Positions 1 to 64,000 of a stretch of DNA of 64,000 nt are shown here, one piece after another. The stretch spans positions 62,001 through 126,000 of the forward strand of contig NZ_JACHXP010000008.1 in assembly GCF_014192215.1 (NCBI RefSeq), read 5' to 3'. The stretch is from Halomonas cerina. Lineage in GTDB: Bacteria; Pseudomonadota; Gammaproteobacteria; Pseudomonadales; Halomonadaceae. Position numbers and translations under genes: made by a program. Position 1 is the stretch's first letter. Every line of letters starts with the position of its first letter. Under the pieces are notes generated by a model, which did not search any database, was not told the origin of the DNA, and saw nothing but the letters and a program-made list of their open reading frames with translations.

Positions 1-1356
1 GTAGCGGCCCTCGTCGTCGAGACGGACCAGGGCGAACAGGGCCCGGCGCAGCGCATGTCGCTGCGCCGGCGTGGGCCGGGCGGCGTCGAGGACCGCCTCG
101 GCGGCCTTCGCCACTGCACCGTGCAGGCCCCCGAGGTCACGGTACTCGGCCAGGGTGAGCCGGCCCTCGGCCTTGCCCCTCTCCCACAGCTCTCGCAGGG
201 TGAAGGCCAACAGCGGCAAGGCATCCTCGGTGACCGTATCGGCGACCATTTTCTGCGTCAGGCCGGCCTCGAGGTCGAGGCCGGCCAGTTCCGCCGGGCC
301 CTCGATGACCGCCGAGAAGCCCTCCACCGACAGCGGCGCCACGGTCACGGGGGCCAAGGGGATATCACGCCAGTCCGGCTGGGCCTGCAAGGCGCCGAGG
401 AAGTCGGAGCGCAGGGTGGCGATCATCAACACGTCGCCATCGGTGGCCTGCAAGACGGGACGCAGGAGGCGCAGGAAGGCCGCCGCCTGCCCGGTGTCCT
501 TCAGCACCTCTTCGAGCTGGTCGATGACCAGCACCAGCGCCGTGCGCGTCCGGCCGGGGCGCGCCTGCAGGGCCTGCAAGGCCGCCGGCAACAGATCCGG
601 CGATGCCTCGTCCTCCCCGGCCATCGCCGCCAACGCGTCGGTTGCCACGCCCTGTGCCTCGAGCCCGGCCAGCAGGTGGTCAACCAGGGCTTGCTGCGGC
701 CGCTCCCCGGGGCGTAGCGGACCGATCAGACTCCAGGCCTCCGGTGCGGCGCGCAGCCGCGGCAGGATGCCGGCCCGTACCAGGGATGACTTGCCGCTCC
801 CCGAGGCGCCCAGGAACAGCAGCAGGCGCGGTCCACCGAAGCGGCGCAGCCGGTTGAGGCGGTCCAGGGCCCGCTGGATCTCGGCGTCGCGGCCGAAGAA
901 GATGGCCGCGTCTGCCTCCTCGAAGGTCATCAGGCCGGGATAGGGTGGCCGGCGGGTATCCCAGGCGAAGACCCCGGCGAGCGCCCGACGCAACCGCGCG
1001 TAGCCCACCTCCGGCTCCCGGGTCAGGTCGATCACCTGCAGCTCGCGGAGTTGCGGACGCAGGGTACAGGGGGTGATGCGAATCGGCAGGATACGTTTAC
1101 CGAGCGCCCGGGCATGGCTGATCTCGGCGAGGCACCAGCAGGAGGCCATGGAAGACTCGCTGCACAGCACGATTAACGCCTGGCAGGCACGCAGGCGACG
1201 ATAGAGCTCGCGTTCCCAGTCACGCCCGGCCGGGATGCCGTGCTCGACGTCGAAGTCGAGAAACAGCGAGTGATGGCCGTGTCGCTTGAGCCAGTCGGCC
1301 AGGTCGGCGGCAGCCTCGGCATCACCGCTGCTGTGGCTGATGAAGAGCGTGCTCAT
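1..1356 (-). CDS. TIR domain-nSTAND1 ATPase, 3' partial
   Basis: The gene starts at 1356 (ATG read on the minus strand) and stays open to the window edge, giving 452 residues without a stop. Residues 1-130 form a TIR domain: it opens with MSTLFISHSSGD and carries the CWCLAEI stretch whose Glu (about residue 78) matches the catalytic Glu of NAD-cleaving TIR domains. Residues from about 138 begin with PYPGLMTFEEADAAIFFGR, the usual entry to nSTAND1 ATPases, followed by Walker A GASGSGKS (183-190) and Walker B LVLVIDQLEE (about 272-281). Proteins of this architecture usually end in WD40 or similar sensor repeats, which would lie left of the window. Known TIR-STAND proteins sense an invader and deplete NAD; that role here is inferred. 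The upstream region carries a repeated CCTAGG-containing motif. Confidence 0.85.
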   Translation of the reverse strand, partial: MSTLFISHSSGDAEAAADLADWLKRHGHHSLFLDFDVEHGIPAGRDWERELYRRLRACQALIVLCSESSMASCWCLAEISHARALGKRILPIRITPCTLRPQLRELQVIDLTREPEVGYARLRRALAGVFAWDTRRPPYPGLMTFEEADAAIFFGRDAEIQRALDRLNRLRRFGGPRLLLFLGASGSGKSSLVRAGILPRLRAAPEAWSLIGPLRPGERPQQALVDHLLAGLEAQGVATDALAAMAGEDEASPDLLPAALQALQARPGRTRTALVLVIDQLEEVLKDTGQAAAFLRLLRPVLQATDGDVLMIATLRSDFLGALQAQPDWRDIPLAPVTVAPLSVEGFSAVIEGPAELAGLDLEAGLTQKMVADTVTEDALPLLAFTLRELWERGKAEGRLTLAEYRDLGGLHGAVAKAAEAVLDAARPTPAQRHALRRALFALVRLDDEGRY

Positions 1357-1406
1357 CCTAGCGGTCCGTATCACCCGCGAAGGGAAACATCGATGGCATT
1401 ACCCCT

Positions 1407-1435
1407 AGCCTAGGAGGTTATGCCCAGCCTAGGAG
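1407..1435. repeat. Paired AGCCTAGGAG direct repeat
   Basis: The ten-base word AGCCTAGGAG occurs at 1407-1416 and again at 1426-1435, a spacing of 19 bases, and each copy contains the palindrome CCTAGG. The pair lies 50-80 bases upstream of the TIR-nSTAND1 start and just beyond the end of the ABC exporter gene. A regulator-binding site for the TIR gene is possible but unproven. Confidence 0.45.
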
Positions 1436-1465
1436 AGGGTCGCCATCGTGTCCGACCGCCTCGCC

Positions 1466-3343
<1,878 letters not shown>

Positions 3344-3598
3344 GAGGGATCACCGCGGAAAAACGCCGACGCCCGCCAGCGTGACGGCGGGCATCGCAGC
3401 CTGCCTGACAGCATAGACCGGACCTGGGACTCGAGATAGCGCTGGTCGGTCCACCCCAGCGGCGACGGTTTGGCCTCCCCACACCCTCGGTAGCATTACT
3501 GTCGCTCGGCCGGCCGGGCCGGCGCCCGGACTCCTATACTGTATTTCACCGCATCACTGATCCCCTTTGTTGCGCGCATGAATAACAAGGAGAACGCC

Positions 3599-5038
3599 AT
3601 GCAACACCTGACCTATCAGACCCTCGACGGGAGCCGCGCCGCGCTGTCGCCCGACGCGCTCGATGCCTTCTCGGGGGGCATTCGTGGCGGGGTGCTCACC
3701 GCCGCCGAGGCGGACTACGAGCAGGCTCGTCGCGTCTGGAACGGTATGGTCGACCGTCATCCGGCGCTCATCGCCCGTTGCCTCGGGGCTCAGGACGTTC
3801 GCCATGCGGTCGACTTCGCCCGCACGCACCGCATGCTGGTGAGCGTACGCAGTGGTGGCCACCATATCGCCGGCAACGCCGTCGCCGACGGCGGCTTGAT
3901 GATCGACCTGTCGACGATGCGCACCGTACGTGTCGACCCGGAGACGCGCACGGCACGCGTCGGTGCCGGGGCGCTGCTCGGCGACTTCGACCACGAGGCC
4001 CAGGCCTTCGGGCTGGCGACGCCACTCGGCATCAATTCCACCACGGGGGTGGCCGGCCTGTGTCTGGGCGGCGGTTTCGGCTGGCTGACCCGCCAGTACG
4101 GCCTGACCATCGACAACCTGCTCTCCGCCGATGTGGTGACCGCCGACGGCCAACTGCATGTGGTCTCGGCCACCCAGGAACCCGAGCTGTTCTGGGCCAT
4201 TCGCGGTGGAAGCGGCAACTTCGGCGTGGTGACCTCCTTCGAGTTCCGGCTGCATCCCGTCGGGCCTCAGGTCTATGCCGGCCTGGTCGTTTACCCCTTT
4301 GCCCAGGCGCGCCAGGTCCTGCAGGCCTGGCGCGACTTCACCGCCGACGCCCCCCGGGAGCTCAGTGTCTGGGCGGTACTGCGCCAGGCCCCGCCTCTGC
4401 CCTTCCTGCCCGACTCGATTCATGGCAAGGAAGTCGTGGTCTTTCCCCTGCTGTACAACGGCGCTCCCGAGGAGGGCGAGCGCCTGGCGGCCAGGGTGCT
4501 CGAATTCGGCGACCCGGTCGGCAGCATGCTCGGCACGCAGCCCTATGCCGGCTTCCAGACCGCCTTCGACCCGCTACTGGTTCCCGGGGCACGCAACTAC
4601 TGGAAGTCGCACAACTTCGTCGCGATCAGTGACGAGCTGATCGACGCGGTGATCGACGCGGCCTCGAGTCTGCCCGGCCCGGAGTGCGAAAGCTTCATCG
4701 CCCAACTCGGTGGCGCCCTGGGGGATGCCGCGGAGACGGATACCGCCTACGCCGGACGCGATGCGAACTTCGTGATGAACGTCCACGGCCGCTGGCAGGA
4801 TGCCGCCGACGATGACAGGGTGCGCGACTGGGCACGCCAGGTCTTCCGCGACACCGCGCCGTTCGCCACCGGCGGCGGCTACGTCAACTTCCTGACCGAG
4901 GACGAAGGCAACCGCGTCGACAGCGCCTATGCCCAGAACTACGCCCGGCTTCAGCAGCTCAAGCAGCGCTTCGACCCCGACAACCTATTCCGCATGAACC
5001 CCAACATCACCCCCGTGGCACATGCCAGGACGGCCTGA
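3599..5038 (+). CDS. FAD-dependent oxidoreductase, BBE family
   Basis: 479 residues if started at the ATG at 3599, which has AAGGAG at 3587-3592 six bases upstream; an in-frame ATG at 3578 lies before that site and is less likely. The FAD domain shows VRSGGHHIAGN, where the His is the usual covalent FAD attachment residue of the PCMH/BBE family, and GLCLGGGFGWL. The second attachment Cys of bicovalent members is not at its usual place (the local sequence is INSTTGVAG), so a single linkage is expected as in 6-hydroxynicotine oxidase. The C-terminal BBE segment ends LKQRFDPDNLFRMNPNI. Substrate unknown; sugar, alkaloid or phenolic oxidation are all possible. Single gene followed by a hairpin. 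Confidence 0.88.
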   Translation: MQHLTYQTLDGSRAALSPDALDAFSGGIRGGVLTAAEADYEQARRVWNGMVDRHPALIARCLGAQDVRHAVDFARTHRMLVSVRSGGHHIAGNAVADGGLMIDLSTMRTVRVDPETRTARVGAGALLGDFDHEAQAFGLATPLGINSTTGVAGLCLGGGFGWLTRQYGLTIDNLLSADVVTADGQLHVVSATQEPELFWAIRGGSGNFGVVTSFEFRLHPVGPQVYAGLVVYPFAQARQVLQAWRDFTADAPRELSVWAVLRQAPPLPFLPDSIHGKEVVVFPLLYNGAPEEGERLAARVLEFGDPVGSMLGTQPYAGFQTAFDPLLVPGARNYWKSHNFVAISDELIDAVIDAASSLPGPECESFIAQLGGALGDAAETDTAYAGRDANFVMNVHGRWQDAADDDRVRDWARQVFRDTAPFATGGGYVNFLTEDEGNRVDSAYAQNYARLQQLKQRFDPDNLFRMNPNITPVAHARTA

Positions 5039-5047
5039 CGAGACTCG

Positions 5048-5075
5048 GCCCGCCCCATGCGGGCGGGTCCCTTAT
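5048..5075 (+). terminator. Hairpin after FAD oxidoreductase
   Basis: GCCCGC (5048-5053) pairs with GCGGGC (5059-5064) across a five-base loop, followed by GGGTCCCTTAT. The downstream tract is only weakly T-rich, so termination is plausible rather than certain. Confidence 0.45.
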
Positions 5076-5127
5076 CCGATCGAGAGACTCGGCAGCCGGC
5101 AGTGATCAGCCGCCCCGCCTTTTTCGT

Positions 5128-5349
5128 TCAGGACCCGGAGTAGGGATGCGAGCGCAGGTCGTCCGGCTCATGACGATTCAGGATCTCCTCCACCTCCCGG
5201 TGTCCCGGATCGTTGATGATCACCTTGAGCTCGTTGCGATCCTCGTCGAGGAACAGCGATTCCCGGGGAAAGCCATCGGAAACCAGTTCATCGAACGCAT
5301 TGCGTGCCTTGAGAGAGCTGTCGTACGACGCTGTGATGGTCTGGGTCAT
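5128..5349 (-). CDS. Small acidic conserved-type protein, unknown function
   Basis: 73 residues from the ATG at 5349, chosen because AGGAGG sits seven bases upstream; a longer reading from 5406 has no such site. The protein begins MTQTITASYDSSLKARNAFDEL and is rich in Asp and Glu. The pattern (a beta strand, a helix with ARNAFDELV, a GFPRESLFLDED turn, KVIINDPGHREVEEIL) resembles small alpha/beta proteins of the general-stress heat-induced type, but no catalytic motif or membrane segment is visible. It is monocistronic between convergent or tail-to-tail neighbours. Function unknown. Confidence 0.7.
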   Translation of the reverse strand: MTQTITASYDSSLKARNAFDELVSDGFPRESLFLDEDRNELKVIINDPGHREVEEILNRHEPDDLRSHPYSGS

Positions 5350-5477
5350 GGCAACCTCCTGGAACATCTCGTGGGAGCCCGGCGCTATCGACCACCGGGC
5401 ATGCACTGCACTGTCAATCCTGTTGTCACTTCACCAGCGTAGCCACTCCCTCGCCGGATTGGCGACCGGCACACGGC

Positions 5478-6665
5478 TCAGCCCAGCTCGTGCAGCCGCC
5501 AGTCGTTATCGGTGAGCGGCTCACCGCCGGTCGGGGTGACCCGTATCGTATCGCTCAGGCCGATGCCCCACTCGCCGGGTCGGCGCAGGCACAGCGGCAG
5601 GTGGAAGACCATATCGGCCTCGAACTCACGCGCCTGGCCGCGGGCGATGTAGCCGGTGCCTTCGACCCAGCTGGGGGGGAACTGGGCGCCTACCGCATAG
5701 CCGAACACCCCGGAGAAGAACAGCTCGGAAGTTTTTGGGGCGAGTACTGCCTCGGCGGCTCGGGCGGCGTCATCGAAGGTGTTGCCGGCGCGCATCGCCC
5801 CGAGCAGGGCCTCGAAGAGCGCCCGGCACAGATCGCGCACGCCTTGCATCTCCCGCGTGGCCCGGCCGGCCACGGCGGTGCGCATCATCGGCGCCGTATA
5901 GCGCTGGAAGGCCGCGCCGAACTCCAGGAACACCGGGTCGTCGCGCTCGATCACGGTGCGCTTGTGGTTGACGTGGATGATGCCGATGCGTGGCCCGGTG
6001 GTGACGATGGGCTGCAGGCTCATGAACTCGCTGCCGGCGGCGATCAGGGCCCGGGCGCCTTCCGCCGCCACGTCGTTGTCGGTCACCCCGGGGGCGATCA
6101 CCGCTTCCGCCGCCCGCAGCCCCGCCGAGGTAATCCGCGCGCTCTCGCGCAGGCAGTCGAGCTCGGCAGGGGTCTTGACCAGGCGGATGGCATCGAGGAG
6201 TGCCCCGCCGTCGTCGCGGAAGCGCTGCGCGCCCAGGCGCGCCTGCAGCTCGCGGATCACCCCGTGGCGCAGCCCCGCCCCGTAGAGGTCCAGACCGACC
6301 TGGCGGTACGGCGCCAGGGCCTCGGCCAACGGCGCGATCACCTCGTCGATGCCCTCCCAGCGATAACCGAGGATCTCATCGACCGCGGCGGTCACCACCG
6401 CCGGCCCGGTCTCGATGGAGGGCACCTGCAGCACCAGCCAATCGGCCGCGACCACCAGGGCCGTATGCACCGAGACCTCGAAGGTGTGGTAACCGGTCAG
6501 GTAGAAGAGATCGGCGGGATCGGTGAGCAGCAGGGCATCGAGGCCCGCCTCGTCCATGGCCTGGCGCACCCGGCCGAGGCGGCCGGCGAATTCGGCAGAG
6601 GGAAACGGTCGTTCGCTGCCTTCGAGGGTCGCGGCCAGGGCGTGACGGTAGGCGTGATGATCCAT
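5478..6665 (-). CDS. M24 (creatinase/aminopeptidase P-like) family hydrolase
   Basis: 395 residues with the two-domain plan of M24 enzymes: an N-terminal creatinase-like domain (about 25-160, [16 protein letters not shown]) and a pita-bread catalytic domain. The canonical metal ligands are not preserved: the D-x-G...D region reads [17 protein letters not shown], with Glu and Pro at the Asp positions, and the last Glu region reads [11 protein letters not shown]. This matches non-metallo members such as creatinase and ectoine hydrolase (DoeA) better than aminopeptidase P. No doeB-type deacetylase lies beside it, so an ectoine role is only one option; hydrolysis of another C-N bond in a small compatible solute is equally possible. 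Confidence 0.8.
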
Positions 6666-6823
6666 GGTGGCGCTCCGTGCGGGTGAGACCTTCCGGCAGT
6701 GTAGCCACGCTGCGCAGGCTTTCGAGGGAGAAGCGCTCGCGACCCGAGAAAATTAAGGACTGTTCGCCCGTGGCGCGGTTTCGTAGAATCCAGCCTCGAG
6801 TTTCGATGCCACAGGACGATGCA

Positions 6824-7552
6824 ATGGGCAGGGCCTTCCAGAACCGCAAGGAATCCATGGCCAAGACGGCCGCCGCCAAGACCAAGGTCTACAGCAAGTA
6901 CGGTCGCGAGATCTACGTCTGTGCCAAGCAAGGCGGCACCGACCCCAACGGCAACCTGGCCCTGCGCGGCCTGATCGAACGCGCCAAGAAGGACCAGGTG
7001 CCGAGTCACGTGATCGACAAGGCCCTGGACAAGGCCAGCGGCGTCGGGGGCGAAGACTATGCCACGGCCCGCTACGAAGGCTTCGGGCCGGGCAACTGCA
7101 TGGTCATCGTCGACTGCCTGACCGACAACCCCAACCGCACCTTCGGCGACGTGCGCGCCTGCTTCAACAAGGCCAAGAGCAAGCTCGGCACCCCGGGCAG
7201 CGTCAGCCACATGTTCGACCACTGCGCCATCCTGTCCTTTGCGGGTGATGACGAGGAGGCCGCCCTCGAGGCGCTGATGGAGGCCGATGTCGACGTCACC
7301 GACATCGAGAACGAGGAGGGCCGGATCACCGTCTTCGCCCCCCATACCGAGTACGCCAAGGCCAAGCAGGCGCTGATCGATGCCTTCGGCGAACTCGACT
7401 TCGAGGTCGACGAGATCCAGTTCGTGCCCCAAACCACCACCCCGGTGGAGGGCGATGACGTGGCGCTATTCGAGAAGCTGATCGACACCCTCGAGGACCT
7501 GGACGACGTGCAGAACGTCTATCACAACGCCGACATCGACGCCGAGGCATAA
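6824..7552 (+). CDS. YebC/PmpR-family regulator, YeeN type
   Basis: 242 residues from the ATG at 6824 ([15 protein letters not shown]), the standard N-terminus of the YeeN subgroup. Family hallmarks include [12 protein letters not shown], the central [10 protein letters not shown] stretch, and an acidic C-terminus ending [13 protein letters not shown]. YebC-family proteins act as DNA-binding regulators and, in recent work, as factors relieving ribosome stalling on proline-rich stretches. A weak AGGA lies eight bases before the start. The gene converges on the RIO kinase gene with only nine bases between stops, so transcription from the two sides must meet here. Confidence 0.92.
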
Positions 7553-7561
7553 GACCCGGCC

Positions 7562-8464
7562 TCACCGCTCGTTGTGGGCCGTCCGCCAGTCCGCCGCGGC
7601 CTCCTCCACGCCGGGCTCGCGGTCGCCGGTCAGCGCGGCCCGTCGCTCGGCCTCCTCCTTGCGCACGTCCTCGATCACGGTCATCAGCTCCTCCACGTCC
7701 ACCTCGCGGGTGTCGTGTTCGAAGCAGCCGGTCAGCGGGCTGTCCGGGTGCAGGTCGCCGGCCGCATAGAGCGCCCAGATCTCCTTGCCGTAGTCGGTGG
7801 CGAGCAGCTCCGGGGCGAAGCGGCCGAAGTAGCGGCGCATGTTGTCGACGTCGCGCTCGAACATCCTCTCGGCGCTGTTGTTGCCGGCGGCATCCACGGC
7901 CTGGGGCAGGTCGATGATCACGGGGCCATCGGCGGCGAGCAGCACGTTGAACTCGGACAGGTCGCCATGGATCAGGCCGGCGCAGAGCATGCGCACCACG
8001 TCGTCGATCACCTTGGCGTAATGGGCCCGGGCCTCGTCGGCCGTCAGGGTCACGTCATCCAGCCGCGGCGCGGTCAGGCCTTCGGCATCGGTGATCATCT
8101 CCATCAGCAGCACGCCGTCGATGAAGCCATGGGGCCTGGGCACCCGCACGTCGGCGGCCGCCAGCCGGTAAAGGGCATCGACCTCGGCATTGAGCCAGGC
8201 CTGTTCCTGCTCCTTCTGGCCGTAGCGGGTCTTCTTGGCCATCGCCCGGGACCGGCGGCTGTTGCGCTCGCGGCGGCCCTCCTGGTACTGCACGGCCTGC
8301 TTGAAACTGCGCTGCTTGGCCTCCTTGAAGACCTTGGCACAGCGCCGCTCGCCATGGGAGCGCACCACGTACACCTGGGCTTCCTTGCCGCTCATCAGCT
8401 GGCTCTCGACCGCGTCGATCAGGCCGTCGTCGATCAGCGGTTGCAATCTCTTGGGTATCTTCAT
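7562..8464 (-). CDS. RIO-type serine protein kinase
   Basis: 300 residues of RIO-family atypical kinase. Visible motifs: the nucleotide-binding segment MSGKEAQVYVVRS with a following AKVFKEAK lysine, the catalytic loop HGDLSEFNVLL (Asp and Asn), and the metal-binding IDLPQAVD. A basic Arg/Lys-rich insert (about residues 60-85) lies between the N-lobe strands, as in proteobacterial RIO proteins. Bacterial RIO kinases of this kind are thought to act in ribosome maturation or stress response; the target here is unknown. It is a single gene facing the YebC-like gene. Confidence 0.9.
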   Translation of the reverse strand: MKIPKRLQPLIDDGLIDAVESQLMSGKEAQVYVVRSHGERRCAKVFKEAKQRSFKQAVQYQEGRRERNSRRSRAMAKKTRYGQKEQEQAWLNAEVDALYRLAAADVRVPRPHGFIDGVLLMEMITDAEGLTAPRLDDVTLTADEARAHYAKVIDDVVRMLCAGLIHGDLSEFNVLLAADGPVIIDLPQAVDAAGNNSAERMFERDVDNMRRYFGRFAPELLATDYGKEIWALYAAGDLHPDSPLTGCFEHDTREVDVEELMTVIEDVRKEEAERRAALTGDREPGVEEAAADWRTAHNER

Positions 8465-8512
8465 ATCACCACGTTGGCATAGAACCCGTCGGCTGAGTAT
8501 CCCGCGGGCGTA

Positions 8513-8689
8513 TCATGTTTCCTTCCGGTCAGCGGCGGATGCGGCGAGCAGAAAGGGCTGATGCGCCAGCATCGGCGGCAGGCTCTCGGCCGGGATTGGC
8601 GTCATGGTGCGATAGCCCAGCGTGGCGAGGTTGGACAGCAATTCCGACGCCAGCGGCAGCGTGGCGAAATCGGCAGAGGAATCAGACAC
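8513..8689 (-). pseudogene. dbpA 5' fragment (DEAD-box helicase remnant)
   Basis: From a GTG at 8689 the reading VSDSSADFATLPLASELL...GYRTMTPIPAESLPPML matches the first 45 or so residues (start and Q-motif region) of the intact dbpA at 20426-21820, with about 80 percent identity at DNA level by eye. The match stops at about 8557, right before the Walker A motif, and the frame then runs through 15 unrelated codons to a stop. The same GTG start is used by both. It is therefore a truncated copy without helicase motifs. A short ORF product could still be made, but no function is apparent. Confidence 0.75.
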
Positions 8690-8830
8690 GTGAATAGACC
8701 TGCTGGAAAAAGGAGGGCACTGGGGCAAGGACAGCGGGCGCCGTTTGACCGGGGAGCGATGATGGAAGTCAGGCAGGATAACAGAAAGTGCCGCCTATCA
8801 CTCGGATCGGTGACGTCGCGCAGGAACGGC

Positions 8831-8846
8831 CCTGCCGAAAGGCAGG
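8831..8846 (+). terminator. GAAA-tetraloop hairpin upstream of hydrogenase operon
   Basis: CCTGCC (8831-8836) and GGCAGG (8841-8846) pair perfectly across a GAAA loop; the sequence TCGATCTTCTATAG follows. It could be a weak terminator shielding the hydrogenase operon or an mRNA 5' stabiliser. Confidence 0.35.
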
Positions 8847-8930
8847 TCGATCTTCTATAGTGCAGGTACGCGAGCGCATCCCCCGCCCGCGCGCCTTACG
8901 CCACCTGACGAGGGAGGCCGACTGCAGACC

Positions 8931-8993
8931 ATGTGCCAGACCCTTCCCATGCGCATCACGTGGATCGATAGTGCCGCCGCCCGGGCCGCTTAG
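8931..8993 (+). pseudogene. HypC-like N-terminal fragment (20 codons)
   Basis: The frame opens with ATG TGC and encodes MCQTLPMRITWIDSAAAR before a TAG at 8991. HypC/HupF hydrogenase-maturation chaperones start with Met-Cys (the Cys becomes the metal-delivering N-terminal residue) followed by a pattern close to xxxPMRVxxID...A. The match ends after about 18 residues and the rest of HypC is absent; hydB starts 20 bases later. There is no good ribosome-binding site within ten bases. I read it as a hypC remnant or a leader peptide derived from one. The short length makes chance resemblance possible. Confidence 0.4.
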
Positions 8994-9013
8994 CGAGGCA
9001 CGAGGGAGACCCC

Positions 9014-10198
9014 ATGAAGGTACAGCGCTTTCTGCCCCGAGACCGTTTCCCGTCGCTGCTCGACCGGCTCAGCGAGGCCGGTTACGACATCCTCGGCCCC
9101 CAGGTCCGCGACCACGCTATCGTCTTCGACACCCTCGCCTCGGTCGATCAGCTCCCGCTCGGAATCACCGACGAGCAGGCCCCCGGGCACTACCGACTCT
9201 CGGCCTCGAGCTCGGGGCGCTACTTCGACTGGGCCACCGGGCCCCAGGCCCTCAAGCCCTTGACCTTCGTGCCTCGCGAGCCCCTGTGGACCAGCGAGAC
9301 GCGGGACGACGGCACCCTGGTGTTTCGCGAATCGCCTCCCGAGGCCCGCCCCACCGCCGTGATCGGTGTGCGCGCCTGCGACCTGGCGGCCCTGGCGATT
9401 CACGACCGCCACTTCCTTCACGGCGCCGTGCCCGATCCGCACTATCGCGCGCGACGGGAGAGCCTGTTCCTCATCGCCGTGAATTGCTCGCGCTCGGCGG
9501 ACACCTGCTTCTGCATCGCCACCGGCGATGGACCGCGGGTCCGGTATGGGCACGACCTGGCGCTCAGCGAGCTTGACGACGGCTTCGTGGTGGAGGCCCA
9601 TACCGGCCGCGGCCGGGATCTCCTCGATTCCCTGGCCACCACGGAAGTCACTCTCGACCAGCTCCAGGCGGCCGAGGCCGGAAGTGCCCAAGCCGCCGAC
9701 CAGCAGCATCGCCGCCTGCCCGCCGGCTCGCTGCCGGACCAGCTCCAGGCGGCGGTCGCGCATCCCCACTGGCAGGATCTCAACGACCGCTGCCTGACCT
9801 GCGGCAACTGCACGTCGGTGTGTCCCACCTGCTTCTGCCAGACCCATGTCGACGAGCGTTCGCTGGACGGCCGTGAGGCCCACCATGCCCGGCAGTGGGA
9901 GACCTGCTTCAATCCCGATCACAGCTATATCCACGGCGTGACCATCCGCGCCGAACGCCCCCAGCGCTATCGCCAGTGGCTGACCCACAAGTTCGGCACC
10001 TGGGTGGAGCAATTCGGGCGTAGCGGCTGTGTGGGCTGCGGCCGCTGCATCACCTGGTGCCCGGTGGGCATCGACGTCACGGAGGAGCTGGCCGCGCTCT
10101 GTCAGGCGCCCGACACCGCGCCAGGTCAGGCGCCCGATACCGCGCCGGGTCCAGTGTCAGGGGCGGCGCCCGACCGCCAGGAGCCCGGTGATGACTAG
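9014..10198 (+). CDS. hydB: Sulfhydrogenase/hydrogenase beta subunit, 4Fe-4S protein
   Basis: 394 residues; GAGGGAG lies five bases before the ATG. Two C-terminal ferredoxin-type cluster motifs are present: [14 protein letters not shown] (about residues 262-275) and [14 protein letters not shown] (about 341-354). The N-terminal half matches the HydB/AsrA family that passes electrons between the hydrogenase and the flavin subunit. The C-terminal tail after the second cluster is a low-complexity Ala/Pro/Asp stretch built on a 24-base tandem repeat. First gene of the operon hydB-hydG-hydD-hydA-protease; its last eight bases overlap the next gene, which argues for translational coupling. Confidence 0.88.
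10101..10148 (+). repeat. 24-bp tandem repeat in the tail of hydB
   Basis: Two adjacent 24-base units (10101-10124 and 10125-10148) differ at two positions and encode a repeated QAPDTAPG peptide; a degenerate third unit follows. The repeat lies after the last iron-sulfur motif, where length variation would be tolerated. Confidence 0.8.
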
Positions 10199-11024
10199 TG
10201 GCCTGCTGCCCCATGAGGCCGAGGTCGTCGACCGCCAGGACGAGACTCCGGACATGTTCAGTCTCCGGCTGCGCTTCACCGACCCCGAGATACAGACCAC
10301 CTATCGCTTCGCGCTGGGCCAGTTCAACATGCTCTGCCTGCCGGGCCTGGGTGAGGTGCCGATCTCGATCGTCTCCGACCCCGACGACCGGCACGCCATC
10401 GACCACACCATCCGTCAGGTCGGCTCGCTGACCCGCAACCTGGGGCGACTCGAGGTCGGCGACCGGCTAGGACTGCGCGGCCCCTATGGCCGCGGCTGGC
10501 CGGCCGAGACGGCCGAGGGGACCGACCTGCTGATCGTCACCGGAGGGCTGGGCTGCGCCCCCTCGGTCTCGCTGATCGAGTATGCCCTGCGCCGGCGCTC
10601 GCGCTATGGGCGCATCCATATCATCCAGGGGGTCAAGCACGCCCATGACCTGATCTGGCGCGAGCGCTACTCGGCCTGGCGCCAGCACCCCGATGTCGAG
10701 GTTTACCTGACCGCCGACACCGGCGACACCTTCTGGCCCTTTCATGTCGGCCCGGTGACCCAGTTCTTCGAGCGGATCGCCATCGACCCGGCGCACTGCT
10801 CGGTGTTCCTCTGTGGGCCGGAAGGCATGATGCGGACCGTGATCCAGGAGATGGTGCGGCGCGACGTGCCGGCGGGGCGGATCTGGCTGAGCATGGAGCG
10901 CAACATGCACTGCGCCCTGGGCTCCTGCGGACGCTGCCAGCTGGGCCCCAAGTTCGTGTGTCGCGACGGGCCGGTCTTCTCGTATGCCGAGCTGGCCCCC
11001 TATCTAGCCCACAAGGGCGTCTGA
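10191..11024 (+). CDS. hydG: Hydrogenase gamma subunit, FAD/NAD(P)-binding reductase
   Basis: 277 residues from the ATG at 10191, preceded by CAGGAG; it overlaps the end of hydB by eight bases. The protein is a ferredoxin-reductase-like flavoprotein: FAD domain with GQFNMLCLPGLGEVPISI, NAD(P) domain with VTGGLGCAPSVSLI, and CGPEGMM near the C-terminus. A final Cys cluster, CALGSCGRC followed by a Cys after FV, binds a [2Fe-2S] centre as in dihydroorotate dehydrogenase electron-transfer subunits. It links NAD(P)H to the iron-sulfur chain of the hydrogenase in the cytoplasm. Confidence 0.88.
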   Translation: MTSGLLPHEAEVVDRQDETPDMFSLRLRFTDPEIQTTYRFALGQFNMLCLPGLGEVPISIVSDPDDRHAIDHTIRQVGSLTRNLGRLEVGDRLGLRGPYGRGWPAETAEGTDLLIVTGGLGCAPSVSLIEYALRRRSRYGRIHIIQGVKHAHDLIWRERYSAWRQHPDVEVYLTADTGDTFWPFHVGPVTQFFERIAIDPAHCSVFLCGPEGMMRTVIQEMVRRDVPAGRIWLSMERNMHCALGSCGRCQLGPKFVCRDGPVFSYAELAPYLAHKGV

Positions 11025-11058
11025 TGCGCCCATTAGGGCATCGACCAGGAGGCTACCG

Positions 11059-11877
11059 ATGATCACGCCACAGCGACGCCCGCGCCTCGCCGTGCACAAG
11101 TTCAGCTCCTGCGATGGTTGCCAGCTGGCCTTCCTCAACCTGGGGGAACCGCTGCTGGACCTGGCCGAGCGCGTCGACATCCTGCACTTCGCCGAGGCCG
11201 GGCCGGTGGACGAGGCGGCCGAGGTCGACATCGCCTTCATCGAGGGCAGCGTGGCCACGTCCGAGGACGCGGCCCGGCTCAGGGGCATCCGCGAGCGCAG
11301 CCACTACGTGGTCACCATCGGCGCCTGTGCCACCGCCGGCGGGCTCCAGGCCCTGCGCAATCTGAACGACGGCGCGGCCTGGATCGAGGGCCTCTACGCC
11401 CGGCCCGAGCACATCGACCTGCTGGCCGACTCCACCCCCATCGCCAAGACCATCAAGGTCGACCTGGAGCTGTGGGGCTGCCCGGTCAACGGCGAGCAGG
11501 TGCTTGGCGCGACCCAAGCCCTGCTGGCCGGCCACCTGCCGCGGGTGGATCACAGCGCGGTGTGCACCGAATGCAAGCGCCAGCAGACGGTCTGCGTGAT
11601 GGTCGCCCGCGGCACGCCCTGCCTGGGGCCGGTTACCAGCACCGGCTGCGGGGCGCTCTGTCCGCAGCTGCAGCGCGACTGCTACGCCTGCTATGGCCCC
11701 GCCGTCCAAGCCAATGTCTCGGCGCTGACCACCTACCTGGCGGACACCGGCATGCCCGCCGACGAGATCGCCCGCCGCCTGCTGTTCATCAACAACCAGG
11801 CCGAGCCCTTCCAGACGGCAGGCCGGGAGTGGCAGGCCCGGGTCATCCAGCGCAGCGGCGGCGAGGAGACGTCATGA
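11059..11877 (+). CDS. hydD: [NiFe]-hydrogenase small subunit, group 3b type
   Basis: 272 residues. The proximal cluster ligands are visible in FSSCDGCQLAFL near the N-terminus and GACATAGG; C-terminal Cys groups occur in VCTECKRQQTVC and CLGPVTSTGCGALCP. There is no Tat signal, as expected for a cytoplasmic NAD(P)-linked enzyme. An AGGAGG-type site (CAGGAGG about 11047) precedes the ATG. The gene ends in an ATGA overlap with hydA. The subunit carries electrons from the NiFe site to the beta and gamma subunits. Confidence 0.9.
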   Translation: MITPQRRPRLAVHKFSSCDGCQLAFLNLGEPLLDLAERVDILHFAEAGPVDEAAEVDIAFIEGSVATSEDAARLRGIRERSHYVVTIGACATAGGLQALRNLNDGAAWIEGLYARPEHIDLLADSTPIAKTIKVDLELWGCPVNGEQVLGATQALLAGHLPRVDHSAVCTECKRQQTVCVMVARGTPCLGPVTSTGCGALCPQLQRDCYACYGPAVQANVSALTTYLADTGMPADEIARRLLFINNQAEPFQTAGREWQARVIQRSGGEETS

Positions 11878-13175
11878 ACGATGACAAACACACCGGGAGG
11901 ATCCATGTCCCCATCCTGGCTCGGGTCGAGGGCGAAGGGGCCCTGGAGGTCAGCATCCGCGAGGGCCGCCTCGAGGACCTCAAGCTGCGCATCTTCGAGC
12001 CGCCGCGGCTGTTCGAGAAGCTGCTGGAAGGGCGCAGTGCCCAGGACGTGATCGACAGCGTGGCACGCATCTGCGGGATCTGCCCCGTGGCCTACCAGAT
12101 GAGTGCGGTGGCAGCACTCGAGGCCATCCTCGGGATCACGCCGTCGTCCTGGGTGGCACGGATGCGCCGAGTGATGTACTGCGGCGAGTGGCTGCAGAGC
12201 CACAGCTTGCATATCCACCTGCTGGCCGCCCCGGACTTCCTCGGCTTCGACAGCGCCCCGGCCATGGCCACGCGCCACCCCGACGAGGTGCGCCGCGGCC
12301 TGCGGCTACAGGGGCTGGGCAACGCGATCATCCGTACCTTCGGCGGCCGTTCGGTGCATCCGGTCGGCGTGTGCCCCGGCGGCTTCTTCCGCGCGCCCGA
12401 TGCCTCGGCCATGGCCGCCCTGCGCGCCCGGCTCGAGGCGAGCCGCGACGAGTCCCTGGCGCTGATCGACTGGGTGGCCGGCCTGCCGTTCCCCGAGGAC
12501 GACCAGGAGTTCGTCTCGGTCTCGCTGCGCCACGAACGGGACTACCCCATCACCGAGGGCTGGATCGTCTCGGACCGCGGGCTGGATATCCCCATCGACG
12601 ACTATGAGCAGCACTTTCGGGAGTTCCAGGTGCCGCACTCGACCGCCCTGCACGCCCTGCTCGACGACCGTCCCTACCTGGTGGGCCCGCTGGCCCGGCT
12701 CAACAACAACCTCGACCGGCTGCCGGCCGAGCTGCGTGATCGGCTCGAGGCCACCGGCATCCGTTTCCCCAGCCGCAACATGTTCCACAGCATCATCGCC
12801 CGGGCGGTGGAGATGCACCTCGCCCTGAACGAGGCGCTGCGGCTCACCGAAGACTACGCGACGACCACAGCGCCCCACGTCGAGGCGGTTCCCCGGGCCG
12901 GCGTCGGTTTCGGCTGCACCGAGGCGCCGCGGGGCATCCTCTGGCACCGCTACACGCTCGACGCGCGAGGCCTGGTCGAGAGCGCCCGGATCGTGCCCCC
13001 CACCAGCCAGAACCAGGCGCGCATGGAGGAGGACCTCGCCACGGCGCTGACCCGTTTCGGCCTGGAGCGGGACGATGACGCCCTGCGGCTGCACGGCGAG
13101 ATGGTGATTCGCAACTACGACCCTTGCATCTCCTGCGCCACTCACTTCCTGGACTTCCATGCCCTGCGGGGATGA
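11874..13175 (+). CDS. hydA: [NiFe]-hydrogenase large subunit, group 3b type
   Basis: 433 residues from the ATG at 11874, which overlaps the hydD stop (ATGA) and has GAGGAG five bases upstream. The NiFe ligands are complete: RICGICP near residues 65-71 (Cys67, Cys70) and DPCISCATH near the C-terminus (Cys418, Cys421). The nine residues after the His (FLDFHALRG) are the expected C-terminal peptide that a maturation protease removes once Ni is inserted. With HydB, HydG and HydD this should form a bidirectional NAD(P)-linked hydrogenase, possibly with sulfur-reducing side activity as in archaeal sulfhydrogenases. Confidence 0.92.
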   Translation: MNDDKHTGRIHVPILARVEGEGALEVSIREGRLEDLKLRIFEPPRLFEKLLEGRSAQDVIDSVARICGICPVAYQMSAVAALEAILGITPSSWVARMRRVMYCGEWLQSHSLHIHLLAAPDFLGFDSAPAMATRHPDEVRRGLRLQGLGNAIIRTFGGRSVHPVGVCPGGFFRAPDASAMAALRARLEASRDESLALIDWVAGLPFPEDDQEFVSVSLRHERDYPITEGWIVSDRGLDIPIDDYEQHFREFQVPHSTALHALLDDRPYLVGPLARLNNNLDRLPAELRDRLEATGIRFPSRNMFHSIIARAVEMHLALNEALRLTEDYATTTAPHVEAVPRAGVGFGCTEAPRGILWHRYTLDARGLVESARIVPPTSQNQARMEEDLATALTRFGLERDDDALRLHGEMVIRNYDPCISCATHFLDFHALRG

Positions 13176-13182
13176 GCGGCGC

Positions 13183-13683
13183 ATGGCCGAGGGACACATC
13201 TACCTGTTCGGGCTCGGCTCGCCCCACGGGGCCGACCGGCTGGGCTGGCTGGCCGCCGAGTGGCTGCATGCCGCCCTGGCCGGTCGCGATGGCCTCACGG
13301 TCGACACCCTCGGCCAGCCCACCGATCTGTTCCTCCATCCGGTGACGGCGCGCGACCGGCTGCTGCTGGTCGATGCCATGCGCGGTCAGGGGCCGCCCGG
13401 CACGGTCATGGCCTTCGCCCCGGACGCGCTCCCCGAAGGCGTCGGGGCACTGTCGACGCACGGCCTCGACCTGGCCAGCACCCTGGCGCTGGTCGAGGCC
13501 CTGGGGGTCTTCCGGGCGGGCATCCGGATCATCGGGATCGAGATGCCGAGCGCAGCCGGGCAAGGCGCGATTGCCACGACGCTTCCGGCGCCACTCGCCA
13601 AGCGGCTGCGCACGGCGGTCCTGGCGTGGCTCGATGCCCCCGGCACCGACCGCGCCAGAGGCGAAGGCCACGCGAAGGCCTAA
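13183..13683 (+). CDS. Hydrogenase maturation protease (M52-like)
   Basis: 166 residues from the ATG at 13183 (an in-frame ATG at 13159 is possible). The protein begins with GLGSPHGADRLGW, a variant of the GxGN...DD/RxG motif of M52 endopeptidases, and shows VDAMRG and LSTHGLDL, supplying the Asp and His usually used to sense nickel. The usual first acidic nickel ligand is less clear. It should cleave the C-terminal tail of HydA. Last gene of the hydrogenase operon, seven bases after hydA. No hypA, B, D, E or F gene is present in the window, so the other maturation factors must be encoded elsewhere. Confidence 0.8.
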   Translation: MAEGHIYLFGLGSPHGADRLGWLAAEWLHAALAGRDGLTVDTLGQPTDLFLHPVTARDRLLLVDAMRGQGPPGTVMAFAPDALPEGVGALSTHGLDLASTLALVEALGVFRAGIRIIGIEMPSAAGQGAIATTLPAPLAKRLRTAVLAWLDAPGTDRARGEGHAKA

Positions 13684-14543
13684 CCCCCCCGATGGCTGGC
13701 GGAAAGACACGGCAGCCCGGCCTCGTCGATCAGGAACGCGGCGATACCATCCGAGTAGGCCGGCTCGCTGTCGAGAAAGGCGCTATTGTGGCCACCCTGG
13801 ATGACCAGCTTCTCCTTGGGCTCGCGGGCCGCCTCGAATACGGCCTGGCCCTCGCTGAAGGGGATGATCTCGTCATCCCGGCTATGGATCACCAGCAGCG
13901 GCGCCGTGCGCTGCGTCACGTAGGTCGCGACATCGTAATCGAAACGCGACAGCCAGCGCACCGGCAGAAAGGGGTAGAGCCGCTGGCCGAGCTCGGGCAC
14001 CGAGCGAAACGCCGACTCCAGAATCACCGCCGCCGGCGCCTCCTGGCGGTCAAGGGCCGCGGCCAGCTCGGCCGCCACAGCGGCGCCCAGGGAGCGGCCG
14101 AACAGCACCACCTCCTCGGGGGGGAGGCCGCGCACGTCGACCAGCCAGCGCCATGCCGCTCGGGCATCGCGCGCCGTGCCGGGCTCGGAGGGTCGCCCGT
14201 CACTGCGACCGTAGCCCCGGTAATCGAGGATCAGGACCGACAGCCCCAGACGATGAAACTGCTGGATCGAGGCCAGCCGGTGGGAGATATTGCCGGCGTT
14301 GCCGTGAAAGAACAGCAGCGTGCCACACGCCGCCTCGGCCGGTATCCACCAGGCATCCAGCGCCAGCCCGTCTTCGGTGTGCAGCGTCACCGCCTCCCAG
14401 TCCAGGCCGATATCGGCGGGTGTGCCCACGTGCTCACGCCCCACATGAGGCAGGTAGAGCAGCCGAGGCTGGAGCGCCCAGGCCAGCAGCACCACCAGCG
14501 CATAGACCGCCAGTAGCACCGTGAGCACACGCAGCCCCGTCAC
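13680..14543 (-). CDS. Alpha/beta hydrolase, BEM46/serine aminopeptidase-like, membrane anchored
   Basis: 287 residues from the GTG at 14543, which overlaps the ftsH stop codon (GTGA). One N-terminal membrane helix (about 5-25) is followed by an alpha/beta hydrolase fold: oxyanion region FFHGNAGN, nucleophile elbow FGRSLGA, acid in HSRDDEIIP and final His in GGHNSAF. The YdeN/BEM46-like group includes esterases of unknown substrate on the periplasmic face or cytoplasm. Coupling to ftsH suggests co-expression. Its stop overlaps the end of the hydrogenase protease gene on the other strand by four bases, leaving no room for a terminator. Confidence 0.85.
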   Translation of the reverse strand: MTGLRVLTVLLAVYALVVLLAWALQPRLLYLPHVGREHVGTPADIGLDWEAVTLHTEDGLALDAWWIPAEAACGTLLFFHGNAGNISHRLASIQQFHRLGLSVLILDYRGYGRSDGRPSEPGTARDARAAWRWLVDVRGLPPEEVVLFGRSLGAAVAAELAAALDRQEAPAAVILESAFRSVPELGQRLYPFLPVRWLSRFDYDVATYVTQRTAPLLVIHSRDDEIIPFSEGQAVFEAAREPKEKLVIQGGHNSAFLDSEPAYSDGIAAFLIDEAGLPCLSASHRGG

Positions 14544-16465
14544 GACGACGCGGAGGCCCGGTCGCCGAGAAGCTCGCGGATCGCCTCGACCTCCAGGGTT
14601 TCCTCCTTCTCGAGAGCCGATGCCAGGGCATCCAGGTCGGCACGATGCCTCTCGAGCAGTTTGCGGCCATGCGCTTCCAACTCGGTCAGCAGTCGGTGTA
14701 TCTCCTCGTCGACCAGGCGTGCCATGGCCTCGCTGTGCTCCCGGGCCTGGGCCATTTCCTTGCCCAGGAAGACATGCTCCTGGCTCTGGGCGAACATCAC
14801 CGGCCCGATGCGATTGCTCATGCCCCAACGTGCCACCATCCGGCGTGCCAGCCGGGTGGCCTGTTCCAGGTCATTCTCCGCACCGCTCGACACCTCGCCG
14901 AAGACGATGGACTCCGCCAGGCGACCGCCGAACATCACGGTGATGCGATCCCGCAGGTAGGACTCACCGTGGTTATAGCGCTCCTCGTCGGGTATCTGCG
15001 CCGTCACCCCCAGGGCGCGGCCGCGCGGGAGCACCGTGACCTTCTCCAGGGGATCGGCCTTGGGCAACAGGTAGGCGAGCAGCGCGTGTCCCGACTCGTG
15101 ATATGCCACGATATGGCGCTCTCGATCGGAAAGGCCGGCATCCTTGGTCGCCCCCAGCAAGAGACGATCGCGTGCCGCCGAGAAACACGCCCAGTCCACC
15201 GTCTGCTGGTCATTGCGGCCCGCCTGAAGGGCGGCCTCATTGGCCAGATTGGCCAGATCCGCCCCCGAGAAACCGATGGTGATCTCGGCCAGTCGCTCGA
15301 GGTCCACGTCATCGGCCAGTGGCATGTCGCGGGTATGCACACGCAGGATGTCGCGGCGCGCCTCGCGATGCGGGTTCTCCAGGGTCACCTTGCGGTCGAA
15401 GCGGCCGGGGCGCAGCAGCGCCGAATCGAGCACGTCCGGGCGGTTGGTGGCGGCCAGCACGACGACCGACTCCTCGGCCTCGAAACCGTCCATCTCGGCG
15501 AGGATCTGGTTGAGGGTCTGCTCACGCTCGTCATGGCCGCCGCCCATGCCGGCTCCCCGAGAGCGGCCGATGGCATCCAGCTCATCGATGAAGATCACCG
15601 CCGGCGCCTGCTCCTTGGCCTGCTTGAACAGATCACGGACCCGCGACGCCCCCACGCCCACGAACATCTCGATGAACTCCGAGCCGCTGATGCTGAAGAA
15701 CGGCACCTCGGCCTCACCGGCCACCGCCTTGGCCATCAGCGTCTTGCCGGTGCCGGGCGGTCCCATCATCAGGATGCCCCGGGGAATCTTGGCCCCCAGG
15801 GCCTGGAAACGCCCCGGCGCCTTGAGAAACTCGATCACCTCGAGGACTTCCCGCTTGGCATTGTCCGAGCCGGCCACGTCGTCCAGGCGCACATCGCTCT
15901 CTTCACTGCGTACCTGGCGGGCCTGGGACTTGCCCATGCTAAACAGCCCACCACCCGACATGGCACGTTGCTGCATCCGGTTCCAGAACCAGAACAGCAG
16001 GCCCAGGATTAGGATCCACGGCAGGGCACCGATAAGGATGCGCTGCCACCAGGGCGGTTCCACCGGTTCCGCCGCCATGCCCACGTCATTAGCCTCCAAG
16101 CGCTCGAGCAGACGCTCACCCTCGACCTCCGGCCGGGTGGTCTCGAAGGTCTCGGCCTCGCCGATATCCCGCGTCTCACGGCCAACGTCGGTGAATTGCC
16201 CTTCCACCGACTGCCCGCGCAGCGTGACCGATTCGACATGCCCCGCTTCCACGGCCTCGAGAAACTCGGAATAGGTGAGCTCGGCCTGCACCTGGCGCTC
16301 GGTCGCATCGAGATAGTGAAAGAGCAGCACGATCGCCAGCGCGACCCAGACGAACAGCAACCACTGTCGTCGCGGCGGCTGGGTTTCCTCGGGGTACCAC
16401 AGAGGAGAACGCCGAGTCTTCTTTTCGGACCGGCGCGATGACGGGTCTTGATCGGATCGGGACAT
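14540..16465 (-). CDS. ftsH: ATP-dependent zinc metalloprotease FtsH (accessory type)
   Basis: 641 residues. Two membrane helices (about 35-51 and 142-161) flank a periplasmic domain; then AAA ATPase with Walker A GPPGTGKT (235-242), Walker B IFIDE (291-295) and second-region-of-homology arginines in RPGRFDRKV; then the peptidase with HESGH (456-460) in place of the usual HEAGH. FtsH degrades membrane and some cytosolic proteins. The long basic N-terminal extension before the first helix and the absence of rlmE or folP neighbours show this is not the standard housekeeping locus, so it is probably a second copy. It is translationally coupled to the hydrolase gene downstream. Confidence 0.88.
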
Positions 16466-16539
16466 GGGGGGCTCGACGTTGGAGAGTGTCGTTTAGAACA
16501 TGCCGATGCCCGCCGGGGATTACAAGATCCCTCTGGGGT

Positions 16540-18531
16540 CTAGGGCCGTTCCCCTCCACGCCCGGGATCCTCAGCCGGGGTCTCCCGATACTCCATCCGC
16601 GACCAGAGCGGGCCCTGCAGGAGGTCACAACCCTGCTGGCGCAGGTAATCGACTTGATCACGATGCTCCACCCCGCTGGCGACCACGGCCATGCCGAGCT
16701 CATGGGCCAGGGCGATGATGGAACGGATAAGCGCCCGGTGCCGCGGGCTGTCGAGACAACCTGCGACGAGTCGCTCATGGAGCTTGAGGGTAGTGAAGGG
16801 ACACGCGTCGCCTTGTCCCAGCAACCACTGGCCATTGCCGAGCGGGTCGAGGGTCAACCTCACCCCCAGGGCCTTGAGCCGATCGAGGATGATGTCCGCA
16901 CGCTGGGGCGCCGAGGTCAGACCGCTCCTGTCCAGATCGATCTCCAGCATGTCGCTCGGCAGGTCGCTGTCGGAGAGGGCCACGGTGACGCGCTCGACGA
17001 AGCCCTCGCCCAGCAGTTCGGCACTCGACACTTGGATCACCACACGCAACTCGACGCCCGCCTCGAGCCAGGCACGGGAGTGCCGACAGGCACTCGATAG
17101 TACCCATCGCCCGATGGCGGAGACTTCTCCCGCCGCCTCGGCGGCGATCTGCCAGTGGGGGGGTGTCGAGTCTGCCACGTCACTCGCGTGCCAGCAGGGC
17201 TCGACCGAGACGGCCACGATCTGGCCACCATCGGCATCGATCAGGGGACGATAGTGGAGCGCGAGCTCTCCACGGGGCAGGGCCTGGCGCAGGGTCATGG
17301 GCAAGGCCCGCGGCGAGGAGCCGGTGTCGAGCAACGCCGCGGAGAAGAACTGATAGCGGCGGCGACCGAGGGCCTGGGCATGTCGCCTTGCCAGGTTGGC
17401 ATGGTGCATCAGCGCCGGCACGGTGTCGCCATGATCGGGGAACAGGCTGACGCCGATGCAGCAGCTGGTGAAGACCTCCTGGTCACCCATCACCACCGGG
17501 GCACTGGTCCAGTCGAGCAGGCCCTCGAGGATCGGCCACAACGCCTCCGTGCGGTCGAAACCGGTCACCACCGCCACCATCTCGTCACTGCCTAGCCGGC
17601 TGACGACGGCACGGCCGCCCAGGCAACGCTTGATGCGCTGGGCGGTTTCATGAAGGAAATAATCGCCCATCTCCAGCCCCAGCGCGTCGTTGATCGCCTT
17701 CAGCTGATCGATGTCGATGTGCAGGACCGCTACCTTGCCCGACGGGCCAGGCGGGTCGGCGATGCAGGCCGCCAGGCGCTGTTCGGCGTACTGGCGATGG
17801 GTCAGACCGGTCAGCCCGTCGTGGAGGGCATGGTCGGCCAGCGTCAGCAGCATGTCGTTGCACAACGCCTGCACCGCCCCCAAGGTAGTCTCCGCCTGCA
17901 AACGTGCGGCGTGCTCGTGACGCAGAGACAGCGTCTGCTGCTGCAGGCGGGACACCTCGCGCCACTGTTGGTGCGGTGTCAGCTGGCTGAACGACTCGGC
18001 CGGCAGCACGCGGGAATGGTGGTCGCAGATGGACTCGAAGGCATCGGGGGCCGTCTCGAAATGCCGCATGGCGTAGCTGCACAGCAGGGTCAGCGGCAGG
18101 CGGTGGCAGGCCACATGCCAGAAGGTTTCGAGACGTATCGCCGCCGCGTGATTGCCCGCGGCGCTCAGCAGGTTGACCAGCTCGCCGAAGGCACGGGTGT
18201 GACGCGGCGCCAGGGCCTCAATATCGGCCAGGAGGTGCTTCTCGAAGAGGGCCTCGACCGGCATGCCGTCACGCATGATGGCCTGCAGCATCGTCTCGGC
18301 ATCGTGCATCACCAGCTGTCCACTGGCCCGGGCCGCCGCGATGTCCAGACCCGACGCTTCCAATCGTCGCAGTACGGCCGACAGGTGGGGCGCCGTCAGC
18401 AGTACCAGCAGATGGTCGCCGGCTTGTTGGCCGGCCTGGAGGTAATCGGCCACCATATCGGCAAGAAAGGCATCGTCTTCGTAGAACTGGACGACATGAT
18501 CATGGGGGTGGTACCGGGAGGGAACGGGCAT
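16540..18531 (-). CDS. MEDS-GGDEF-EAL protein with degenerate catalytic sites
   Basis: 663 residues from the ATG at 18531, with AAGGA seven bases upstream. Residues 1-160 are a MEDS sensor domain (HDHVVQFYEDDAFLADMV). A GGDEF-type domain follows, but its signature reads RLGSDEM instead of GGDEF. The C-terminal third has the EAL fold but EAL itself is replaced by SVEPCW, the DDFG motif reads LDPLGNG, and the catalytic Glu motifs read LEIDLDRS and ASGVEH. The protein therefore probably binds c-di-GMP or acts by protein contact, not by catalysis. The domain order suggests a signalling hub that senses small hydrophobic ligands. Monocistronic. Confidence 0.85.
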   Translation of the reverse strand: MPVPSRYHPHDHVVQFYEDDAFLADMVADYLQAGQQAGDHLLVLLTAPHLSAVLRRLEASGLDIAAARASGQLVMHDAETMLQAIMRDGMPVEALFEKHLLADIEALAPRHTRAFGELVNLLSAAGNHAAAIRLETFWHVACHRLPLTLLCSYAMRHFETAPDAFESICDHHSRVLPAESFSQLTPHQQWREVSRLQQQTLSLRHEHAARLQAETTLGAVQALCNDMLLTLADHALHDGLTGLTHRQYAEQRLAACIADPPGPSGKVAVLHIDIDQLKAINDALGLEMGDYFLHETAQRIKRCLGGRAVVSRLGSDEMVAVVTGFDRTEALWPILEGLLDWTSAPVVMGDQEVFTSCCIGVSLFPDHGDTVPALMHHANLARRHAQALGRRRYQFFSAALLDTGSSPRALPMTLRQALPRGELALHYRPLIDADGGQIVAVSVEPCWHASDVADSTPPHWQIAAEAAGEVSAIGRWVLSSACRHSRAWLEAGVELRVVIQVSSAELLGEGFVERVTVALSDSDLPSDMLEIDLDRSGLTSAPQRADIILDRLKALGVRLTLDPLGNGQWLLGQGDACPFTTLKLHERLVAGCLDSPRHRALIRSIIALAHELGMAVVASGVEHRDQVDYLRQQGCDLLQGPLWSRMEYRETPAEDPGRGGERP

Positions 18532-18749
18532 GAAGGTCCTTCCACGAGTGTCACTCAACCGATTCGCCTCTCTTGTTATTAGCAGTCACTGACGTAAATC
18601 GATCGAATTATTATTTGGTGTGCAGGACACTCCTCAATATCACGCTCACGGCCGGTCGTCAAAGTCGAATCTATAAAGCCTCTTTTGGGTGCCGTGATCG
18701 TCCCGCTACCTGGCAGCTACACTGTGCCCAGCAGCCTCAGGAGACCCGT

Positions 18750-19679
18750 ATGGCCCATCGCGCGCCCCCGCTCTCGCGTCGCTTGCTGCTGCATGGCCTG
18801 CTGTCGGTGGCCGCCATGGCGGTGCTGCCGCCCCTGGCGGTGCCGGCGTCGTCACCCTTGACCCGCCGGCTGTCCGGCACCGACGTGCATCTGCCCCGGG
18901 TCGGGCTGGGCAGCTGGATCACCTTCAATGTGGGCAGCGACCCGGTGCTGCTCGAGGAATGCACCGCGGTGATGGCGGCCTTCTTCACCGCCGGTGGACG
19001 CCTGATCGATTCCTCGCCGATGTATGGCTCATCACAGGCGACCATCGGTCATGGCCTCGCGGCGCTCGACGCGATGGACCGGGTCTATGCCGCGGACAAG
19101 GTCTGGACCACGAGCCCTGCCGAGGGGCCCGCACAGATCGAAGCCTCGCGCCGGGAGTGGGGCGTGCCGCGCTTCGACCTGCTGCAGGTCCACAATCTGC
19201 TCGCCTGGGAACGCCACCTCGAGACCCTGCAGGCGATGAAGGCGTCCGGCGAGGTGCGTCACCTGGGCATCACCACCTCGCATGGCCGACGCCATGACCG
19301 CATGGAGCACATCATGCGTCACGCCCCGCTCGATTTCGTACAGCTGACCTACAATATCGTCGACCGCGAGGCCGAGCGGCGCTTGCTGCCCCTGGCCCGC
19401 GAGCGCGGCATCGGCGTGATCGCCAACCGCCCCTTCCAGCAGAAACGCCTGATCCGACGCCTGGCCGACAAGCCGCTCCCGCCCTGGTCCGGGGAGATCG
19501 GGGCGACCAGCTGGGCGCAGTTCATCCTCAAGTTCATCATCTCCCATCCGGCGGTGACCTGCGCCATCCCCGCCACGACCCGCGTCGATCACGTCCGCGA
19601 GAACCTGGCCACCGCCAGTGATCCCCTGCCCGACCACGGGCAGCGCCGGCGCATGGCCGAGTACGTGCGGTCGCTGTGA
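18750..19679 (+). CDS. Aldo/keto reductase with N-terminal export signal
   Basis: 309 residues from the ATG at 18750, with CAGGAG six bases upstream. Residues 1-35 look like a Tat signal (PPLSRRLLLHGL then a hydrophobic stretch ending at AVPAS). The rest is an aldo/keto reductase barrel: VGLGSW, IDSSPMYGSS (Asp and Tyr of the tetrad), DKVWTT, LQVHNL and GVIANRPF. An exported member of a normally cytoplasmic NADPH enzyme family is unusual; exported AKRs bind cofactor before Tat transport. It lacks the central basic insert of many AKRs. The next gene follows at 12 bases, so the two form an operon. Confidence 0.85.
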   Translation: MAHRAPPLSRRLLLHGLLSVAAMAVLPPLAVPASSPLTRRLSGTDVHLPRVGLGSWITFNVGSDPVLLEECTAVMAAFFTAGGRLIDSSPMYGSSQATIGHGLAALDAMDRVYAADKVWTTSPAEGPAQIEASRREWGVPRFDLLQVHNLLAWERHLETLQAMKASGEVRHLGITTSHGRRHDRMEHIMRHAPLDFVQLTYNIVDREAERRLLPLARERGIGVIANRPFQQKRLIRRLADKPLPPWSGEIGATSWAQFILKFIISHPAVTCAIPATTRVDHVRENLATASDPLPDHGQRRRMAEYVRSL

Positions 19680-19690
19680 GGGGGCCGGGG

Positions 19691-20365
19691 ATGGGCGACT
19701 GGTGGACCTATCACCCCGAGGACTTCCTGATGTTCTCGGAGCGGGTGTATACGCGGCTCTTCATGTTGCACAACCAGGCGCTGTGGCCCGCCCAACTCCT
19801 CGCCCTGGCGCTGGGGGGGCTGGTGCTGTTCGCCCTGCTGCATCCCCGCCCCGGGTCGAGCCGGCTGGTCGCCGCCCTGCTGGCGATGGCCTGGGTCTTC
19901 GTGGCCTGGAGCTTCCTCTGGCAGCGCTATGTCCCCATCAACTGGGGGATCCGCTACCTCGTGCCGCTGTTCGTGCTGCAGGCCCTGCTGCTGATCATCG
20001 TGGGGGCCACCCGGCGGGACGGGCTCGGCCTGCCGACTCGCTGGAGCGTGTCCCGCGGCCTGGGGCTGGTGCTGTTCACCTATGCCCTGGTTGGGCATCC
20101 GTTCGTGGCGCCGCTGGTCGGCCGTGGCCTGACGGGAGCCGAAATCATCGGCCTCACCCCCGACCCGCTGGCCTTCGCCACCCTGGGCGTCGCGGTGATG
20201 GCGTCGCCGGCAGGACGGACCTGGACGCTGGCCGCCATTCCGGCCCTGTGGTGCCTTATCAGCGGGGTCACCCTGGCCATCCTGGACGCTGCGGGGGCCT
20301 GGCTCCCGCCATTGGCCGTGGTCCTGGCCTTGCTGGCACGGTGGTGGCCCGAGGCACGTCGATGA
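19691..20365 (+). CDS. DUF6064-like multi-pass membrane protein
   Basis: 224 residues from the ATG at 19691 (MGDWWTYHPEDFLMFS); a GTG at 19676 overlapping the previous stop is a less likely start. Six or seven hydrophobic segments cover residues 30-215, with a conserved-looking YVPINWGIRY loop. The N-terminus WWTY..DFLMFS is typical of DUF6064 proteins. No catalytic motif was recognised. Its position directly behind the exported aldo/keto reductase suggests a joint role at the membrane, perhaps electron supply or anchoring, but this is inference. Confidence 0.75.
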   Translation: MGDWWTYHPEDFLMFSERVYTRLFMLHNQALWPAQLLALALGGLVLFALLHPRPGSSRLVAALLAMAWVFVAWSFLWQRYVPINWGIRYLVPLFVLQALLLIIVGATRRDGLGLPTRWSVSRGLGLVLFTYALVGHPFVAPLVGRGLTGAEIIGLTPDPLAFATLGVAVMASPAGRTWTLAAIPALWCLISGVTLAILDAAGAWLPPLAVVLALLARWWPEARR

Positions 20366-20425
20366 CGGCAGGTCGGGAGTCCGCATCGACCGTCGGTGGC
20401 GACATGGGCAGACGCCTTGTGCCCC

Positions 20426-21820
20426 TCAGCGCTCGACCCGGCGGGCCCGGAAGGCGCGTCCCTTGATCCGCCCGCCGGTCAACCGCACCAGGGCCTGCCG
20501 GGCCACCTCGCGCCGGACGGCCACGTAACTGCAGTTGGCGAGGACCTTGATCCTGCCCACCTGATCGCCGGCAAGGCCGGCATCGCCGGTCAAGGCGCCG
20601 AGGATGTCGCCGGGGCGCAGCTTCTGCTTCTTGCCGCCGCCAATCTGCAGGGTGGCCATGGGCGGACAAAAGGCTGGGGCCTCCAGGACACGTCGGGACG
20701 GCAGCGGCTCCGGCGCGAGTGTCTCGCCGAGCAGCTCACCGAGGCGCGTCAGCCGGTAGTTTTCCTGCTCGCCGACCAGAGTAAAGGCCACGCCCTGGCC
20801 ACCGGCCCGGCCGGTGCGCCCGATGCGATGCACGTGCACCTCGAGCTCACGGGCGATGCGGTAGTTGAACACCGCCTCCAGGGCGTCGATGTCGAGGCCG
20901 CGCGCCGCCACGTCGGTGGCCACCAGGATCGAGGCACTGCCGTTGGCGAACAGCACCAGCAGGCGATCGCGGTCTGCCTGCGCCAGGTCGCCATGCAGCG
21001 CCAGGGCGCTGAAGCCCGCGTCGTTCAGGGCCTCGGCGACCTCGTCAGTCTCGCGCTTGGTATTGCAGAACACCACGCTCGATGCGGGTCGAAAGTGCAG
21101 CAGCAGTCGGTGCAGCGCCTCGAAGTGGGCCGATTCGTCTGCCACCCGGTAGAAGTGCTGACGGATCGTGGTCGCGTCATGAGGTTCGGCCACCTCCACC
21201 ATGACCGGTTCACGCATCAGCCGCTCGGCGATGGGCCGGATGCCCTCGGCATAGGTGGCGCTGAACAGCAACATCTGGCGGCTCGCCGGGGCCTCGGCAA
21301 TGATCGCCTCCATGGCTGCCTGGAAGCCCATGTCGAGCATGCGATCGGCCTCATCCAACACCAGAGTCTCGAGTGCCCCCAGAGCCAGCGAACCCTTGCG
21401 CAGGTGCTCCTCTACCCGCCCCGGCGTGCCGACCACGATGTGGGCCCCATGCTCCAGCGAGCCCAGCTGCGGACCGAGTGGGGCCCCGCCGCACAGGGTC
21501 AGCACCTTGACGTTGGGCAGGCTGCGCGCCAGGCGGCGAAGCTCTCCGGCCACCTGGTCGGCCAGTTCGCGGGTCGGGCAGAGTACCAGCGACTGCACCT
21601 GAGAACGGGCCACCTCGAGGCGTGACAGCAGCCCCAGACCGAAGGCCGCGGTCTTGCCCGAGCCGGTCCTGGCTCGGGCGATCACATCGCGGCCGACCAG
21701 CATCGGCGGCAAGCTCTCGGCCTGAATCGGCGTCATGGTGTGATAGCCGAGTGACTCGAGGTTGATCAGCAGGGCCGGCGCCAGCGGCAGTGTGGCGAAG
21801 GCAGGCAGGGAATCGGACAC
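20426..21820 (-). CDS. dbpA: ATP-dependent RNA helicase DbpA
   Basis: 464 residues from the GTG at 21820 (VSDSLPAFATLPL), the position that matches the family N-terminus. All DEAD-box motifs are present: Q motif, ARTGSGKT, PTRELA, LVLDEADRMLD, FSATYAEG and HRIGRTGR. The C-terminal 75 residues form the DbpA RNA-binding domain (IGGGKKQKLRPGDILGAL), which targets 23S rRNA hairpin 92 during 50S assembly. Monocistronic. A diverged copy of its first 130 bases lies at 8557-8689. Confidence 0.93.
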   Translation of the reverse strand: MSDSLPAFATLPLAPALLINLESLGYHTMTPIQAESLPPMLVGRDVIARARTGSGKTAAFGLGLLSRLEVARSQVQSLVLCPTRELADQVAGELRRLARSLPNVKVLTLCGGAPLGPQLGSLEHGAHIVVGTPGRVEEHLRKGSLALGALETLVLDEADRMLDMGFQAAMEAIIAEAPASRQMLLFSATYAEGIRPIAERLMREPVMVEVAEPHDATTIRQHFYRVADESAHFEALHRLLLHFRPASSVVFCNTKRETDEVAEALNDAGFSALALHGDLAQADRDRLLVLFANGSASILVATDVAARGLDIDALEAVFNYRIARELEVHVHRIGRTGRAGGQGVAFTLVGEQENYRLTRLGELLGETLAPEPLPSRRVLEAPAFCPPMATLQIGGGKKQKLRPGDILGALTGDAGLAGDQVGRIKVLANCSYVAVRREVARQALVRLTGGRIKGRAFRARRVER

Positions 21821-22096
21821 GAGAGGAAACCTGAGAAAAGTAGACCTGAAAGACAGGAGCCGGATGAGAGAAGGCCAGCAGAATAGCAGAAAGCCGTGTG
21901 ACATGTCGGTACGGCCTGGCGCCGCTTTCAGGCCTGCAACAGCTTCCCCAGACCACGATCGCTCAGCTGCGGGGTGGTCCCCGTGCTCATATCCTGGACA
22001 GGGGGTATGCTGATGGAGAGTCCCGGCTTCCGGTCGGGCTCACCCGATCCCGGACGGTCCCGGCGACAAGCCGATACCCCCCGACAGGAGCCTCCC

Positions 22097-23494
22097 GTGA
22101 CACATCTCTCTGTGTTGGCGACCGCCTTGCTCGTGCTCATGCTCCAGGGCTGTGATCGCGAAAGCGAACCGCCCGCCGCGGGCGACCCCCTCAAGGTAGC
22201 GACCCGCAATGCCGCTACCACCTACTACCTCGATCGCCACGGACAGCCGGCCGGGCCGGAGCACGACCTTGCCACGGGCTTCGCCGAGGCCCATGGCTGG
22301 CACATCGAGTGGATCCTGCATGATTCCACCGCCGCGGTGCTCGAGGCCCTCGAGGCCGGCGAGGTCCACCTGGCCGCCGCCGGCCTGACCCGACTGCCCT
22401 CCCGCGATGACCGCTTCCTGCCGGGCCCCGCGCATACCGATATCGTCGAGCAACTGGTCTGCCATCGGGACGGGCGTCCACTACCCCAACGGGTGGGGGA
22501 CCTGGCCGACGTGGAAATCCGTGTCACCGCCGCCTCCAGCTATTCGGAACAGCTCGAGAGCCTGGTCAATGCCCATACCGGCATCGCCTTCGAGGAGGAC
22601 CCACGCACCACCGAGGTGCTGCTCACCGCCGTCGCCGAGCGAACGCTGGAATGCACCGTGGCCGACTCCAACATCGTCAGGGTGGTACGCCGCCACTTCC
22701 CGCACCTGGAAGTGGCCATGAACCTGACCAGCGGCAGCCGGCTGGGCTGGTACCTGCCGCCCGGTCAGCAGGCCCTGGCCGAGCTGGCACGCGAGTGGAT
22801 GGCCAGCGCGGAGGGCCAGGCGGCCATCGCGGCAATGGAGCATCGCTACTACGACTATATTGGCGAGTTCGACTTCGTCGACCTGCGGGCCCTCAACCGA
22901 CGCATCGATGAGCGCCTGCCTCGCTTCCTCGACCTCTTCCTCGAGGCCGAGGCCGAGACCGGCATGCCGGCAGACCTGCTGGCGGCGCTGGCCTATCAGG
23001 AGTCGCACTGGGACCCCCAGGCCGTCTCCCCCACCGGGGTGCGTGGCATCATGATGCTGACCCGCAACACCGCCGCGTCGCTGGGCGTCGACGACCGGCT
23101 GGATCCGGTGGCCTCCATCGACGGCGGTGCCCGCTATCTTGCCGACCGCCACGACCGGCTGTCCGACAGCATTCCCGAACCCGACCGTACCTACCTGGCG
23201 CTGGCCAGCTATAATATCGGCCGTGGCCACCTGCTGGATGCCCGGGAACTGGCCCGCACCCTGGGCCGCAACCCCGACTCCTGGGCCGACATGAAGGAGG
23301 TCCTGCCGCTCAAGGCCGACAAGCGCTACTACCCGCAGACCCGATACGGCTACGCCCGTGGCTACGAGCCGGTGCACTACGTGGAGCGCATCCGCAACTA
23401 CCTGGACGTGATCCATGCCGCCCTGCAGGCCCGCGAGACCGAACTGCCGCCCGACGAGGTCGGGCCCGCGACCGCCAAGGCGTCATCAGGCTGA
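22097..23494 (+). CDS. mltF: Membrane-bound lytic transglycosylase F
   Basis: 465 residues from a GTG at 22097 with ACAGGAG six bases upstream; an ATG at 22011 lacks a good site. Residues 1-18 form a lipoprotein signal ending in LMLQGC, so the protein is probably an outer-membrane lipoprotein. Residues 35-260 form a solute-binding-protein-like domain (bac SBP 3) and residues 290-430 a GH23 lysozyme-like domain: YQESHW holds the catalytic Glu, followed by SPTGVRGIMMLT and LASYNIGRGH. It cleaves peptidoglycan glycan strands with formation of anhydro-muropeptides. Monocistronic. Confidence 0.92.
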   Translation: MTHLSVLATALLVLMLQGCDRESEPPAAGDPLKVATRNAATTYYLDRHGQPAGPEHDLATGFAEAHGWHIEWILHDSTAAVLEALEAGEVHLAAAGLTRLPSRDDRFLPGPAHTDIVEQLVCHRDGRPLPQRVGDLADVEIRVTAASSYSEQLESLVNAHTGIAFEEDPRTTEVLLTAVAERTLECTVADSNIVRVVRRHFPHLEVAMNLTSGSRLGWYLPPGQQALAELAREWMASAEGQAAIAAMEHRYYDYIGEFDFVDLRALNRRIDERLPRFLDLFLEAEAETGMPADLLAALAYQESHWDPQAVSPTGVRGIMMLTRNTAASLGVDDRLDPVASIDGGARYLADRHDRLSDSIPEPDRTYLALASYNIGRGHLLDARELARTLGRNPDSWADMKEVLPLKADKRYYPQTRYGYARGYEPVHYVERIRNYLDVIHAALQARETELPPDEVGPATAKASSG

Positions 23495-23556
23495 CGCTCG
23501 CGCTCAGGCCATTTCCACCGCACCGCCATCGGCCCTCAAGAAACGCCGACGCCGCT

Positions 23557-25224
23557 TCATGGCTGGCCCGGTTCATGGCGACGCGTCACATCCCGATGGC
23601 TGATGACCATGACCTCCCTGGGCCACCACTCGGGATGCTGCGCCCGAATGAACGCCAGCAATCGCTCCCGCAGATTCATCTCCGCCATCCACCCGGCCAT
23701 GGGATCCGACGTCATCAGGTAGAAAGAGATCTCCTGGGCTTCCGCGGTCTGGTCGGTCACGTAGCACAGCAGCTTGTCGTATTCGATGACGCCCTCTTCC
23801 TCTTCCGCGAACGCCTTGAACGTCTCTCTCAGGCACTGCACGTCGGCACTAAGGTGGAGCCTCAGGATGATCCGCCGGTACATCTTCGCATTCTTGGCCG
23901 ACCAGTTCTCGAATGGCTTGGAAATGAAGTACTTCACCGGCACGATCAGCCGGCGCTCATCCCAGGTCCTCAGGCGAATGAAGGTGTAGAAGATACCCTC
24001 CACGTAGCACCACTGATCCTCGAAGAGCACGCTGTCCCCGATGCGCACCGGCTTGGCCAGCGACACCTGGAACGACGCCAGGATATTGCCCAACACCGCC
24101 TGCCCCGCGATCCCCACCAGCACCGTCAGGACACTGGCCGACGCCAGCAGCGTCATGCCCAGCGACTCGAAGATGTTCAGCTTTCCCAGCACGTAGACGG
24201 CGGCGATGACGATCGTGACCAGGATGATGGTCCGGCGCAGGGCATAGAGCGAGGTCAGCAGCTGGCGCTCATCCCGGTGCCTGGTGTCATCGATGTCCCC
24301 CACCAGGCGCGAGGTCACCTTGAGCAGGATCACATCCACGAAGCGCAAGGCGATGAGCCCGACTCCCCAGGCCATGATGATCGCCAGCAGGATGCGGAAA
24401 AGGGTCGTCGCCGCCCCCGAGAAGGAGACCACATAACCGAGCAGTAACTGGGCCACCAGGGACATCATGAGGAAGGCCAAGGGCACCCCGACCCGACCGG
24501 CGAAGATACTGTAAAGGCCCGCTGGCAGCCAGCGGGCCATCATGTCGGCCAGCCGGTAGACACCGAAACCCAGTAGGCCGATGGCCATGAGAAACACCGG
24601 AATGGCCACCCATTCCCACATGCGCAGCATGCCGAACGATGTCTTGAAACGCTCGGGAATATACTGCTCCAGCCACGACGGACCGAAGGCTTCGTAGAGC
24701 TCGGGGACGACCGAGAGCGTTTCCGGCGTGAATAGCCAGACCGGCTGCTGCTCACCGACCTTGTAACGTGCCAGGCGAACATCATGGAGCTGGCCGCGTG
24801 CTTCGAGCGATGCCAGCTTGAGGTTTCGGCGCTCTTCCCCCGCACGCGGATGCTGGCCGGATTGGTCCTTGATCATGGCATCGCGCCGCGCCGGCAGCGC
24901 CGACACATTAACCCACTCGCCTCGCTGGAGGACCGAGGCCAGTTGCCGGGCCAGCTCACGCCCCCTTTTCGCCTGCTCCGCGGCGGGCAGATCCGACAGA
25001 TTGAGGAGATGGGCAGCGGTATCGAAGTCATTTTGCTCGGTGAGCTCGAAGAAGCTCCTGACGGCCTCACGGGGTGTCAGCCGCTGCACCTCCTCGGGCG
25101 CTTTTCCCAGCCCGGTATTCAGCGAGCTGACCGAGAACCAGGTGCCCTCTTCGTCCTGGGCCACACACATGCAGGAGAACACGAGGGTCACTGCCAACAG
25201 GATCACGCTGTAGCGTCTTCTCAT
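23557..25224 (-). CDS. MscS-family mechanosensitive channel with periplasmic N-domain
   Basis: 555 residues. Residues 1-22 are a signal peptide; a soluble periplasmic domain of about 170 residues follows (FELTEQNDFDTAAHLLNLS), then five hydrophobic segments from about 205 and the MscS pore and beta domain: LVGIAGQAVLGNILASF, KPVRIGDSVLFEDQ and VPVKYFISKPFENWS. This long form with a periplasmic domain resembles YbdG/YjeP-like relatives and releases solutes under osmotic downshock. Such channels are expected in a moderate halophile. Monocistronic. Confidence 0.9.
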   Translation of the reverse strand: MRRRYSVILLAVTLVFSCMCVAQDEEGTWFSVSSLNTGLGKAPEEVQRLTPREAVRSFFELTEQNDFDTAAHLLNLSDLPAAEQAKRGRELARQLASVLQRGEWVNVSALPARRDAMIKDQSGQHPRAGEERRNLKLASLEARGQLHDVRLARYKVGEQQPVWLFTPETLSVVPELYEAFGPSWLEQYIPERFKTSFGMLRMWEWVAIPVFLMAIGLLGFGVYRLADMMARWLPAGLYSIFAGRVGVPLAFLMMSLVAQLLLGYVVSFSGAATTLFRILLAIIMAWGVGLIALRFVDVILLKVTSRLVGDIDDTRHRDERQLLTSLYALRRTIILVTIVIAAVYVLGKLNIFESLGMTLLASASVLTVLVGIAGQAVLGNILASFQVSLAKPVRIGDSVLFEDQWCYVEGIFYTFIRLRTWDERRLIVPVKYFISKPFENWSAKNAKMYRRIILRLHLSADVQCLRETFKAFAEEEEGVIEYDKLLCYVTDQTAEAQEISFYLMTSDPMAGWMAEMNLRERLLAFIRAQHPEWWPREVMVISHRDVTRRHEPGQP

Positions 25225-25493
25225 AGCAACCGGGCCAACTTATCAGATTGAAAGAACCTGCCTGTCCAGGGCGCACCATCGCTCGAGGCCAGCCTCTTTC
25301 TACACAGCGCCTCACGGCGTATCAAGCCGATCCGGTGAGCCGGCCGCAGGCTGTCATGCGCGATGTCCCGCCGACGGTGGCCGCCCTACCCTGTGACGGC
25401 GACGGAAAACCGGTATGATGGGCGCGCAACATCGACAGTTACGGAGCAGAGCCCACGATCGAGCATTCATTCCAAGCCAGCACGGAGGTTCTC

Positions 25494-25811
25494 ATGAAGG
25501 TCTACAAGCCTGAATGGCGGTGCACGTTTAGCGTAAACGAAGGCCCGGAAGAATCGGCAAGCTGGAAGGAGAGGATCGCCTGGCAGCTACGAGGGGTCGC
25601 CGACCGGCTGAACGGCGGCGGAAGAACGATCAAGATTGACTGCAACGTCACCCCGGAGGTGAGCCGGGAGGAAGTCGACGCCTGCCTGGGCAAGGGATTC
25701 GCCCTGACCCAGAGCCTGCTCACCCAGCTCGCTCACCAGGCCGCCTGCGAGGACGTGATGCGTGACGCCAAGGCGGAGCTGTTCGAGCCTGAGGAAGAAC
25801 AGAGGCACTAA
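25494..25811 (+). CDS. Small conserved-type protein, unknown function
   Basis: 105 residues, ATG at 25494 preceded by GGAGGTTCTC. The protein begins MKVYKPEWRCTFSVNEG and has one amphipathic Glu-rich C-terminal helix; there is no signal peptide or membrane helix. Two motifs, KIDCNVTPEVSREEVDACL and LAHQAACEDVM, hold Cys residues that could be redox active or bind metal, but no family was recognised. A perfect 11-bp terminator hairpin follows 26 bases after the stop, supporting an independently transcribed real gene. Confidence 0.7.
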   Translation: MKVYKPEWRCTFSVNEGPEESASWKERIAWQLRGVADRLNGGGRTIKIDCNVTPEVSREEVDACLGKGFALTQSLLTQLAHQAACEDVMRDAKAELFEPEEEQRH

Positions 25812-25837
25812 GGGCGGAACCTACCCATCGCCCCTGC

Positions 25838-25877
25838 ACCCCATCCGGTCAGGCCCCGGATGGGGTGTTCTGCTTTC
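25838..25877 (+). terminator. Rho-independent terminator
   Basis: ACCCCATCCGG (25838-25848) pairs perfectly with CCGGATGGGGT (25856-25866) over a seven-base loop and is followed by GTTCTGCTTTC. Confidence 0.75.
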
Positions 25878-26013
25878 GGGGCCCCAAAAAGCCTGCCGTT
25901 AATCCGGTGCGGCCCGAAACAATCCCTTTGACGCTCATGCCATCTCACGCTATTCACATAACATGGGTTAATGTTGCTGTATCGTACCATCGTGTTGCTG
26001 TGAGGTAAGCGCC

Positions 26014-26289
26014 ATGGACGTCTCGATACGCTTGAGTGCGCAGCCCGGTGCGCTGGTGGATCAACTGCTTCCCCTTCCCGAGGTTCCCTCTGCCTGCCTC
26101 GGGTTCGATGCCCTCCTCGCCTGTCGCCTGGCCCGAGCCAGAATCAATCTGAACCGACTGGAACGCGATACCGGCTCCCGCGACCACAGCGCCCTGGCAG
26201 CGGCACGGGTGGAGTTCGCCCTGGCGGCCCGGGCCCTGGCCGATGACCTGATTGCCCGGGGGCTGCATAGCGGCCGGGACGGCGACTGA
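26014..26289 (+). CDS. Small helical protein, unknown function
   Basis: 91 residues; GAGG lies nine bases before the ATG. The middle is Ala/Arg/Leu-rich and predicted helical (CRLARARINLNRLERD...ARVEFALAARALADDL), consistent with a coiled helical hairpin. No signal or catalytic motif is visible. A bidirectional hairpin follows at 26316-26339, and argO converges from the other side. Coding potential is supported by codon choice and a plausible start, but the protein belongs to no family I recognise. Confidence 0.55.
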   Translation: MDVSIRLSAQPGALVDQLLPLPEVPSACLGFDALLACRLARARINLNRLERDTGSRDHSALAAARVEFALAARALADDLIARGLHSGRDGD

Positions 26290-26315
26290 TCGAACCTCGC
26301 GCCGACCCAGGCGAC

Positions 26316-26339
26316 GCGCTCCCCGACCACGGGGAGCGC
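26316..26339. terminator. Bidirectional hairpin between converging genes
   Basis: GCGCTCCCC (26316-26324) pairs perfectly with GGGGAGCGC (26331-26339) over a six-base loop. On the plus strand CACCTTTCAG follows. It lies between the small gene ending at 26289 and the argO stop at 26346. Confidence 0.6.
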
Positions 26340-26345
26340 CACCTT

Positions 26346-26999
26346 TCAGACCACGGGCGGTCCTTCCCCCATCGCCAGCTGAAGCGCGATGGCGGCCATC
26401 ATCACCCCGATGGCCGCATCGATCAGCCGCCACGCCCGCGGACGCGACAGCCAGGGCGACAGCGCCGCCCCGCCCCAGGCCAGCAGGCTGAACCACAGGA
26501 TCGAGGCCGTGCCGGCCCCAGCCACGAAGGTGGTCGCGCTCTCCTGCTGGGCACCGATCGACGGGATCAGCAGCAGCGTATCCAAATAGACCTGCGGATT
26601 GAGCAGGGTCACCGCCAGGGTGGCCAGGATCACCGGCCGACGGCCAAGCCCTTCGCCGTCCGTCCCGCTCAACCTCTGACGCCCACTCACCGCCCGTCGC
26701 CAGGCCTGCAGCGCCAGCCAGCCAAGGAAGGCGACTCCCGCCCAGCGCAGCGCCTCCAGGGCGCTCGGCATAGCCAGCAGCAGCGCACTGACACCGAACA
26801 TGCCGACGCTGAGCAGTGCCAGGTCGGTCCCCATACACAGACCGGCCGACCACCAGTGATGCCGGCGACGCATCGCCACCCCCAGCACGTAAGCATTCTG
26901 CGCCCCGATCGCCATGATGATGCCCCCGCAGATCACCAGCCCCGTCAGATAGCTTTCCACGTAACCGGCCAGATGACCTTCCAGACCCCCTTCCAGCAT
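26346..26999 (-). CDS. argO: LysE/ArgO-family amino-acid exporter
   Basis: 217 residues with six hydrophobic segments. The family pattern is clear: a first helix with GGIIMAIGAQNAYVLG, an LSVGMFGVSALL helix, and LNPQVYLDTLLLIPSIGAQ near residue 135. ArgO exports arginine (and its toxic analogue canavanine) across the inner membrane. It is divergent from the argP-type LysR gene, the standard arrangement in which ArgP activates argO when arginine is high. Confidence 0.9.
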   Translation of the reverse strand: MLEGGLEGHLAGYVESYLTGLVICGGIIMAIGAQNAYVLGVAMRRRHHWWSAGLCMGTDLALLSVGMFGVSALLLAMPSALEALRWAGVAFLGWLALQAWRRAVSGRQRLSGTDGEGLGRRPVILATLAVTLLNPQVYLDTLLLIPSIGAQQESATTFVAGAGTASILWFSLLAWGGAALSPWLSRPRAWRLIDAAIGVMMAAIALQLAMGEGPPVV

Positions 27000-27076
27000 C
27001 TCCGCGCCCTCGCCTCGTCATCGAATGGCGCCAGCCTAAGCTCCACTTCCTCATGCATAAAAATCATCCTGTTAAT

Positions 27077-27104
27077 ATTGTATCAGTTTTGCTTATCTTG
27101 AAAA
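27077..27104 (-). promoter_or_regulatory. argO promoter candidate
   Basis: Read on the minus strand, TTTTCA (27104-27099) and TACAAT (27082-27077) are separated by 16 bases within an unusually AT-rich intergenic stretch shared with argP. This fits a sigma-70 promoter for argO, and an ArgP site would be expected to overlap or flank it. Confidence 0.55.
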
Positions 27105-27133
27105 CGAAAGCCATCCATCACGAAAACACTGAC

Positions 27134-28003
27134 ATGCTCGACTACAAGCTGCTCGAGGCGCTGGCCGCGGTGATCGAATGCGATGGCTTCGAGCGTGCCG
27201 GCGAGGCGCTGGGACTGTCGCAATCGGCGATCTCACAGCGTATCAAGGCCCTGGAGATTCGCCTGGGCCAGCCCGTCCTGGTGCGCACCCCGACGCTCGC
27301 ACCGACACCCGCCGGTCGGAGCCTGCTCAACCATGTTCAGCAGGTGCAACTGCTCGAACGCGACCTGCGCCGGGCGCTGCCCACCCTGGACAGCGCCTCG
27401 CCGCGGCTGCGCATCGCGCTGAACGCCGACAGCCTGGTGACCTGGTGGGCCGCGACGGTGGGACCGCTGTGCGAGACGGAGGGCTTGCTACTCGACCTGG
27501 TGGTGGAGGATCAGGACGTGGGGCTGAGGCGACTGCGCGACGGCGACGTGGCGGCCTGCCTGTGCGCCAGCCCCCAGCCGATCGCCGGCGCCCGCTGCGT
27601 GCGACTCGGCACCATGAGCTACCACCCGCTGGCCACCCCGGCCTACCGCGAGCGCTACTTCCCGGCCGGGCCAAGGCCCGAGGCCTTCCGTCGCGCCCCG
27701 GCCATCGTCTTCGGCCCCCATGACCAGCTCCAGCACCGCTTCCTGGCCCAGTGCGGCTATCACGGCGTCTTCCCCTTCCACCTCTGCCCCGCCTCGGAGG
27801 GCTTCGTTCGCCTAGCGCTGGCCGGCATGGGCTACGGCATGATGCCGCTGATGCAGGCCAGCGAACGGGTCGATGCCGGCGAACTCATCAGCATCGCCCC
27901 CGGCCAGGCGCTGGAGGTGCCGCTCTACTGGCACTTCTGGCGCCACAGCGGAAGGTTGATGAAGCGTCTGACCGACGTACTGAGCCAGGTGGTGCTGACG
28001 TGA
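27134..28003 (+). CDS. argP: LysR-family regulator ArgP
   Basis: 289 residues from the ATG at 27134 (MLDYKLLEALAAVIE), the usual ArgP start. Winged-helix HTH at residues 18-60 (FERAGEALGLSQSAISQRIKALE), then the substrate-binding domain with NADSLVTWW, VEDQDVGLRRLRDG and GMGYGMMP. ArgP responds to arginine and lysine and activates the exporter argO, which lies divergently 134 bases away. Sequence and context agree. Confidence 0.92.
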   Translation: MLDYKLLEALAAVIECDGFERAGEALGLSQSAISQRIKALEIRLGQPVLVRTPTLAPTPAGRSLLNHVQQVQLLERDLRRALPTLDSASPRLRIALNADSLVTWWAATVGPLCETEGLLLDLVVEDQDVGLRRLRDGDVAACLCASPQPIAGARCVRLGTMSYHPLATPAYRERYFPAGPRPEAFRRAPAIVFGPHDQLQHRFLAQCGYHGVFPFHLCPASEGFVRLALAGMGYGMMPLMQASERVDAGELISIAPGQALEVPLYWHFWRHSGRLMKRLTDVLSQVVLT

Positions 28004-28025
28004 ACAGCGAGACCGACACGACGGC

Positions 28026-29390
28026 TCAGAAAGCGGCGTCCCGATAGAGCGGACCGAGATCGCCTTGCCAGACACCATGGAACCGCGCGCGCCAGCGCTC
28101 GGCGGGACTCTGGCCGGCCTCGACGATCGCCTGGAGCGGACGCAGGTAACGTCGCTCGTCTTCTCCTTGGGCATCGAGCCGGTGGCGACGCCGGAGCCCG
28201 GCCTCGGCCAGGCCCAAGGCGCGATGCAGGGCCTCGTGGAAAGAATCGGCCGCGTAGATCCCCGCGACCGGAACCCGCTCGCTGCCCACCAGGCCGAGCC
28301 GAGGCAAGGCATGGCGCAGCTCGTTCAGGCGGGCCACGTCGCAGCCTTCCACCAGGGCCAGGGCGCCTTGCAGGGCCTGACGGTCGTAGAGGATCCCCGT
28401 CCAGAAGGCGGCCACGGCCATGCTGTGCTCGAGATCCAGGGAGTCGTTGCCCCGCAACTCCAGGTGATCCTTCAGGCGGACATCATGCATCAGGGTATTG
28501 AGGTGCGCCGACCAGTCCTGAAGGCTCGGCCGCTCGCCGGGCAGTGCCGGCAGGGCGCCGCGCATCATGTCGGGGAAGAAACGTCCGGCGAGATCGAGGT
28601 GCTCGCCGTGGCGCGCCACCGAGTACATCGGCGTCGCCAGTGCCCGGTCCACGTACTCGGCGAAGGAGAGCGCCGGCGATAGCGCCAGCGGCAGGATGCC
28701 ACAGCGTGCCGAGTCGGTGTGCAGCCAGACATAGTTGCGGTAGGAGGTCATCTCGCTGTCGCGCCCCTCGGCGAAGGGCGAGTTGGCCAGCGCCACCATC
28801 ACCAGCGGCTGCAGCGCCATGGCCACCCGGTACTTGGCGCGCATGTCCTCCTCGCTGCAGAAATCGATGTTCAGCTGGAAGGCGCAGGTGCGCGTCATCA
28901 TGTCCTTGCCATGGACTCCCACCTGGGGCATGTAGGCCCGCATGATCCGATAGCGACTCTTGGGGATCCAGTCCACGTCCCGGCGGGTCCACTCCGGCGC
29001 GAAGCCCAGGGCCATCACCCCCAGACCCATCGCCTCGGCGATCTCGGCCAGCTCGCGGCGGTACGTCACCAGCTCGCCGTGCACGTCGTGCAGATCTTCC
29101 CAGGGCGCGCCGGACAGCTCCAGCTGCCCGGCCGGCTCCAGGGTGATCGCCGACGCGCCGCGCGTCAGGCCGACGAGCCGCTCCCGCTCTCGGCTCGGTC
29201 GCCAACCGAAGCGCTGGAAGGCCTCGAGCACGGCCCGGATGCCGACCGGTCCCGCATAGGGCAAGGGACGGTGATCCTCGCGGGTGAAGAGGAATGCCTC
29301 GTGCTCGACGCCAATCAGGCACCGATCCACGGCCGTGCAGTGCGCGGCCAGGTCGTCGTAGAGCTGCTGAACGTCGGTGATCTCCGTCAT
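28026..29390 (-). CDS. gshA: Glutamate-cysteine ligase, plant/GCS2 type
   Basis: 454 residues from the ATG at 29390 with GAGGAGG seven bases upstream. Family features: LIGVEHEAFLF near the N-terminus, EPAGQLELSGAPWEDLHD, LGFAPEWTRRDVDWIPKSRY and TCAFQLNIDF. The enzyme joins glutamate and cysteine, the first step of glutathione synthesis. It belongs to the plant/alphaproteobacterial type rather than the E. coli GshA type; in some bacteria a paralogue (EgtA) serves ergothioneine synthesis, but no egt genes are visible. The adjacent region offers no gshB. Convergent with argP, 22 bases apart. Confidence 0.88.
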   Translation of the reverse strand: MTEITDVQQLYDDLAAHCTAVDRCLIGVEHEAFLFTREDHRPLPYAGPVGIRAVLEAFQRFGWRPSRERERLVGLTRGASAITLEPAGQLELSGAPWEDLHDVHGELVTYRRELAEIAEAMGLGVMALGFAPEWTRRDVDWIPKSRYRIMRAYMPQVGVHGKDMMTRTCAFQLNIDFCSEEDMRAKYRVAMALQPLVMVALANSPFAEGRDSEMTSYRNYVWLHTDSARCGILPLALSPALSFAEYVDRALATPMYSVARHGEHLDLAGRFFPDMMRGALPALPGERPSLQDWSAHLNTLMHDVRLKDHLELRGNDSLDLEHSMAVAAFWTGILYDRQALQGALALVEGCDVARLNELRHALPRLGLVGSERVPVAGIYAADSFHEALHRALGLAEAGLRRRHRLDAQGEDERRYLRPLQAIVEAGQSPAERWRARFHGVWQGDLGPLYRDAAF

Positions 29391-29609
29391 GTCGGGACCT
29401 CCTCGACTCTCAGTAAAGCCTAGTCCAGGGCCACGACGCAAAGGCATCGATCGGCGATGGTCACCGTGCCGGGGTCGAGCAGGTCAGGAGGGGGACGCAG
29501 ACGCGCGTCGCGAGGAGTGGCCCGGCGCGCTGCCCGGGAAGTGACAGGCGGTACCTTCCTGCCGACAATACCCACCTGCGCGCTTCCCTTGCCACAGGAT
29601 CCCGTCATC

Positions 29610-30497
29610 ATGCCGCTCGCCGTCAGCCTGATCGCCCCTTCCTCCTTCACCGCCCCCGAGGCCGTGGCCGACGGCATCCGTGGCCTGGCGTCGCTGGGCG
29701 TCGCGGTGCACTTCGATGAGCCGCTGCAGGCGCCGGACCGCTACCTGGCCGCGAGCCGCGAGCGACGCCTGGCCCAGTGGCATGCCGCCTATGACGACCC
29801 CGAGACCCAGGCGGTGTGGGCCGTGCGCGGCGGCTTTGGGGCCGCCCAGCTGGTGGACGGCATCGACTGGGCTCGCCTCGCCCGACGCCCCAAGCCGCTG
29901 ATCGGCTATTCCGATGTGACCGTGCTGCTCGACCAGTGCCATCGCCACGGCCTGCCGGCCCTCCATGGCCCGGTGGCCAAGGCCGCCGGCGGCCTGCTCG
30001 AGGGCGATGACACCCGGCGCGCCGTCATCCACCGCCAGTTCGAGGAGACCCTGGCGCTGATTTCGGGTCCGGCCCCGCTCGACTACCCGTTGACCCCCCA
30101 TCGAGACACGCCCCCGACGCTCACCGGCCCGGTGGTAGGCGGCAACCTCACCACCCTAGCAAGCCTCGTCGGCACCCCCATGGCCTTCAGCGCGCCCCGG
30201 GGCGCCCTGGTGATCCTCGAGGATGTGGGCGAACCCTACTACCGCCTGGAGCGCGCCCTGTGGCAGCTGGTGCACGGCGGTGCCCTGAACGCCGCCGCCG
30301 CGGTCTGCCTGGGCACCTTCGAGGGCTGCACGCCCTACGGCGAGACACCGCTGGAGGTGATCGTTGCCGAGACCCTGGCGCCCCTGGGCCTGCCGCTATT
30401 CAGCGGCCTGCCCATCGGTCACGGCCTGCACAACCGCCCCTGGCGCTACGGGGCCACGGGATGCATCGCGAACGGACGGCTGCGCATTCCGAGATGA
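29610..30497 (+). CDS. ldcA: LD-carboxypeptidase (S66 family)
   Basis: 295 residues from the ATG at 29610 (MPLAVSLIAPSS). Signatures of S66 enzymes: VRGGFGAAQL, IGYSDVT with the nucleophile Ser, GNLTTLASLVGTP, LGTFEGC with the Glu and GLPIGHGLHN with the His of the triad. The enzyme removes the terminal D-Ala from tetrapeptides in recycled muropeptides in the cytoplasm. Proteins of this family can also cleave other peptides such as microcin C, so the symbol is tentative. Monocistronic; the TPP riboswitch begins about 85 bases after its stop. Confidence 0.85.
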   Translation: MPLAVSLIAPSSFTAPEAVADGIRGLASLGVAVHFDEPLQAPDRYLAASRERRLAQWHAAYDDPETQAVWAVRGGFGAAQLVDGIDWARLARRPKPLIGYSDVTVLLDQCHRHGLPALHGPVAKAAGGLLEGDDTRRAVIHRQFEETLALISGPAPLDYPLTPHRDTPPTLTGPVVGGNLTTLASLVGTPMAFSAPRGALVILEDVGEPYYRLERALWQLVHGGALNAAAAVCLGTFEGCTPYGETPLEVIVAETLAPLGLPLFSGLPIGHGLHNRPWRYGATGCIANGRLRIPR

Positions 30498-30580
30498 ATC
30501 ACCTTTCCCGGGTATCGGGAACGGTTGCCGATGGCGATCGATTGACAGCCTCCGCCCACCCGCCTAGGCTGAACGCTCTC

Positions 30581-30672
30581 CTGGGGGAGCCCTTGCGGGC
30601 TGAGACTCCGTGGCCGTTTGCCGCGGTAACCCTTTGAACCTGATCCGGGTCATGCCGGCGAAGGGAAGGATG
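30581..30672 (+). ncRNA. TPP riboswitch (THI element)
   Basis: The aptamer is recognised by GGGGGAGCCC...GGGCTGAGACTCC, then ACCCTTTGAACCTGATCCGGGTCATGCCGGCGAAGGG split into its conserved blocks CTGAGA, CTTTGAACCTGATC, GGGT and GCGAAGGGA. Immediately after the aptamer GTCCTCTT (30684-30691) is complementary to AAGAGGAC (30756-30763), the ribosome-binding site of the downstream symporter gene, so ligand binding probably controls translation. It sits on the plus strand ahead of the SSS transporter. Confidence 0.95.
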
Positions 30673-30683
30673 CACCGCACCAC

Positions 30684-30763
30684 GTCCTCTTCTTCCTCGC
30701 TCGCCGCCCGCGGCATGCCATGACCCAGCCCCGGGCCTGCCGACACGCCAAGGTAAAGAGGAC
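30684..30763 (+). promoter_or_regulatory. Riboswitch expression platform: anti-SD/SD pair
   Basis: GTCCTCTT at 30684-30691 can form eight continuous pairs with AAGAGGAC at 30756-30763, which contains the AGAGGA ribosome-binding site nine bases before the ATG at 30772. No T-rich terminator hairpin is visible between aptamer and gene, so translational sequestration is the simplest reading. Confidence 0.55.
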
Positions 30764-30771
30764 CACCCGTC

Positions 30772-32217
30772 ATGATGCTCGACCCTACCTGGACAGCCCT
30801 GTGGCTGCTGCTGTGCGCTGCCGTCTTCGCCGTGCCCGGCCTGCTCTACGCACGCCGCCAGCGCGACGACCTCGACGACTACATCGCGGCCCGCAACAGC
30901 CAGAATACCCGGGCCACCGTGCTGACCCTGGTGGCCACCACCCTGGGCACTTGGATCCTGTTCGGCCCCGCCCAGGCCGCCACCTGGGGCGGCTTGGCCG
31001 CGGTGCTGGGCTATGCCCTGGGCTCGATGGCGCCGCGCCTGGTGATGATTCCCCTGGGCCGGCGCATGCGCGAGCTGATCCCTGAGGGTCACGGCCTGAC
31101 CGAGTTCGTCATCCATCGCTACGGGCGCCCCATGTACGCCTTCACCCTGGCAATCATGCTGTTCTACCTGTTCATCTCGCTGGCCGCCGGCCTCACCGCC
31201 ATCGCTCACATGGTGACCCTGCTGGCACCGATCCCCCTGTGGCTGACCGCCAGCGTGGTCATGGTGGCGACCCTGCTCTACACCTTCTACGGCGGCCTGC
31301 GCGCCTCCATCTACACCGACAAGGTGCAGATGGCGGTGATCCTGCCGCTGCTGGGGCTGTTGCTGGTGTTCGGGTGGCAGGCCGCCGGCGGCATCGCCCC
31401 GACCCTGGCGGGGCTCGAGCAGCGCGCGCCCCAGCTGCTCCAGCTGAGCGACCCCGGCGGTCTGCGTGCCGGGCTGACCTTCTTCATCGCCGTGGTGCTC
31501 ACCGGGCTCTTCTATCAGGGCACCTGGCAGCGCATCTACGCCGCCCGGGACGCACGGGTGCTGCGTCGAGGCTTCTGGATCAGTGGCCTGTGCAATCTGC
31601 CGGTGGTGGTGTTGATGGGCCTGTTCGGCCTGGCCTTCGTGGGCCTGGGGCTGGAAGGCGACGGCTCGGTGGCGCTGTTCAGCGTGCTGCTGGCCGAGGT
31701 ACCGCTATGGTTCGCCCTGGCGCTGATCCCTCTGGGCCTGGCGCTGGTGATGAGCAGCGCCGACACCACCATCAGCGCCACCTCCAGCATCATCGCCGTG
31801 GACATGGGCCGGCTGCTGCCCGGGGCCAGTGACGCCACCCTGATGCGCCTGGCGCGCTGGCTGATCGTGGTCGCCGCGGTGCCGGTGACCTGGGTGGCCG
31901 CCCAGGGCTACAGCGTGCTCTACCTGTTCCTGCTGGCTGACCTGCTGTGCTCGGCGGCCGCCTTCCCGGTGTTCTTCGGCCTCTTCCATCGCGGCTACGA
32001 CGGCCGCAACGCCGTGATCAGCACCGCCTGCGGCCTGGTAACCGGCCTGGCCATGTTCCCCGCCCCGGGGGGCGGCACCGCCACCCTGCTGGAATCCTTC
32101 CTGCTCGCCGCCCTGGTGCCCGTCGGCGTCTCGCTCGCGTTGATGCGCCTGCTGCCGACACGCCCGGACTACGACTTCACCACCCTGAGCACCCTGGTGC
32201 GCCGCTTCGAGAACTAA
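30772..32217 (+). CDS. Sodium:solute symporter (SSS), TPP-riboswitch controlled
   Basis: 481 residues with about 13 hydrophobic segments typical of the SSS family; the PanF/PutP-like stretch FYGGLRASIYTDKVQM and the sodium-site region TWQRIYAAR are present, as is MSSADTTISATSSIIAVD near residue 325. The TPP riboswitch in front implies that it imports a thiamine precursor, a thiamine degradation product or thiamine itself, as proposed for the riboswitch-linked ThiV-type symporters. The exact ligand cannot be read from sequence. It converges with the flavin monooxygenase gene, 12 bases apart. Confidence 0.88.
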   Translation: MMLDPTWTALWLLLCAAVFAVPGLLYARRQRDDLDDYIAARNSQNTRATVLTLVATTLGTWILFGPAQAATWGGLAAVLGYALGSMAPRLVMIPLGRRMRELIPEGHGLTEFVIHRYGRPMYAFTLAIMLFYLFISLAAGLTAIAHMVTLLAPIPLWLTASVVMVATLLYTFYGGLRASIYTDKVQMAVILPLLGLLLVFGWQAAGGIAPTLAGLEQRAPQLLQLSDPGGLRAGLTFFIAVVLTGLFYQGTWQRIYAARDARVLRRGFWISGLCNLPVVVLMGLFGLAFVGLGLEGDGSVALFSVLLAEVPLWFALALIPLGLALVMSSADTTISATSSIIAVDMGRLLPGASDATLMRLARWLIVVAAVPVTWVAAQGYSVLYLFLLADLLCSAAAFPVFFGLFHRGYDGRNAVISTACGLVTGLAMFPAPGGGTATLLESFLLAALVPVGVSLALMRLLPTRPDYDFTTLSTLVRRFEN

Positions 32218-32229
32218 GCCGGCGACGGC

Positions 32230-33525
32230 TCAGGCCGCCGGGCGCGCCAGCCCCAGGTGCTCGCGCAGGGTGTGGCCGACGTAGTCGCGGCGGAACAGCC
32301 CGCGGGCCTGCAACACCGGCACCACCTGGTCGACGAAGTCCTCGATGCTGCCCGGCAGCGACGGCGGCATCAGGTTGAAGCCGTCGGCCCCGCCCTGCTC
32401 TACCCAGTGCTGCATCTCGTCGGCGACTTGCTCCGGTGTACCCACCAGGGTGCAGTGGCCGCCCCCCGCGGCCAGTCGCCCCAGCAGCTGGCGCAGCGTC
32501 GGCTTCTCGCTTTCGATGATGCGCAGAATGGTGGCATAGCGCCCCTTGGGGCCGCTGAAGGCCGAAAGCGGCGGCAGCGACGGTACCGGTGCGTCCAGCG
32601 CCCAGCCACGGCAGTCCTGACCGATGAACTGGCCGAGCTGGCGCAACGAATCCTCGGTAGGCAGCAGCTCGTCGAGCTCGCGCTGGCGCGCCCTGGCCTC
32701 GGCCTCGGTAGATGCCACATAGGTCACCAGCCCCGGCATGATGCTCACCGGCGGACGTCCCGCCGCCTTCACGCGTGCCTGGATGTCACGGTAGTAGGCC
32801 TGGGCCGAGGGCAGGTCGTAGGCCACGGCGTAGATCGCCTCGGCGTAGCGGGCGGCGAGATCGCGCCCCGGCTCGGAGGCGCCGGCCTGGAACAGCACCG
32901 GATGCCCTTGGGGCGGGCGTGGCACGGTCAGCGGGCCATCCACCAGGAAGTGCTCGCCATGATGCTGGATGGGCCGCACCTTGTGCGGATCGGCAAACTG
33001 GCCGTGACGATCGAGGCGCAGCGCATCGTCGGCCCAGGAATCCCACAGCGCCAGCACCGTCTCGGCGAACTCCTCGGCGCGGGCATAGCGCACCTCATGG
33101 GGCGGCATGGCCTCCCAGCCGTGATTGCGCGCCTCGCTGTCGAACATCGAGGTCACCAGGTTCCAGCCCAGGCGCCCGCCAGAGATATGATCCAGCGAGG
33201 CCAGCATGCGCGCCGCATGGAAGGGCGTGAAGAAGGTGCTGGAGACGGTGGAAATCAGACCGATCCGCTCGGTGGCCCGCGCCATGGCAGACAGGGCCGT
33301 CAGCGGCTCCAGGAACCACTGCGGACCGCCGGCCACATTGCTTGCGGCATGGCCATCGGCGAAGAACACCGCGTCCAACTTGCCACGCTCGGCGGTGCGC
33401 GCCAGCGCCTCATAGTAGCGGATATCGCCCAGGCGCTCGACGGCCGACTCGGGGTGTCGCCAGGCGGCCTTGTGGTGCCCGCAGCCCATGATGAACAGGT
33501 TGAGATGCATGGAGGGGGCCGCCAT
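32230..33525 (-). CDS. LLM-class flavin-dependent monooxygenase, NtaA/DszA-like
   Basis: 431 residues of the bacterial-luciferase fold, NtaA/SnaA/DszA subgroup: MHLNLFIMGCGHHKAAWRH, FFADGHAASN, ERIGLISTVSSTFF, GRLGWNLVTS and PVLFQAGASEPGRDLAARYAEAIY. Members use FMNH2 supplied by a separate reductase to oxidise sulfur- or nitrogen-containing molecules. The start ATG overlaps the SDR stop (TGATG), so the two are translationally coupled, and the pair is under a TPP riboswitch. A role in oxidising or opening a thiazole or pyrimidine compound taken up by the neighbouring symporter is inference. Confidence 0.88.
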   Translation of the reverse strand: MAAPSMHLNLFIMGCGHHKAAWRHPESAVERLGDIRYYEALARTAERGKLDAVFFADGHAASNVAGGPQWFLEPLTALSAMARATERIGLISTVSSTFFTPFHAARMLASLDHISGGRLGWNLVTSMFDSEARNHGWEAMPPHEVRYARAEEFAETVLALWDSWADDALRLDRHGQFADPHKVRPIQHHGEHFLVDGPLTVPRPPQGHPVLFQAGASEPGRDLAARYAEAIYAVAYDLPSAQAYYRDIQARVKAAGRPPVSIMPGLVTYVASTEAEARARQRELDELLPTEDSLRQLGQFIGQDCRGWALDAPVPSLPPLSAFSGPKGRYATILRIIESEKPTLRQLLGRLAAGGGHCTLVGTPEQVADEMQHWVEQGGADGFNLMPPSLPGSIEDFVDQVVPVLQARGLFRRDYVGHTLREHLGLARPAA

Positions 33526-34307
33526 CAGTCTTTCACCAGGCCACCGTCGACCACTAGGTTCTGACCGGTGATGGCCCGTCCCCAGGGCGAGGCGAATAGC
33601 AAGGCGGCGTCGGCGAACTCCTCGGGGGTGGTGACGCGACGCAGCGGCGTGCTGGCAGCGATCAGCTCGAAGACCGCCTCGGGCGTGGCGGCGGAGGCAT
33701 CGGTGGTGCGCAACAGCCCGCCGGAGATCATGTTGACGGTGATGCCATCGGGCCCCAGGTCGTGGGCGAGCGTACGGGTCAGTGACAGCAGCGCCGCCTT
33801 GGCGGCGGTGTAGTCGTGATAGGGCACCACCGGGTTCTGGAAGAGGTTGGTACCGATATTGACGATGCGCCCGACGCCACGCTCGCGCATTCCCGGCAGT
33901 GCCGCCTGGACAGTGTTCAGCGCGCCGCGAGCCACACCCTGCAGCTGATGGTCGAGGTGCTCCCAGGTCAGGGTGTCCGGCCCGGGGCGGGCGTCGCCGT
34001 TGAACGAGAAGTCGGGCAGGGCATTGTTGATCAGCGTGGTCACCGGTTCGCCGAAGTGCACGCGGGTGGCGGCGAACATGGCCCTCACCGCCTCAGGATC
34101 GCGGACGTCGGCCTGTACGGCCAAGGCCCGCTCGGGGGCCTCGGCCGCCAGGGCCTCGGCCGCCTCAGCGCTATTCAGGTAATTGACGACGACACGCGCA
34201 CCCTGGGCCAGGAAGGCGCGGGCCAGGCAGGCGCCGAGGCCGCGGCTGGCGCCGGTGACGAGAACGAGCTGCTCGGAGAGCGGTAGTGCACTGGGAGAAG
34301 CGGTCAT
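33525..34307 (-). CDS. Short-chain dehydrogenase/reductase, TPP-riboswitch controlled
   Basis: 260 residues of classical SDR: TGASRGLG (NAD(P) binding), NNA at about 92, YHDYTAAKAA with the Tyr and Lys of the active site, and IVNMISGG-like NMISGGLLRT. The position of the catalytic Ser, 13 residues before the Tyr, holds a Thr (NIGTNL), a conservative but unusual change. A D-rich insert DFSFNGDARPGPDT follows the NNA motif. Its mRNA begins with a TPP riboswitch. It is similar in setting to the thiamine-regulated oxidoreductases described in comparative work on THI elements, whose function is unsettled. Confidence 0.88.
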   Translation of the reverse strand: MTASPSALPLSEQLVLVTGASRGLGACLARAFLAQGARVVVNYLNSAEAAEALAAEAPERALAVQADVRDPEAVRAMFAATRVHFGEPVTTLINNALPDFSFNGDARPGPDTLTWEHLDHQLQGVARGALNTVQAALPGMRERGVGRIVNIGTNLFQNPVVPYHDYTAAKAALLSLTRTLAHDLGPDGITVNMISGGLLRTTDASAATPEAVFELIAASTPLRRVTTPEEFADAALLFASPWGRAITGQNLVVDGGLVKD

Positions 34308-34360
34308 GGGACGTCCCCTATGAAGGCGAAGGACGCACGCCGAGCAGGCCGCTGCGCTGA

Positions 34361-34437
34361 CATCCCTTCGCCGGTATGAACTGGATCAGGTTCAACGGGT
34401 ATCATCTCAGCCCCGGCCTGCGGCCGGGACACCCCGT
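34361..34437 (-). ncRNA. TPP riboswitch (THI element)
   Basis: On the minus strand the sequence runs GGGGTGTCCCGG, a GC stem, GGGCTGAGATGATACCCG, TTGAACCTGATCCAGTTC and ATACCGGCGAAGGGATG, which contains all the conserved TPP aptamer blocks. It lies 53 bases upstream of the SDR start. GCGTCC in the linker can pair with GGAC of the ribosome-binding site, and the site itself lies in the palindrome GGGACGTCCC, so translational control is plausible. Confidence 0.95.
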
Positions 34438-34516
34438 GTCATGCGCCTCCGACCATAGCCCATCGCCTTCCGGCCAACAAGCACCCACCGCCAGCGCCAC
34501 GACCACGGCACCGCTT

Positions 34517-35398
34517 TCAGTCGCGCTCGTTGTCCTCGAGCTGGTCCTGGGTGCGGTGCTCGAAATCGCTGGCATCATGACGCTCGTGGAGTTGCATCGC
34601 CGGGTCACCAAAGGTGCGATTGACCATGCGTCCGCGCTGCACCGTCGGGCGGGCGTCGATCTCGCGGGCCCAGCGCTGCACGTGCTGGTATTCCTGCACC
34701 TGTAGAAACTCGCCGGCGTCGTAGAGCCGGCCCAGGGCCAGCTGGCCGTACCAGGGCCAGGTGGCGATATCGGCGATGGTATAGTCGTCGCCGCCGAGAT
34801 AGACCGCCTCGGCCAGGCGCCGGTCGAGCACGTCGAGCTGGCGCTTGGTCTCCATGGTGTAGCGGTCGATCGGGTACTCCAGTTTCTCCGGCGCATAGGC
34901 GTAGAAGTGGCCGAAGCCGCCGCCCAGGAAGGGCGCGCTGCCCATCTGCCAGAATAGCCAGTTCAGTGTCTCGGTGCGGCGCGCCGGGTCGCTCGGCAGG
35001 AACTCGCCGAACTTCTCAGCCAGATAGAGCAAGATCGATCCCGACTCGAACACTCGGATGGGCTGGGACCCACTGTGATCGACCAGCGCCGGGATCTTGG
35101 AGTTGGGGTTGACCTCGACGAAGCCGCTCCCGAACTGATCGCCCTCGCCGATGCGGATCAGCCAGGCATCATATTCGGCGTCCTTATAGCCCCGCGCCAG
35201 CAGCTCCTCGAACATCACCGTGACCTTCACGCCGTTGGGCGTACCCATGGAGTAGAGCTGGAAGGGATGCTGGCCCACCGGCAGTTCCTTGTCGTGGGTG
35301 GGCCCGGCGACGGGCCGGTTGATGCGGGAGAAGGTGCCGCCGCTGGCCTTCTCCCAGCTCCAGACGCGGGGCGGGGTATACTCGGTCGCTTGGCTCAT
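34517..35398 (-). CDS. yghU: Glutathione S-transferase, YghU type
   Basis: 293 residues from the ATG at 35398 with CAGGAG upstream. The Nu-class GST YghU pattern is clear: an N-terminal extension (VWSWEKASGGTFSRINRP), thioredoxin fold with YSMGTPNGVKVTVMFEEL, SKIPALVDHSG, FESGSILLYLAEKFG, and the helical domain with YTIADIATWPWYGQLALGRLYDA. These proteins bind two glutathiones and show disulfide-bond reductase activity. A copy with a large internal deletion lies at 45987-46259. Confidence 0.92.
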   Translation of the reverse strand: MSQATEYTPPRVWSWEKASGGTFSRINRPVAGPTHDKELPVGQHPFQLYSMGTPNGVKVTVMFEELLARGYKDAEYDAWLIRIGEGDQFGSGFVEVNPNSKIPALVDHSGSQPIRVFESGSILLYLAEKFGEFLPSDPARRTETLNWLFWQMGSAPFLGGGFGHFYAYAPEKLEYPIDRYTMETKRQLDVLDRRLAEAVYLGGDDYTIADIATWPWYGQLALGRLYDAGEFLQVQEYQHVQRWAREIDARPTVQRGRMVNRTFGDPAMQLHERHDASDFEHRTQDQLEDNERD

Positions 35399-35511
35399 GC
35401 GGTCTCCTGTCAAGCATCGTGGCTGCATACCATCTCGTGCAAAGACATCCTGACCGTACAATCGCGACCTGACAAACGGAAGCCGCCGCATCCTCGATAC
35501 CGCGCTCGCCC

Positions 35512-36990
35512 CTACTGAGGGCATCCCTCCCTCGGTTGCGTGACCCACTGTCGCTCTTCGTCTTCGTACAGCGTCACGCGGGACCAGTCATCCCAGGCGA
35601 AGCCGATATCCCGCCGATCCCCACTGGCAAGCGCGCGGTGGAAGAAGAACCAGCTGAAGACCACCGCACGCCCGGTGGTGACATGCGTGCGTGGGGAAGC
35701 GCTTACCTCGACACAGGCATTGGGGTCGGTGATGTCCACCTCGCGCGTCACGGAAACCATATTCCCATCACTGTCGGTGGCGCTGTAGGTGCAGGTATAA
35801 CGGCCGGCACGCGTCGTATCGACGCTGGTGCAATCAGCGCTGACCGGCAGGTTGCCGTCCTCAGGATCCGTCGCGGTAGCGCCCGGATCGACAAACGCCT
35901 GCCCCACCTCCAGTGGCAGGGGATCAGGACCGAGCAGGGTGATGCGTGGTCCCGCGGGACCCGCGGGAACGCGTGGATGACGTGCGAAGAAGTCCCACGT
36001 GATGTCCGGCAGGCTGGGGCCGTGGCGCAGTGACCACTTGCCGTTGTTGCCGTCCTCGCCGCCGATCCAGTAATGACCATGGTCGGTATCCTGGCTGTTC
36101 GGCGTCGCCAGGGGCCCTGCATAGAACAGGGTTTCCACCACCGAGCGGCTCCCGGGGTCGCCGTCCGTGGTGAAGGTCTCATGGCGGCAGCCATGGTTCT
36201 CGACGAAGAAGGGCGTGCAGGGTACCGAGCTGGCCGAGGCCTGTGGCGCACCGCTGCCGAAGACCGCGAGGTGCGCATCGCGAAGATTGAGCCCGGCCTG
36301 CTCGATGACCGTGCAGTCCCGCTCATTCTGGATCACCATCAAAGGGATGGGGTAAGGATCGTCGAGTTCGTCGCGCATGTCGCCGACGACCCGGCTGAGC
36401 GCATGAAAGCTCGCCGTACCGGGACACTGGAAGGACACCGAGGTGGCGTCCTCCCCATAGGGAAGCCCCGCGGCACTCGCCGCCGCGGCCCAGTATTCGT
36501 TGTGCGTCACCGCGGCCACGACCGCCATCGCGCCGCCCGAGGAAAGCCCGGCGATATAGCGGCGAGCCGGGTCAATCGCGACGCGCTCTTCGACGTCTTG
36601 TGCGATACGGTGCAGGTCTTCCGGTTCGCCACGGCCTTCATGCTGATGGTGATCGAACCAGAACCCCCAGCAATTCGGATTGCGCAGGCCGTCGTAGCTG
36701 GTGATGAAGGGCGTGACGAGCACGAAGCCATAGCGGTCGGCGGCGGCCGTCAGCCCCCAGTCCTGCAGCACGTCGTCCTCCGTCTGTCGACAACCATGCA
36801 GCACCATGACCATCGGAGCGGGAGTGCCCAGGTGGTCGGGGCGGTAGACGCTGTACTCCCGATCGCGAGAGCCCGAATAGCTCTCGGCCTCGAAGGTGAA
36901 CGTCTCCGTGGTACCGGCGAAAACGCTAACACCGACTGATAAAAGGAGCGCCGCGGCAAGCGAAGCCTGGCCCAGCAAGCGAATACACAT
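35512..36990 (-). CDS. Secreted PHB-depolymerase-like esterase with Ig-like domain
   Basis: 492 residues from the ATG at 36990. Residues 1-27 form a signal peptide. The catalytic domain (about 40-320) shows the esterase PHB family features: MVMVLHGCRQTEDDVLQDWG oxyanion region, GLSSGGAMA nucleophile elbow, and GHYWIGGEDG with the His. A bacterial Ig-like (DUF5011-type) domain follows (about 345-425: LEVGQAFVDPGATATDPEDG), then about 65 residues with two terminal Cys. It should cleave an extracellular polyester or feruloyl ester. Monocistronic. Confidence 0.86.
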   Translation of the reverse strand: MCIRLLGQASLAAALLLSVGVSVFAGTTETFTFEAESYSGSRDREYSVYRPDHLGTPAPMVMVLHGCRQTEDDVLQDWGLTAAADRYGFVLVTPFITSYDGLRNPNCWGFWFDHHQHEGRGEPEDLHRIAQDVEERVAIDPARRYIAGLSSGGAMAVVAAVTHNEYWAAAASAAGLPYGEDATSVSFQCPGTASFHALSRVVGDMRDELDDPYPIPLMVIQNERDCTVIEQAGLNLRDAHLAVFGSGAPQASASSVPCTPFFVENHGCRHETFTTDGDPGSRSVVETLFYAGPLATPNSQDTDHGHYWIGGEDGNNGKWSLRHGPSLPDITWDFFARHPRVPAGPAGPRITLLGPDPLPLEVGQAFVDPGATATDPEDGNLPVSADCTSVDTTRAGRYTCTYSATDSDGNMVSVTREVDITDPNACVEVSASPRTHVTTGRAVVFSWFFFHRALASGDRRDIGFAWDDWSRVTLYEDEERQWVTQPREGCPQ

Positions 36991-37246
36991 GAGGCCATCC
37001 ACCCGGTAAAAGCAAGGATGAGCCAACTCAGACTAGTACACTTTTTCTCATCGGCATGGTGGTGCTTGACACACTGCGCCGCTTGCGACCATACAGTGAG
37101 GAAAGTGACATTCTGGCAGCCCGTCGACGGGTCCGAAGACCACCTTGAAGATAGCACAGCGAAGTAAGGAGGCAGCGAGCACAGGGGTGCCGGGCGGCCC
37201 CATCCCTCCCCGCACTAAAAATACGGGGTATCTCGCGGAAAATCTG

Positions 37247-37402
37247 ATGAAAAAATGGATAGGAATGGCGATCGCTAACTGGTTCCGCAAGCCGGAGAAC
37301 CGTGAGAAGGCCAAGCGGACCGCGAACCGGTGGCTGGACAAGAACAAGAACAGGAAGCGCGACAACAACCCAGACAACGACTCAGGCCCGAACCAGCGGT
37401 AA
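37247..37402 (+). CDS. Small very basic protein, unknown function
   Basis: 51 residues from the ATG at 37247 (MKKWIGMAIANWFRKPENR); a longer reading from a TTG at 37145 is less likely. The N-terminal amphipathic helix is followed by a Lys/Arg/Asn/Asp-rich tail (KNKNRKRDNNPDNDSG). The ribosome-binding site is weak (GGAAAA). The strong base composition contrast with neighbours suggests recent arrival. It may be a membrane-associated peptide, but nothing is known. Confidence 0.45.
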   Translation: MKKWIGMAIANWFRKPENREKAKRTANRWLDKNKNRKRDNNPDNDSGPNQR

Positions 37403-37431
37403 CCGGTAGCCGCGCCCGGGGCCAGAGCGGA

Positions 37432-37458
37432 GGCAATCGAGGTCTGTCCCCGATTGCC
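37432..37458. repeat. GGTCTGTCCC-centred inverted repeat (mobile-element scar candidate)
   Basis: GGCAATCG (37432-37439) and CGATTGCC (37451-37458) flank GGTCTGTCCC. The core resembles the sequence GGTCTGTCCC/GGGACAGACC often seen at the edges of REP-associated transposase genes in proteobacteria. A second copy of the core lies at 47998-48007 region. No transposase is present. Confidence 0.45.
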
Positions 37459-37464
37459 CCCGGT

Positions 37465-37929
37465 TCACACCGGCGGGGCGCGCCACAGGTCGGCGATATC
37501 CGAGGGAAGCTGGCCCTCGACATCCTGGCACTCGCCATCGCTGATCTGGTCGCGCACCGTGGCGAAGACCCGGCGCGCCACCGATTCCGCCTGCTCGGGC
37601 GTGATATCCAGATCCGCAGCGACCCGGTCGATGAAGGCCTCCTTGCCGAACCGTTGCGGCGCTTCTTCCTTGCCATGGCGGCAGTGCGCCAGCAGTTCCT
37701 GCAGCTTCCGGGGAAGCTGGGCCTCCATGTCCTGCGACTCGTCGGGATGAATGCGGTTTTCCAGGGTGCACAATACCGCCGCGGCGGCGCACTCCGCCTC
37801 GCCCTGGTCCATGTCGCCGGGCTGGCACAGTTCGTTGATGAAGGTCTTGTAGGAACTCTCGAGGTGCGCCTCATGGCGTTGCTCGCGTTCTCTTTGCAGT
37901 TCCTCCTCGGACTTGCCGTGATGGGCCAT
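37465..37929 (-). CDS. DUF2267 domain protein
   Basis: 154 residues from the ATG at 37929 with GGAGGA upstream. After a charged coiled N-terminus (KSEEELQREREQRHEAH), two DUF2267-like repeats are visible: the segment ENRIHPDESQDMEAQLPRKLQELL is echoed by ATVRDQISDGECQDVEGQLPSDIADL. DUF2267 proteins are small helical cytoplasmic proteins of unknown biochemical role, often stress-associated. Monocistronic; nothing in the neighbours points to a pathway. Confidence 0.8.
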   Translation of the reverse strand: MAHHGKSEEELQREREQRHEAHLESSYKTFINELCQPGDMDQGEAECAAAAVLCTLENRIHPDESQDMEAQLPRKLQELLAHCRHGKEEAPQRFGKEAFIDRVAADLDITPEQAESVARRVFATVRDQISDGECQDVEGQLPSDIADLWRAPPV

Positions 37930-38074
37930 CGTGAGATCCTCCCTTGGTTGACGGTGGTCGATCCGGCCGCACCGCAACGACGCAACGCGACACCGGCCGT
38001 GCGTGATGCATGGCGTTACTCCCAGTGTGGTCAAGATTCCGCTGGAAGCCCAAACCGGGCGAGCCAGGCCCCGC

Positions 38075-38209
38075 TCACAGTTCCACCGCGGTGTCCAGTC
38101 GGTCAGTGGCCGCCCTCGTCAGCACGCCGATCACCACGCCGGCGGCGATGCTGGCATGGCCGCAGGAGCTCACCTCGGCCTCGGGGCTGTAATAGCGATT
38201 ACCGCCCGG
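38075..38209 (-). pseudogene. PhzF-family isomerase remnant
   Basis: A frame of 44 codons bounded by stops reads PPGGNRYYSPEAEVSSCG, HASIAAGVVIGVLTR and ends in VEL. This is the conserved core of PhzF epimerase/isomerase proteins (YFTP.aEV..CGHAT.A), which appears intact at residues 55-80 of the complete PhzF gene at 46971-47750. Both ends of the gene are missing here. It marks an older, decayed copy or a different PhzF subfamily member. Confidence 0.7.
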
Positions 38210-38504
38210 GGGTCAGCGGTGAAGGCAGCGAAGCGATAGAGGGTTCTCGGGCGGTATCCGAGCCGCCTTGACGCGACAGCGTTCCAGGCTCGCCTGCGCA
38301 AGCCGGAGGAAATTCGATTAGGCTAAAAGCAAGAGTGCGTATCCGTATCAGGCCCCTACCGCCGTCAGGCGGCACAGCGGGCTGCCGCCGGGGACGACGG
38401 CACCGCATGTCGCGATCCCGTAGGCGGTAGCGTGGGAAAGGTCTGGGCCTGGCCATCGCCAAGCCATTGATTGTGTGGCTGCAGCGGCCAGGTACTACAA
38501 GATA

Positions 38505-38528
38505 GCAGGCTGTCTTGCGACAGCCTGC
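38505..38528 (-). terminator. Terminator of the 38580-39014 gene
   Basis: GCAGGCTGTC (38505-38514) and GACAGCCTGC (38519-38528) pair perfectly; on the minus strand the loop is GCAA (a GNRA tetraloop) and TATCTTGTAG follows. Confidence 0.7.
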
Positions 38529-38579
38529 GAAGGGAAGTCCGTGTTGGGGGCTCGCGGCCGCTCAACGGTGAGTCACCTC

Positions 38580-39014
38580 TCAGAAGGTCTTGCCGTCTTC
38601 GAATTTCTCGTAGGAGCCATTCAGGCTGCCGTCGACATTGAACTTCGTCACCACGTCATCCACTACGAGAACCTCCAGACACCGTAGTCGTCCCTCGTCC
38701 ACATGATCCCAGGAAACGCAGATACTGTCGTCGTTGGCCACACCATAGTAGCCTGATCCAGACCACTCCCCCTTGACTTGCTTACCGGTGAGGACGTTGT
38801 CCTCGCTGTAATGGATCCTCATCTTCCTGTCCCCAGACGCGGACACCCAGATACCTGTCTTGCCGACGAATTGTTCGGCAATTTCATCGGCGGTGAGTTG
38901 CTGGGCACCGTTGTTAAGCGCCTTCTCCATTTCGGTTTCTGCTGACGCACTGAGCGAAGTGCCTGCCAGCACGACGAAAGCCGCTATGCCGACCAGAGAT
39001 AGCTTGATGTTCAT
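38580..39014 (-). CDS. Small secreted protein, DUF995-like
   Basis: 144 residues from the ATG at 39014, with GAGGAGG eight bases upstream. Residues 1-25 are a clear signal peptide (AAFVVLAGTSLSASA). The mature part shows LTADEIAEQFVGKT, KMRIHYSEDN, GEWSGSGYYG and DDSICVSWDHVDEGRLRCLEV, the layout of small periplasmic DUF995-type proteins that recall lipocalin-like folds. Two Cys could form a disulfide. Function unknown. The DNA is richer in AT than the flanks, as is the 5' part of the next gene, which suggests shared recent acquisition. Divergent from the CadC-like regulator, which might control it. Confidence 0.75.
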   Translation of the reverse strand: MNIKLSLVGIAAFVVLAGTSLSASAETEMEKALNNGAQQLTADEIAEQFVGKTGIWVSASGDRKMRIHYSEDNVLTGKQVKGEWSGSGYYGVANDDSICVSWDHVDEGRLRCLEVLVVDDVVTKFNVDGSLNGSYEKFEDGKTF

Positions 39015-39191
39015 GTGCAAACCTCCTCGGGTTCCTTGAAAAGAATCTGAAGCCTGAGAGCACCACAACGTTCGGCGCTCCTCGGTCCATGGCTAGAATT
39101 AATACTAGTCCAGAGGAGAGCGTTCCACTTGAAGAGCGTATGAAGTTTGATGTTTTTTTCATGAATTTTCATGGCGAAGCTGTTGTAAGAG

Positions 39192-40862
39192 ATGATCTAT
39201 CGATTCGAAAGGTTTGTCTTCGACCCGGAGGCGGCCAGACTGCTCGATTCCGGCCAGCCCGTCCCGCTTGAGCCCCAGGTCCTGCGCCTGCTGACGTACC
39301 TTGTCGAGAACCGGGACCGTATCGTCTCCAAGGACGAGCTGAATGACGAGATCTGGCAGGGGCGCGTCGTCTCCGACGCCGCACTCAACACGCGCATCCG
39401 CGCGGTTCGCAGAGCGCTGGGTGACGATCACGTACAGCAGCGGTTCCTGCGGACCTATCCCAAGCGGGGCTTTCAGTTCGTGGCCAAGACCGACTGCCTC
39501 GAAGCGGACGACGCCGCCGAGGCCCCGGTCATGGCGCCCCGCGAATCGGCCCTTCGTCGTGCCTGGTTGTGGGTGAGTCCGGCTCTTCTGGTCCTCATTT
39601 TGGTGATTCTGAGCGCCGTGTGGTGGCTGGATGAAAGCGAGATTACCGCAACCTCACTGCGGCTACCGGCCAAACCCTCTATTGTCGTCCTGCCGTTCGA
39701 AAATCTCTCCGGCGATATCGACCAGGAATATTTCGCCGATGCCTTCACGGAAGACCTGATTACGGACCTGTCTCGCATCCGAGGCGCTTTCGTTATCGCC
39801 CGTCGCACCTCCTTTACCTTCAAGGACAATCCAGTAGACGTGAAGCAGGTGGCCGCCGATCTGGGGGTTCGCTATGTCCTCGAGGGAAGCGTCCGTCGAT
39901 CCGGCGACCAGGTTCGCATCAATGCCCAGCTCATCGATGGCCAGACCCGTCATCACGTCTGGTCGGACCGTTACGACCGCGCCTTGACGGATGTGTTCTC
40001 GGTGCAGGACAACGTGACGGGGCAGATCGCCTCGGCGTTGAAGGCCGAGCTTCGAGTGGCGGAGAGTCAGCGACAACGGCCGACGGCGGGCCTCAAGGCC
40101 TGGGACTATGCATTGCGAGGTAATGTACGGCTGTTCAATCCCAAGAGCGCCGAGGACTTTCAGGAGGCGAAGACCCTCTTGGACAAGGCCGTGGAGCGTG
40201 ACCCCGGCATCGCCTCGGCATGGAGCGGACTGGCGTTCGTCCATTTCGCGGCGAGCACGCGCCCCATCCCCGGCGTCTCGGCGCCGAACTCGAAAGACCT
40301 GTCTCTGGAAGCGGCACAGCGGGCCATTTCGCTCGACCCGAAGGACGCCGAAGGGTACTGGATGACTGGCGTGGGATATGCCCGTAACGGTCAGCCGGAA
40401 CGGGGTATGGCTTCGTGTAACACCGCCATGGCACTCAATCCCAACAACGACTGTGCTTATGTGTGTGCCGGATTGGCGAATATGGCACTGGGAAAGCCGG
40501 CCGAAGCCTTGCCGCATTTTCAACAATCGCTGCGTCTGAACCCCAGGTTTCGGCCATCCACGAAATATAAATATATGGGGCTTGCTTATTTGCACAACGA
40601 ACAGGATACGCAAGCCATCACCGCACTGAACCGCGCCATCGCCGGCTCGCCCGATGATCCCATGGCGAACTTTGCCTTGGTGTCCGCTCTGGCCTTGACG
40701 GGCCGTATGGAAGAGGCGCGTGCCGCGCTCGAAACCTCCATGACCCTGGCTTACGGCAACCGAACCACGATCGAGACGTTGCGCGCCAGCCACTCCTGGA
40801 TGGGCCCGGGATTCGAACGCGTCCTCGATGGCCTTCGTCTCGCCGGTCTGCCCGAGCAGTAA
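39192..40862 (+). CDS. CadC-like transmembrane regulator with TPR repeats
   Basis: 556 residues. Residues 1-100 are an OmpR/CadC winged helix (VLRLLTYLVENRDRIVSKDEL, RTYPKRGFQFVA). A membrane helix spans about 123-143 (SPALLVLILVILSAVWWL). A TolB-like domain (IVVLPFENLSGDIDQEYFADAF...LGVRYVLEGSVRR) and about four TPR repeats (GLANMALGKPAEALPHFQQSLRLNP) occupy the periplasm. Proteins of this class sense outside conditions and activate transcription directly from the membrane. Target genes unknown; the divergently transcribed secreted protein gene is the nearest candidate. Confidence 0.87.
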   Translation: MIYRFERFVFDPEAARLLDSGQPVPLEPQVLRLLTYLVENRDRIVSKDELNDEIWQGRVVSDAALNTRIRAVRRALGDDHVQQRFLRTYPKRGFQFVAKTDCLEADDAAEAPVMAPRESALRRAWLWVSPALLVLILVILSAVWWLDESEITATSLRLPAKPSIVVLPFENLSGDIDQEYFADAFTEDLITDLSRIRGAFVIARRTSFTFKDNPVDVKQVAADLGVRYVLEGSVRRSGDQVRINAQLIDGQTRHHVWSDRYDRALTDVFSVQDNVTGQIASALKAELRVAESQRQRPTAGLKAWDYALRGNVRLFNPKSAEDFQEAKTLLDKAVERDPGIASAWSGLAFVHFAASTRPIPGVSAPNSKDLSLEAAQRAISLDPKDAEGYWMTGVGYARNGQPERGMASCNTAMALNPNNDCAYVCAGLANMALGKPAEALPHFQQSLRLNPRFRPSTKYKYMGLAYLHNEQDTQAITALNRAIAGSPDDPMANFALVSALALTGRMEEARAALETSMTLAYGNRTTIETLRASHSWMGPGFERVLDGLRLAGLPEQ

Positions 40863-40912
40863 TCCGGTCGCCACCGGCGACGAAGCGCCGCTTTACCGCC
40901 GGCCCGTGGCCC

Positions 40913-41509
40913 CTACCGGGCTGCCTCGCGAAGCGTCGGATAGCCCTCGATGAACACCCAGCCGGTGTCCTCTGCCGGCAGGTGACAGCCATGGCAATTG
41001 CTGAGGCCCTCGCCCTGCCAGGATTCGGCCACGCTCTGCTCGGGACTCTCTTGGGTAAACAGCGCCCAGCCCCAGCCTTCGCCCCAGGCGGCGTTGTCGG
41101 GGAAGCGCTGCTCGCGGTCGCGCACCATCACGAACCACACCCCCGTCTCTCCGGCCCACTGGGCATGGCCGGTGGTCATGGAGCCCTCCTCGATGGCATT
41201 GATCTCCTTGACCAGGGTGGCGCCGTCGGGCCACTCGCCCGAGGCGAGAAAGCCCTCCACGGCGGCGGGGTCGGCGTAGACATCGTGGACCCCCGGTCCG
41301 CTGGCCTCCTCGTCCGCGCGGACGAACCAGCTGCCGAGGTGCACCCAGTCGGTGCGGTAGTCCCGGGGCTTGCTGATAGAGCCCTGGGCATCGACCCAGG
41401 GAGAGAAGCCGTCGCCAGCCGCTGACGGCTCGTCAGCGGCCAGGGCCACTACGCCATAGCCCCCCAGCGAACCGGCGAGCAGCGCGGCCAATGCAAGTGT
41501 CGAGCGCAT
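40913..41509 (-). CDS. Cytochrome P460-family protein (copy 1)
   Basis: 198 residues with a signal peptide (about 1-25). The heme site NCHGCHLPAED is near residue 180, followed by WVFIEGYP. The remaining fold has the P460 pattern WVHLGSWF, VHDVYADP and GALVKEINAIE-like ATLVKEINAIE. P460 cytochromes have a heme cross-linked to a Lys and oxidise hydroxylamine or bind NO; here the candidate Lys is in LVKEI. Most family members of this sort in heterotrophs have no proven role. A second homologue is at 59232-59786. Confidence 0.82.
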   Translation of the reverse strand: MRSTLALAALLAGSLGGYGVVALAADEPSAAGDGFSPWVDAQGSISKPRDYRTDWVHLGSWFVRADEEASGPGVHDVYADPAAVEGFLASGEWPDGATLVKEINAIEEGSMTTGHAQWAGETGVWFVMVRDREQRFPDNAAWGEGWGWALFTQESPEQSVAESWQGEGLSNCHGCHLPAEDTGWVFIEGYPTLREAAR

Positions 41510-41695
41510 GAGAGTGGCCTCCCTCGAGTGGTCTCACCCAAGAAAGCTAGTGCACCCTCGGCAAGGTTTCACCTGTTTCCGCCCACCCTGTTCAGGCCAA
41601 CACCGCCGCGACGTCGTAATCCAGCCGCTCGAGCCGGGCCTTTACATCCACCTACTCCATGGTTTCACGCTCGGACCGAGGACCGACCGGCACCC

Positions 41696-42553
41696 TCAGG
41701 TGCTGGTAGTCGGTGCCGGCCCGACACATCCCTCGCCTTCCCGGCGCCGGTAGATCCGGATCCGCTCATGGGCGGGCTCGAACCCCGTCACCGCCTCGGG
41801 CAGCGCTTCCTTATTGCCCAGCACGACCAGGCCACCGGGGGGCAGGGCATGGTAGAGACGACGGGCGATGTCGCACTGCAGTTCCCGGTCGAAGTAGGTG
41901 AACGCCAGGTAGCGACAGGCGATGAGGTGGAAGCGCCGAGCGGGAAACGTCTCGCGGATGTCGCGACACTCCAACTCGACGCCGCGGACGTATTCACGCT
42001 TGAGGCAGTAGCGATCATCATCGCGCTCGAAGGCGGCGCGCTTGAGCGGTTCGGGAAGGTCCTTGAGGACGCTTTCCGGATAGCAGGCTCGCTCGGCGCG
42101 GGCGAGTTGGTACACCTCGATATCCGAGGCCAGGACCGTCAGGTCGAGCCCCGGGAAGCGAGACTGGAGGCGCTCACGCCAGAGGATTGAGAGGGAGTAG
42201 GGCTCTTCCCCGGCGCCACATCCCAGGCTCCACAGTCTCAGGGTCTCGGCGTCCTCCTCCCGGGCGCGCCGGGCCAGCTCGGGGAGGAAGCGCCGCTCGA
42301 GCAGCTCGAAGACCCGCTTGTCGCGCCAGAAGCGCGAGATGGTGATGGGCAGGAGGCCGTCGAGCACCTGCCACTCCTCCGGGTGGGTGTTCAGGTACTG
42401 CCGGTACTGGCCGACGTCCTCGAGGCCGAGGGTATCCAGGCGCCGCTGTACCCTCCGGCATACCTGGCGACGGACCTTGCGAAACCCCCGCCAACGCCTG
42501 TCGAGGCGGGGCAGCGCCCACTGCAGGAAGTCGATGCAGTCCTGATCCTTCAT
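41696..42553 (-). CDS. CheR-like protein methyltransferase
   Basis: 285 residues from the ATG at 42553, which overlaps the ychJ stop (ATGA). An N-terminal helical domain is followed by a SAM-binding fold: LRLWSLGCGAGEEPYSLSILW, LASDIEVYQLARAERACYPES and HLIACRYLAFTYFDRELQ. CheR methylates Glu residues of chemoreceptors, but the usual N-terminal motif and the NVLIYF motif are altered (ACRYLAFTYF), and no chemotaxis gene is nearby. The protein may be a CheR homologue acting on another target. Operon with ychJ. Confidence 0.85.
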   Translation of the reverse strand: MKDQDCIDFLQWALPRLDRRWRGFRKVRRQVCRRVQRRLDTLGLEDVGQYRQYLNTHPEEWQVLDGLLPITISRFWRDKRVFELLERRFLPELARRAREEDAETLRLWSLGCGAGEEPYSLSILWRERLQSRFPGLDLTVLASDIEVYQLARAERACYPESVLKDLPEPLKRAAFERDDDRYCLKREYVRGVELECRDIRETFPARRFHLIACRYLAFTYFDRELQCDIARRLYHALPPGGLVVLGNKEALPEAVTGFEPAHERIRIYRRREGEGCVGPAPTTST

Positions 42554-43008
42554 GAGGGGCCGCAGCAGGTCTTGAACTTGCGCCCGCTGCCGCAGGGACA
42601 AGGGGCGTTGCGGCCGGGCTTCACGCGATGGACGGCGGGGTTGCCATCGAGATAGAACCAGCCCCCACCCTCGCGCACGAAGCGCGACGACTCCTCCAGC
42701 ACCGCCCAGCGCCTGCCTTCACGGAAGGTAGCGCGAAAGTGTACCCAGCCCCGCTCGCCCTCCTCGCCGCTCTCGAGCACCTCGAGGCGCTTCCAGTCGG
42801 TCGCACCATTCGCCGCCAGCTCCGCCGGGCGGGTGCTCGCGTGCCAGGTGGCCAGCAGGTAATCGGTGAGATCGAGCACGAAGGCGCTGTAGCGCGAGCG
42901 CATCAGCGCCTCGGGGGTCGGCGCCGGCTCACCGGCGTGATGGCGAGCGCAGCAATCGGCGAGCGGCCTGCCGCTGCCGCAGGGACAGGCTATGTGGTCG
43001 TGTGTCAT
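42550..43008 (-). CDS. ychJ: YchJ/UPF0225 SEC-C motif protein
   Basis: 152 residues from the ATG at 43008. It opens with a SEC-C zinc motif CPCGSGRPLADCC and ends with a second one, CPCGSGRKFKTCC; between them lies the YchJ/NTF2-like domain with MRSRYSAFVL and GWVHFRATF. The two zinc sites make it a full-length family member. The function of YchJ is not settled. Its stop overlaps the start of the CheR-like gene, so the two are translationally coupled, an arrangement I do not know from elsewhere. Confidence 0.9.
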   Translation of the reverse strand: MTHDHIACPCGSGRPLADCCARHHAGEPAPTPEALMRSRYSAFVLDLTDYLLATWHASTRPAELAANGATDWKRLEVLESGEEGERGWVHFRATFREGRRWAVLEESSRFVREGGGWFYLDGNPAVHRVKPGRNAPCPCGSGRKFKTCCGPS

Positions 43009-43107
43009 GGGGGGGAAGCCTTCACTCCGGTAACGACGATCACCATGATACATCACGACTCTCCTGGCCCTGTTCGATCTCAAGGCGTGACGGTCCGGGG
43101 AAGATCA

Positions 43108-43163
43108 CGAATGCCGGATTACCGACGTCAGCGGCAGAGGATGGCTGATGTATCCGGCATTCG
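43108..43163. other. Large imperfect hairpin (56 nt)
   Basis: CGAATGCCGGAT (43108-43119) is perfectly complementary to ATCCGGCATTCG (43152-43163); inside, ACGTCAGC and GCTGATGT pair with one G-T wobble. It lies between the divergent ychJ and PAS-GGDEF genes, 95 bases before the latter. No T-run follows, so it is not a simple terminator. A mobile-repeat (REP-like) unit or structured leader is possible. Confidence 0.6.
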
Positions 43164-43257
43164 ATGGTAGGGTTACCGATCAATAACGATACGGATCCGC
43201 CCGGCTTGACCAGGCCTGGCGGAAACCCGCGGACCCTTCCAGGATCCTTCCTCTCTC

Positions 43258-44874
43258 ATGCCCTCCTTCCCTAACACCTTCCAGTCGGCTACTCGCACCC
43301 ACGACCCCCTCCTCGATCGGCTCCAGACACCCGTCTGGATCTTCGATATCGAACAGGAGCGGATGCACTATGCCAATGCTGCTGCCGTGAGGCTCTGGGA
43401 GGCCAAAACGCCGCAGGGACTCTATGCCCGTGACTTCTCCTCGACGATGAGCGAGGCGACGCGGCGACGCCTGGCGGACTATCTCCCTCGCCTGGCAAAG
43501 GGGGAGGTCATCGATGAACACTGGAGCTTCTACCCCGGCGGCCAGGCCATCTCGTTGCACTGTCGCTGCAGCCGGTTCGTCATGAATGATGGGCGAACCG
43601 GCATGCTGGTGGAGGGGCTCGAAAGCGACATCTCCCTGGATGCCTCCAGCCTGCGCGCCCTGGAGGCCGTGAGACACACGCCCATGATGGTCTCGGTGTT
43701 CGACGGGCAGGGGTGCTTGCTGGTACGCAACCCGGCCGCCCTCGAGGCTCGCCGGGACCTGACCGCCTTTGGGGCTTGCTTCACGGATCACGACCTTGCC
43801 GAGCAGATCCTTCAGCAGCTGGAGGGCGAGCCGAGATGTTCCCTGGAGGCGATCATGCGGGTCAACGACAGCGAGCGCTGGCATCATGTCGACCTGTGCC
43901 GCGCCACCGACCCCAAGACGGGTCAGCCGATGATCGTGATGGGGGAGTTCGACATCACGTCGCGCAAGAGGCTGGAGACCGCTCAGCTCGTCTCCAAGCG
44001 CCAGCTGGAAGTGGTCATCGAGGGCCTCGAGGTGGGCCTGCTTCTCGAGGACGAGAGTCGCCGGGTCATCGTGGCCAACCAGGCCTTCTGCGACATCTTC
44101 GCCATCGAGGCGTCTCCCGAGACTCTCGTGGGCATGGATTGCCGGGAGGCCGCCCAGTCCTCGAAGGCGCACTTCACGGAACCGGAGGGCTTCGTGACGC
44201 GCATCGAGGAACTCGTCGGGAAAAAGCGCAGGCAGGCCCGCGACCTGCTGGCCATGGCGGATGGCCGTTTCCTGGAACGCGCCTACACGCCCCTGTTCGT
44301 CGCCGACCAGTATCATGGCCACCTCTGGGTGTATCGGGACATCACCCAAGAGCGGCGTCAGGAGGCCGACTGGGCCCGCAAGGCCAGCACCGATCCCTTG
44401 ACCGGGCTGGCCAACCGGCGCTCCTTCGATGATTCCGCCAGACGAGTCGCCAGATCGGTCAAGGACGACGGGGCTCTGGCGGCCCTGCTGATGATCGATA
44501 TCGATCGCTTCAAGGCCATCAACGACACCCTGGGCCACGCCGAGGGTGACAAGGGCCTGCGACTGCTGGCGGATACCCTGCGACACAACTTGCGCGAAAG
44601 CGACCTGCCCTGTCGCACCGGGGGTGAGGAGTTCATGGTGATCATGCCCGGCATGTCCCTCGAGAACGCCCAGGCCGTCGCCCGGCGCCTGCTTCGTCAG
44701 ATCGCCGAGGCCACGATCGAGGCAGAGGCGCTGCCCTTTCACTTCACGGTGAGCATCGGTGTCACCGGCTTCAAGCCGACCGATGCGAGCATCGAGGCCG
44801 TCACTCGGCGAGCCGATGCCGCCATGTACCAGGCCAAGCACGAGGGCAGAAATCGGGTGGCGGTGCGCTGGTGA
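43258..44874 (+). CDS. PAS-domain diguanylate cyclase
   Basis: 538 residues: two or three PAS-like domains (about 15-130, 135-245 and 250-365) with WHHVDLCRATDPKTG and ITQERR linkers, then a GGDEF domain from about 375. The signature is TGGEEFMV, catalytically competent, and an inhibitory RxxD site (RESD) lies exactly five residues before it. It should make c-di-GMP with product inhibition in response to an intracellular signal. No transmembrane helix is visible. Monocistronic. Confidence 0.9.
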   Translation: MPSFPNTFQSATRTHDPLLDRLQTPVWIFDIEQERMHYANAAAVRLWEAKTPQGLYARDFSSTMSEATRRRLADYLPRLAKGEVIDEHWSFYPGGQAISLHCRCSRFVMNDGRTGMLVEGLESDISLDASSLRALEAVRHTPMMVSVFDGQGCLLVRNPAALEARRDLTAFGACFTDHDLAEQILQQLEGEPRCSLEAIMRVNDSERWHHVDLCRATDPKTGQPMIVMGEFDITSRKRLETAQLVSKRQLEVVIEGLEVGLLLEDESRRVIVANQAFCDIFAIEASPETLVGMDCREAAQSSKAHFTEPEGFVTRIEELVGKKRRQARDLLAMADGRFLERAYTPLFVADQYHGHLWVYRDITQERRQEADWARKASTDPLTGLANRRSFDDSARRVARSVKDDGALAALLMIDIDRFKAINDTLGHAEGDKGLRLLADTLRHNLRESDLPCRTGGEEFMVIMPGMSLENAQAVARRLLRQIAEATIEAEALPFHFTVSIGVTGFKPTDASIEAVTRRADAAMYQAKHEGRNRVAVRW

Positions 44875-44910
44875 CCGTTCCCGATGAGGGGCTGTCCCCC
44901 ATCCTCCGAA

Positions 44911-44945
44911 GCGCACCACGGACGACGCCATCCCCCGTGGTGCGC
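44911..44945. terminator. Hairpin between converging genes
   Basis: GCGCACCACGG (44911-44921) pairs perfectly with CCGTGGTGCGC (44935-44945) over 13 bases. No T-run follows on either side, but the position between two convergent stops (44874 and 44958) supports termination. Confidence 0.5.
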
Positions 44946-44957
44946 CGATCGACACGC

Positions 44958-45431
44958 TCAGCTGCCGCCCTCGGCGGTCACGATCTCGCCCTTCGTCGAC
45001 CCGATGATGGCGAGCAGTTCCTGGGTCTCCTGATCAGGAACGCCATGCTCGTCGAGTAGCTCCGTGAAGAGCATGACCATGTGATCCCACTCGGCCTCGG
45101 TGATATCGAGATGGGCGTGCGCCTCGTACATCGAGCGGCCCTTATACTCGCAGGGGCCGCCGGTGGCCTGACATACCAGCGACGTTACCCGGTACTTCAG
45201 GTAGGGCGCCGGTACGCGCTCTCTCGCCTTATTGACCGCCGGATTGGCGTTGATCACGTCATCCACCAGCAGAATATCGATGAAGTCGCTGACCACCACC
45301 GTGATCGGGGCGAGGCCCCCCAACCGGTCGTAGAGCGATGCCTCGGTATCCTCCTGGGCCTGGGCCATGCCGGCCGCCATCATCAGGCAAACCGCCAGCC
45401 CGACCCCGAGATACTCACTGCGCTTGATCAT
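44958..45431 (-). CDS. Exported group I truncated hemoglobin
   Basis: 157 residues from the ATG at 45431, with GAGGGGGG five bases upstream. Residues 1-25 are a signal peptide (GLAVCLMMAAGMAQA). The globin part begins SLYDRLGGLAPITVVVSDFI and has the proximal His in YEAHAHLDIT, typical for group I trHb. Unlike most trHbs it is exported and contains two Cys (LVCQATGGPC) that may form a disulfide. Periplasmic O2 or NO binding is the likely role. Not linked to other redox genes here. Confidence 0.85.
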   Translation of the reverse strand: MIKRSEYLGVGLAVCLMMAAGMAQAQEDTEASLYDRLGGLAPITVVVSDFIDILLVDDVINANPAVNKARERVPAPYLKYRVTSLVCQATGGPCEYKGRSMYEAHAHLDITEAEWDHMVMLFTELLDEHGVPDQETQELLAIIGSTKGEIVTAEGGS

Positions 45432-45665
45432 GATTCCCCCCTCTTGCCTGCCGAGGGCCAGTGGAAGAGGGGCGCACGCCCTTCCGTGTCGAAGCGCCAC
45501 ACGACGGCGGCTGCCGCCTTCACCGCTGGCGACCTCGGCGCCGTGATCGCCGCATCAACCGACGCGGCGCCGTGTGACCTCGGGTGGCTTCCTGGCTCCC
45601 CTTCCCTGCAGTAAAGCCGGCGCCGGGAGAACGCGCAAAGTGAGCCCCGCCGGGGGTTCACGGGG

Positions 45666-45917
45666 TCACGTGTGATCGGGGCGCGGGGCGGCGTCGCTGC
45701 CCTGGTTAATCCCCGACATCAGGGTGAACAGCACGATGGGCAGGATGATGAACTTGAGCAGCCGCATCAGCAGCTCGCCCAGCGAGGCCAGCGCTTCGGC
45801 GACGCTCGGCCCGCCGACCAGGCCGACGGTTACGCCTAGCACCAGGGCGAGGCTCACCCGCAGGATCAGCGAGGCATCGCGATAGCCGCGCCATAGGGTC
45901 ATCAGCAACACTGGCAT
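45666..45917 (-). pseudogene. DAACS-family (GltP/DctA-like) symporter 5' fragment
   Basis: 83 codons from the ATG at 45917, which has AAGGGGA upstream. The reading SLILRVSLALVLGVTVGL and LGELLMRLLKFIILPIVLFTLMSGI equals the first two membrane helices and the signature that begins the dicarboxylate/glutamate:cation symporters (about 400-440 residues). After MSGI the frame changes into 12 unrelated codons. The remaining 80 percent of the gene is absent. Confidence 0.8.
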
Positions 45918-45938
45918 GTCGTTCCCCTTAAAATACCA

Positions 45939-45965
45939 ACGCCGCGGCCCCGAGGGCCGCGGCGT
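45939..45965 (-). terminator. Strong terminator hairpin
   Basis: ACGCCGCGGCCC (45939-45950) pairs perfectly with GGGCCGCGGCGT (45954-45965) with a three-base loop. On the minus strand it is followed by TGGTATTTTAAG. It lies just downstream of the truncated GST stop. Confidence 0.75.
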
Positions 45966-45986
45966 GGATGGCGCGCGTTACCGTGC

Positions 45987-46259
45987 TCAGGACGTCAGCA
46001 CATCCTGGGTCTTGTGGGTGAAGTCGCTGGCATCGTGGCGCTCGTGGAGCTGCATGGCCGGGTCACCGAAGGTGCGGTTGACCATGCGCCCGCGCTGTAC
46101 CGCCGGACGGGCATCGATCTCCTTGGCCCAGCGCAGCACGTGCTCGTACTGGTGCACCTGCAGGAATTCGGCGGCGTCATACAGCCGGCCGAGGACCAAC
46201 TGGCCGTACCAGGGCCAGGTGGCGATATCGGCGATGGTGTAGGCGTTGCCTTGGCTCAT
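45987..46259 (-). pseudogene. yghU-type GST with in-frame internal deletion
   Basis: 90 codons from the ATG at 46259, with GAGGAG upstream. The first codons give MSQ, as in the intact GST at 34517-35398, then after three codons the frame jumps to YTIADIATWPWYGQL, VQRGRMVNRTFGDPAMQLHE and a family C-terminus. About 195 codons (the entire thioredoxin fold and part of the helical domain) have been lost in frame. The remaining C-terminal segment is about 80 percent identical to the intact copy. The glutathione site is gone, so it is probably inactive. Confidence 0.82.
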
Positions 46260-46397
46260 AAGGGCTCCTCGATAGCGAGTGGCATGGCTGAGCCCCTACA
46301 TAGGGGCACGTTAGCGTGCTATCAACCTGTGACAGGCGGCGGCCAGGCACTCGATAGTCCCGACGGCAAGGCCGAGCATGTTGGCGCCGCTTGCTAC

Positions 46398-46802
46398 CTA
46401 TGCGCTGCCGTCGCGATAGCCGTCTCCGATAAATTCGATCAGACAGAACCCATGACCGAAGGGGTCGGAGAACGTGATGCATTTCGAGCCTCGCCATGCG
46501 ATGCCCTCGCTTTCCTGAACGGCGCCGCAACCGAGCACACGCGCGGCGGCCTGCTCGATATCCTCGACAACAAAATCGATATGCACGGGCGTCCAATGCC
46601 GCGCATAGTCCCGATACGCCATGGGCTCCTTCACGCACCTCGAGCCACGATCGTTCTCGAGCAGATAGATCGTCGACTCACCACCCGCCAGCTCGGCAAC
46701 GTCATCATCAAGCACACGATTGAGCACCAGACCGAAGGCAGCGCAGTAGAACGCGATGGCCGGTGCCAGCTCGGGCACGTCGATATTGACCAATATCTTC
46801 AT
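46398..46802 (-). CDS. VOC (glyoxalase/bleomycin-resistance-like) protein
   Basis: 134 residues; GAGG lies eight bases upstream of the ATG. The two paired beta-alpha-beta-beta-beta units of the VOC fold are visible: KILVNIDVPELAPAIAFYCAAFGL and HIDFVVEDIEQAAARVLGCG, with a metal-type Glu in CLIEFIGDGY near the C-terminus. Functions range from glyoxalase to antibiotic sequestration; none can be chosen. It sits between the truncated GST and a GNAT remnant. Confidence 0.82.
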   Translation of the reverse strand: MKILVNIDVPELAPAIAFYCAAFGLVLNRVLDDDVAELAGGESTIYLLENDRGSRCVKEPMAYRDYARHWTPVHIDFVVEDIEQAAARVLGCGAVQESEGIAWRGSKCITFSDPFGHGFCLIEFIGDGYRDGSA

Positions 46803-46817
46803 GGCGCAGACCTCGTT

Positions 46818-46958
46818 TCACCATCGACAGGTAACTCTGCCCCCCAATCGGTGTACGTCCCCGGTTTTGCTTCGGAACGCCGCCATTGTAACGGCCTCGA
46901 TGGCAGCGGCATCGTCGGGTGTTTCGGGGCGGATGGCGGGATGCGGCGATGTCGTCAT
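46818..46958 (-). pseudogene. GNAT acetyltransferase 5' fragment
   Basis: 46 codons from the ATG at 46958. The start MTTSPHPAIRPETPDDAAAI followed by EAVTMAAFR parallels the N-terminus of the intact GNAT at 48038-48556 (MTTTPPPALRPETPADAEAI, EVVTVAAFR). After that point the frame runs into 17 unrelated codons and stops before the VOC gene. No acetyl-CoA binding motif remains. Confidence 0.75.
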
Positions 46959-46970
46959 GGGGAGGGTTCC

Positions 46971-47750
46971 TCAGAATCGGATCGTTCCTCGCAAATAGGG
47001 AGCGACTTGACCGATGAGGATGACCCGGTCGCCCCGACATTCACATGTCAATTGCCCTTGGCGGGAGCCTCCCTGCCGGGCCGTCATTTTCGTCTTGCCC
47101 AGCCGCCCGGCCCAGTACGGCGCCAGCGTGGTATGGGCCGACCCCGTCACCGGATCTTCCTTGACGCCAACCTTGGGCCCAAACCAGCGCGAGACGAAGT
47201 CGAATTCCCGCCCCGGTGCCGAGACCGCCACACCACGCCCCGGCAACGCCGCCAGCTTGGCCATGTCCGGCACCAACGTCGCGACAATGTCCTCGTCCTC
47301 CACCGCAACGAGAATGTCGTCGGTCATGACGACGTCGCCTTGCGTCAATCCCAGGGCGGCCCGCACCATCTCGGGATCGGCCATCGGCTCGGGCCGTTTG
47401 GCGGGAAAATCCATCGCCAAGCCTTCCTCGGTGCGGCTGACTCGTAGCTCGCCGCTGCGGGTGGCGAAACGCAGCGTCTCGCCCTTCTCGCCCAGTTCGT
47501 TGAAGATCACCCAGGCGCTCGCCAGCGTAGCATGTCCGCACAGGTCGACCTCGACCGTTGGCGTGAACCAGCGCAGGCGATACCCCGCCCCCTCGCGCAC
47601 GAAGAAGGCGGTTTCGGACAGATTGTTCTCCGCCGCAATGGCCTGTAGGGTGGCATCATCCAGCCACTCGGTCAGCGGGCATACCGCCGCGGGATTGCCC
47701 TCGAAGGGGCGACGCGCGAAGGCGTCCACTTGGTGGAGATTGAGTTTCAT
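46971..47750 (-). CDS. PhzF-family isomerase/epimerase
   Basis: 259 residues, ATG at 47750 with GAGGA five bases upstream. Standard features: NLHQVDAFARRPFEGNPAAVC at the start, ENNLSETAFF with the catalytic Glu, TVEVDLCGHATLASAWV with the conserved Cys-Gly-His, and DPVTGSAHTTLAPYW. PhzF proteins act as diaminopimelate-epimerase-like isomerases with various small-molecule targets. The presence of a decayed PhzF copy at 38075-38209 suggests duplication or repeated gain. Its function in this cell is unknown. Confidence 0.9.
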   Translation of the reverse strand: MKLNLHQVDAFARRPFEGNPAAVCPLTEWLDDATLQAIAAENNLSETAFFVREGAGYRLRWFTPTVEVDLCGHATLASAWVIFNELGEKGETLRFATRSGELRVSRTEEGLAMDFPAKRPEPMADPEMVRAALGLTQGDVVMTDDILVAVEDEDIVATLVPDMAKLAALPGRGVAVSAPGREFDFVSRWFGPKVGVKEDPVTGSAHTTLAPYWAGRLGKTKMTARQGGSRQGQLTCECRGDRVILIGQVAPYLRGTIRF

Positions 47751-47792
47751 GGAATCCTCAATGCATGTTGTCGGAGGACGTGAGCCTGGTGA

Positions 47793-48002
47793 TCACACTG
47801 CCACCCAACTGCTCGACAGTGCTTCAGCCTGCTTCAACACCAGCTCGACGGCCTCCGGCGCCTTGTCGGGCGGGTACTTGTAGCGCTGCAGGGTGCGCCG
47901 CACCAGGATGCGCAGCCGGGCGCGCACGCTCTCGCGCACCTGCCAGTCCACGGTGGTCGACTTGCGTAGCTTGTCGGTAACCTCGACGGGAATGAAGGTC
48001 TG
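47793..48002 (-). pseudogene. Type I restriction HsdR C-terminal remnant
   Basis: In one open frame the minus strand encodes VDWQVRESVRARLRILV, RRTLQRYKYPPDKAPEA and VELVLKQAEALSSSW. This is the C-terminal end of type I restriction endonuclease R subunits (VDW..+E.VRA..R..V+R.L..YgYPPDk...A...VL.QAE). Nothing of the helicase or nuclease domains is left, and no hsdM or hsdS is in the window. The open frame extends into the GNAT gene region beyond 48002, but similarity ends near the GGTCTGTCCC motif. Confidence 0.75.
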
Positions 48003-48023
48003 TCCCTGATTTGCTGATTTCGG
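47998..48023. repeat. GGTCTGTCCC motif at the HsdR remnant edge
   Basis: The minus strand reads GCAAATCAGGGACAGACC directly before the HsdR similarity. The same ten-base core occurs at 37441-37450. It matches the type of sequence seen near REP-associated transposases, so it may mark the break point that removed most of hsdR. Confidence 0.35.
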
Positions 48024-48037
48024 ATTAGCACCGGTGA

Positions 48038-48556
48038 TCACGCCGTCACCGTGAAGGCCGGATGGAAGGCTACCTCGCCCTGGGGCCATTCATCGCCCCA
48101 ACTCAGCGCCATGAAGTACTTCGATGGCACCCCCGACAACACCAGTTCCGGCACCGCCCGGAAGCCGAAGCGCTGATAGTAGCCGGGCTCACCCACCAGC
48201 ACACAGCCCCGGGCGCCACGCTCCCGCAGGCGCGTCAGACACGCCTCTACCAGCGCCGAACCGATGCCCCGGCCCTGCCACGCCGGCAGCACCGACACCG
48301 GCCCCAGCCCGAACCAGTCCGGCGTGCCGTCCGACAGCGTCACCTTTGAGGCCGCCACATGGCCCACCAGCTCGCCGTCACACTTGGCGACCAGCGATAC
48401 GCTCAATGCCCCCGCCTCGCGCAGCGCCCGGACAATATGCTGCTCGGTATGGCTTGTATGCGGCGCCTCGCGGAAGGCCGCCACGGTGACGACCTCGATG
48501 GCCTCAGCGTCGGCAGGCGTCTCGGGGCGGAGGGCGGGTGGAGGTGTTGTCGTCAT
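48038..48556 (-). CDS. GNAT-family N-acetyltransferase (YhbS-like)
   Basis: 172 residues, ATG at 48556 with GGAG eight bases upstream. The acetyl-CoA loop is intact (VLPAWQGRGIGSALVEACL, with Q-x-x-G-x-G/A), as is VGEPGYYQRFGFRAVPEL. Length and motifs match the YhbS-like group, which acetylates unknown small molecules or proteins. A truncated copy of its first 30 codons lies at 46876-46958. Confidence 0.88.
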   Translation of the reverse strand: MTTTPPPALRPETPADAEAIEVVTVAAFREAPHTSHTEQHIVRALREAGALSVSLVAKCDGELVGHVAASKVTLSDGTPDWFGLGPVSVLPAWQGRGIGSALVEACLTRLRERGARGCVLVGEPGYYQRFGFRAVPELVLSGVPSKYFMALSWGDEWPQGEVAFHPAFTVTA

Positions 48557-48663
48557 GGCTGGGACTCCTGTCAGGAGACAGTCTTTATCATGGCTAATGG
48601 ATGGACCTATAAGATACGCTGACCGTTGTCGCCAACGTCTCCGTTACCGAAAGGAGCCCGCGC

Positions 48664-49056
48664 ATGGAACGCGCCGCCGATGCCGAATGTCCCTTCTGCC
48701 ATCCGGAATGTGCCAGGGTCATCGCCCGGCACCCGCATTTCTTCGTGTATCAGGATGGCTTCCCGGTATCGCCGGGGCATGCCTTGGTGATCCCCAACCG
48801 ACACGTCGCGACGATGGCCGAACTCAGTGCCGATGAGCAGGCGGCGCTGCTCCCTGCGGTGCTCGATGCCCAGAGACACCTCGACGAGCGCCACCGGCCG
48901 AATGGCTACAATATCGGCATCAACCAGGGGGCGGCAGGTGGCCAAACGGTGCCGCACCTGCATGTACATGTCATCCCACGCTATCACGGCGACCAGCCGG
49001 ACCCTCGGGGCGGGGTTCGCTGGATCTTCCCCGACAAGGCGGATTACTGGATATGA
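48664..49056 (+). CDS. HIT-family nucleotide hydrolase/transferase
   Basis: 130 residues; AAGGAG lies eight bases before the ATG. The catalytic triad is HLHVHVIPR (98-106). An N-terminal CPFCHPEC and HxxxHxxP-like ARHPH likely bind zinc, as in Hint-type proteins. HIT enzymes cleave nucleoside phosphoramidates, Ap4A or aminoacyl-AMP. The gene overlaps the HNH gene by an ATGA, so the two are translated together. The linkage suggests a shared role, possibly nucleotide-signal handling in defence, but this is inference. Confidence 0.88.
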   Translation: MERAADAECPFCHPECARVIARHPHFFVYQDGFPVSPGHALVIPNRHVATMAELSADEQAALLPAVLDAQRHLDERHRPNGYNIGINQGAAGGQTVPHLHVHVIPRYHGDQPDPRGGVRWIFPDKADYWI

Positions 49057-50171
49057 CAATACAGCCGCCCCCTTGTGGCGAGATCGATATCCACGCCTTC
49101 AGCCAGCTCTTCAACAGCACGACCAACTCCTACAAGCTGGCCTTCTTCCAGGCCCTGCTCAACACCCTGATGGAAAGGGAAAGGAGCGGCGCTCGCGACG
49201 CCATCATCGAGCTACGGGAACTGGCGACCGAGATGCTGGCGCTGGCCTGGTACCCTCACAATTTCTTCCGACTATCATTCGGGCTCCAGGACCAGACCGG
49301 CAGCGTTCTCGATCGGCTGGATTTCAACCTGGACGAGCGATCGCTGACCAACCCGAACACCCACGCTCGACTCAGGCAGGCGATTGCGGACCAGTACGAT
49401 ACGATCCACGCTGCCGGTCTGCTGCGCTTCGTGCCTTACCGGCTGCTGTCGCCGTTCTTCACCTCTGAGCTGAAGGGCCTCAAGGACAGCCAGAAGGACA
49501 GGCGCATTCGGGAACTTTCCAATGCCCGATTCTCGAGCCATTCGCCGCCCATCTATCGCTTCACGGAAGGGGGTAATGCGATCGATGTCTACCCCGCCTG
49601 GCGAGACTATCTTGTTCAGCACATCGCCATCATCGATGGCTGGGTGAAGCATAACTGGATCGGCTACCTGCAGGACCGAAATCCCAGCACGCCCGCGATC
49701 ATCAAGAAGATCACGCCACCGCTGCAACGCTCCCCCCTGACTCGGCAGACACGCTTCTGGCAGGCGGTGATGGCACAATCCACACAACAGTGCATCTACA
49801 CGGGAAACCCGATAGAGCCGAGTGACTTTGCACTGGACCACTTCATTCCTTGGTCATTCGTCTGCCACGATCAGCTGTGGAACCTGATCCCGGTATCCAG
49901 CACGGTCAACTCATCGAAGGGAAGCCGCCTGCCCCTGGAAACGCATGTGGGCCGGTTCATCGAAGCTCAGTACCACGCCTTGAAGATTGGCCGCAGCCAG
50001 CTGACAGACACGGCTTGGAACAAGGCCACCGAGCCCTATGTCAGCGACCTCCAGCTCTCCCCACAGACCCTGCTCGATGGCCCGAGGCTCGACAGCGCCT
50101 ATCGCAATACCTTGAGTCCACTGATCTCGCTCGCCAGGCAAATGGGATTTGCTGATTTCCATGGGCCATAA
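49053..50171 (+). CDS. HNH-nuclease-domain protein
   Basis: 372 residues. The first 230 residues are predicted helical and carry no motif I recognise. The HNH nuclease is at about 245-300: CIYTGNPIEPSDFALDHF with D262-H263, then LWNLIPVSSTVNSSKGSRLP with N277 and N286, the pattern DH..N..N of HNH endonucleases of the Cas9/McrA-like beta-beta-alpha metal class. Single zinc-binding Cys pairs are incomplete (only one Cys before the site). It is translationally coupled to the upstream HIT gene. Together they are candidates for an uncharacterised defence or toxin-type module, which fits the adjacent HsdR remnant. Confidence 0.85.
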   Translation: MTIQPPPCGEIDIHAFSQLFNSTTNSYKLAFFQALLNTLMERERSGARDAIIELRELATEMLALAWYPHNFFRLSFGLQDQTGSVLDRLDFNLDERSLTNPNTHARLRQAIADQYDTIHAAGLLRFVPYRLLSPFFTSELKGLKDSQKDRRIRELSNARFSSHSPPIYRFTEGGNAIDVYPAWRDYLVQHIAIIDGWVKHNWIGYLQDRNPSTPAIIKKITPPLQRSPLTRQTRFWQAVMAQSTQQCIYTGNPIEPSDFALDHFIPWSFVCHDQLWNLIPVSSTVNSSKGSRLPLETHVGRFIEAQYHALKIGRSQLTDTAWNKATEPYVSDLQLSPQTLLDGPRLDSAYRNTLSPLISLARQMGFADFHGP

Positions 50172-50231
50172 GACGTGTCTCTGACTAGCCCGGGTGTGAG
50201 GAGATTTTCAGTATTTACATACTTTGGAATG

Positions 50232-50262
50232 CAGGATACCCGCCACGCGGGCGGGTTTCCTG
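50232..50262. terminator. Bidirectional terminator, HNH gene and guaA
   Basis: CAGGATACCCGCC (50232-50244) pairs with GGCGGGTTTCCTG (50250-50262) over five bases with a single T-T mismatch. The plus strand has TTTCC inside the 3' arm. The hairpin lies between the converging HNH and guaA genes. Confidence 0.7.
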
Positions 50263-50285
50263 AAGGGGTCAGAGCATCGAGATGA

Positions 50286-51863
50286 TCACTCCCACTCAAT
50301 CGTTGCCGGCGGCTTGCTGCTCACGTCGTAGGTCACGCGGGACACGCCGCTGATCTCGTTGATGATGCGGTTGGAGACGGTCTCCAAGAGCTCATAGGGC
50401 AGGTGCGCCCAGCGGGCGGTCATGAAGTCGATGGTCTCCACGGCGCGCAGGGCGATCACCCACTCGTAGCGGCGGGCGTCGCCGACCACACCCACGGACT
50501 TCACCGGCAGGAATACGGCGAAGGCCTGGCTGGTCTTGTGGTACCAGTCGGCCTTGTGCAGTTCCTCGATGAAGATGGCGTCGGCCTCGCGCAGGATGTC
50601 GGCGTATTCCTTCTTGACCTCGCCGAGGATGCGCACGCCCAGGCCTGGCCCCGGGAAGGGGTGGCGGTAGACCATGTCATAGGGCAGGCCGAGCTCGACG
50701 CCGAGCTTGCGCACCTCGTCCTTGAACAGCTCGCGCAGCGGCTCGACCAGCGTGAGCTTCATGGTCTCGGGCAGGCCCCCCACGTTGTGGTGGGACTTGA
50801 TGACATGCGCCTTGCCGGTCTTGGCGGCGGCGGACTCGATCACGTCGGGGTAGATGGTGCCCTGGGCCAGGAAGTCGACGCCCTCGATCTTGGCGGCCTC
50901 GGCGTCGAAGACGTCGATGAAGGTGTTGCCGATGATCTTGCGCTTGGCCTCGGGGTCGGCCTCGCCGGCGAGCTTGGTCAAAAACAGCTCCTCGGCGTCG
51001 ACGCGAATCACCTTCACGCCCATATGGCGGGCGAAGGTCTCCATCACCTGTTCGCCCTCGTCCTTGCGCAGCAGGCCGTTGTCGACGAACACGCAGGTCA
51101 GCTGGTCGCCGATGGCCTTGTGCAGGAGCGCGGCCACCACGGAGGAGTCCACGCCGCCGGAGAGGCCGAGCAGCACGTGGCGGTCGCCCACCTGCTCGCG
51201 CACCCGACTGATCTGGTCCTCGATGATCTGGGCCGGGGTCCACCACTTCTCGGCGCCACAGATATCCAGTACGAAGTGCTCGAGGATGCGCTGGCCCTGA
51301 CGGGTGTGGGTCACCTCGGGGTGGAACTGCACCCCGTAGAAGCGCTTGGCCTCCCAGGCCATGGCGGCGATCGGGCAGCTGGGGGTGGAGGCGGTCACGG
51401 TGAACTCGGGCGGCACCCGGGCGACCTTGTCGCCGTGGCTCATCCACACATCGAGCAGGCCCTTGTCGGTCTCGAAGTCGACGTGGTCCTTGATGTCCTT
51501 GAACAGCGCCGTCTCCTCGTCGATATGCACCTGGGCGTAGCCGAACTCACGCTTGTGGGAGCCTTCCACGGCGCCGCCGAGCTGCTCGGCCATGGTCTGC
51601 ATGCCGTAGCAGATGCCGAGCACCGGCAGGCCCAGCTCGAACACGCACTGCGGCGCACGGGGCGAGTCGAGCTCGATGACGGATTCCGGGCCACCGGCGA
51701 GGATGATGCCGTTGGGAGCGTACTCGCGGATCTCGGCCTCGGTGATGTCGAAGGCGCGGATCTCGGAGTAGACGCCGATCTCGCGCACGCGGCGGGCGAT
51801 CAGCTGGGTGTACTGGGAGCCGAAGTCGAGGATCAGGATCTTGTGGGCGTGAATGTCGGTCAT
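50286..51863 (-). CDS. guaA: GMP synthase
   Basis: 525 residues. Class I glutamine amidotransferase domain (residues 8-200): [39 protein letters not shown] with the nucleophile Cys, and the His/Glu of [12 protein letters not shown] pyrophosphatase domain: [22 protein letters not shown], then the dimerisation domain ending [17 protein letters not shown]. It converts XMP to GMP with glutamine and ATP. Second gene of the guaB-guaA unit, 150 bases after guaB. Confidence 0.97.
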
Positions 51864-51957
51864 GAAGGGGCCACCGGCGGTTGCAAGGCAAGCAGCCGTG
51901 ACGAGACGTCACGCGCTGCCGGTACGAAAACGGACGACAGAAGGAAGCAGGAAGGGT

Positions 51958-51999
51958 GAAGAAGGAAGGGGTTTCTTCCCTCTGACCTCTTCCTTCTTC
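51958..51999. other. Purine-rich inverted repeat between guaB and guaA
   Basis: GAAGAAGGAAG (51958-51968) is perfectly complementary to CTTCCTTCTTC (51989-51999) across 20 bases; within it GGAAG and CTTCC form a smaller alternative stem. It could stabilise or attenuate the guaBA transcript. There is no T-run, so full termination is unlikely. Confidence 0.5.
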
Positions 52000-52013
52000 C
52001 GTCTCGGGCGGGG

Positions 52014-53483
52014 TTAGCCGGCGCGATAGTTCGGCGCTTCCTTGGTGATCTGCACGTCGTGGACGTGGGACTCGTTGAAGCCGGCCCCGGTGATCTTCAC
52101 GAACTCCGGCTTGGTGCGCATCTGTTCGATGTCGCGGCAGCCGGTGTAGCCCATGGAGGCGCGCAGGCCGCCCATCAGCTGGTGAACGATGGCGCCCATC
52201 AGGCCCTTGTAGGGCACACGGCCCTCGATGCCTTCCGGCACCAGCTTCTCGACGCCGGCGTCCTTGTCCTGGAAGTAGCGGTCGCTGGAGCCCTGATTCT
52301 GGGCCATGGCGCCCATCGAGCCCATGCCGCGATAGGCCTTGTAGGTGCGGCCCTGGTAGAGCTCGATCTCGCCCGGGGCTTCTTCGGTGCCGGCCAGCAG
52401 ACCGCCGATCATCACCGCGCTGGCGCCGGCCGCCACGGCCTTGGCCAGGTCGCCGGAGTAGCGGATGCCACCGTCGGCGATCAGCGGGATGTCGTAGGGG
52501 GCAAGCGCCTCGGCGACGTTGGAGACCGCGGTAATCTGCGGCACGCCCACGCCGGCCACCACGCGGGTGGTACAGATGGAGCCCGGGCCGATGCCCACCT
52601 TGACGCCGTCGGCACCGGCCTCGGCGAGCGCCCTGGCGGCGTCCGCGGTGGCGATATTGCCGCCGATCACCTGGATCCGCGGGAAGTGCTCCTTGACCCA
52701 GGCCACGCGCTCGATCACGCCCCGGGAGTGGCCATGGGCGGTATCGACGATGATGGCATCCACGCCGGCCTCGGCCAGGGCGGCGATGCGGTCCGGCGTC
52801 TCGGGGCCGGTGCCCACGGCGGCGCCGGCCAGCAGGCGACCGTCGGCGTCCTTGGCGGCGTGGGGGAAGGTGCGGGCCTTCTCGATGTCCTGGAAGGTGA
52901 CCAGGCCGCGCAGGCGGAACTCGTCATCCACCACCAGCATCTTCTCGACGCGGTGCTCCTGCATCTTGCCCTTGATCACGTCCAGGCCGGTGCCCACCGG
53001 CACGGTGACCAGCTTCTCGCGGGGCGTCATGATGTCGGCCACGCTGTCGCCGTGATTGGGCTGGAAGCGCATGTCGCGCTCGGTGACCAGGCCTACTAGG
53101 GCCTCGCCTTCCACCACCGGGAAGCCCGAGAAGCCATGCTCCTTGGCCATCGCCAGCAGGTCGGCCAGCTTGGCCTTGGGCCCCACGGTGACGGGGTCCT
53201 TGACGATCACGCTCTCGTGCTTCTTGACCTTGCGTACCTCGGCGGCCTGTTGCGCGATAGTCATGTTCTTGTGGATGATGCCGATGCCCCCTTCCTGGGC
53301 CATGGCGATGGCCAGGCGCGCCTCGGTGACGGTATCCATGGCGGCGGAGACGAGGGGGATGTTGAGATAAAGGTCGCGGGACAGGCGAGTCCGCAGGCTG
53401 ACGTCCTTGGGCAGGACCTCGGAGTAGCCGGGAAGGAGTAATACGTCATCGAACGTAAGAGCTTCTTGGGCCATACGTAGCAT
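52014..53483 (-). CDS. guaB: Inosine-5'-monophosphate dehydrogenase
   Basis: 489 residues from the ATG at 53483 ([25 protein letters not shown]), the family start. The TIM barrel holds a pair of CBS domains (about 95-205). Catalytic loop GPGSICTTR carries the Cys, flap region [10 protein letters not shown]. It oxidises IMP to XMP with NAD and starts guanine nucleotide synthesis. In most gammaproteobacteria xseA is its divergent neighbour; here a 7-kb accessory block lies between. Confidence 0.97.
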
Positions 53484-53591
53484 ATCGGCAACACCCAATT
53501 TGAACAGATGAGGAGTGGGGCTGGGAGAAGTTAATCTACCATTATAACGGCCAGGGCCAGGGTCGGGCAATCGGGGGCAGCCTTGCCGCCC

Positions 53592-54608
53592 TCAGTCGTC
53601 GCGGCGCTGGGGGTCGACGAAGGCCAACAGCGAGGCATTGAGGGGAATCGGGTAGAGCCGCTCGCCCACCTGGTCACGTAGCCGCGCCGCCGTGTAGGGG
53701 CCGACGACGTCGGGGCGCACACTGAACAACGGGGTCTGGCCGGCCAGCACCCGCTGACCCTCGCGGCCGAGCAGGAAGTCGACAAAGGCCTCGGCGGCCT
53801 CGGGATGCGGCGCGTCGCGGTGGATGAAGGCCATGCGCATCATCACCAGCGCGTAGTCCTGGGGCACCTGCACGATCACCTCGGGATGGTCCTGGGCCCA
53901 GACCATGGCGTAGGAGCCCAGCAGGTTGTAGCCGAGCCAGTAGCGCCCCTCGCTCAGGCCCTCGAGCATGGCCCGGGTGCTGGCCTCGAGGCGGGCGTCG
54001 ACCCGGCCCATGCCGGCCACCAGGTCCCAGAAACGCGGCGTGTAGCGGGCGTCCTGCTGGAAGAGGGTGTAGCCGACGCCGCTCTCCAGCGGCGAGTAGG
54101 TGGTCACCCGCCCCGCCAGCCGCGGCTGTTCGGTGGTCAGCAGGCGGTGCAGGTCGGCGTGGGTCTGGGGCGGCTCCATGTGCCGCGACAGGTCGAGCCG
54201 GTAGGCCATGACGATGGGCTCGAAAGTGAAGCCGAAGACCTCGTCACGCCACTTGGCCCAGGCCGGCCAGCGCCGGGCCGCCGGGGAGTCGAGCCGCCGC
54301 GCGTAGCCCTCGTTGACCCGGGCCATCTGCCAGGGCATCGCCGAGCTGATCACCACGTCTGGCGCCGGGCGCTCCTCCACGCTGGCGTCCACCTCCAGGG
54401 TGGAGCGGTCCTGGAAATCGAGGGCAATGTCGGGATGCGCCTCACGGAAAGCCGCCAGCAGCGGCGCCACCACCTCGCGATCCAGTGCCGCCTCCACCAC
54501 CAGCGCCGTGCCCTGGGCCCGGGCCGGGTCGCCGAGAACCAGCGACAGTCCCAGGGCCATCAGCGCCCCGATGAGTCGGCCGCCAGGCCGCAGGTGTGTG
54601 AAGATCAT
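53592..54608 (-). CDS. Periplasmic ABC-type binding protein (iron/2-aminoethylphosphonate-like)
   Basis: 338 residues from the ATG at 54608, which overlaps the kinase stop codon (ATGA). Residues 1-31 are a signal peptide. The fold is that of FbpA/PhnS type solute-binding proteins: LDREVVAPLLAAFREAHPDI, APDVVISSAMPW, FTFEPIVMAYRLDL, YSPLESGVGYTLFQQDARYTP and HPEAAEAFVDFLLGREGQRV. No cognate permease or ATPase is next to it; instead it follows the TctE kinase, the usual place of periplasmic partners that tune TctE-type sensing. Confidence 0.82.
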   Translation of the reverse strand: MIFTHLRPGGRLIGALMALGLSLVLGDPARAQGTALVVEAALDREVVAPLLAAFREAHPDIALDFQDRSTLEVDASVEERPAPDVVISSAMPWQMARVNEGYARRLDSPAARRWPAWAKWRDEVFGFTFEPIVMAYRLDLSRHMEPPQTHADLHRLLTTEQPRLAGRVTTYSPLESGVGYTLFQQDARYTPRFWDLVAGMGRVDARLEASTRAMLEGLSEGRYWLGYNLLGSYAMVWAQDHPEVIVQVPQDYALVMMRMAFIHRDAPHPEAAEAFVDFLLGREGQRVLAGQTPLFSVRPDVVGPYTAARLRDQVGERLYPIPLNASLLAFVDPQRRDD

Positions 54609-55692
54609 GGCGTGTCCTCTGGAACGCACAGGGGCAGATGGAGTGTCACCACCAGGCCATGGGGCTCGCGCCCTTCCAGCACCAGCCGCGCGCCGAGCCG
54701 CCGAGCGATGGAATCGACGATGGCGAGCCCCAGCCCGGAGCCGTCGGTGTCCTGGCGTCCGCCCCGTTCGAAGGGCTGCATCAGGCGCTCGCGGGCCTCC
54801 ATGGGCACGCCCGGGCCATCGTCCTCGACGAACAGCACCACCTCGTCGCCGTGCCCCGCCACGCCCAGGGTGATCACGCTGCCCGGCGGCGTGTAGCGCA
54901 GGGCGTTGTCGATCAGGTTGCCGAGCAGTTCGCGGATGGCCCACCCCTCGGCACGCACCCACAGGGGGCCGGCGGGCAGCTCGGCGAGGCCCAGGTCATG
55001 GTGCCTGGCCACCTCGCGTCCGGCCCAGTCGAGCACGACTTCGCGCAGCACGGCGACGAGATCCAGGAGGGGCACCTTCGCAGCCTCGCCGAGATGGCAC
55101 AGGCGGGCGAGGCTCAGCAGCTGACCGGCCAGGCGACTGGTGCGCCCGGCCCCCTCGTGCACCGCCGTCAGGGCCGCCTGCCAGTCCGCCGGGTCCTCGC
55201 TCTGCAGCCCGGCCAACGGCGTCTTGAGCTGATGGCTGGCATCGGCGGTGAAGCGCAGCAGGGTTTCGCGGCTCTGGCGCTGGCGGGCGAACAGGTGATC
55301 GAGGGTCTGGGCCAGCTCACGCATCTCCTCGGGCACCCGGCCATCGAGGGGCCGCATGTCGTCGGCATCCCGATGGCGGAGCTGACGACGCAGCCGGCGC
55401 ATGGGGCCGAGCGCCACGCGCAGGGCCATGGCCATCAATACTCCGGCCAGCAGCACCATGGCCACGAAGCGGGTCAGGGTGCGCTCGAACAGCGTATCGG
55501 CAAGCGCTCGGCGGCCCTGTCGGGTATGGCCCACCCAGATCTGCACCGGCTCCTGGGAGACCCAGCCTGCCGAGTCGACCTCGCGGCCGTAAAGCCGCCA
55601 GGCAGCGCCGTCGAGGCGGGTGGTCAGTGCCATGGGCGCGCTGGTCACCTGCTCACGCCAAGCCGGGGCGATGACGAAGGGCAGGTTGGTGG
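54605..55692 (-). pseudogene. tctE: TctE-like sensor histidine kinase, 5' truncated
   Basis: The frame (open from 55717) encodes STNLPFVIAPAWREQVT, a membrane helix (FVAMVLLAGVLMAMALRV), a HAMP region, the DHp box FTADASHQLKTPLAGL with the phospho-His, N box LLGNLIDNALRYTPPG, and the G boxes DDGPGVP and GSGLGLAIVDSI. The normal N-terminus (first membrane helix, first half of the periplasmic sensor domain) is missing, and upstream DNA is instead the tail of tctC on the opposite strand. The partner response regulator tctD, normally upstream, is also absent. Catalytic parts look intact, but the product starting at an internal ATG would be improperly inserted. Confidence 0.8.
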
Positions 55693-56001
55693 ATACCGCC
55701 AAGGCGGGCGACATCAACCCGCGCGACCTGCGCTATGTGGCCTTCGAGGGCGGCGGCGAGGCGCTGGCGGCGCTGCTCGGCGATCACAGGCGACCTCTCC
55801 GAGCTTCGCTCACAGCTCGAGAGCGGCAAGATCCGCGTACTGGCCGCCCTCTCCGAGGAGCGCATGGGCGGGCCCTACGCCGAGAAGCGTGAGGCCCGCG
55901 GCCTGTTCCCGATGTCGCGCTTCGGGGACGACTTCGACAGCTATGTGAAGGAGCAGGTCGCCGGCTTCAAGACTCTGGCCGAAGAGGTTGGCCGGAAATG
56001 A
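55693..56001 (+). pseudogene. tctC: tctC-like tricarboxylate-binding protein, 5' truncated and frameshifted
   Basis: In one frame 55695-55775 reads AGDINPRDLRYVAFEGGGEALAALLGDH, the middle of a TctC/Bug binding protein. The match then continues in another frame (about 55786-56001) as TGDLSELRSQLESGKIRVLAALSEERMGG and ends FKTLAEEVGRK. The signal peptide and first half are missing and the frame changes near 55775-55790. A broken gene is certain; a base-calling error could explain the frameshift but not the missing half. Its stop overlaps the tctB start (ATGA). Confidence 0.82.
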
Positions 56002-56447
56002 AGCTTGCCGCGGACCGGCTTCTAGGCATTGTCCTGATCGGCCTGGCGGCGTTCGTCGCCGTCCAGGCCATCAACCTGGAAGTTCCCTTCAGCTACGAGC
56101 CCGTGGGACCACGGGCGTTTCCCCTGGGTCTTTCGATCCTGCTCGCCGCCCTGTCGCTGGTACTAGTGCTCAAGCCCGGCACCGACGGCCACTGGCCCCA
56201 CCAGGCCCTGGCGCTGAGGCTACTGCTGGTGCTGGGACTGCTGCTGGCCTACGCCATGCTGTTTACCCGCCTGGGCTTCATGCCCACCTCGCTGCTGGTG
56301 GTGGCGGCCCTGGCACGGCTGTTCGGTGCCAGCTGGGGCAAGGCGCTGATCACCGGGGCCTTGATGGCAGTGGGCAGCGACTTCCTGTTCACCGCGGGGC
56401 TGGGCATCGCGTTGCCCACCGGGTACTGGCTCGCCGCCATCCTCTAG
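55998..56447 (+). CDS. tctB: Tripartite tricarboxylate transporter small membrane subunit TctB
   Basis: 149 residues with four hydrophobic segments and the usual PLGLSILLAALSLVLV and YAMLFTRLGFMPTSLLVVAAL stretches. TctB is the small membrane protein of TTT transporters that take up citrate or other carboxylates using a periplasmic binding protein. It starts in the overlap with the tctC stop and lies 12 bases before tctA. Intact by sequence, but its partners are damaged. Confidence 0.88.
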   Translation: MKLAADRLLGIVLIGLAAFVAVQAINLEVPFSYEPVGPRAFPLGLSILLAALSLVLVLKPGTDGHWPHQALALRLLLVLGLLLAYAMLFTRLGFMPTSLLVVAALARLFGASWGKALITGALMAVGSDFLFTAGLGIALPTGYWLAAIL

Positions 56448-56459
56448 AGGAGCGCCACC

Positions 56460-57957
56460 ATGTTTGATTTCCTGATCGAGGGCTTCGGCGTCGCGCTGAG
56501 CCCGTTGAACCTGGGGCTGGCCTTCCTCGGCGCCCTGCTCGGCATCCTCTTCGGGGCCTTGCCGGGCATCGGCCCGATCAACGGCATCGCCATCCTGATG
56601 CCGCTGGCCTACACCCTGGGCCTGCCGGCCGAGTCGGCACTGATCCTGCTGGCCGGCATCTACACCGGCGCCGAGTACGGCGGTCGCATGTCGAGCATCC
56701 TGCTCAACGTGCCCGGTGACGCCGGTGCGGTCATGACCACCCTGGACGGCCACCCGCTGGCCAAGAAGGGCCTGGCCGGCCCGGCGCTGGGCCTCTCGGC
56801 GGTGAGCTCCTTCGTCGGCGCCACCATCGCCATCATCGGCCTGACGCTGTTTGCACCGCTGCTGGCCGAGGTGGCGGTGATGTTCGGCCCCGCCGAATTC
56901 TTCGCGCTGATGGTGTTCGCCTTCTCGTCGATGGCGGTGATGATGGGCAAGGACCCGGTCAAGACCGCCATCGGTGCGGTGCTCGGGGTGCTGATCGCTA
57001 CCGTGGGTGTCGATGCCGGCACCGGCGTGATGCGCTACACCTTCGGCATGGCCGAACTCTATGATGGCATCGACTTCGTGGTGATGATCATCGGGCTGTT
57101 CGCGATCAGCGAGATCCTGCTGATGCTCGAACACGCTCACCGCAAGGACGTCGACACCGAGATGCCGCCCTTGGGCCGGGTCTTCGTCAGCCTCAAGGAG
57201 GTGCTCTACTGCAAGGGCGCCATGGGCCGCTCGGGGCTGCTCGGTTTCATCATCGGCGTGCTGCCGGGTACCGGCGCCTCGGTGGCCGGCGCGGTGTCCT
57301 ACACCACCGAGAAGCGCCTCTCCGACAAGGACGGTACCTTCGGCCATGGCGACATGCGCGGCCTGGCGGCCCCGGAGGCGGCCAACAACGCCTCGGCGGC
57401 AGGCTCCTTCGTGCCCATGCTGACGCTGGGCATCCCCGGCTCCGGCACCACCGCCGTGCTGCTCGGCGCGCTGATGCTCTACAACATCACCCCCGGGGCC
57501 GATGCTGTTCACCGAGCGCCCCGAGGTGGCCGGCGGCCTGATCGCCTCGTTGTACATCGGTAACATCGTGCTGCTGGCGCTCAACCTGCCGCTGGCCGGG
57601 GTCTTCGCCCGGCTGCTGGTGCCGGCCATCGCCATCCTGGCCTTCGTCGGCGTCTATCAGTTGCACTCGGACCTCACCGCCATCTACCTGATGCTGATCA
57701 TCGGTGTGTTCGGCTACCTGCTGCGCAAGCTGGGCTTCTCGCTGGCGCCGGTCATCCTCGGCTATGTGCTGGGCGGGCTGATGGAACAGAACCTGCGCCG
57801 GGCGCTGTCGATCAGCGGCGGCGACGTCGATATCCTTTGGCAGTCCGGCATCTCGCTGGGACTATGGATCGCCGCGGCTGCATTGCTGGTCTTGCCCTGG
57901 CTGCTGCCGAAGCTGCTGGCAGGCGCTTCACCCCGTGAGGATGTCGAGAACGGTTGA
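56460..57957 (+). pseudogene. tctA: TctA large membrane subunit, single-base frameshift
   Basis: Residues 1-345 from the ATG at 56460 follow TctA: FGALPGIGPINGIAILMPLAY, TGAEYGGRMSSILLNVPGD and [18 protein letters not shown]. At about 57490-57500 the frame changes inside a run of G: the expected ITPGPMLFTERPEV is split between the frames by one extra G. The second frame (57502-57957) supplies MLFTERPEVAGGLIASLYIGN and the C-terminus. The gene is otherwise complete at about 498 codons. Either a true inactivating insertion or a homopolymer sequencing error. Confidence 0.85.
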
Positions 57958-57978
57958 GATCATCCCCTTCCCTTCAGT

Positions 57979-58014
57979 GCCCCGGGCCTGTCACGACGGG
58001 CCCGGGGCGTTTGA
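57979..58014 (+). terminator. Terminator of the tct operon
   Basis: GCCCCGGGCC (57979-57988) pairs perfectly with GGCCCGGGGC (57999-58008) over a ten-base loop and is followed by GTTTGATC. Confidence 0.6.
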
Positions 58015-58047
58015 TCAGAGCTCATAACGATCAGAGGCCATGGAATA

Positions 58048-59127
58048 GTGCACGATACCCTCACCACCCGGCTGGCCGCCCTGGGCCGCTTCCTGCCGAC
58101 ACTGGCCCTGGGGCTGGCCGGCGGCGGCCTCGCCTACTGGCTCGAGGTTCCCCTGCCCTGGCTGCTCGGGGCCATGTTCGCCACTACGCTGGCGAGCCTG
58201 GCCGGCGTCCGGCTGCGCTCGCCGGGGCGCGGTCGCAAGGGTGTGCTGGTGGTGATCGGCGTGATGCTCGGCGCGGCCTTCACCCCGGAGATGTCCGGCG
58301 ATCTGACGCTGTGGGGCGCCAGCCTGAGCATGATGCTGCTGGCCACGGCGGTGATGATGGCTTTCTCGGTATGGTTCTCGCGGCGGGTGGCCGGCCACTC
58401 GCTGGACACCGCCCTCTACGCCGGGGTGCCCGGGGGCGTGTCGGCGGTTACCGGCATGGCGCTGGACTCGAACGCCGACCTGCGGGTGGTCGGCATGACC
58501 CATGCGGTGCGCATCCTGGTGCTGCTGGTCGCCATTCCCCCGGTGCTGAAGGCCATCGGCCACGTCGACCTGGGCAGCGCCACGCCGGACCCGGCCCAGT
58601 GGCTATGGTTGCCCGGCCCGGTGGATAGCGCCTGGCTGGCCGGCGCCGGGGTGCTGGGCGCCTGGCTGGGACACCGCGCGCGCCTGCCCAATGCGCTGTT
58701 GTTCGGCCCGGCGCTGGTCTCGGCGGCGCTGCATCTGAGCGGCGTGACCCATGCCGCTATTCCGCCGACGCTGATCGCCCTGGCCCAGGTGATCATCGGC
58801 ATCTCGGTGGGGGTTCGCTTCACCGGAACCTCGCTGGCCCGGGTCGGCCATACCCTGGTGATGGCCACCCTGCAGGCGCTGTGCCTGCTGGCGATCGCCA
58901 TCCTCGCCGCCTGGGGCATCCACGCCGCGATGGGGGTGTCGCTGCCGGCGGCGCTGCTCGCCTATATGCCGGGCGGCGCCCCCGAGCTGAGCCTGGTCGC
59001 GCTGTCGCTGGGCATCGACCCGGCCTTCGTCACCGCGCACCACCTGCTGCGCATCACGGTGCTGATCCTTTTGATGCCGGTGGTGTTGAGTGCCTGCCGG
59101 CGCTCGAGCGGCAAATTATGGCCTTGA
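58048..59127 (+). CDS. AbrB-family (duplicated) membrane protein
   Basis: 359 residues from a GTG at 58048 with AGAGG upstream. Two homologous halves of about 170 residues, each with four or five membrane helices, start with WLLGAMFATTLASLAG and LLFGPALVSAALHLSG and continue with the pattern YAGVPGGVSAVTGMAL / LAYMPGGAPELSLVAL. This is the Gneg_AbrB_dup architecture, once called ammonia monooxygenase because of a mistaken link; function unknown, perhaps a carboxylate transporter given its regular presence next to tct genes. A strong terminator separates it from tctA. Confidence 0.85.
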   Translation: MHDTLTTRLAALGRFLPTLALGLAGGGLAYWLEVPLPWLLGAMFATTLASLAGVRLRSPGRGRKGVLVVIGVMLGAAFTPEMSGDLTLWGASLSMMLLATAVMMAFSVWFSRRVAGHSLDTALYAGVPGGVSAVTGMALDSNADLRVVGMTHAVRILVLLVAIPPVLKAIGHVDLGSATPDPAQWLWLPGPVDSAWLAGAGVLGAWLGHRARLPNALLFGPALVSAALHLSGVTHAAIPPTLIALAQVIIGISVGVRFTGTSLARVGHTLVMATLQALCLLAIAILAAWGIHAAMGVSLPAALLAYMPGGAPELSLVALSLGIDPAFVTAHHLLRITVLILLMPVVLSACRRSSGKLWP

Positions 59128-59231
59128 CCTATCCTCACAGCCGTTTTTTTGTACCAGATTAGACGGTCGGTACAGCTCACGTTCACTACCTATCGAAATA
59201 GGCTGTTAGGCCTGGGAGAGGCCAATCAGCA

Positions 59232-59786
59232 CTACTCCGTCGCCGCCTTGATGCGCGTGATGAACGGCGCGGTCGTGAAGGTGAAGTCCTGGTCGGCGAC
59301 CTGGCGATGGCACTCGAAGCACGAGTCCATGCTCTGATCGTCCCGCCGGCTGCCGTCGGATCGGAACCAGGCATATTCCCACTCGCCGTTGCGCTTGTCC
59401 TCAGCATACTCCGCCCCCCAGCCGGGCTGTTTTTCCTGTACGAAGACGTTGGTGACTTCGTGGGTGGGGATGAAGCGCCCATCGGCGTCGCGGCGCGGCT
59501 CACCGGACTCGTTCAGCTCGGCCTCGTGATCCTCCATGACCACCACGGTGCCGTGCGGCAACGGCTCACCCGGCCGAGCCTCCGCCAGGGCATCGGGATT
59601 GATATACAGAAAGCGGATGATGGGCGGGTCGCGATCCGGCTTGTCCACCGTCGTGTAACGCACGAAGGTACCGGCATAGTTCTCCGGGAAGTCGACGTTC
59701 TCCGGTCCGGCCGCGACGCTGCCAGCCATCAACAGCGCGAGGCTCGCCGTCAGGCCCGATCCGCGAATGTGCCATGAGTGTGCCAT
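59232..59786 (-). CDS. Cytochrome P460-family protein (copy 2)
   Basis: 184 residues, ATG at 59786 with GGAGG seven bases upstream. Residues 1-27 are a signal peptide. The heme-binding motif SCFECHRQVADQDFTFT is near residue 155, with NVDFPENYAGTFVRYTTVDKPD and GTVVVMEDHEAE as usual for P460. The sequence is only distantly similar to the copy at 40913-41509. It probably resides in the periplasm and may detoxify NO or hydroxylamine; substrate not determined. Monocistronic. Confidence 0.86.
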   Translation of the reverse strand: MAHSWHIRGSGLTASLALLMAGSVAAGPENVDFPENYAGTFVRYTTVDKPDRDPPIIRFLYINPDALAEARPGEPLPHGTVVVMEDHEAELNESGEPRRDADGRFIPTHEVTNVFVQEKQPGWGAEYAEDKRNGEWEYAWFRSDGSRRDDQSMDSCFECHRQVADQDFTFTTAPFITRIKAATE

Positions 59787-60028
59787 GGTGCCCCTCCGGT
59801 CGGTGGGCCCCCGGGCCCTGTAAATCTAGGCTTAGGTCAGCGCCTCCCGGCCGTCAAACCCCGACCAGCTGAAAGGTGGCCAGTAGCCGGCCCCGCCACC
59901 TGCTGGTGCTCACCTCGCCCATTCAGCGGCATCACACTCCGAAACGGTCCGAAACCGACTTTGACTTACAGCCCCAAGAACGTGATCTAGCTTGAAGTGC
60001 ACACAGTGGCCCCGGACAGGAGAGTGCT

Positions 60029-60574
60029 ATGCAAAAACGTCTACTGACGATCGCCGTTGCAGCCGTTACGGGAAGTTTCGCCTTTGGCACCCAGGCGGTG
60101 GCAGCTGAACATGGCAACGAAAACGGACAGCAGAATAACCAACAGCAGAACGAACAGCGGTCGGCACAGGGACTCTATTCCGCCAATGACCTGATCGGCT
60201 CCGATGTCTATCTGGAGAGTGATCCCGAGGAAGATGTGGGTGACGTCGAGGATATCTTGCTCGACGACCAACAGAAAATCAGCTCTCTGGTGATTTCCAC
60301 GGGCGAGGTCCTGGGCTTGGGGGGTCGCGAGATCGTTGCCGACATCAAGGACATCAGCCTGGAAACCGAACATGATGAGAGCCAGGAGTTCGGAGAGGGC
60401 TACGTCACGCATCGCATCTTTATCCATGCCGAAACCGAGGATCTCGAGGGCTTTCCGGAGTATGAACGAACGTGGTTTGATGAGGAGCGCGAGCGGCGTC
60501 GCAGCGATCTCATCGGTCCCGGCACCTGGCAAGCTGACGGTGTCCCCGGTGGCACCATGGGCAACGAGGAGTGA
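60029..60574 (+). CDS. Exported PRC-barrel protein
   Basis: 181 residues; CAGGAGAG six bases upstream. Residues 1-26 are a signal peptide, followed by an Asn/Gln/Glu-rich linker (HGNENGQQNNQQQNEQRS) and a PRC-barrel beta domain (SANDLIGSDVYLESDPEEDVGDVEDILLDD). The mature protein is very acidic, typical of halophile periplasmic proteins. PRC barrels bind small molecules or partner proteins; the role here is unknown. Just downstream is xseA. Confidence 0.85.
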   Translation: MQKRLLTIAVAAVTGSFAFGTQAVAAEHGNENGQQNNQQQNEQRSAQGLYSANDLIGSDVYLESDPEEDVGDVEDILLDDQQKISSLVISTGEVLGLGGREIVADIKDISLETEHDESQEFGEGYVTHRIFIHAETEDLEGFPEYERTWFDEERERRRSDLIGPGTWQADGVPGGTMGNEE

Positions 60575-60724
60575 TGTCCACGCACGAACAAGTGCCGGGC
60601 CTGGCTCGGCGCTTTTTGTGCCCTGCTTTCCGTCAGCCGGCATCGCTTGCCCCACCGGCCAGACGCCCTGGCCTGTGGCGACCATGCTAGGATAAGCGGC
60701 GTTTCGACCCGAGTTGACGCCATC

Positions 60725-62071
60725 ATGACCCGCAATCAGGACGCTTCCCTCTCCGTTACCGAGCTCAACCGCCTCGCCCGCCAGACGCTGGAGCAGGAGG
60801 TCGGCGAGGTCTGGGTGGAGGGCGAGCTGTCCGGGGTTTCGCGGCCGTCCTCGGGGCATGTCTACTTCACCCTCAAGGACGCGCGGGCCCAGCTGCGCTG
60901 TGCGCTGTTCCGCCAACGGGCACGCTTCGTCGCCACGCCGATGCGCGACGGCGACCACGTCAAGGTGCGCGGCCGGGTCTCGCTGTTCGAGCCACGGGGC
61001 GACTACCAACTGATCGTCGAGGCGGTGCAGGCGGTGGGCGAAGGTGAGCTGCTGGCCGCCTTCGAGCGTCTCAAGGCCAAGCTCGACACCGAGGGGGTGT
61101 TCACCAACGCTCGGCCCCTGCCCTACCCGCCGCGCCACCTGCTGGTGCTCACCTCCCCCAGCGGAGCGGCGATCCGCGACGTGCTGGCGGTGCTCTCCAC
61201 GCGCTGGCCGCTGGTCCAGGTGACGCTGATCCCGGTGCCGGTCCAGGGCCGCGAGGCGGCCCCGGCGATGATCGCCGCGCTCGGGCTGCTCAATCGCCAG
61301 TCGGCCCTGGACCCCGCGCGGGACGCCATCCTGGTCACCCGTGGCGGCGGCAGCCTGGAGGACCTGTGGGCCTTCAACGACGAGCACCTGGCCCGGGCGA
61401 TCTTCCATTCTCGGCTGCCGGTGATGTCGGCGGTGGGCCACGAGGTGGACGTGACGCTCGCCGACTTCGCCGCCGACCGGCGCGCGCCCACGCCCTCGGC
61501 GGCGGCGGAACAGCTGGTGCCGGACCGCGCCGAGCTGCTCGCCCGGCTGCGCATGCTGGAGACCCGGCTGGTGCGCGCCCAACGCGCCCGGCTCGACACC
61601 GAGGCCCAGCGTCTGGATCACCTGCGCGCCCGGCTGCGCCACCCCGGCGAGGTGCTGGCCTTCCGGCGTCGGCAGCTGGAGCAGCTGGAGGGCCGCCTAC
61701 ATCGAGCGATGCGCGCCCGGCTCGAGACGGCCCGGCAATGGGAACACCAGTTGCGTCAGCGCCTGGCGTTGCGCTCACCCACCACACGGGTGATCCAGGC
61801 CGAACAACGTCTGGCGCTGGCCCGCCACCGGCTGCACCAGGCCATGCCCCGCGAGCTGGCCCGCCACTGCGAGCGGCTCGGTGCCCTGGCCCGCGAGCTG
61901 CAGGCGGTCAGCCCCCTGGCGGTACTGGGGCGGGGCTATGCGATCCTGGAGAACGACCAGGGCCGGGTGATCCGCCGGGCGGCGGACACCCGACCGGGCG
62001 AGCACCTGACGGCACGGCTCGGCGAAGGGCGGCTGGGCATGGAGGTCAAGGAGTGCCTCGACGAGGCCTGA
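60725..62071 (+). CDS. xseA: Exodeoxyribonuclease VII large subunit
   Basis: 448 residues from the ATG at 60725. N-terminal OB-fold (SVTELNRLARQTLEQEVGEVWVEGELSG), the catalytic domain with LLVLTSPSGAAIRDVLAVL, DAILVTRGGGSLEDLWAFND and SAVGHEVDVTLADFAADRRAPTPSAAAE, then a coiled-coil tail that binds XseB. It degrades single-stranded DNA in mismatch and recombination repair. Gene order with guaB (divergent in related genomes) supports a displaced guaB neighbour. Confidence 0.95.
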   Translation: MTRNQDASLSVTELNRLARQTLEQEVGEVWVEGELSGVSRPSSGHVYFTLKDARAQLRCALFRQRARFVATPMRDGDHVKVRGRVSLFEPRGDYQLIVEAVQAVGEGELLAAFERLKAKLDTEGVFTNARPLPYPPRHLLVLTSPSGAAIRDVLAVLSTRWPLVQVTLIPVPVQGREAAPAMIAALGLLNRQSALDPARDAILVTRGGGSLEDLWAFNDEHLARAIFHSRLPVMSAVGHEVDVTLADFAADRRAPTPSAAAEQLVPDRAELLARLRMLETRLVRAQRARLDTEAQRLDHLRARLRHPGEVLAFRRRQLEQLEGRLHRAMRARLETARQWEHQLRQRLALRSPTTRVIQAEQRLALARHRLHQAMPRELARHCERLGALARELQAVSPLAVLGRGYAILENDQGRVIRRAADTRPGEHLTARLGEGRLGMEVKECLDEA

Positions 62072-62292
62072 GCAGGCCGGTGACGCCACTTGACGAGCGT
62101 GCACACGGCATAAGAGTCGAACGATATGCCATAAACGACTGTTTGCAATGCTTTTCTCTTGCCTTCTGGCGCCCCGGATGTGCTACTTTCCAAGATTGCG
62201 TCATGCCCGACGCCCCACCGGGACGTCGGCGACACGGCCTCGCTCACCGCGGAGCGCCGAGATTTCTTTCTCCCAGAAGGAGGCACTGCACC

Positions 62293-62946
62293 ATGTCACT
62301 GCGTATCAATGACGTCGTTCCGGATTTCGAGGCCGAGACCAGCCAGGGCCCGATCCGCTTCCACGACTGGATCGGCGACGGTTGGGCGATTCTGTTCTCG
62401 CATCCCAAGGACTTCACCCCGGTCTGTACCACCGAGTTCGGCGCCGTCGCCCAGCTCAGTGAAGCGTGGAAACAGCGCGGCACCAAGGTGATCGGCGTCT
62501 CGGTGGACGGCCTGGAAGAGCACAAGGGCTGGATCGGCGACATCGAGAGCTACTGCCAGGGTCACGTCGACTTCCCGATCATCGCCGACGAGGACCTCAA
62601 GGTCGCCAAGCTGTTCGACATGCTGCCGGCCGAGGCCTACCTGCCGGATGGTCGCACCCCGGCCGACAGCGCCACGGTGCGCTCGGTATTCATCATCGGC
62701 CCGGACAAGCAGCTCAAGCTGTCGATGACCTATCCGATGACCGTGGGGCGCAACTTCGGCGAGATCCTGCGCTCCCTGGACGCCCTGCAGGCCACCACCC
62801 GCAAGGGCATCGCCACCCCGGCGGACTGGACCGTGGGCCAAGACGTGATCATCCCGCCGTCGGTCTCCGACGAGGAGGCCAAGACCAAGTTCGGCGAGTT
62901 CGAGACGATCTTCCCTTACCTGCGCAAGACCAAGATGCCCGAGTGA
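62293..62946 (+). CDS. 1-Cys peroxiredoxin (Prx6/AhpC-TSA family)
   Basis: 217 residues; AAGGAGG lies nine bases before the ATG. Peroxidatic Cys in HPKDFTPVCTTEFG; no resolving Cys elsewhere, C-terminal Prx6 domain with QDVIIPPSVSDEEA. It reduces hydrogen peroxide and organic peroxides, with an unknown reductant. Monocistronic; followed by a strong terminator. Confidence 0.92.
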   Translation: MSLRINDVVPDFEAETSQGPIRFHDWIGDGWAILFSHPKDFTPVCTTEFGAVAQLSEAWKQRGTKVIGVSVDGLEEHKGWIGDIESYCQGHVDFPIIADEDLKVAKLFDMLPAEAYLPDGRTPADSATVRSVFIIGPDKQLKLSMTYPMTVGRNFGEILRSLDALQATTRKGIATPADWTVGQDVIIPPSVSDEEAKTKFGEFETIFPYLRKTKMPE

Positions 62947-62983
62947 GTCTCGGTGGATGCGCCGATGCCTATCCATCCCACAA

Positions 62984-63013
62984 GCCAGCCCTCGCCCTTC
63001 GGCGGGGGCTGGC
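62984..63013. terminator. Bidirectional terminator
   Basis: GCCAGCCCTCGCC (62984-62996) pairs with GGCGGGGGCTGGC (63001-63013) with one T-G wobble and a CTTC loop; GTTTCGGG follows on the plus strand. Peroxiredoxin and glrR converge here. Confidence 0.75.
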
Positions 63014-63026
63014 GTTTCGGGACGGA

Positions 63027-64000
63027 TCAGCTCGCCGGCTTGAAGGCCGAGGGCTCGAGCTCGTGGCGGGCCAGCAGCTTATAGAAGTCAGTGCGGTTGC
63101 GTCCGGCGATTCGCGCGGCCTGGGTGACGTTGCCCTCGGTGATCTTGAGCACCTTGACGAGATAGCGGCGCTCGAAGCCGGCCCGGGCATCGTTGAAGGT
63201 GGGCAGGGCGTTTTCCTCGGCGGCGAGCGCCTGGGCCACCAGGGCCTCGGGGATCATCGGCGCACTGGTCAGGGCCACGCACTGCTCCACCACGTTGACC
63301 AGCTGGCGCACGTTGCCCGGCCAGGCACTACTGGCCAGCAGGTTGAGGGCCTCCCGCGAGAAGCCCTTGACGAAGGGCTTGTGCCGCGCGGCCGCCTGGG
63401 CCACCAGGTGCTTGGCGAGCAGCGGCACGTCCTCGGCCCGTTCCTTGAGCGGCGGCAGCCTGAGGTTGACCACATTGAGTCGGTAGTAGAGGTCCTCACG
63501 GAACTCCCCCTCGTGCATGGCGCGGTCCAGATCGCGGTGAGTGGCCGAGATCAGGCGCACATCGACGGGCACCGAGGCGGTGGAGCCGAGGGGTCGCACC
63601 TGGCGGTCCTGAAGCACCCGCAGCAGCTTGACCTGCAGTGGCAGCGGCATGTCGCCGATCTCATCGAGGAACAGGGTACCGCCGTCGGCGGCCTGGAACA
63701 GACCCTGGTGCTCGCTCACCGCCCCGGTGAAGGCCCCCCGGGCGTGGCCAAACAGCTCGCTCTCCAGCAGCTGCTCGGGCAGCGCCCCGCAGTTGATGGC
63801 GATGAAGGGCTTGCCAGCCCGAGGACTGACCTTGTGGATGGCATTGGCCAGTAGCTCCTTGCCGGACCCCGAGGGGCCGGTGATCAGCACGCTGACGTCG
63901 GAGCCCGCCACCATGCGTGCCTGCTCGAGGATACGCTCCATCTCGGGGCTGCGGGTGATGATCGCCTCACGCCAGCTCTCGTCGCCATCGGCGCCGGCCG
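63027..64000 (-). CDS. glrR: Sigma-54-dependent response regulator GlrR, 5' partial
   Basis: The frame runs off the right edge; 324 residues are visible. The AAA+ domain has Walker A GPSGSGKE, the sigma-54 contact loop GAFTGAVS, Walker [13 protein letters not shown] and the R-finger region [18 protein letters not shown]. The C-terminal Fis-type HTH reads [21 protein letters not shown], the GlrR/QseF form. The receiver domain must lie to the right, and the glrK kinase is expected beyond it. It activates sigma-54 promoters, for example of small RNAs controlling glucosamine-6-phosphate synthase. Confidence 0.9.

Follow-up and report, generated by a model that had tools for sequence, protein, structure and literature searches.

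Why should a sodium:solute symporter and two oxidoreductases of Halomonas cerina lie between two TPP riboswitches, and what might these genes contribute to thiamine supply? A scan of the window, the whole 64,000-nucleotide stretch of DNA analysed here, at the Rfam gathering threshold yielded exactly two matches, both to the TPP family RF00059 (gathering cut-off 54.3 bits). By covariance-model score both leader elements are TPP riboswitch aptamers, for which TPP binding and gene control are predicted. The preliminary description, in which two TPP aptamers bracket a transporter and two oxidoreductases, was thus correct, and its bounds of 30581-34437 fall just inside the outer aptamer limits. The features of the locus are:

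30573..30683, + strand: TPP aptamer upstream of the SSS gene (RF00059, 68.1 bits, E 3e-11)
30684..30691, + strand: candidate anti-Shine-Dalgarno stretch GTCCTCTT, the exact 8-bp complement of 30756-30763
30756..30763, + strand: SSS ribosome-binding site region AAGAGGAC, 8 nt upstream of the ATG at 30772 and complementary to 30684-30691
30772..32217, + strand: SSS sodium:solute symporter, ThiV/SSSP-like by context (PF00474, 68.7 bits, cut-off 22.8)
32230..33525, - strand: LLM-class FMN-dependent monooxygenase of the NtaA/DmoA family (TIGR03860, 536.5 bits, cut-off 279.7)
33525..34307, - strand: SDR oxidoreductase, encoded first in the enzyme operon (NF006393 (PRK08642), 431.4 bits, cut-off 292)
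34326..34333, - strand: candidate anti-aptamer stretch TCCTTCGC, complementary to GCGAAGGG of the aptamer
34346..34446, - strand: TPP aptamer upstream of SDR-LLM (RF00059, 66.0 bits, E 9.6e-11)

The stop of the SDR gene and the start of the LLM gene overlap by one base, while the stops of the SSS and LLM genes are 12 nt apart, so that the SSS unit on the forward strand and the SDR-LLM unit on the reverse strand converge, as had been described. This arrangement is in the minority, since 56 of the 66 SSS-containing loci among the best 80 LLM relatives are divergent. The genome of the window contains five TPP-like aptamers in total, two of them at this locus. The others are located before thiC (75.1 bits), near thiE (64.4 bits) and, as an aptamer-like element under the gathering score (51.9 bits), before tenA.

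Each leader contains a pairing that might act as an expression platform. The anti-Shine-Dalgarno pairing of 30684-30691 with 30756-30763 in the SSS leader was equalled in 1 of 100 shuffles and occurs in the minimum-energy fold; in the SDR leader, the pairing of TCCTTCGC with GCGAAGGG was likewise equalled in 1 of 100 shuffles and the anti-aptamer stretch is also paired in the minimum-energy fold. The folding energies of the two whole leaders in the window were nothing unusual (z -0.76 for SSS and -0.56 for SDR), and the anti-Shine-Dalgarno pairing of the window's SDR leader was equalled in 23 of 100 shuffles. In sets of 75 SDR and 75 SSS leaders, an anti-aptamer pairing that no more than 5 of 100 shuffles could equal was obtained for 45 and only 13, respectively, and an anti-Shine-Dalgarno pairing at the same level for only 18 and 17. 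A translational switch in the leaders of the module, as we call the three genes and their aptamers, is plausible from these pairings.

The symporter scored 83.5 bits against the narrower model TIGR00813, under its cut-off of 184. The LLM protein is a member of TIGR03860, for which FMNH2-dependent oxidation at a C-N or C-S bond is predicted. It shares this model, above the cut-off, with the branch of NtaA, EmoA, DszA, YtnJ and RcaE, but is placed in a separate clade that unites it with 90 relatives on a long stem (SH-aLRT 100), and 11 residues conserved in this clade are missing in 14 outside rows. The best-scoring solved chains were YtnJ/MoxC, nitrilotriacetate monooxygenase and DszA, and the relatives of known structure also include dimethyl-sulfide monooxygenase and riboflavin lyase; we take this set to contain both C-N and C-S cleaving enzymes. 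An AlphaFold model based on an 11-row alignment was too poor (mean pLDDT 58.3) to suggest a substrate. In the SDR protein, Y166 and K170 are invariant in an 11-row alignment and T153 occupies what is presumably the position of the usual catalytic serine. Its solved relatives are generic and point to no substrate, the best being 1-phenylethanol dehydrogenase at 112.9 bits. The SDR-LLM operon contains no flavin reductase. None of the three proteins matched PF01964, the domain of ThiC, and the module is therefore not a ThiC.

Genome neighbourhoods, which had been proposed as a check, revealed a widespread association. We examined the best 80 LLM relatives in named genomes, along with sets from the Halomonadaceae and Marinobacter that partly overlap with these loci. 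At least one TPP aptamer was present at the cluster in 79 of the 80, an adjacent SDR gene in 69 and an SSS gene in 66, and an aptamer precedes the SSS gene in 65 of the latter 66. Aptamers were also identified with Rfam in 9 of 10 fetched Halomonadaceae neighbourhoods and with a custom model in an eleventh, and both aptamers were present in all 13 Marinobacter carriers; none was detected at nine loci with distant LLMs. Within the Halomonadaceae, the SSS orthologue was found in 11 of 12 LLM carriers versus 0 of 139 other genomes.

Thiamine biosynthesis genes are located nearby in several carriers. In 5 of the 13 Marinobacter carriers thiG lies in the same operon as the module or in a neighbouring one. 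Two ThiC-less actinobacteria have the SDR-LLM pair in a cluster with thiE, thiO, thiG, thiF and ykoE, an arrangement seen in ThiC-less Glaciibacter. All seven actinobacterial carriers tested have a YkoE-type gene and none has an SSS gene in the locus; another carrier genome (G192) has neither. Eleven of the 80 loci contain no SDR gene beside the LLM gene. Four such Achromobacter genomes were considered as counter-evidence to the pair and set aside, since an SDR of 72-75% is encoded elsewhere in all four, although no aptamer was found in the stretches of about 3.8 kb around these detached genes. At one further locus (L049), the SDR-LLM pair has neither SSS nor aptamer nearby and lies about 2.4 kb from genes that we recognised by eye as pdxT/pdxS, a possible link to vitamin B6 in this one case. 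Overall, the three genes have remained linked through rearrangement and probable horizontal transfer.

ThiC, the HMP-phosphate synthase, makes the pyrimidine of thiamine. It is missing from 8 of the 12 Halomonadaceae carriers versus 9 of 139 non-carriers (Fisher p 1.7e-6, species kinship ignored) and from 9 of the 13 Marinobacter carriers versus 3 of 107 non-carriers (p 1.4e-8, species kinship ignored). Within three genera of Halomonadaceae, 7 ThiC-less carriers were observed compared to 2.4 expected (p 7e-4, species phylogeny ignored). An assembly artefact is unlikely in the Halomonadaceae, where the eight ThiC-less carriers are 99-100% complete and two of them (G013 and G146) are single contigs; the Marinobacter set came without completeness figures, and its three ThiC-less non-carriers, of 2.1, 3.2 and 2.2 Mb, may be partial. 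By comparison, ThiE is kept in all 28 carriers tested and a full-length ThiG in 59 of 60. TenA is an enzyme known to salvage the pyrimidine. Of 20 ThiC-less carriers examined for it, 13 have TenA, so that some of them may need no further enzyme, and 7 lack it. All 9 ThiC-less non-carriers that were tested have it too, as do most of the tested carriers with ThiC, and since it occurs with and without the module it was discarded as a discriminating feature.

Since the module is unusually common where ThiC is missing, it probably supplies the pyrimidine half of thiamine by an uncharacterised route. We consider it quite likely, on comparative grounds, that the module is a TPP-repressed source of HMP able to replace ThiC, and we lean towards a salvage pathway in which the two enzymes would act on an imported pyrimidine. 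The conserved aptamers, the conserved linkage and the co-occurrence with ThiC loss lend strong support to the thiamine-linked role suggested earlier for the three genes. The substrates then listed were oxidised thiamine, HMP and thiazole derivatives; the HMP side fits these data, whereas thiazole derivatives are unlikely because ThiG and ThiE are retained while ThiC is lost. At low TPP, the symporter, or in actinobacteria a YkoE-type system in its place, would import an HMP-like vitamer with a substituent on the C5 methylene. The LLM protein, with FMNH2 supplied by a general flavin reductase, would oxidise the C5 methylene carbon and release the substituent, and the SDR would reduce the resulting 5-formyl pyrimidine to HMP, which would then enter the pathway via ThiD and ThiE. 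This particular chemistry is put forward tentatively and may well be wrong.

Several observations count against such a role. ThiC is kept in 40 of the 60 carriers tested, including the genome of the window, where the module would consequently be a supplementary route, and nine Halomonadaceae lack both ThiC and the module. The 11 LLM genes with no adjacent SDR gene, the exceptions L049 and G192, and the operon without a flavin reductase point in the same direction.

Could the enzymes instead make the pyrimidine? SDR and LLM might form an aerobic, oxygen-dependent and ThiC-independent route to HMP, either de novo or out of some abundant metabolite other than a thiamine breakdown product, and so be a non-homologous, horizontally spread replacement of ThiC, with the symporter importing only HMP or a precursor. 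The strong displacement of ThiC in two separately tested clades, the 7 ThiC-less carriers in which TenA, the known AmMP route, is missing as well, and the position of the pair inside a biosynthetic cluster in Glaciibacter and Cryobacterium would all suit such a route. We nevertheless regard it as unlikely: we know of no precedent in the LLM family for de novo HMP synthesis, and a transporter tied to the enzymes in 66 of 80 loci is a better fit to salvage. The isolate Marinobacter A2R20, described in PMC12448291 as auxotrophic for B1 and sustained by HMP, would also speak against de novo synthesis if it carries the module.

A cut through thiamine itself would begin with LLM hydroxylating the methylene bridge of thiamine or an analogue, giving thiazole and a formylpyrimidine that SDR would reduce to HMP. 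Although relatives of LLM presumably cut C-N bonds, riboflavin lyase among them, we hold this to be very unlikely, because a cell that imports intact thiamine has no need to cut it, and because ThiG is kept and thiazole is therefore not short. There is also a small chance that only the symporter serves thiamine supply and that the enzymes have another purpose reported by TPP, such as organosulfur use or the detoxification of antivitamins. The sulfur-compound enzymes of the LLM family (YtnJ, DszA and dimethyl-sulfide monooxygenase) are compatible with this, as is the release of thiamine antivitamins in nature mentioned in PMC12345177. The near-strict co-occurrence of enzymes and SSS in the Halomonadaceae argues to the contrary, as do the aptamer that the SDR-LLM operon keeps for itself even where SSS is missing and the operons and clusters that it shares with thiG.

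Supply of the pyrimidine half by salvage, the reading we prefer, can be set beside known systems. In PMC11452348 and PMC4260697, TPP-controlled ThiV/SSSP symporters of SAR11, Marinobacter and Methylobacillus are putative HMP/thiamine transporters; they are of the SSS family with an upstream TPP aptamer, as in the window, with thiG collocated in several Marinobacters and in genomes without ThiC, as among module carriers. A transporter of this kind is thus already known. The window symporter is likened to the SAR11 ThiV by family and context, and differs from the published ThiV/SSSP in its link to an SDR-LLM pair; the main text of PMC4260697 nowhere uses the terms oxidoreductase, dehydrogenase or monooxygenase. 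TenA/YlmB, according to PMC10470507, salvages AmMP and FAMP from thiamine degradation to HMP. Both systems would thus recover the pyrimidine moiety, but TenA/YlmB is hydrolytic and of other families than SDR and LLM. ThiC would hold the same place in the pathway, but belongs to PF01964 whereas the module has two enzymes, of PF00296 and the SDR family, plus an importer, and is probably for salvage rather than synthesis. The symporter half is therefore already published, and searches of an open-access paper library listed nothing on a TPP-controlled LLM/SDR pair or on displacement of ThiC by such a pair. Rodionov et al. (2002, JBC) reportedly listed thiV of Methylobacillus among the genes controlled by THI elements, along with the reductase-like oarX; a connection of TPP with an SDR may therefore have been published before.

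For the many bacteria missing only thiC, the module bears on how, and from which environmental compounds, the pyrimidine is obtained. It offers a named importer and two enzymes, predicted to be controlled by TPP and associated with the absence of ThiC in two separately tested clades, and the question can be put to the test in Halomonas and Marinobacter, which are culturable. Should the enzymes feed HMP production, calls of B1 auxotrophy from genomes that are based on thiC alone would need correcting.

The preliminary description had reported two TPP aptamers around a symporter gene and two oxidoreductase genes, and both the aptamers and the genes proved to be real. The 64-kb window contained two gathering-level Rfam matches, both to TPP aptamers, and the module is arranged as follows:

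30573-30683, plus strand: TPP aptamer, Rfam gathering-level match
30772-32217, plus strand: SSS symporter gene, between the two aptamers
32230-33525, minus strand: LLM-class FMN monooxygenase gene, between the two aptamers
33525-34307, minus strand: SDR gene, between the two aptamers
34346-34446, minus strand: TPP aptamer, Rfam gathering-level match

Since the SDR and LLM genes overlap by one base, they were taken as a single operon. The window's genome, in which ThiC is present, contains five TPP-like aptamers. In addition to the module pair, single aptamers precede thiC and, at a sub-threshold score, tenA, and another lies near thiE. The tenA and thiC aptamers lie about 1 kb apart on the same strand (L036 3779-4904; G000:C4:222283-223398), with a weak score of 51.9 bits, below the cut-off, and a strong score of 75.1 bits, respectively. 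The same genome has two full-length thiG genes (G000:C5:197043-197783 and G000:C4:228003-228743).

In an even draw of 151 Halomonadaceae genomes from a larger group, counting the window's genome, an LLM of 71-100% identity was found in 12 (hereafter carriers), the next best match being 45%. The SDR gene adjoined the LLM gene in all 11 neighbourhoods fetched and the SSS gene in 10 of them. SSS orthologues (at least 70% identity) were present in 11 of the 12 carriers versus none of the 139 other genomes, where the best match was 41%. Rfam scans identified both aptamers in 9 of 10 neighbourhoods, the exception (L049) having none, and our own covariance model identified both in the eleventh (L047). 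No TPP aptamer was found at the nine loci of distant LLMs (≤45% identity; L050-L058). At L049 (5865-11970), SDR-LLM is accompanied by neither SSS nor TPP aptamer; roughly 2.4 kb away are genes that we take, by eye, to be pdxT- and pdxS-like, with a presumed GntR/MocR-like regulator further on. One Halomonadaceae copy of the cluster has what is presumably, by eye, an IS110-type transposase-like gene between LLM and SSS (L040 8235-9458).

Outside the family, we searched genome contigs with the LLM alignment and retained the best 80 of 343 relatives (L059-L138, 74-85% identity), which came from Halomonas, Marinobacter, Oceanimonas and Oceanisphaera, from Achromobacter and other Alcaligenaceae, and from Methylobacillus, Nocardiopsis, Glaciibacter and Cryobacterium. 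These loci were scored with tblastn and a covariance model. The model drew on 22 aptamers, of which 20 came from this kind of locus and two from thiC and thiE of the window's genome. The genome neighbourhood comparison proposed in the preliminary description bore out a widespread linkage: among these best 80 of 343, at least one aptamer was present at 79 loci (the exception, L121, is truncated by a contig end), an adjacent SDR at 69 and an SSS at 66, with an aptamer before the SSS in 65 of the 66 and upstream of the enzyme operon in 63 of the 80. The SSS gene was divergent in 56 cases and convergent in 10, and the linkage therefore survives rearrangement. Gathering-level Rfam matches confirmed the enzyme-operon aptamer in nine of ten loci sampled across the alpha-, beta- and gammaproteobacteria and the actinobacteria; at the remaining one, L083, an aptamer preceded the SSS and none preceded the enzymes. 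The module is a widespread unit with predicted TPP control.

It is also apparently mobile. A quick tree of 105 LLMs separated the 91 with at least 60% identity, including that of L049, from 14 outside rows by a branch with SH-aLRT 100; the order within the outside rows is not trusted because of long branches. Actinobacterial LLMs were nested among proteobacterial ones, an interleaving that suggests horizontal transfer. LLM matches were found in 153 plasmid records, five of them above 60%. Of four plasmid regions opened, TPP-SDR-LLM occurred in L154 (Pseudochrobactrum) and L155 (Rhodococcus), and no aptamer was found in L156 (Streptomyces) or L157 (Mesorhizobium), with LLMs of 52-55%. The L154 and L155 operons are carried by large plasmids, from Pseudochrobactrum algeriensis and Rhodococcus sp. 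DMU1 respectively, and these plasmids are possible vehicles of transfer. On Mesorhizobium pMLa (L157 3243-7326), the 52% LLM relative directly follows an ABC transporter operon, without a TPP aptamer; it is a related but separate lineage.

To examine the DISPLACEMENT of ThiC, we used 60 carriers: the 12 Halomonadaceae and the genomes of 48 of the 80 loci, hand-picked for spread before the outcome was seen. ThiC, scored as PF01964 with broken or partial matches counted as present, was absent from 20 of the 60. Within the Halomonadaceae it was missing from 8 of 12 carriers versus 9 of 139 non-carriers (one-sided Fisher p 1.7e-6, species phylogeny ignored), and in the three genera containing both there were 7 ThiC-less carriers versus 2.4 expected (p 7e-4, phylogeny ignored). 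Among 120 genomes of the genus to which Marinobacter sp. ELB17 belongs, the corresponding numbers were 9 of 13 versus 3 of 107 (p 1.4e-8, phylogeny ignored). Full-length ThiG was present in 59 of the 60 carriers, the other (G197) having a weak partial match only. ThiE was present in every one of the 28 genomes in which it was sought; 27 of these were ThiC-less carriers. With ThiG and ThiE kept while ThiC is absent, the pyrimidine source is, as far as tested, the sole missing part of the thiamine pathways of ThiC-less carriers. TenA was present in 13 and missing from 7 of the 20 ThiC-less carriers. The nine Halomonadaceae genomes lacking both ThiC and the module (G039, G052, G111, G136, G143, G051, G102, G107 and G128) all have TenA.

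The Glaciibacter (L096) and Cryobacterium (L128) genomes are without ThiC, and their loci read TPP-SDR-LLM, thiE on the opposite strand, thiO, thiG, thiF, a second TPP aptamer and a YkoE-type gene (PF09819); the family assignments come from searches on L096 and were extended to L128 through its 92-98% match to that locus. In Marinobacter, both units had aptamers in 13 of 13 carriers, and thiG lay immediately 3' of the LLM gene in five of these. None of the 10 actinobacterial loci within the best 80 of 343 had an SSS, and PF09819 was present in 7 of 7 genomes tested from actinobacterial loci versus 0 of 4 proteobacteria. The SSS and YkoE-type importers may therefore be interchangeable between carriers, with the exception of G192 (Corticibacter), where the locus lacks SSS and the genome lacks PF09819.

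In the window, an 8-bp helix can form over the ribosome-binding site of the SSS leader, and a downstream stretch of the SDR leader can pair with the 3' strand of the aptamer; in each case 1 of 100 shuffles was as good. Among 75 distinct leaders of each kind, the only frequent pairing was the SDR anti-aptamer one (45 of 75). On these pairings, TPP would probably reduce translation of the module genes. Structures have been solved for LLM relatives such as YtnJ, DszA, riboflavin lyase and the nitrilotriacetate, EDTA and dimethyl-sulfide monooxygenases, enzymes that cleave C-N or C-S bonds oxidatively. Eleven residues, including T100 and H135, were conserved in at least 98% of the 91 clade rows and in none of the 14 outside rows, and are candidate places to look for substrate specificity. 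The LLM would putatively oxidise an HMP-like vitamer at its C5 methylene, giving a 5-formyl pyrimidine that the SDR could reduce to HMP.

The transporter half of the module is already known. A TPP-controlled symporter, ThiV, is the likely HMP symporter of SAR11 (PMC11452348), SSSP of Methylobacillus flagellatus was earlier named ThiV, crediting Rodionov et al. (PMC4260697), and thiV is listed as a pyrimidine/B1 transporter (PMC10881298). The window's SSS shares an upstream TPP aptamer with ThiV/SSSP of SAR11, Marinobacter and Methylobacillus but is linked to SDR-LLM. The Marinobacter isolate A2R20 is a B1 auxotroph whose half-saturation constants are 9.6 nM for B1 and 3.5 nM for HMP (PMC12448291), and the identity of the FAMP and AmMP transporters has been raised as a question (PMC10470507). 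The main text of PMC4260697 contains none of the words oxidoreductase, dehydrogenase and monooxygenase. The open literature searched, with Rodionov et al. 2002 outside it, contained nothing on the SDR-LLM enzyme pair, and within those bounds its role as a ThiC-displacing partner appears to be new. The best reading of the module's function is the supply of thiamine pyrimidine.
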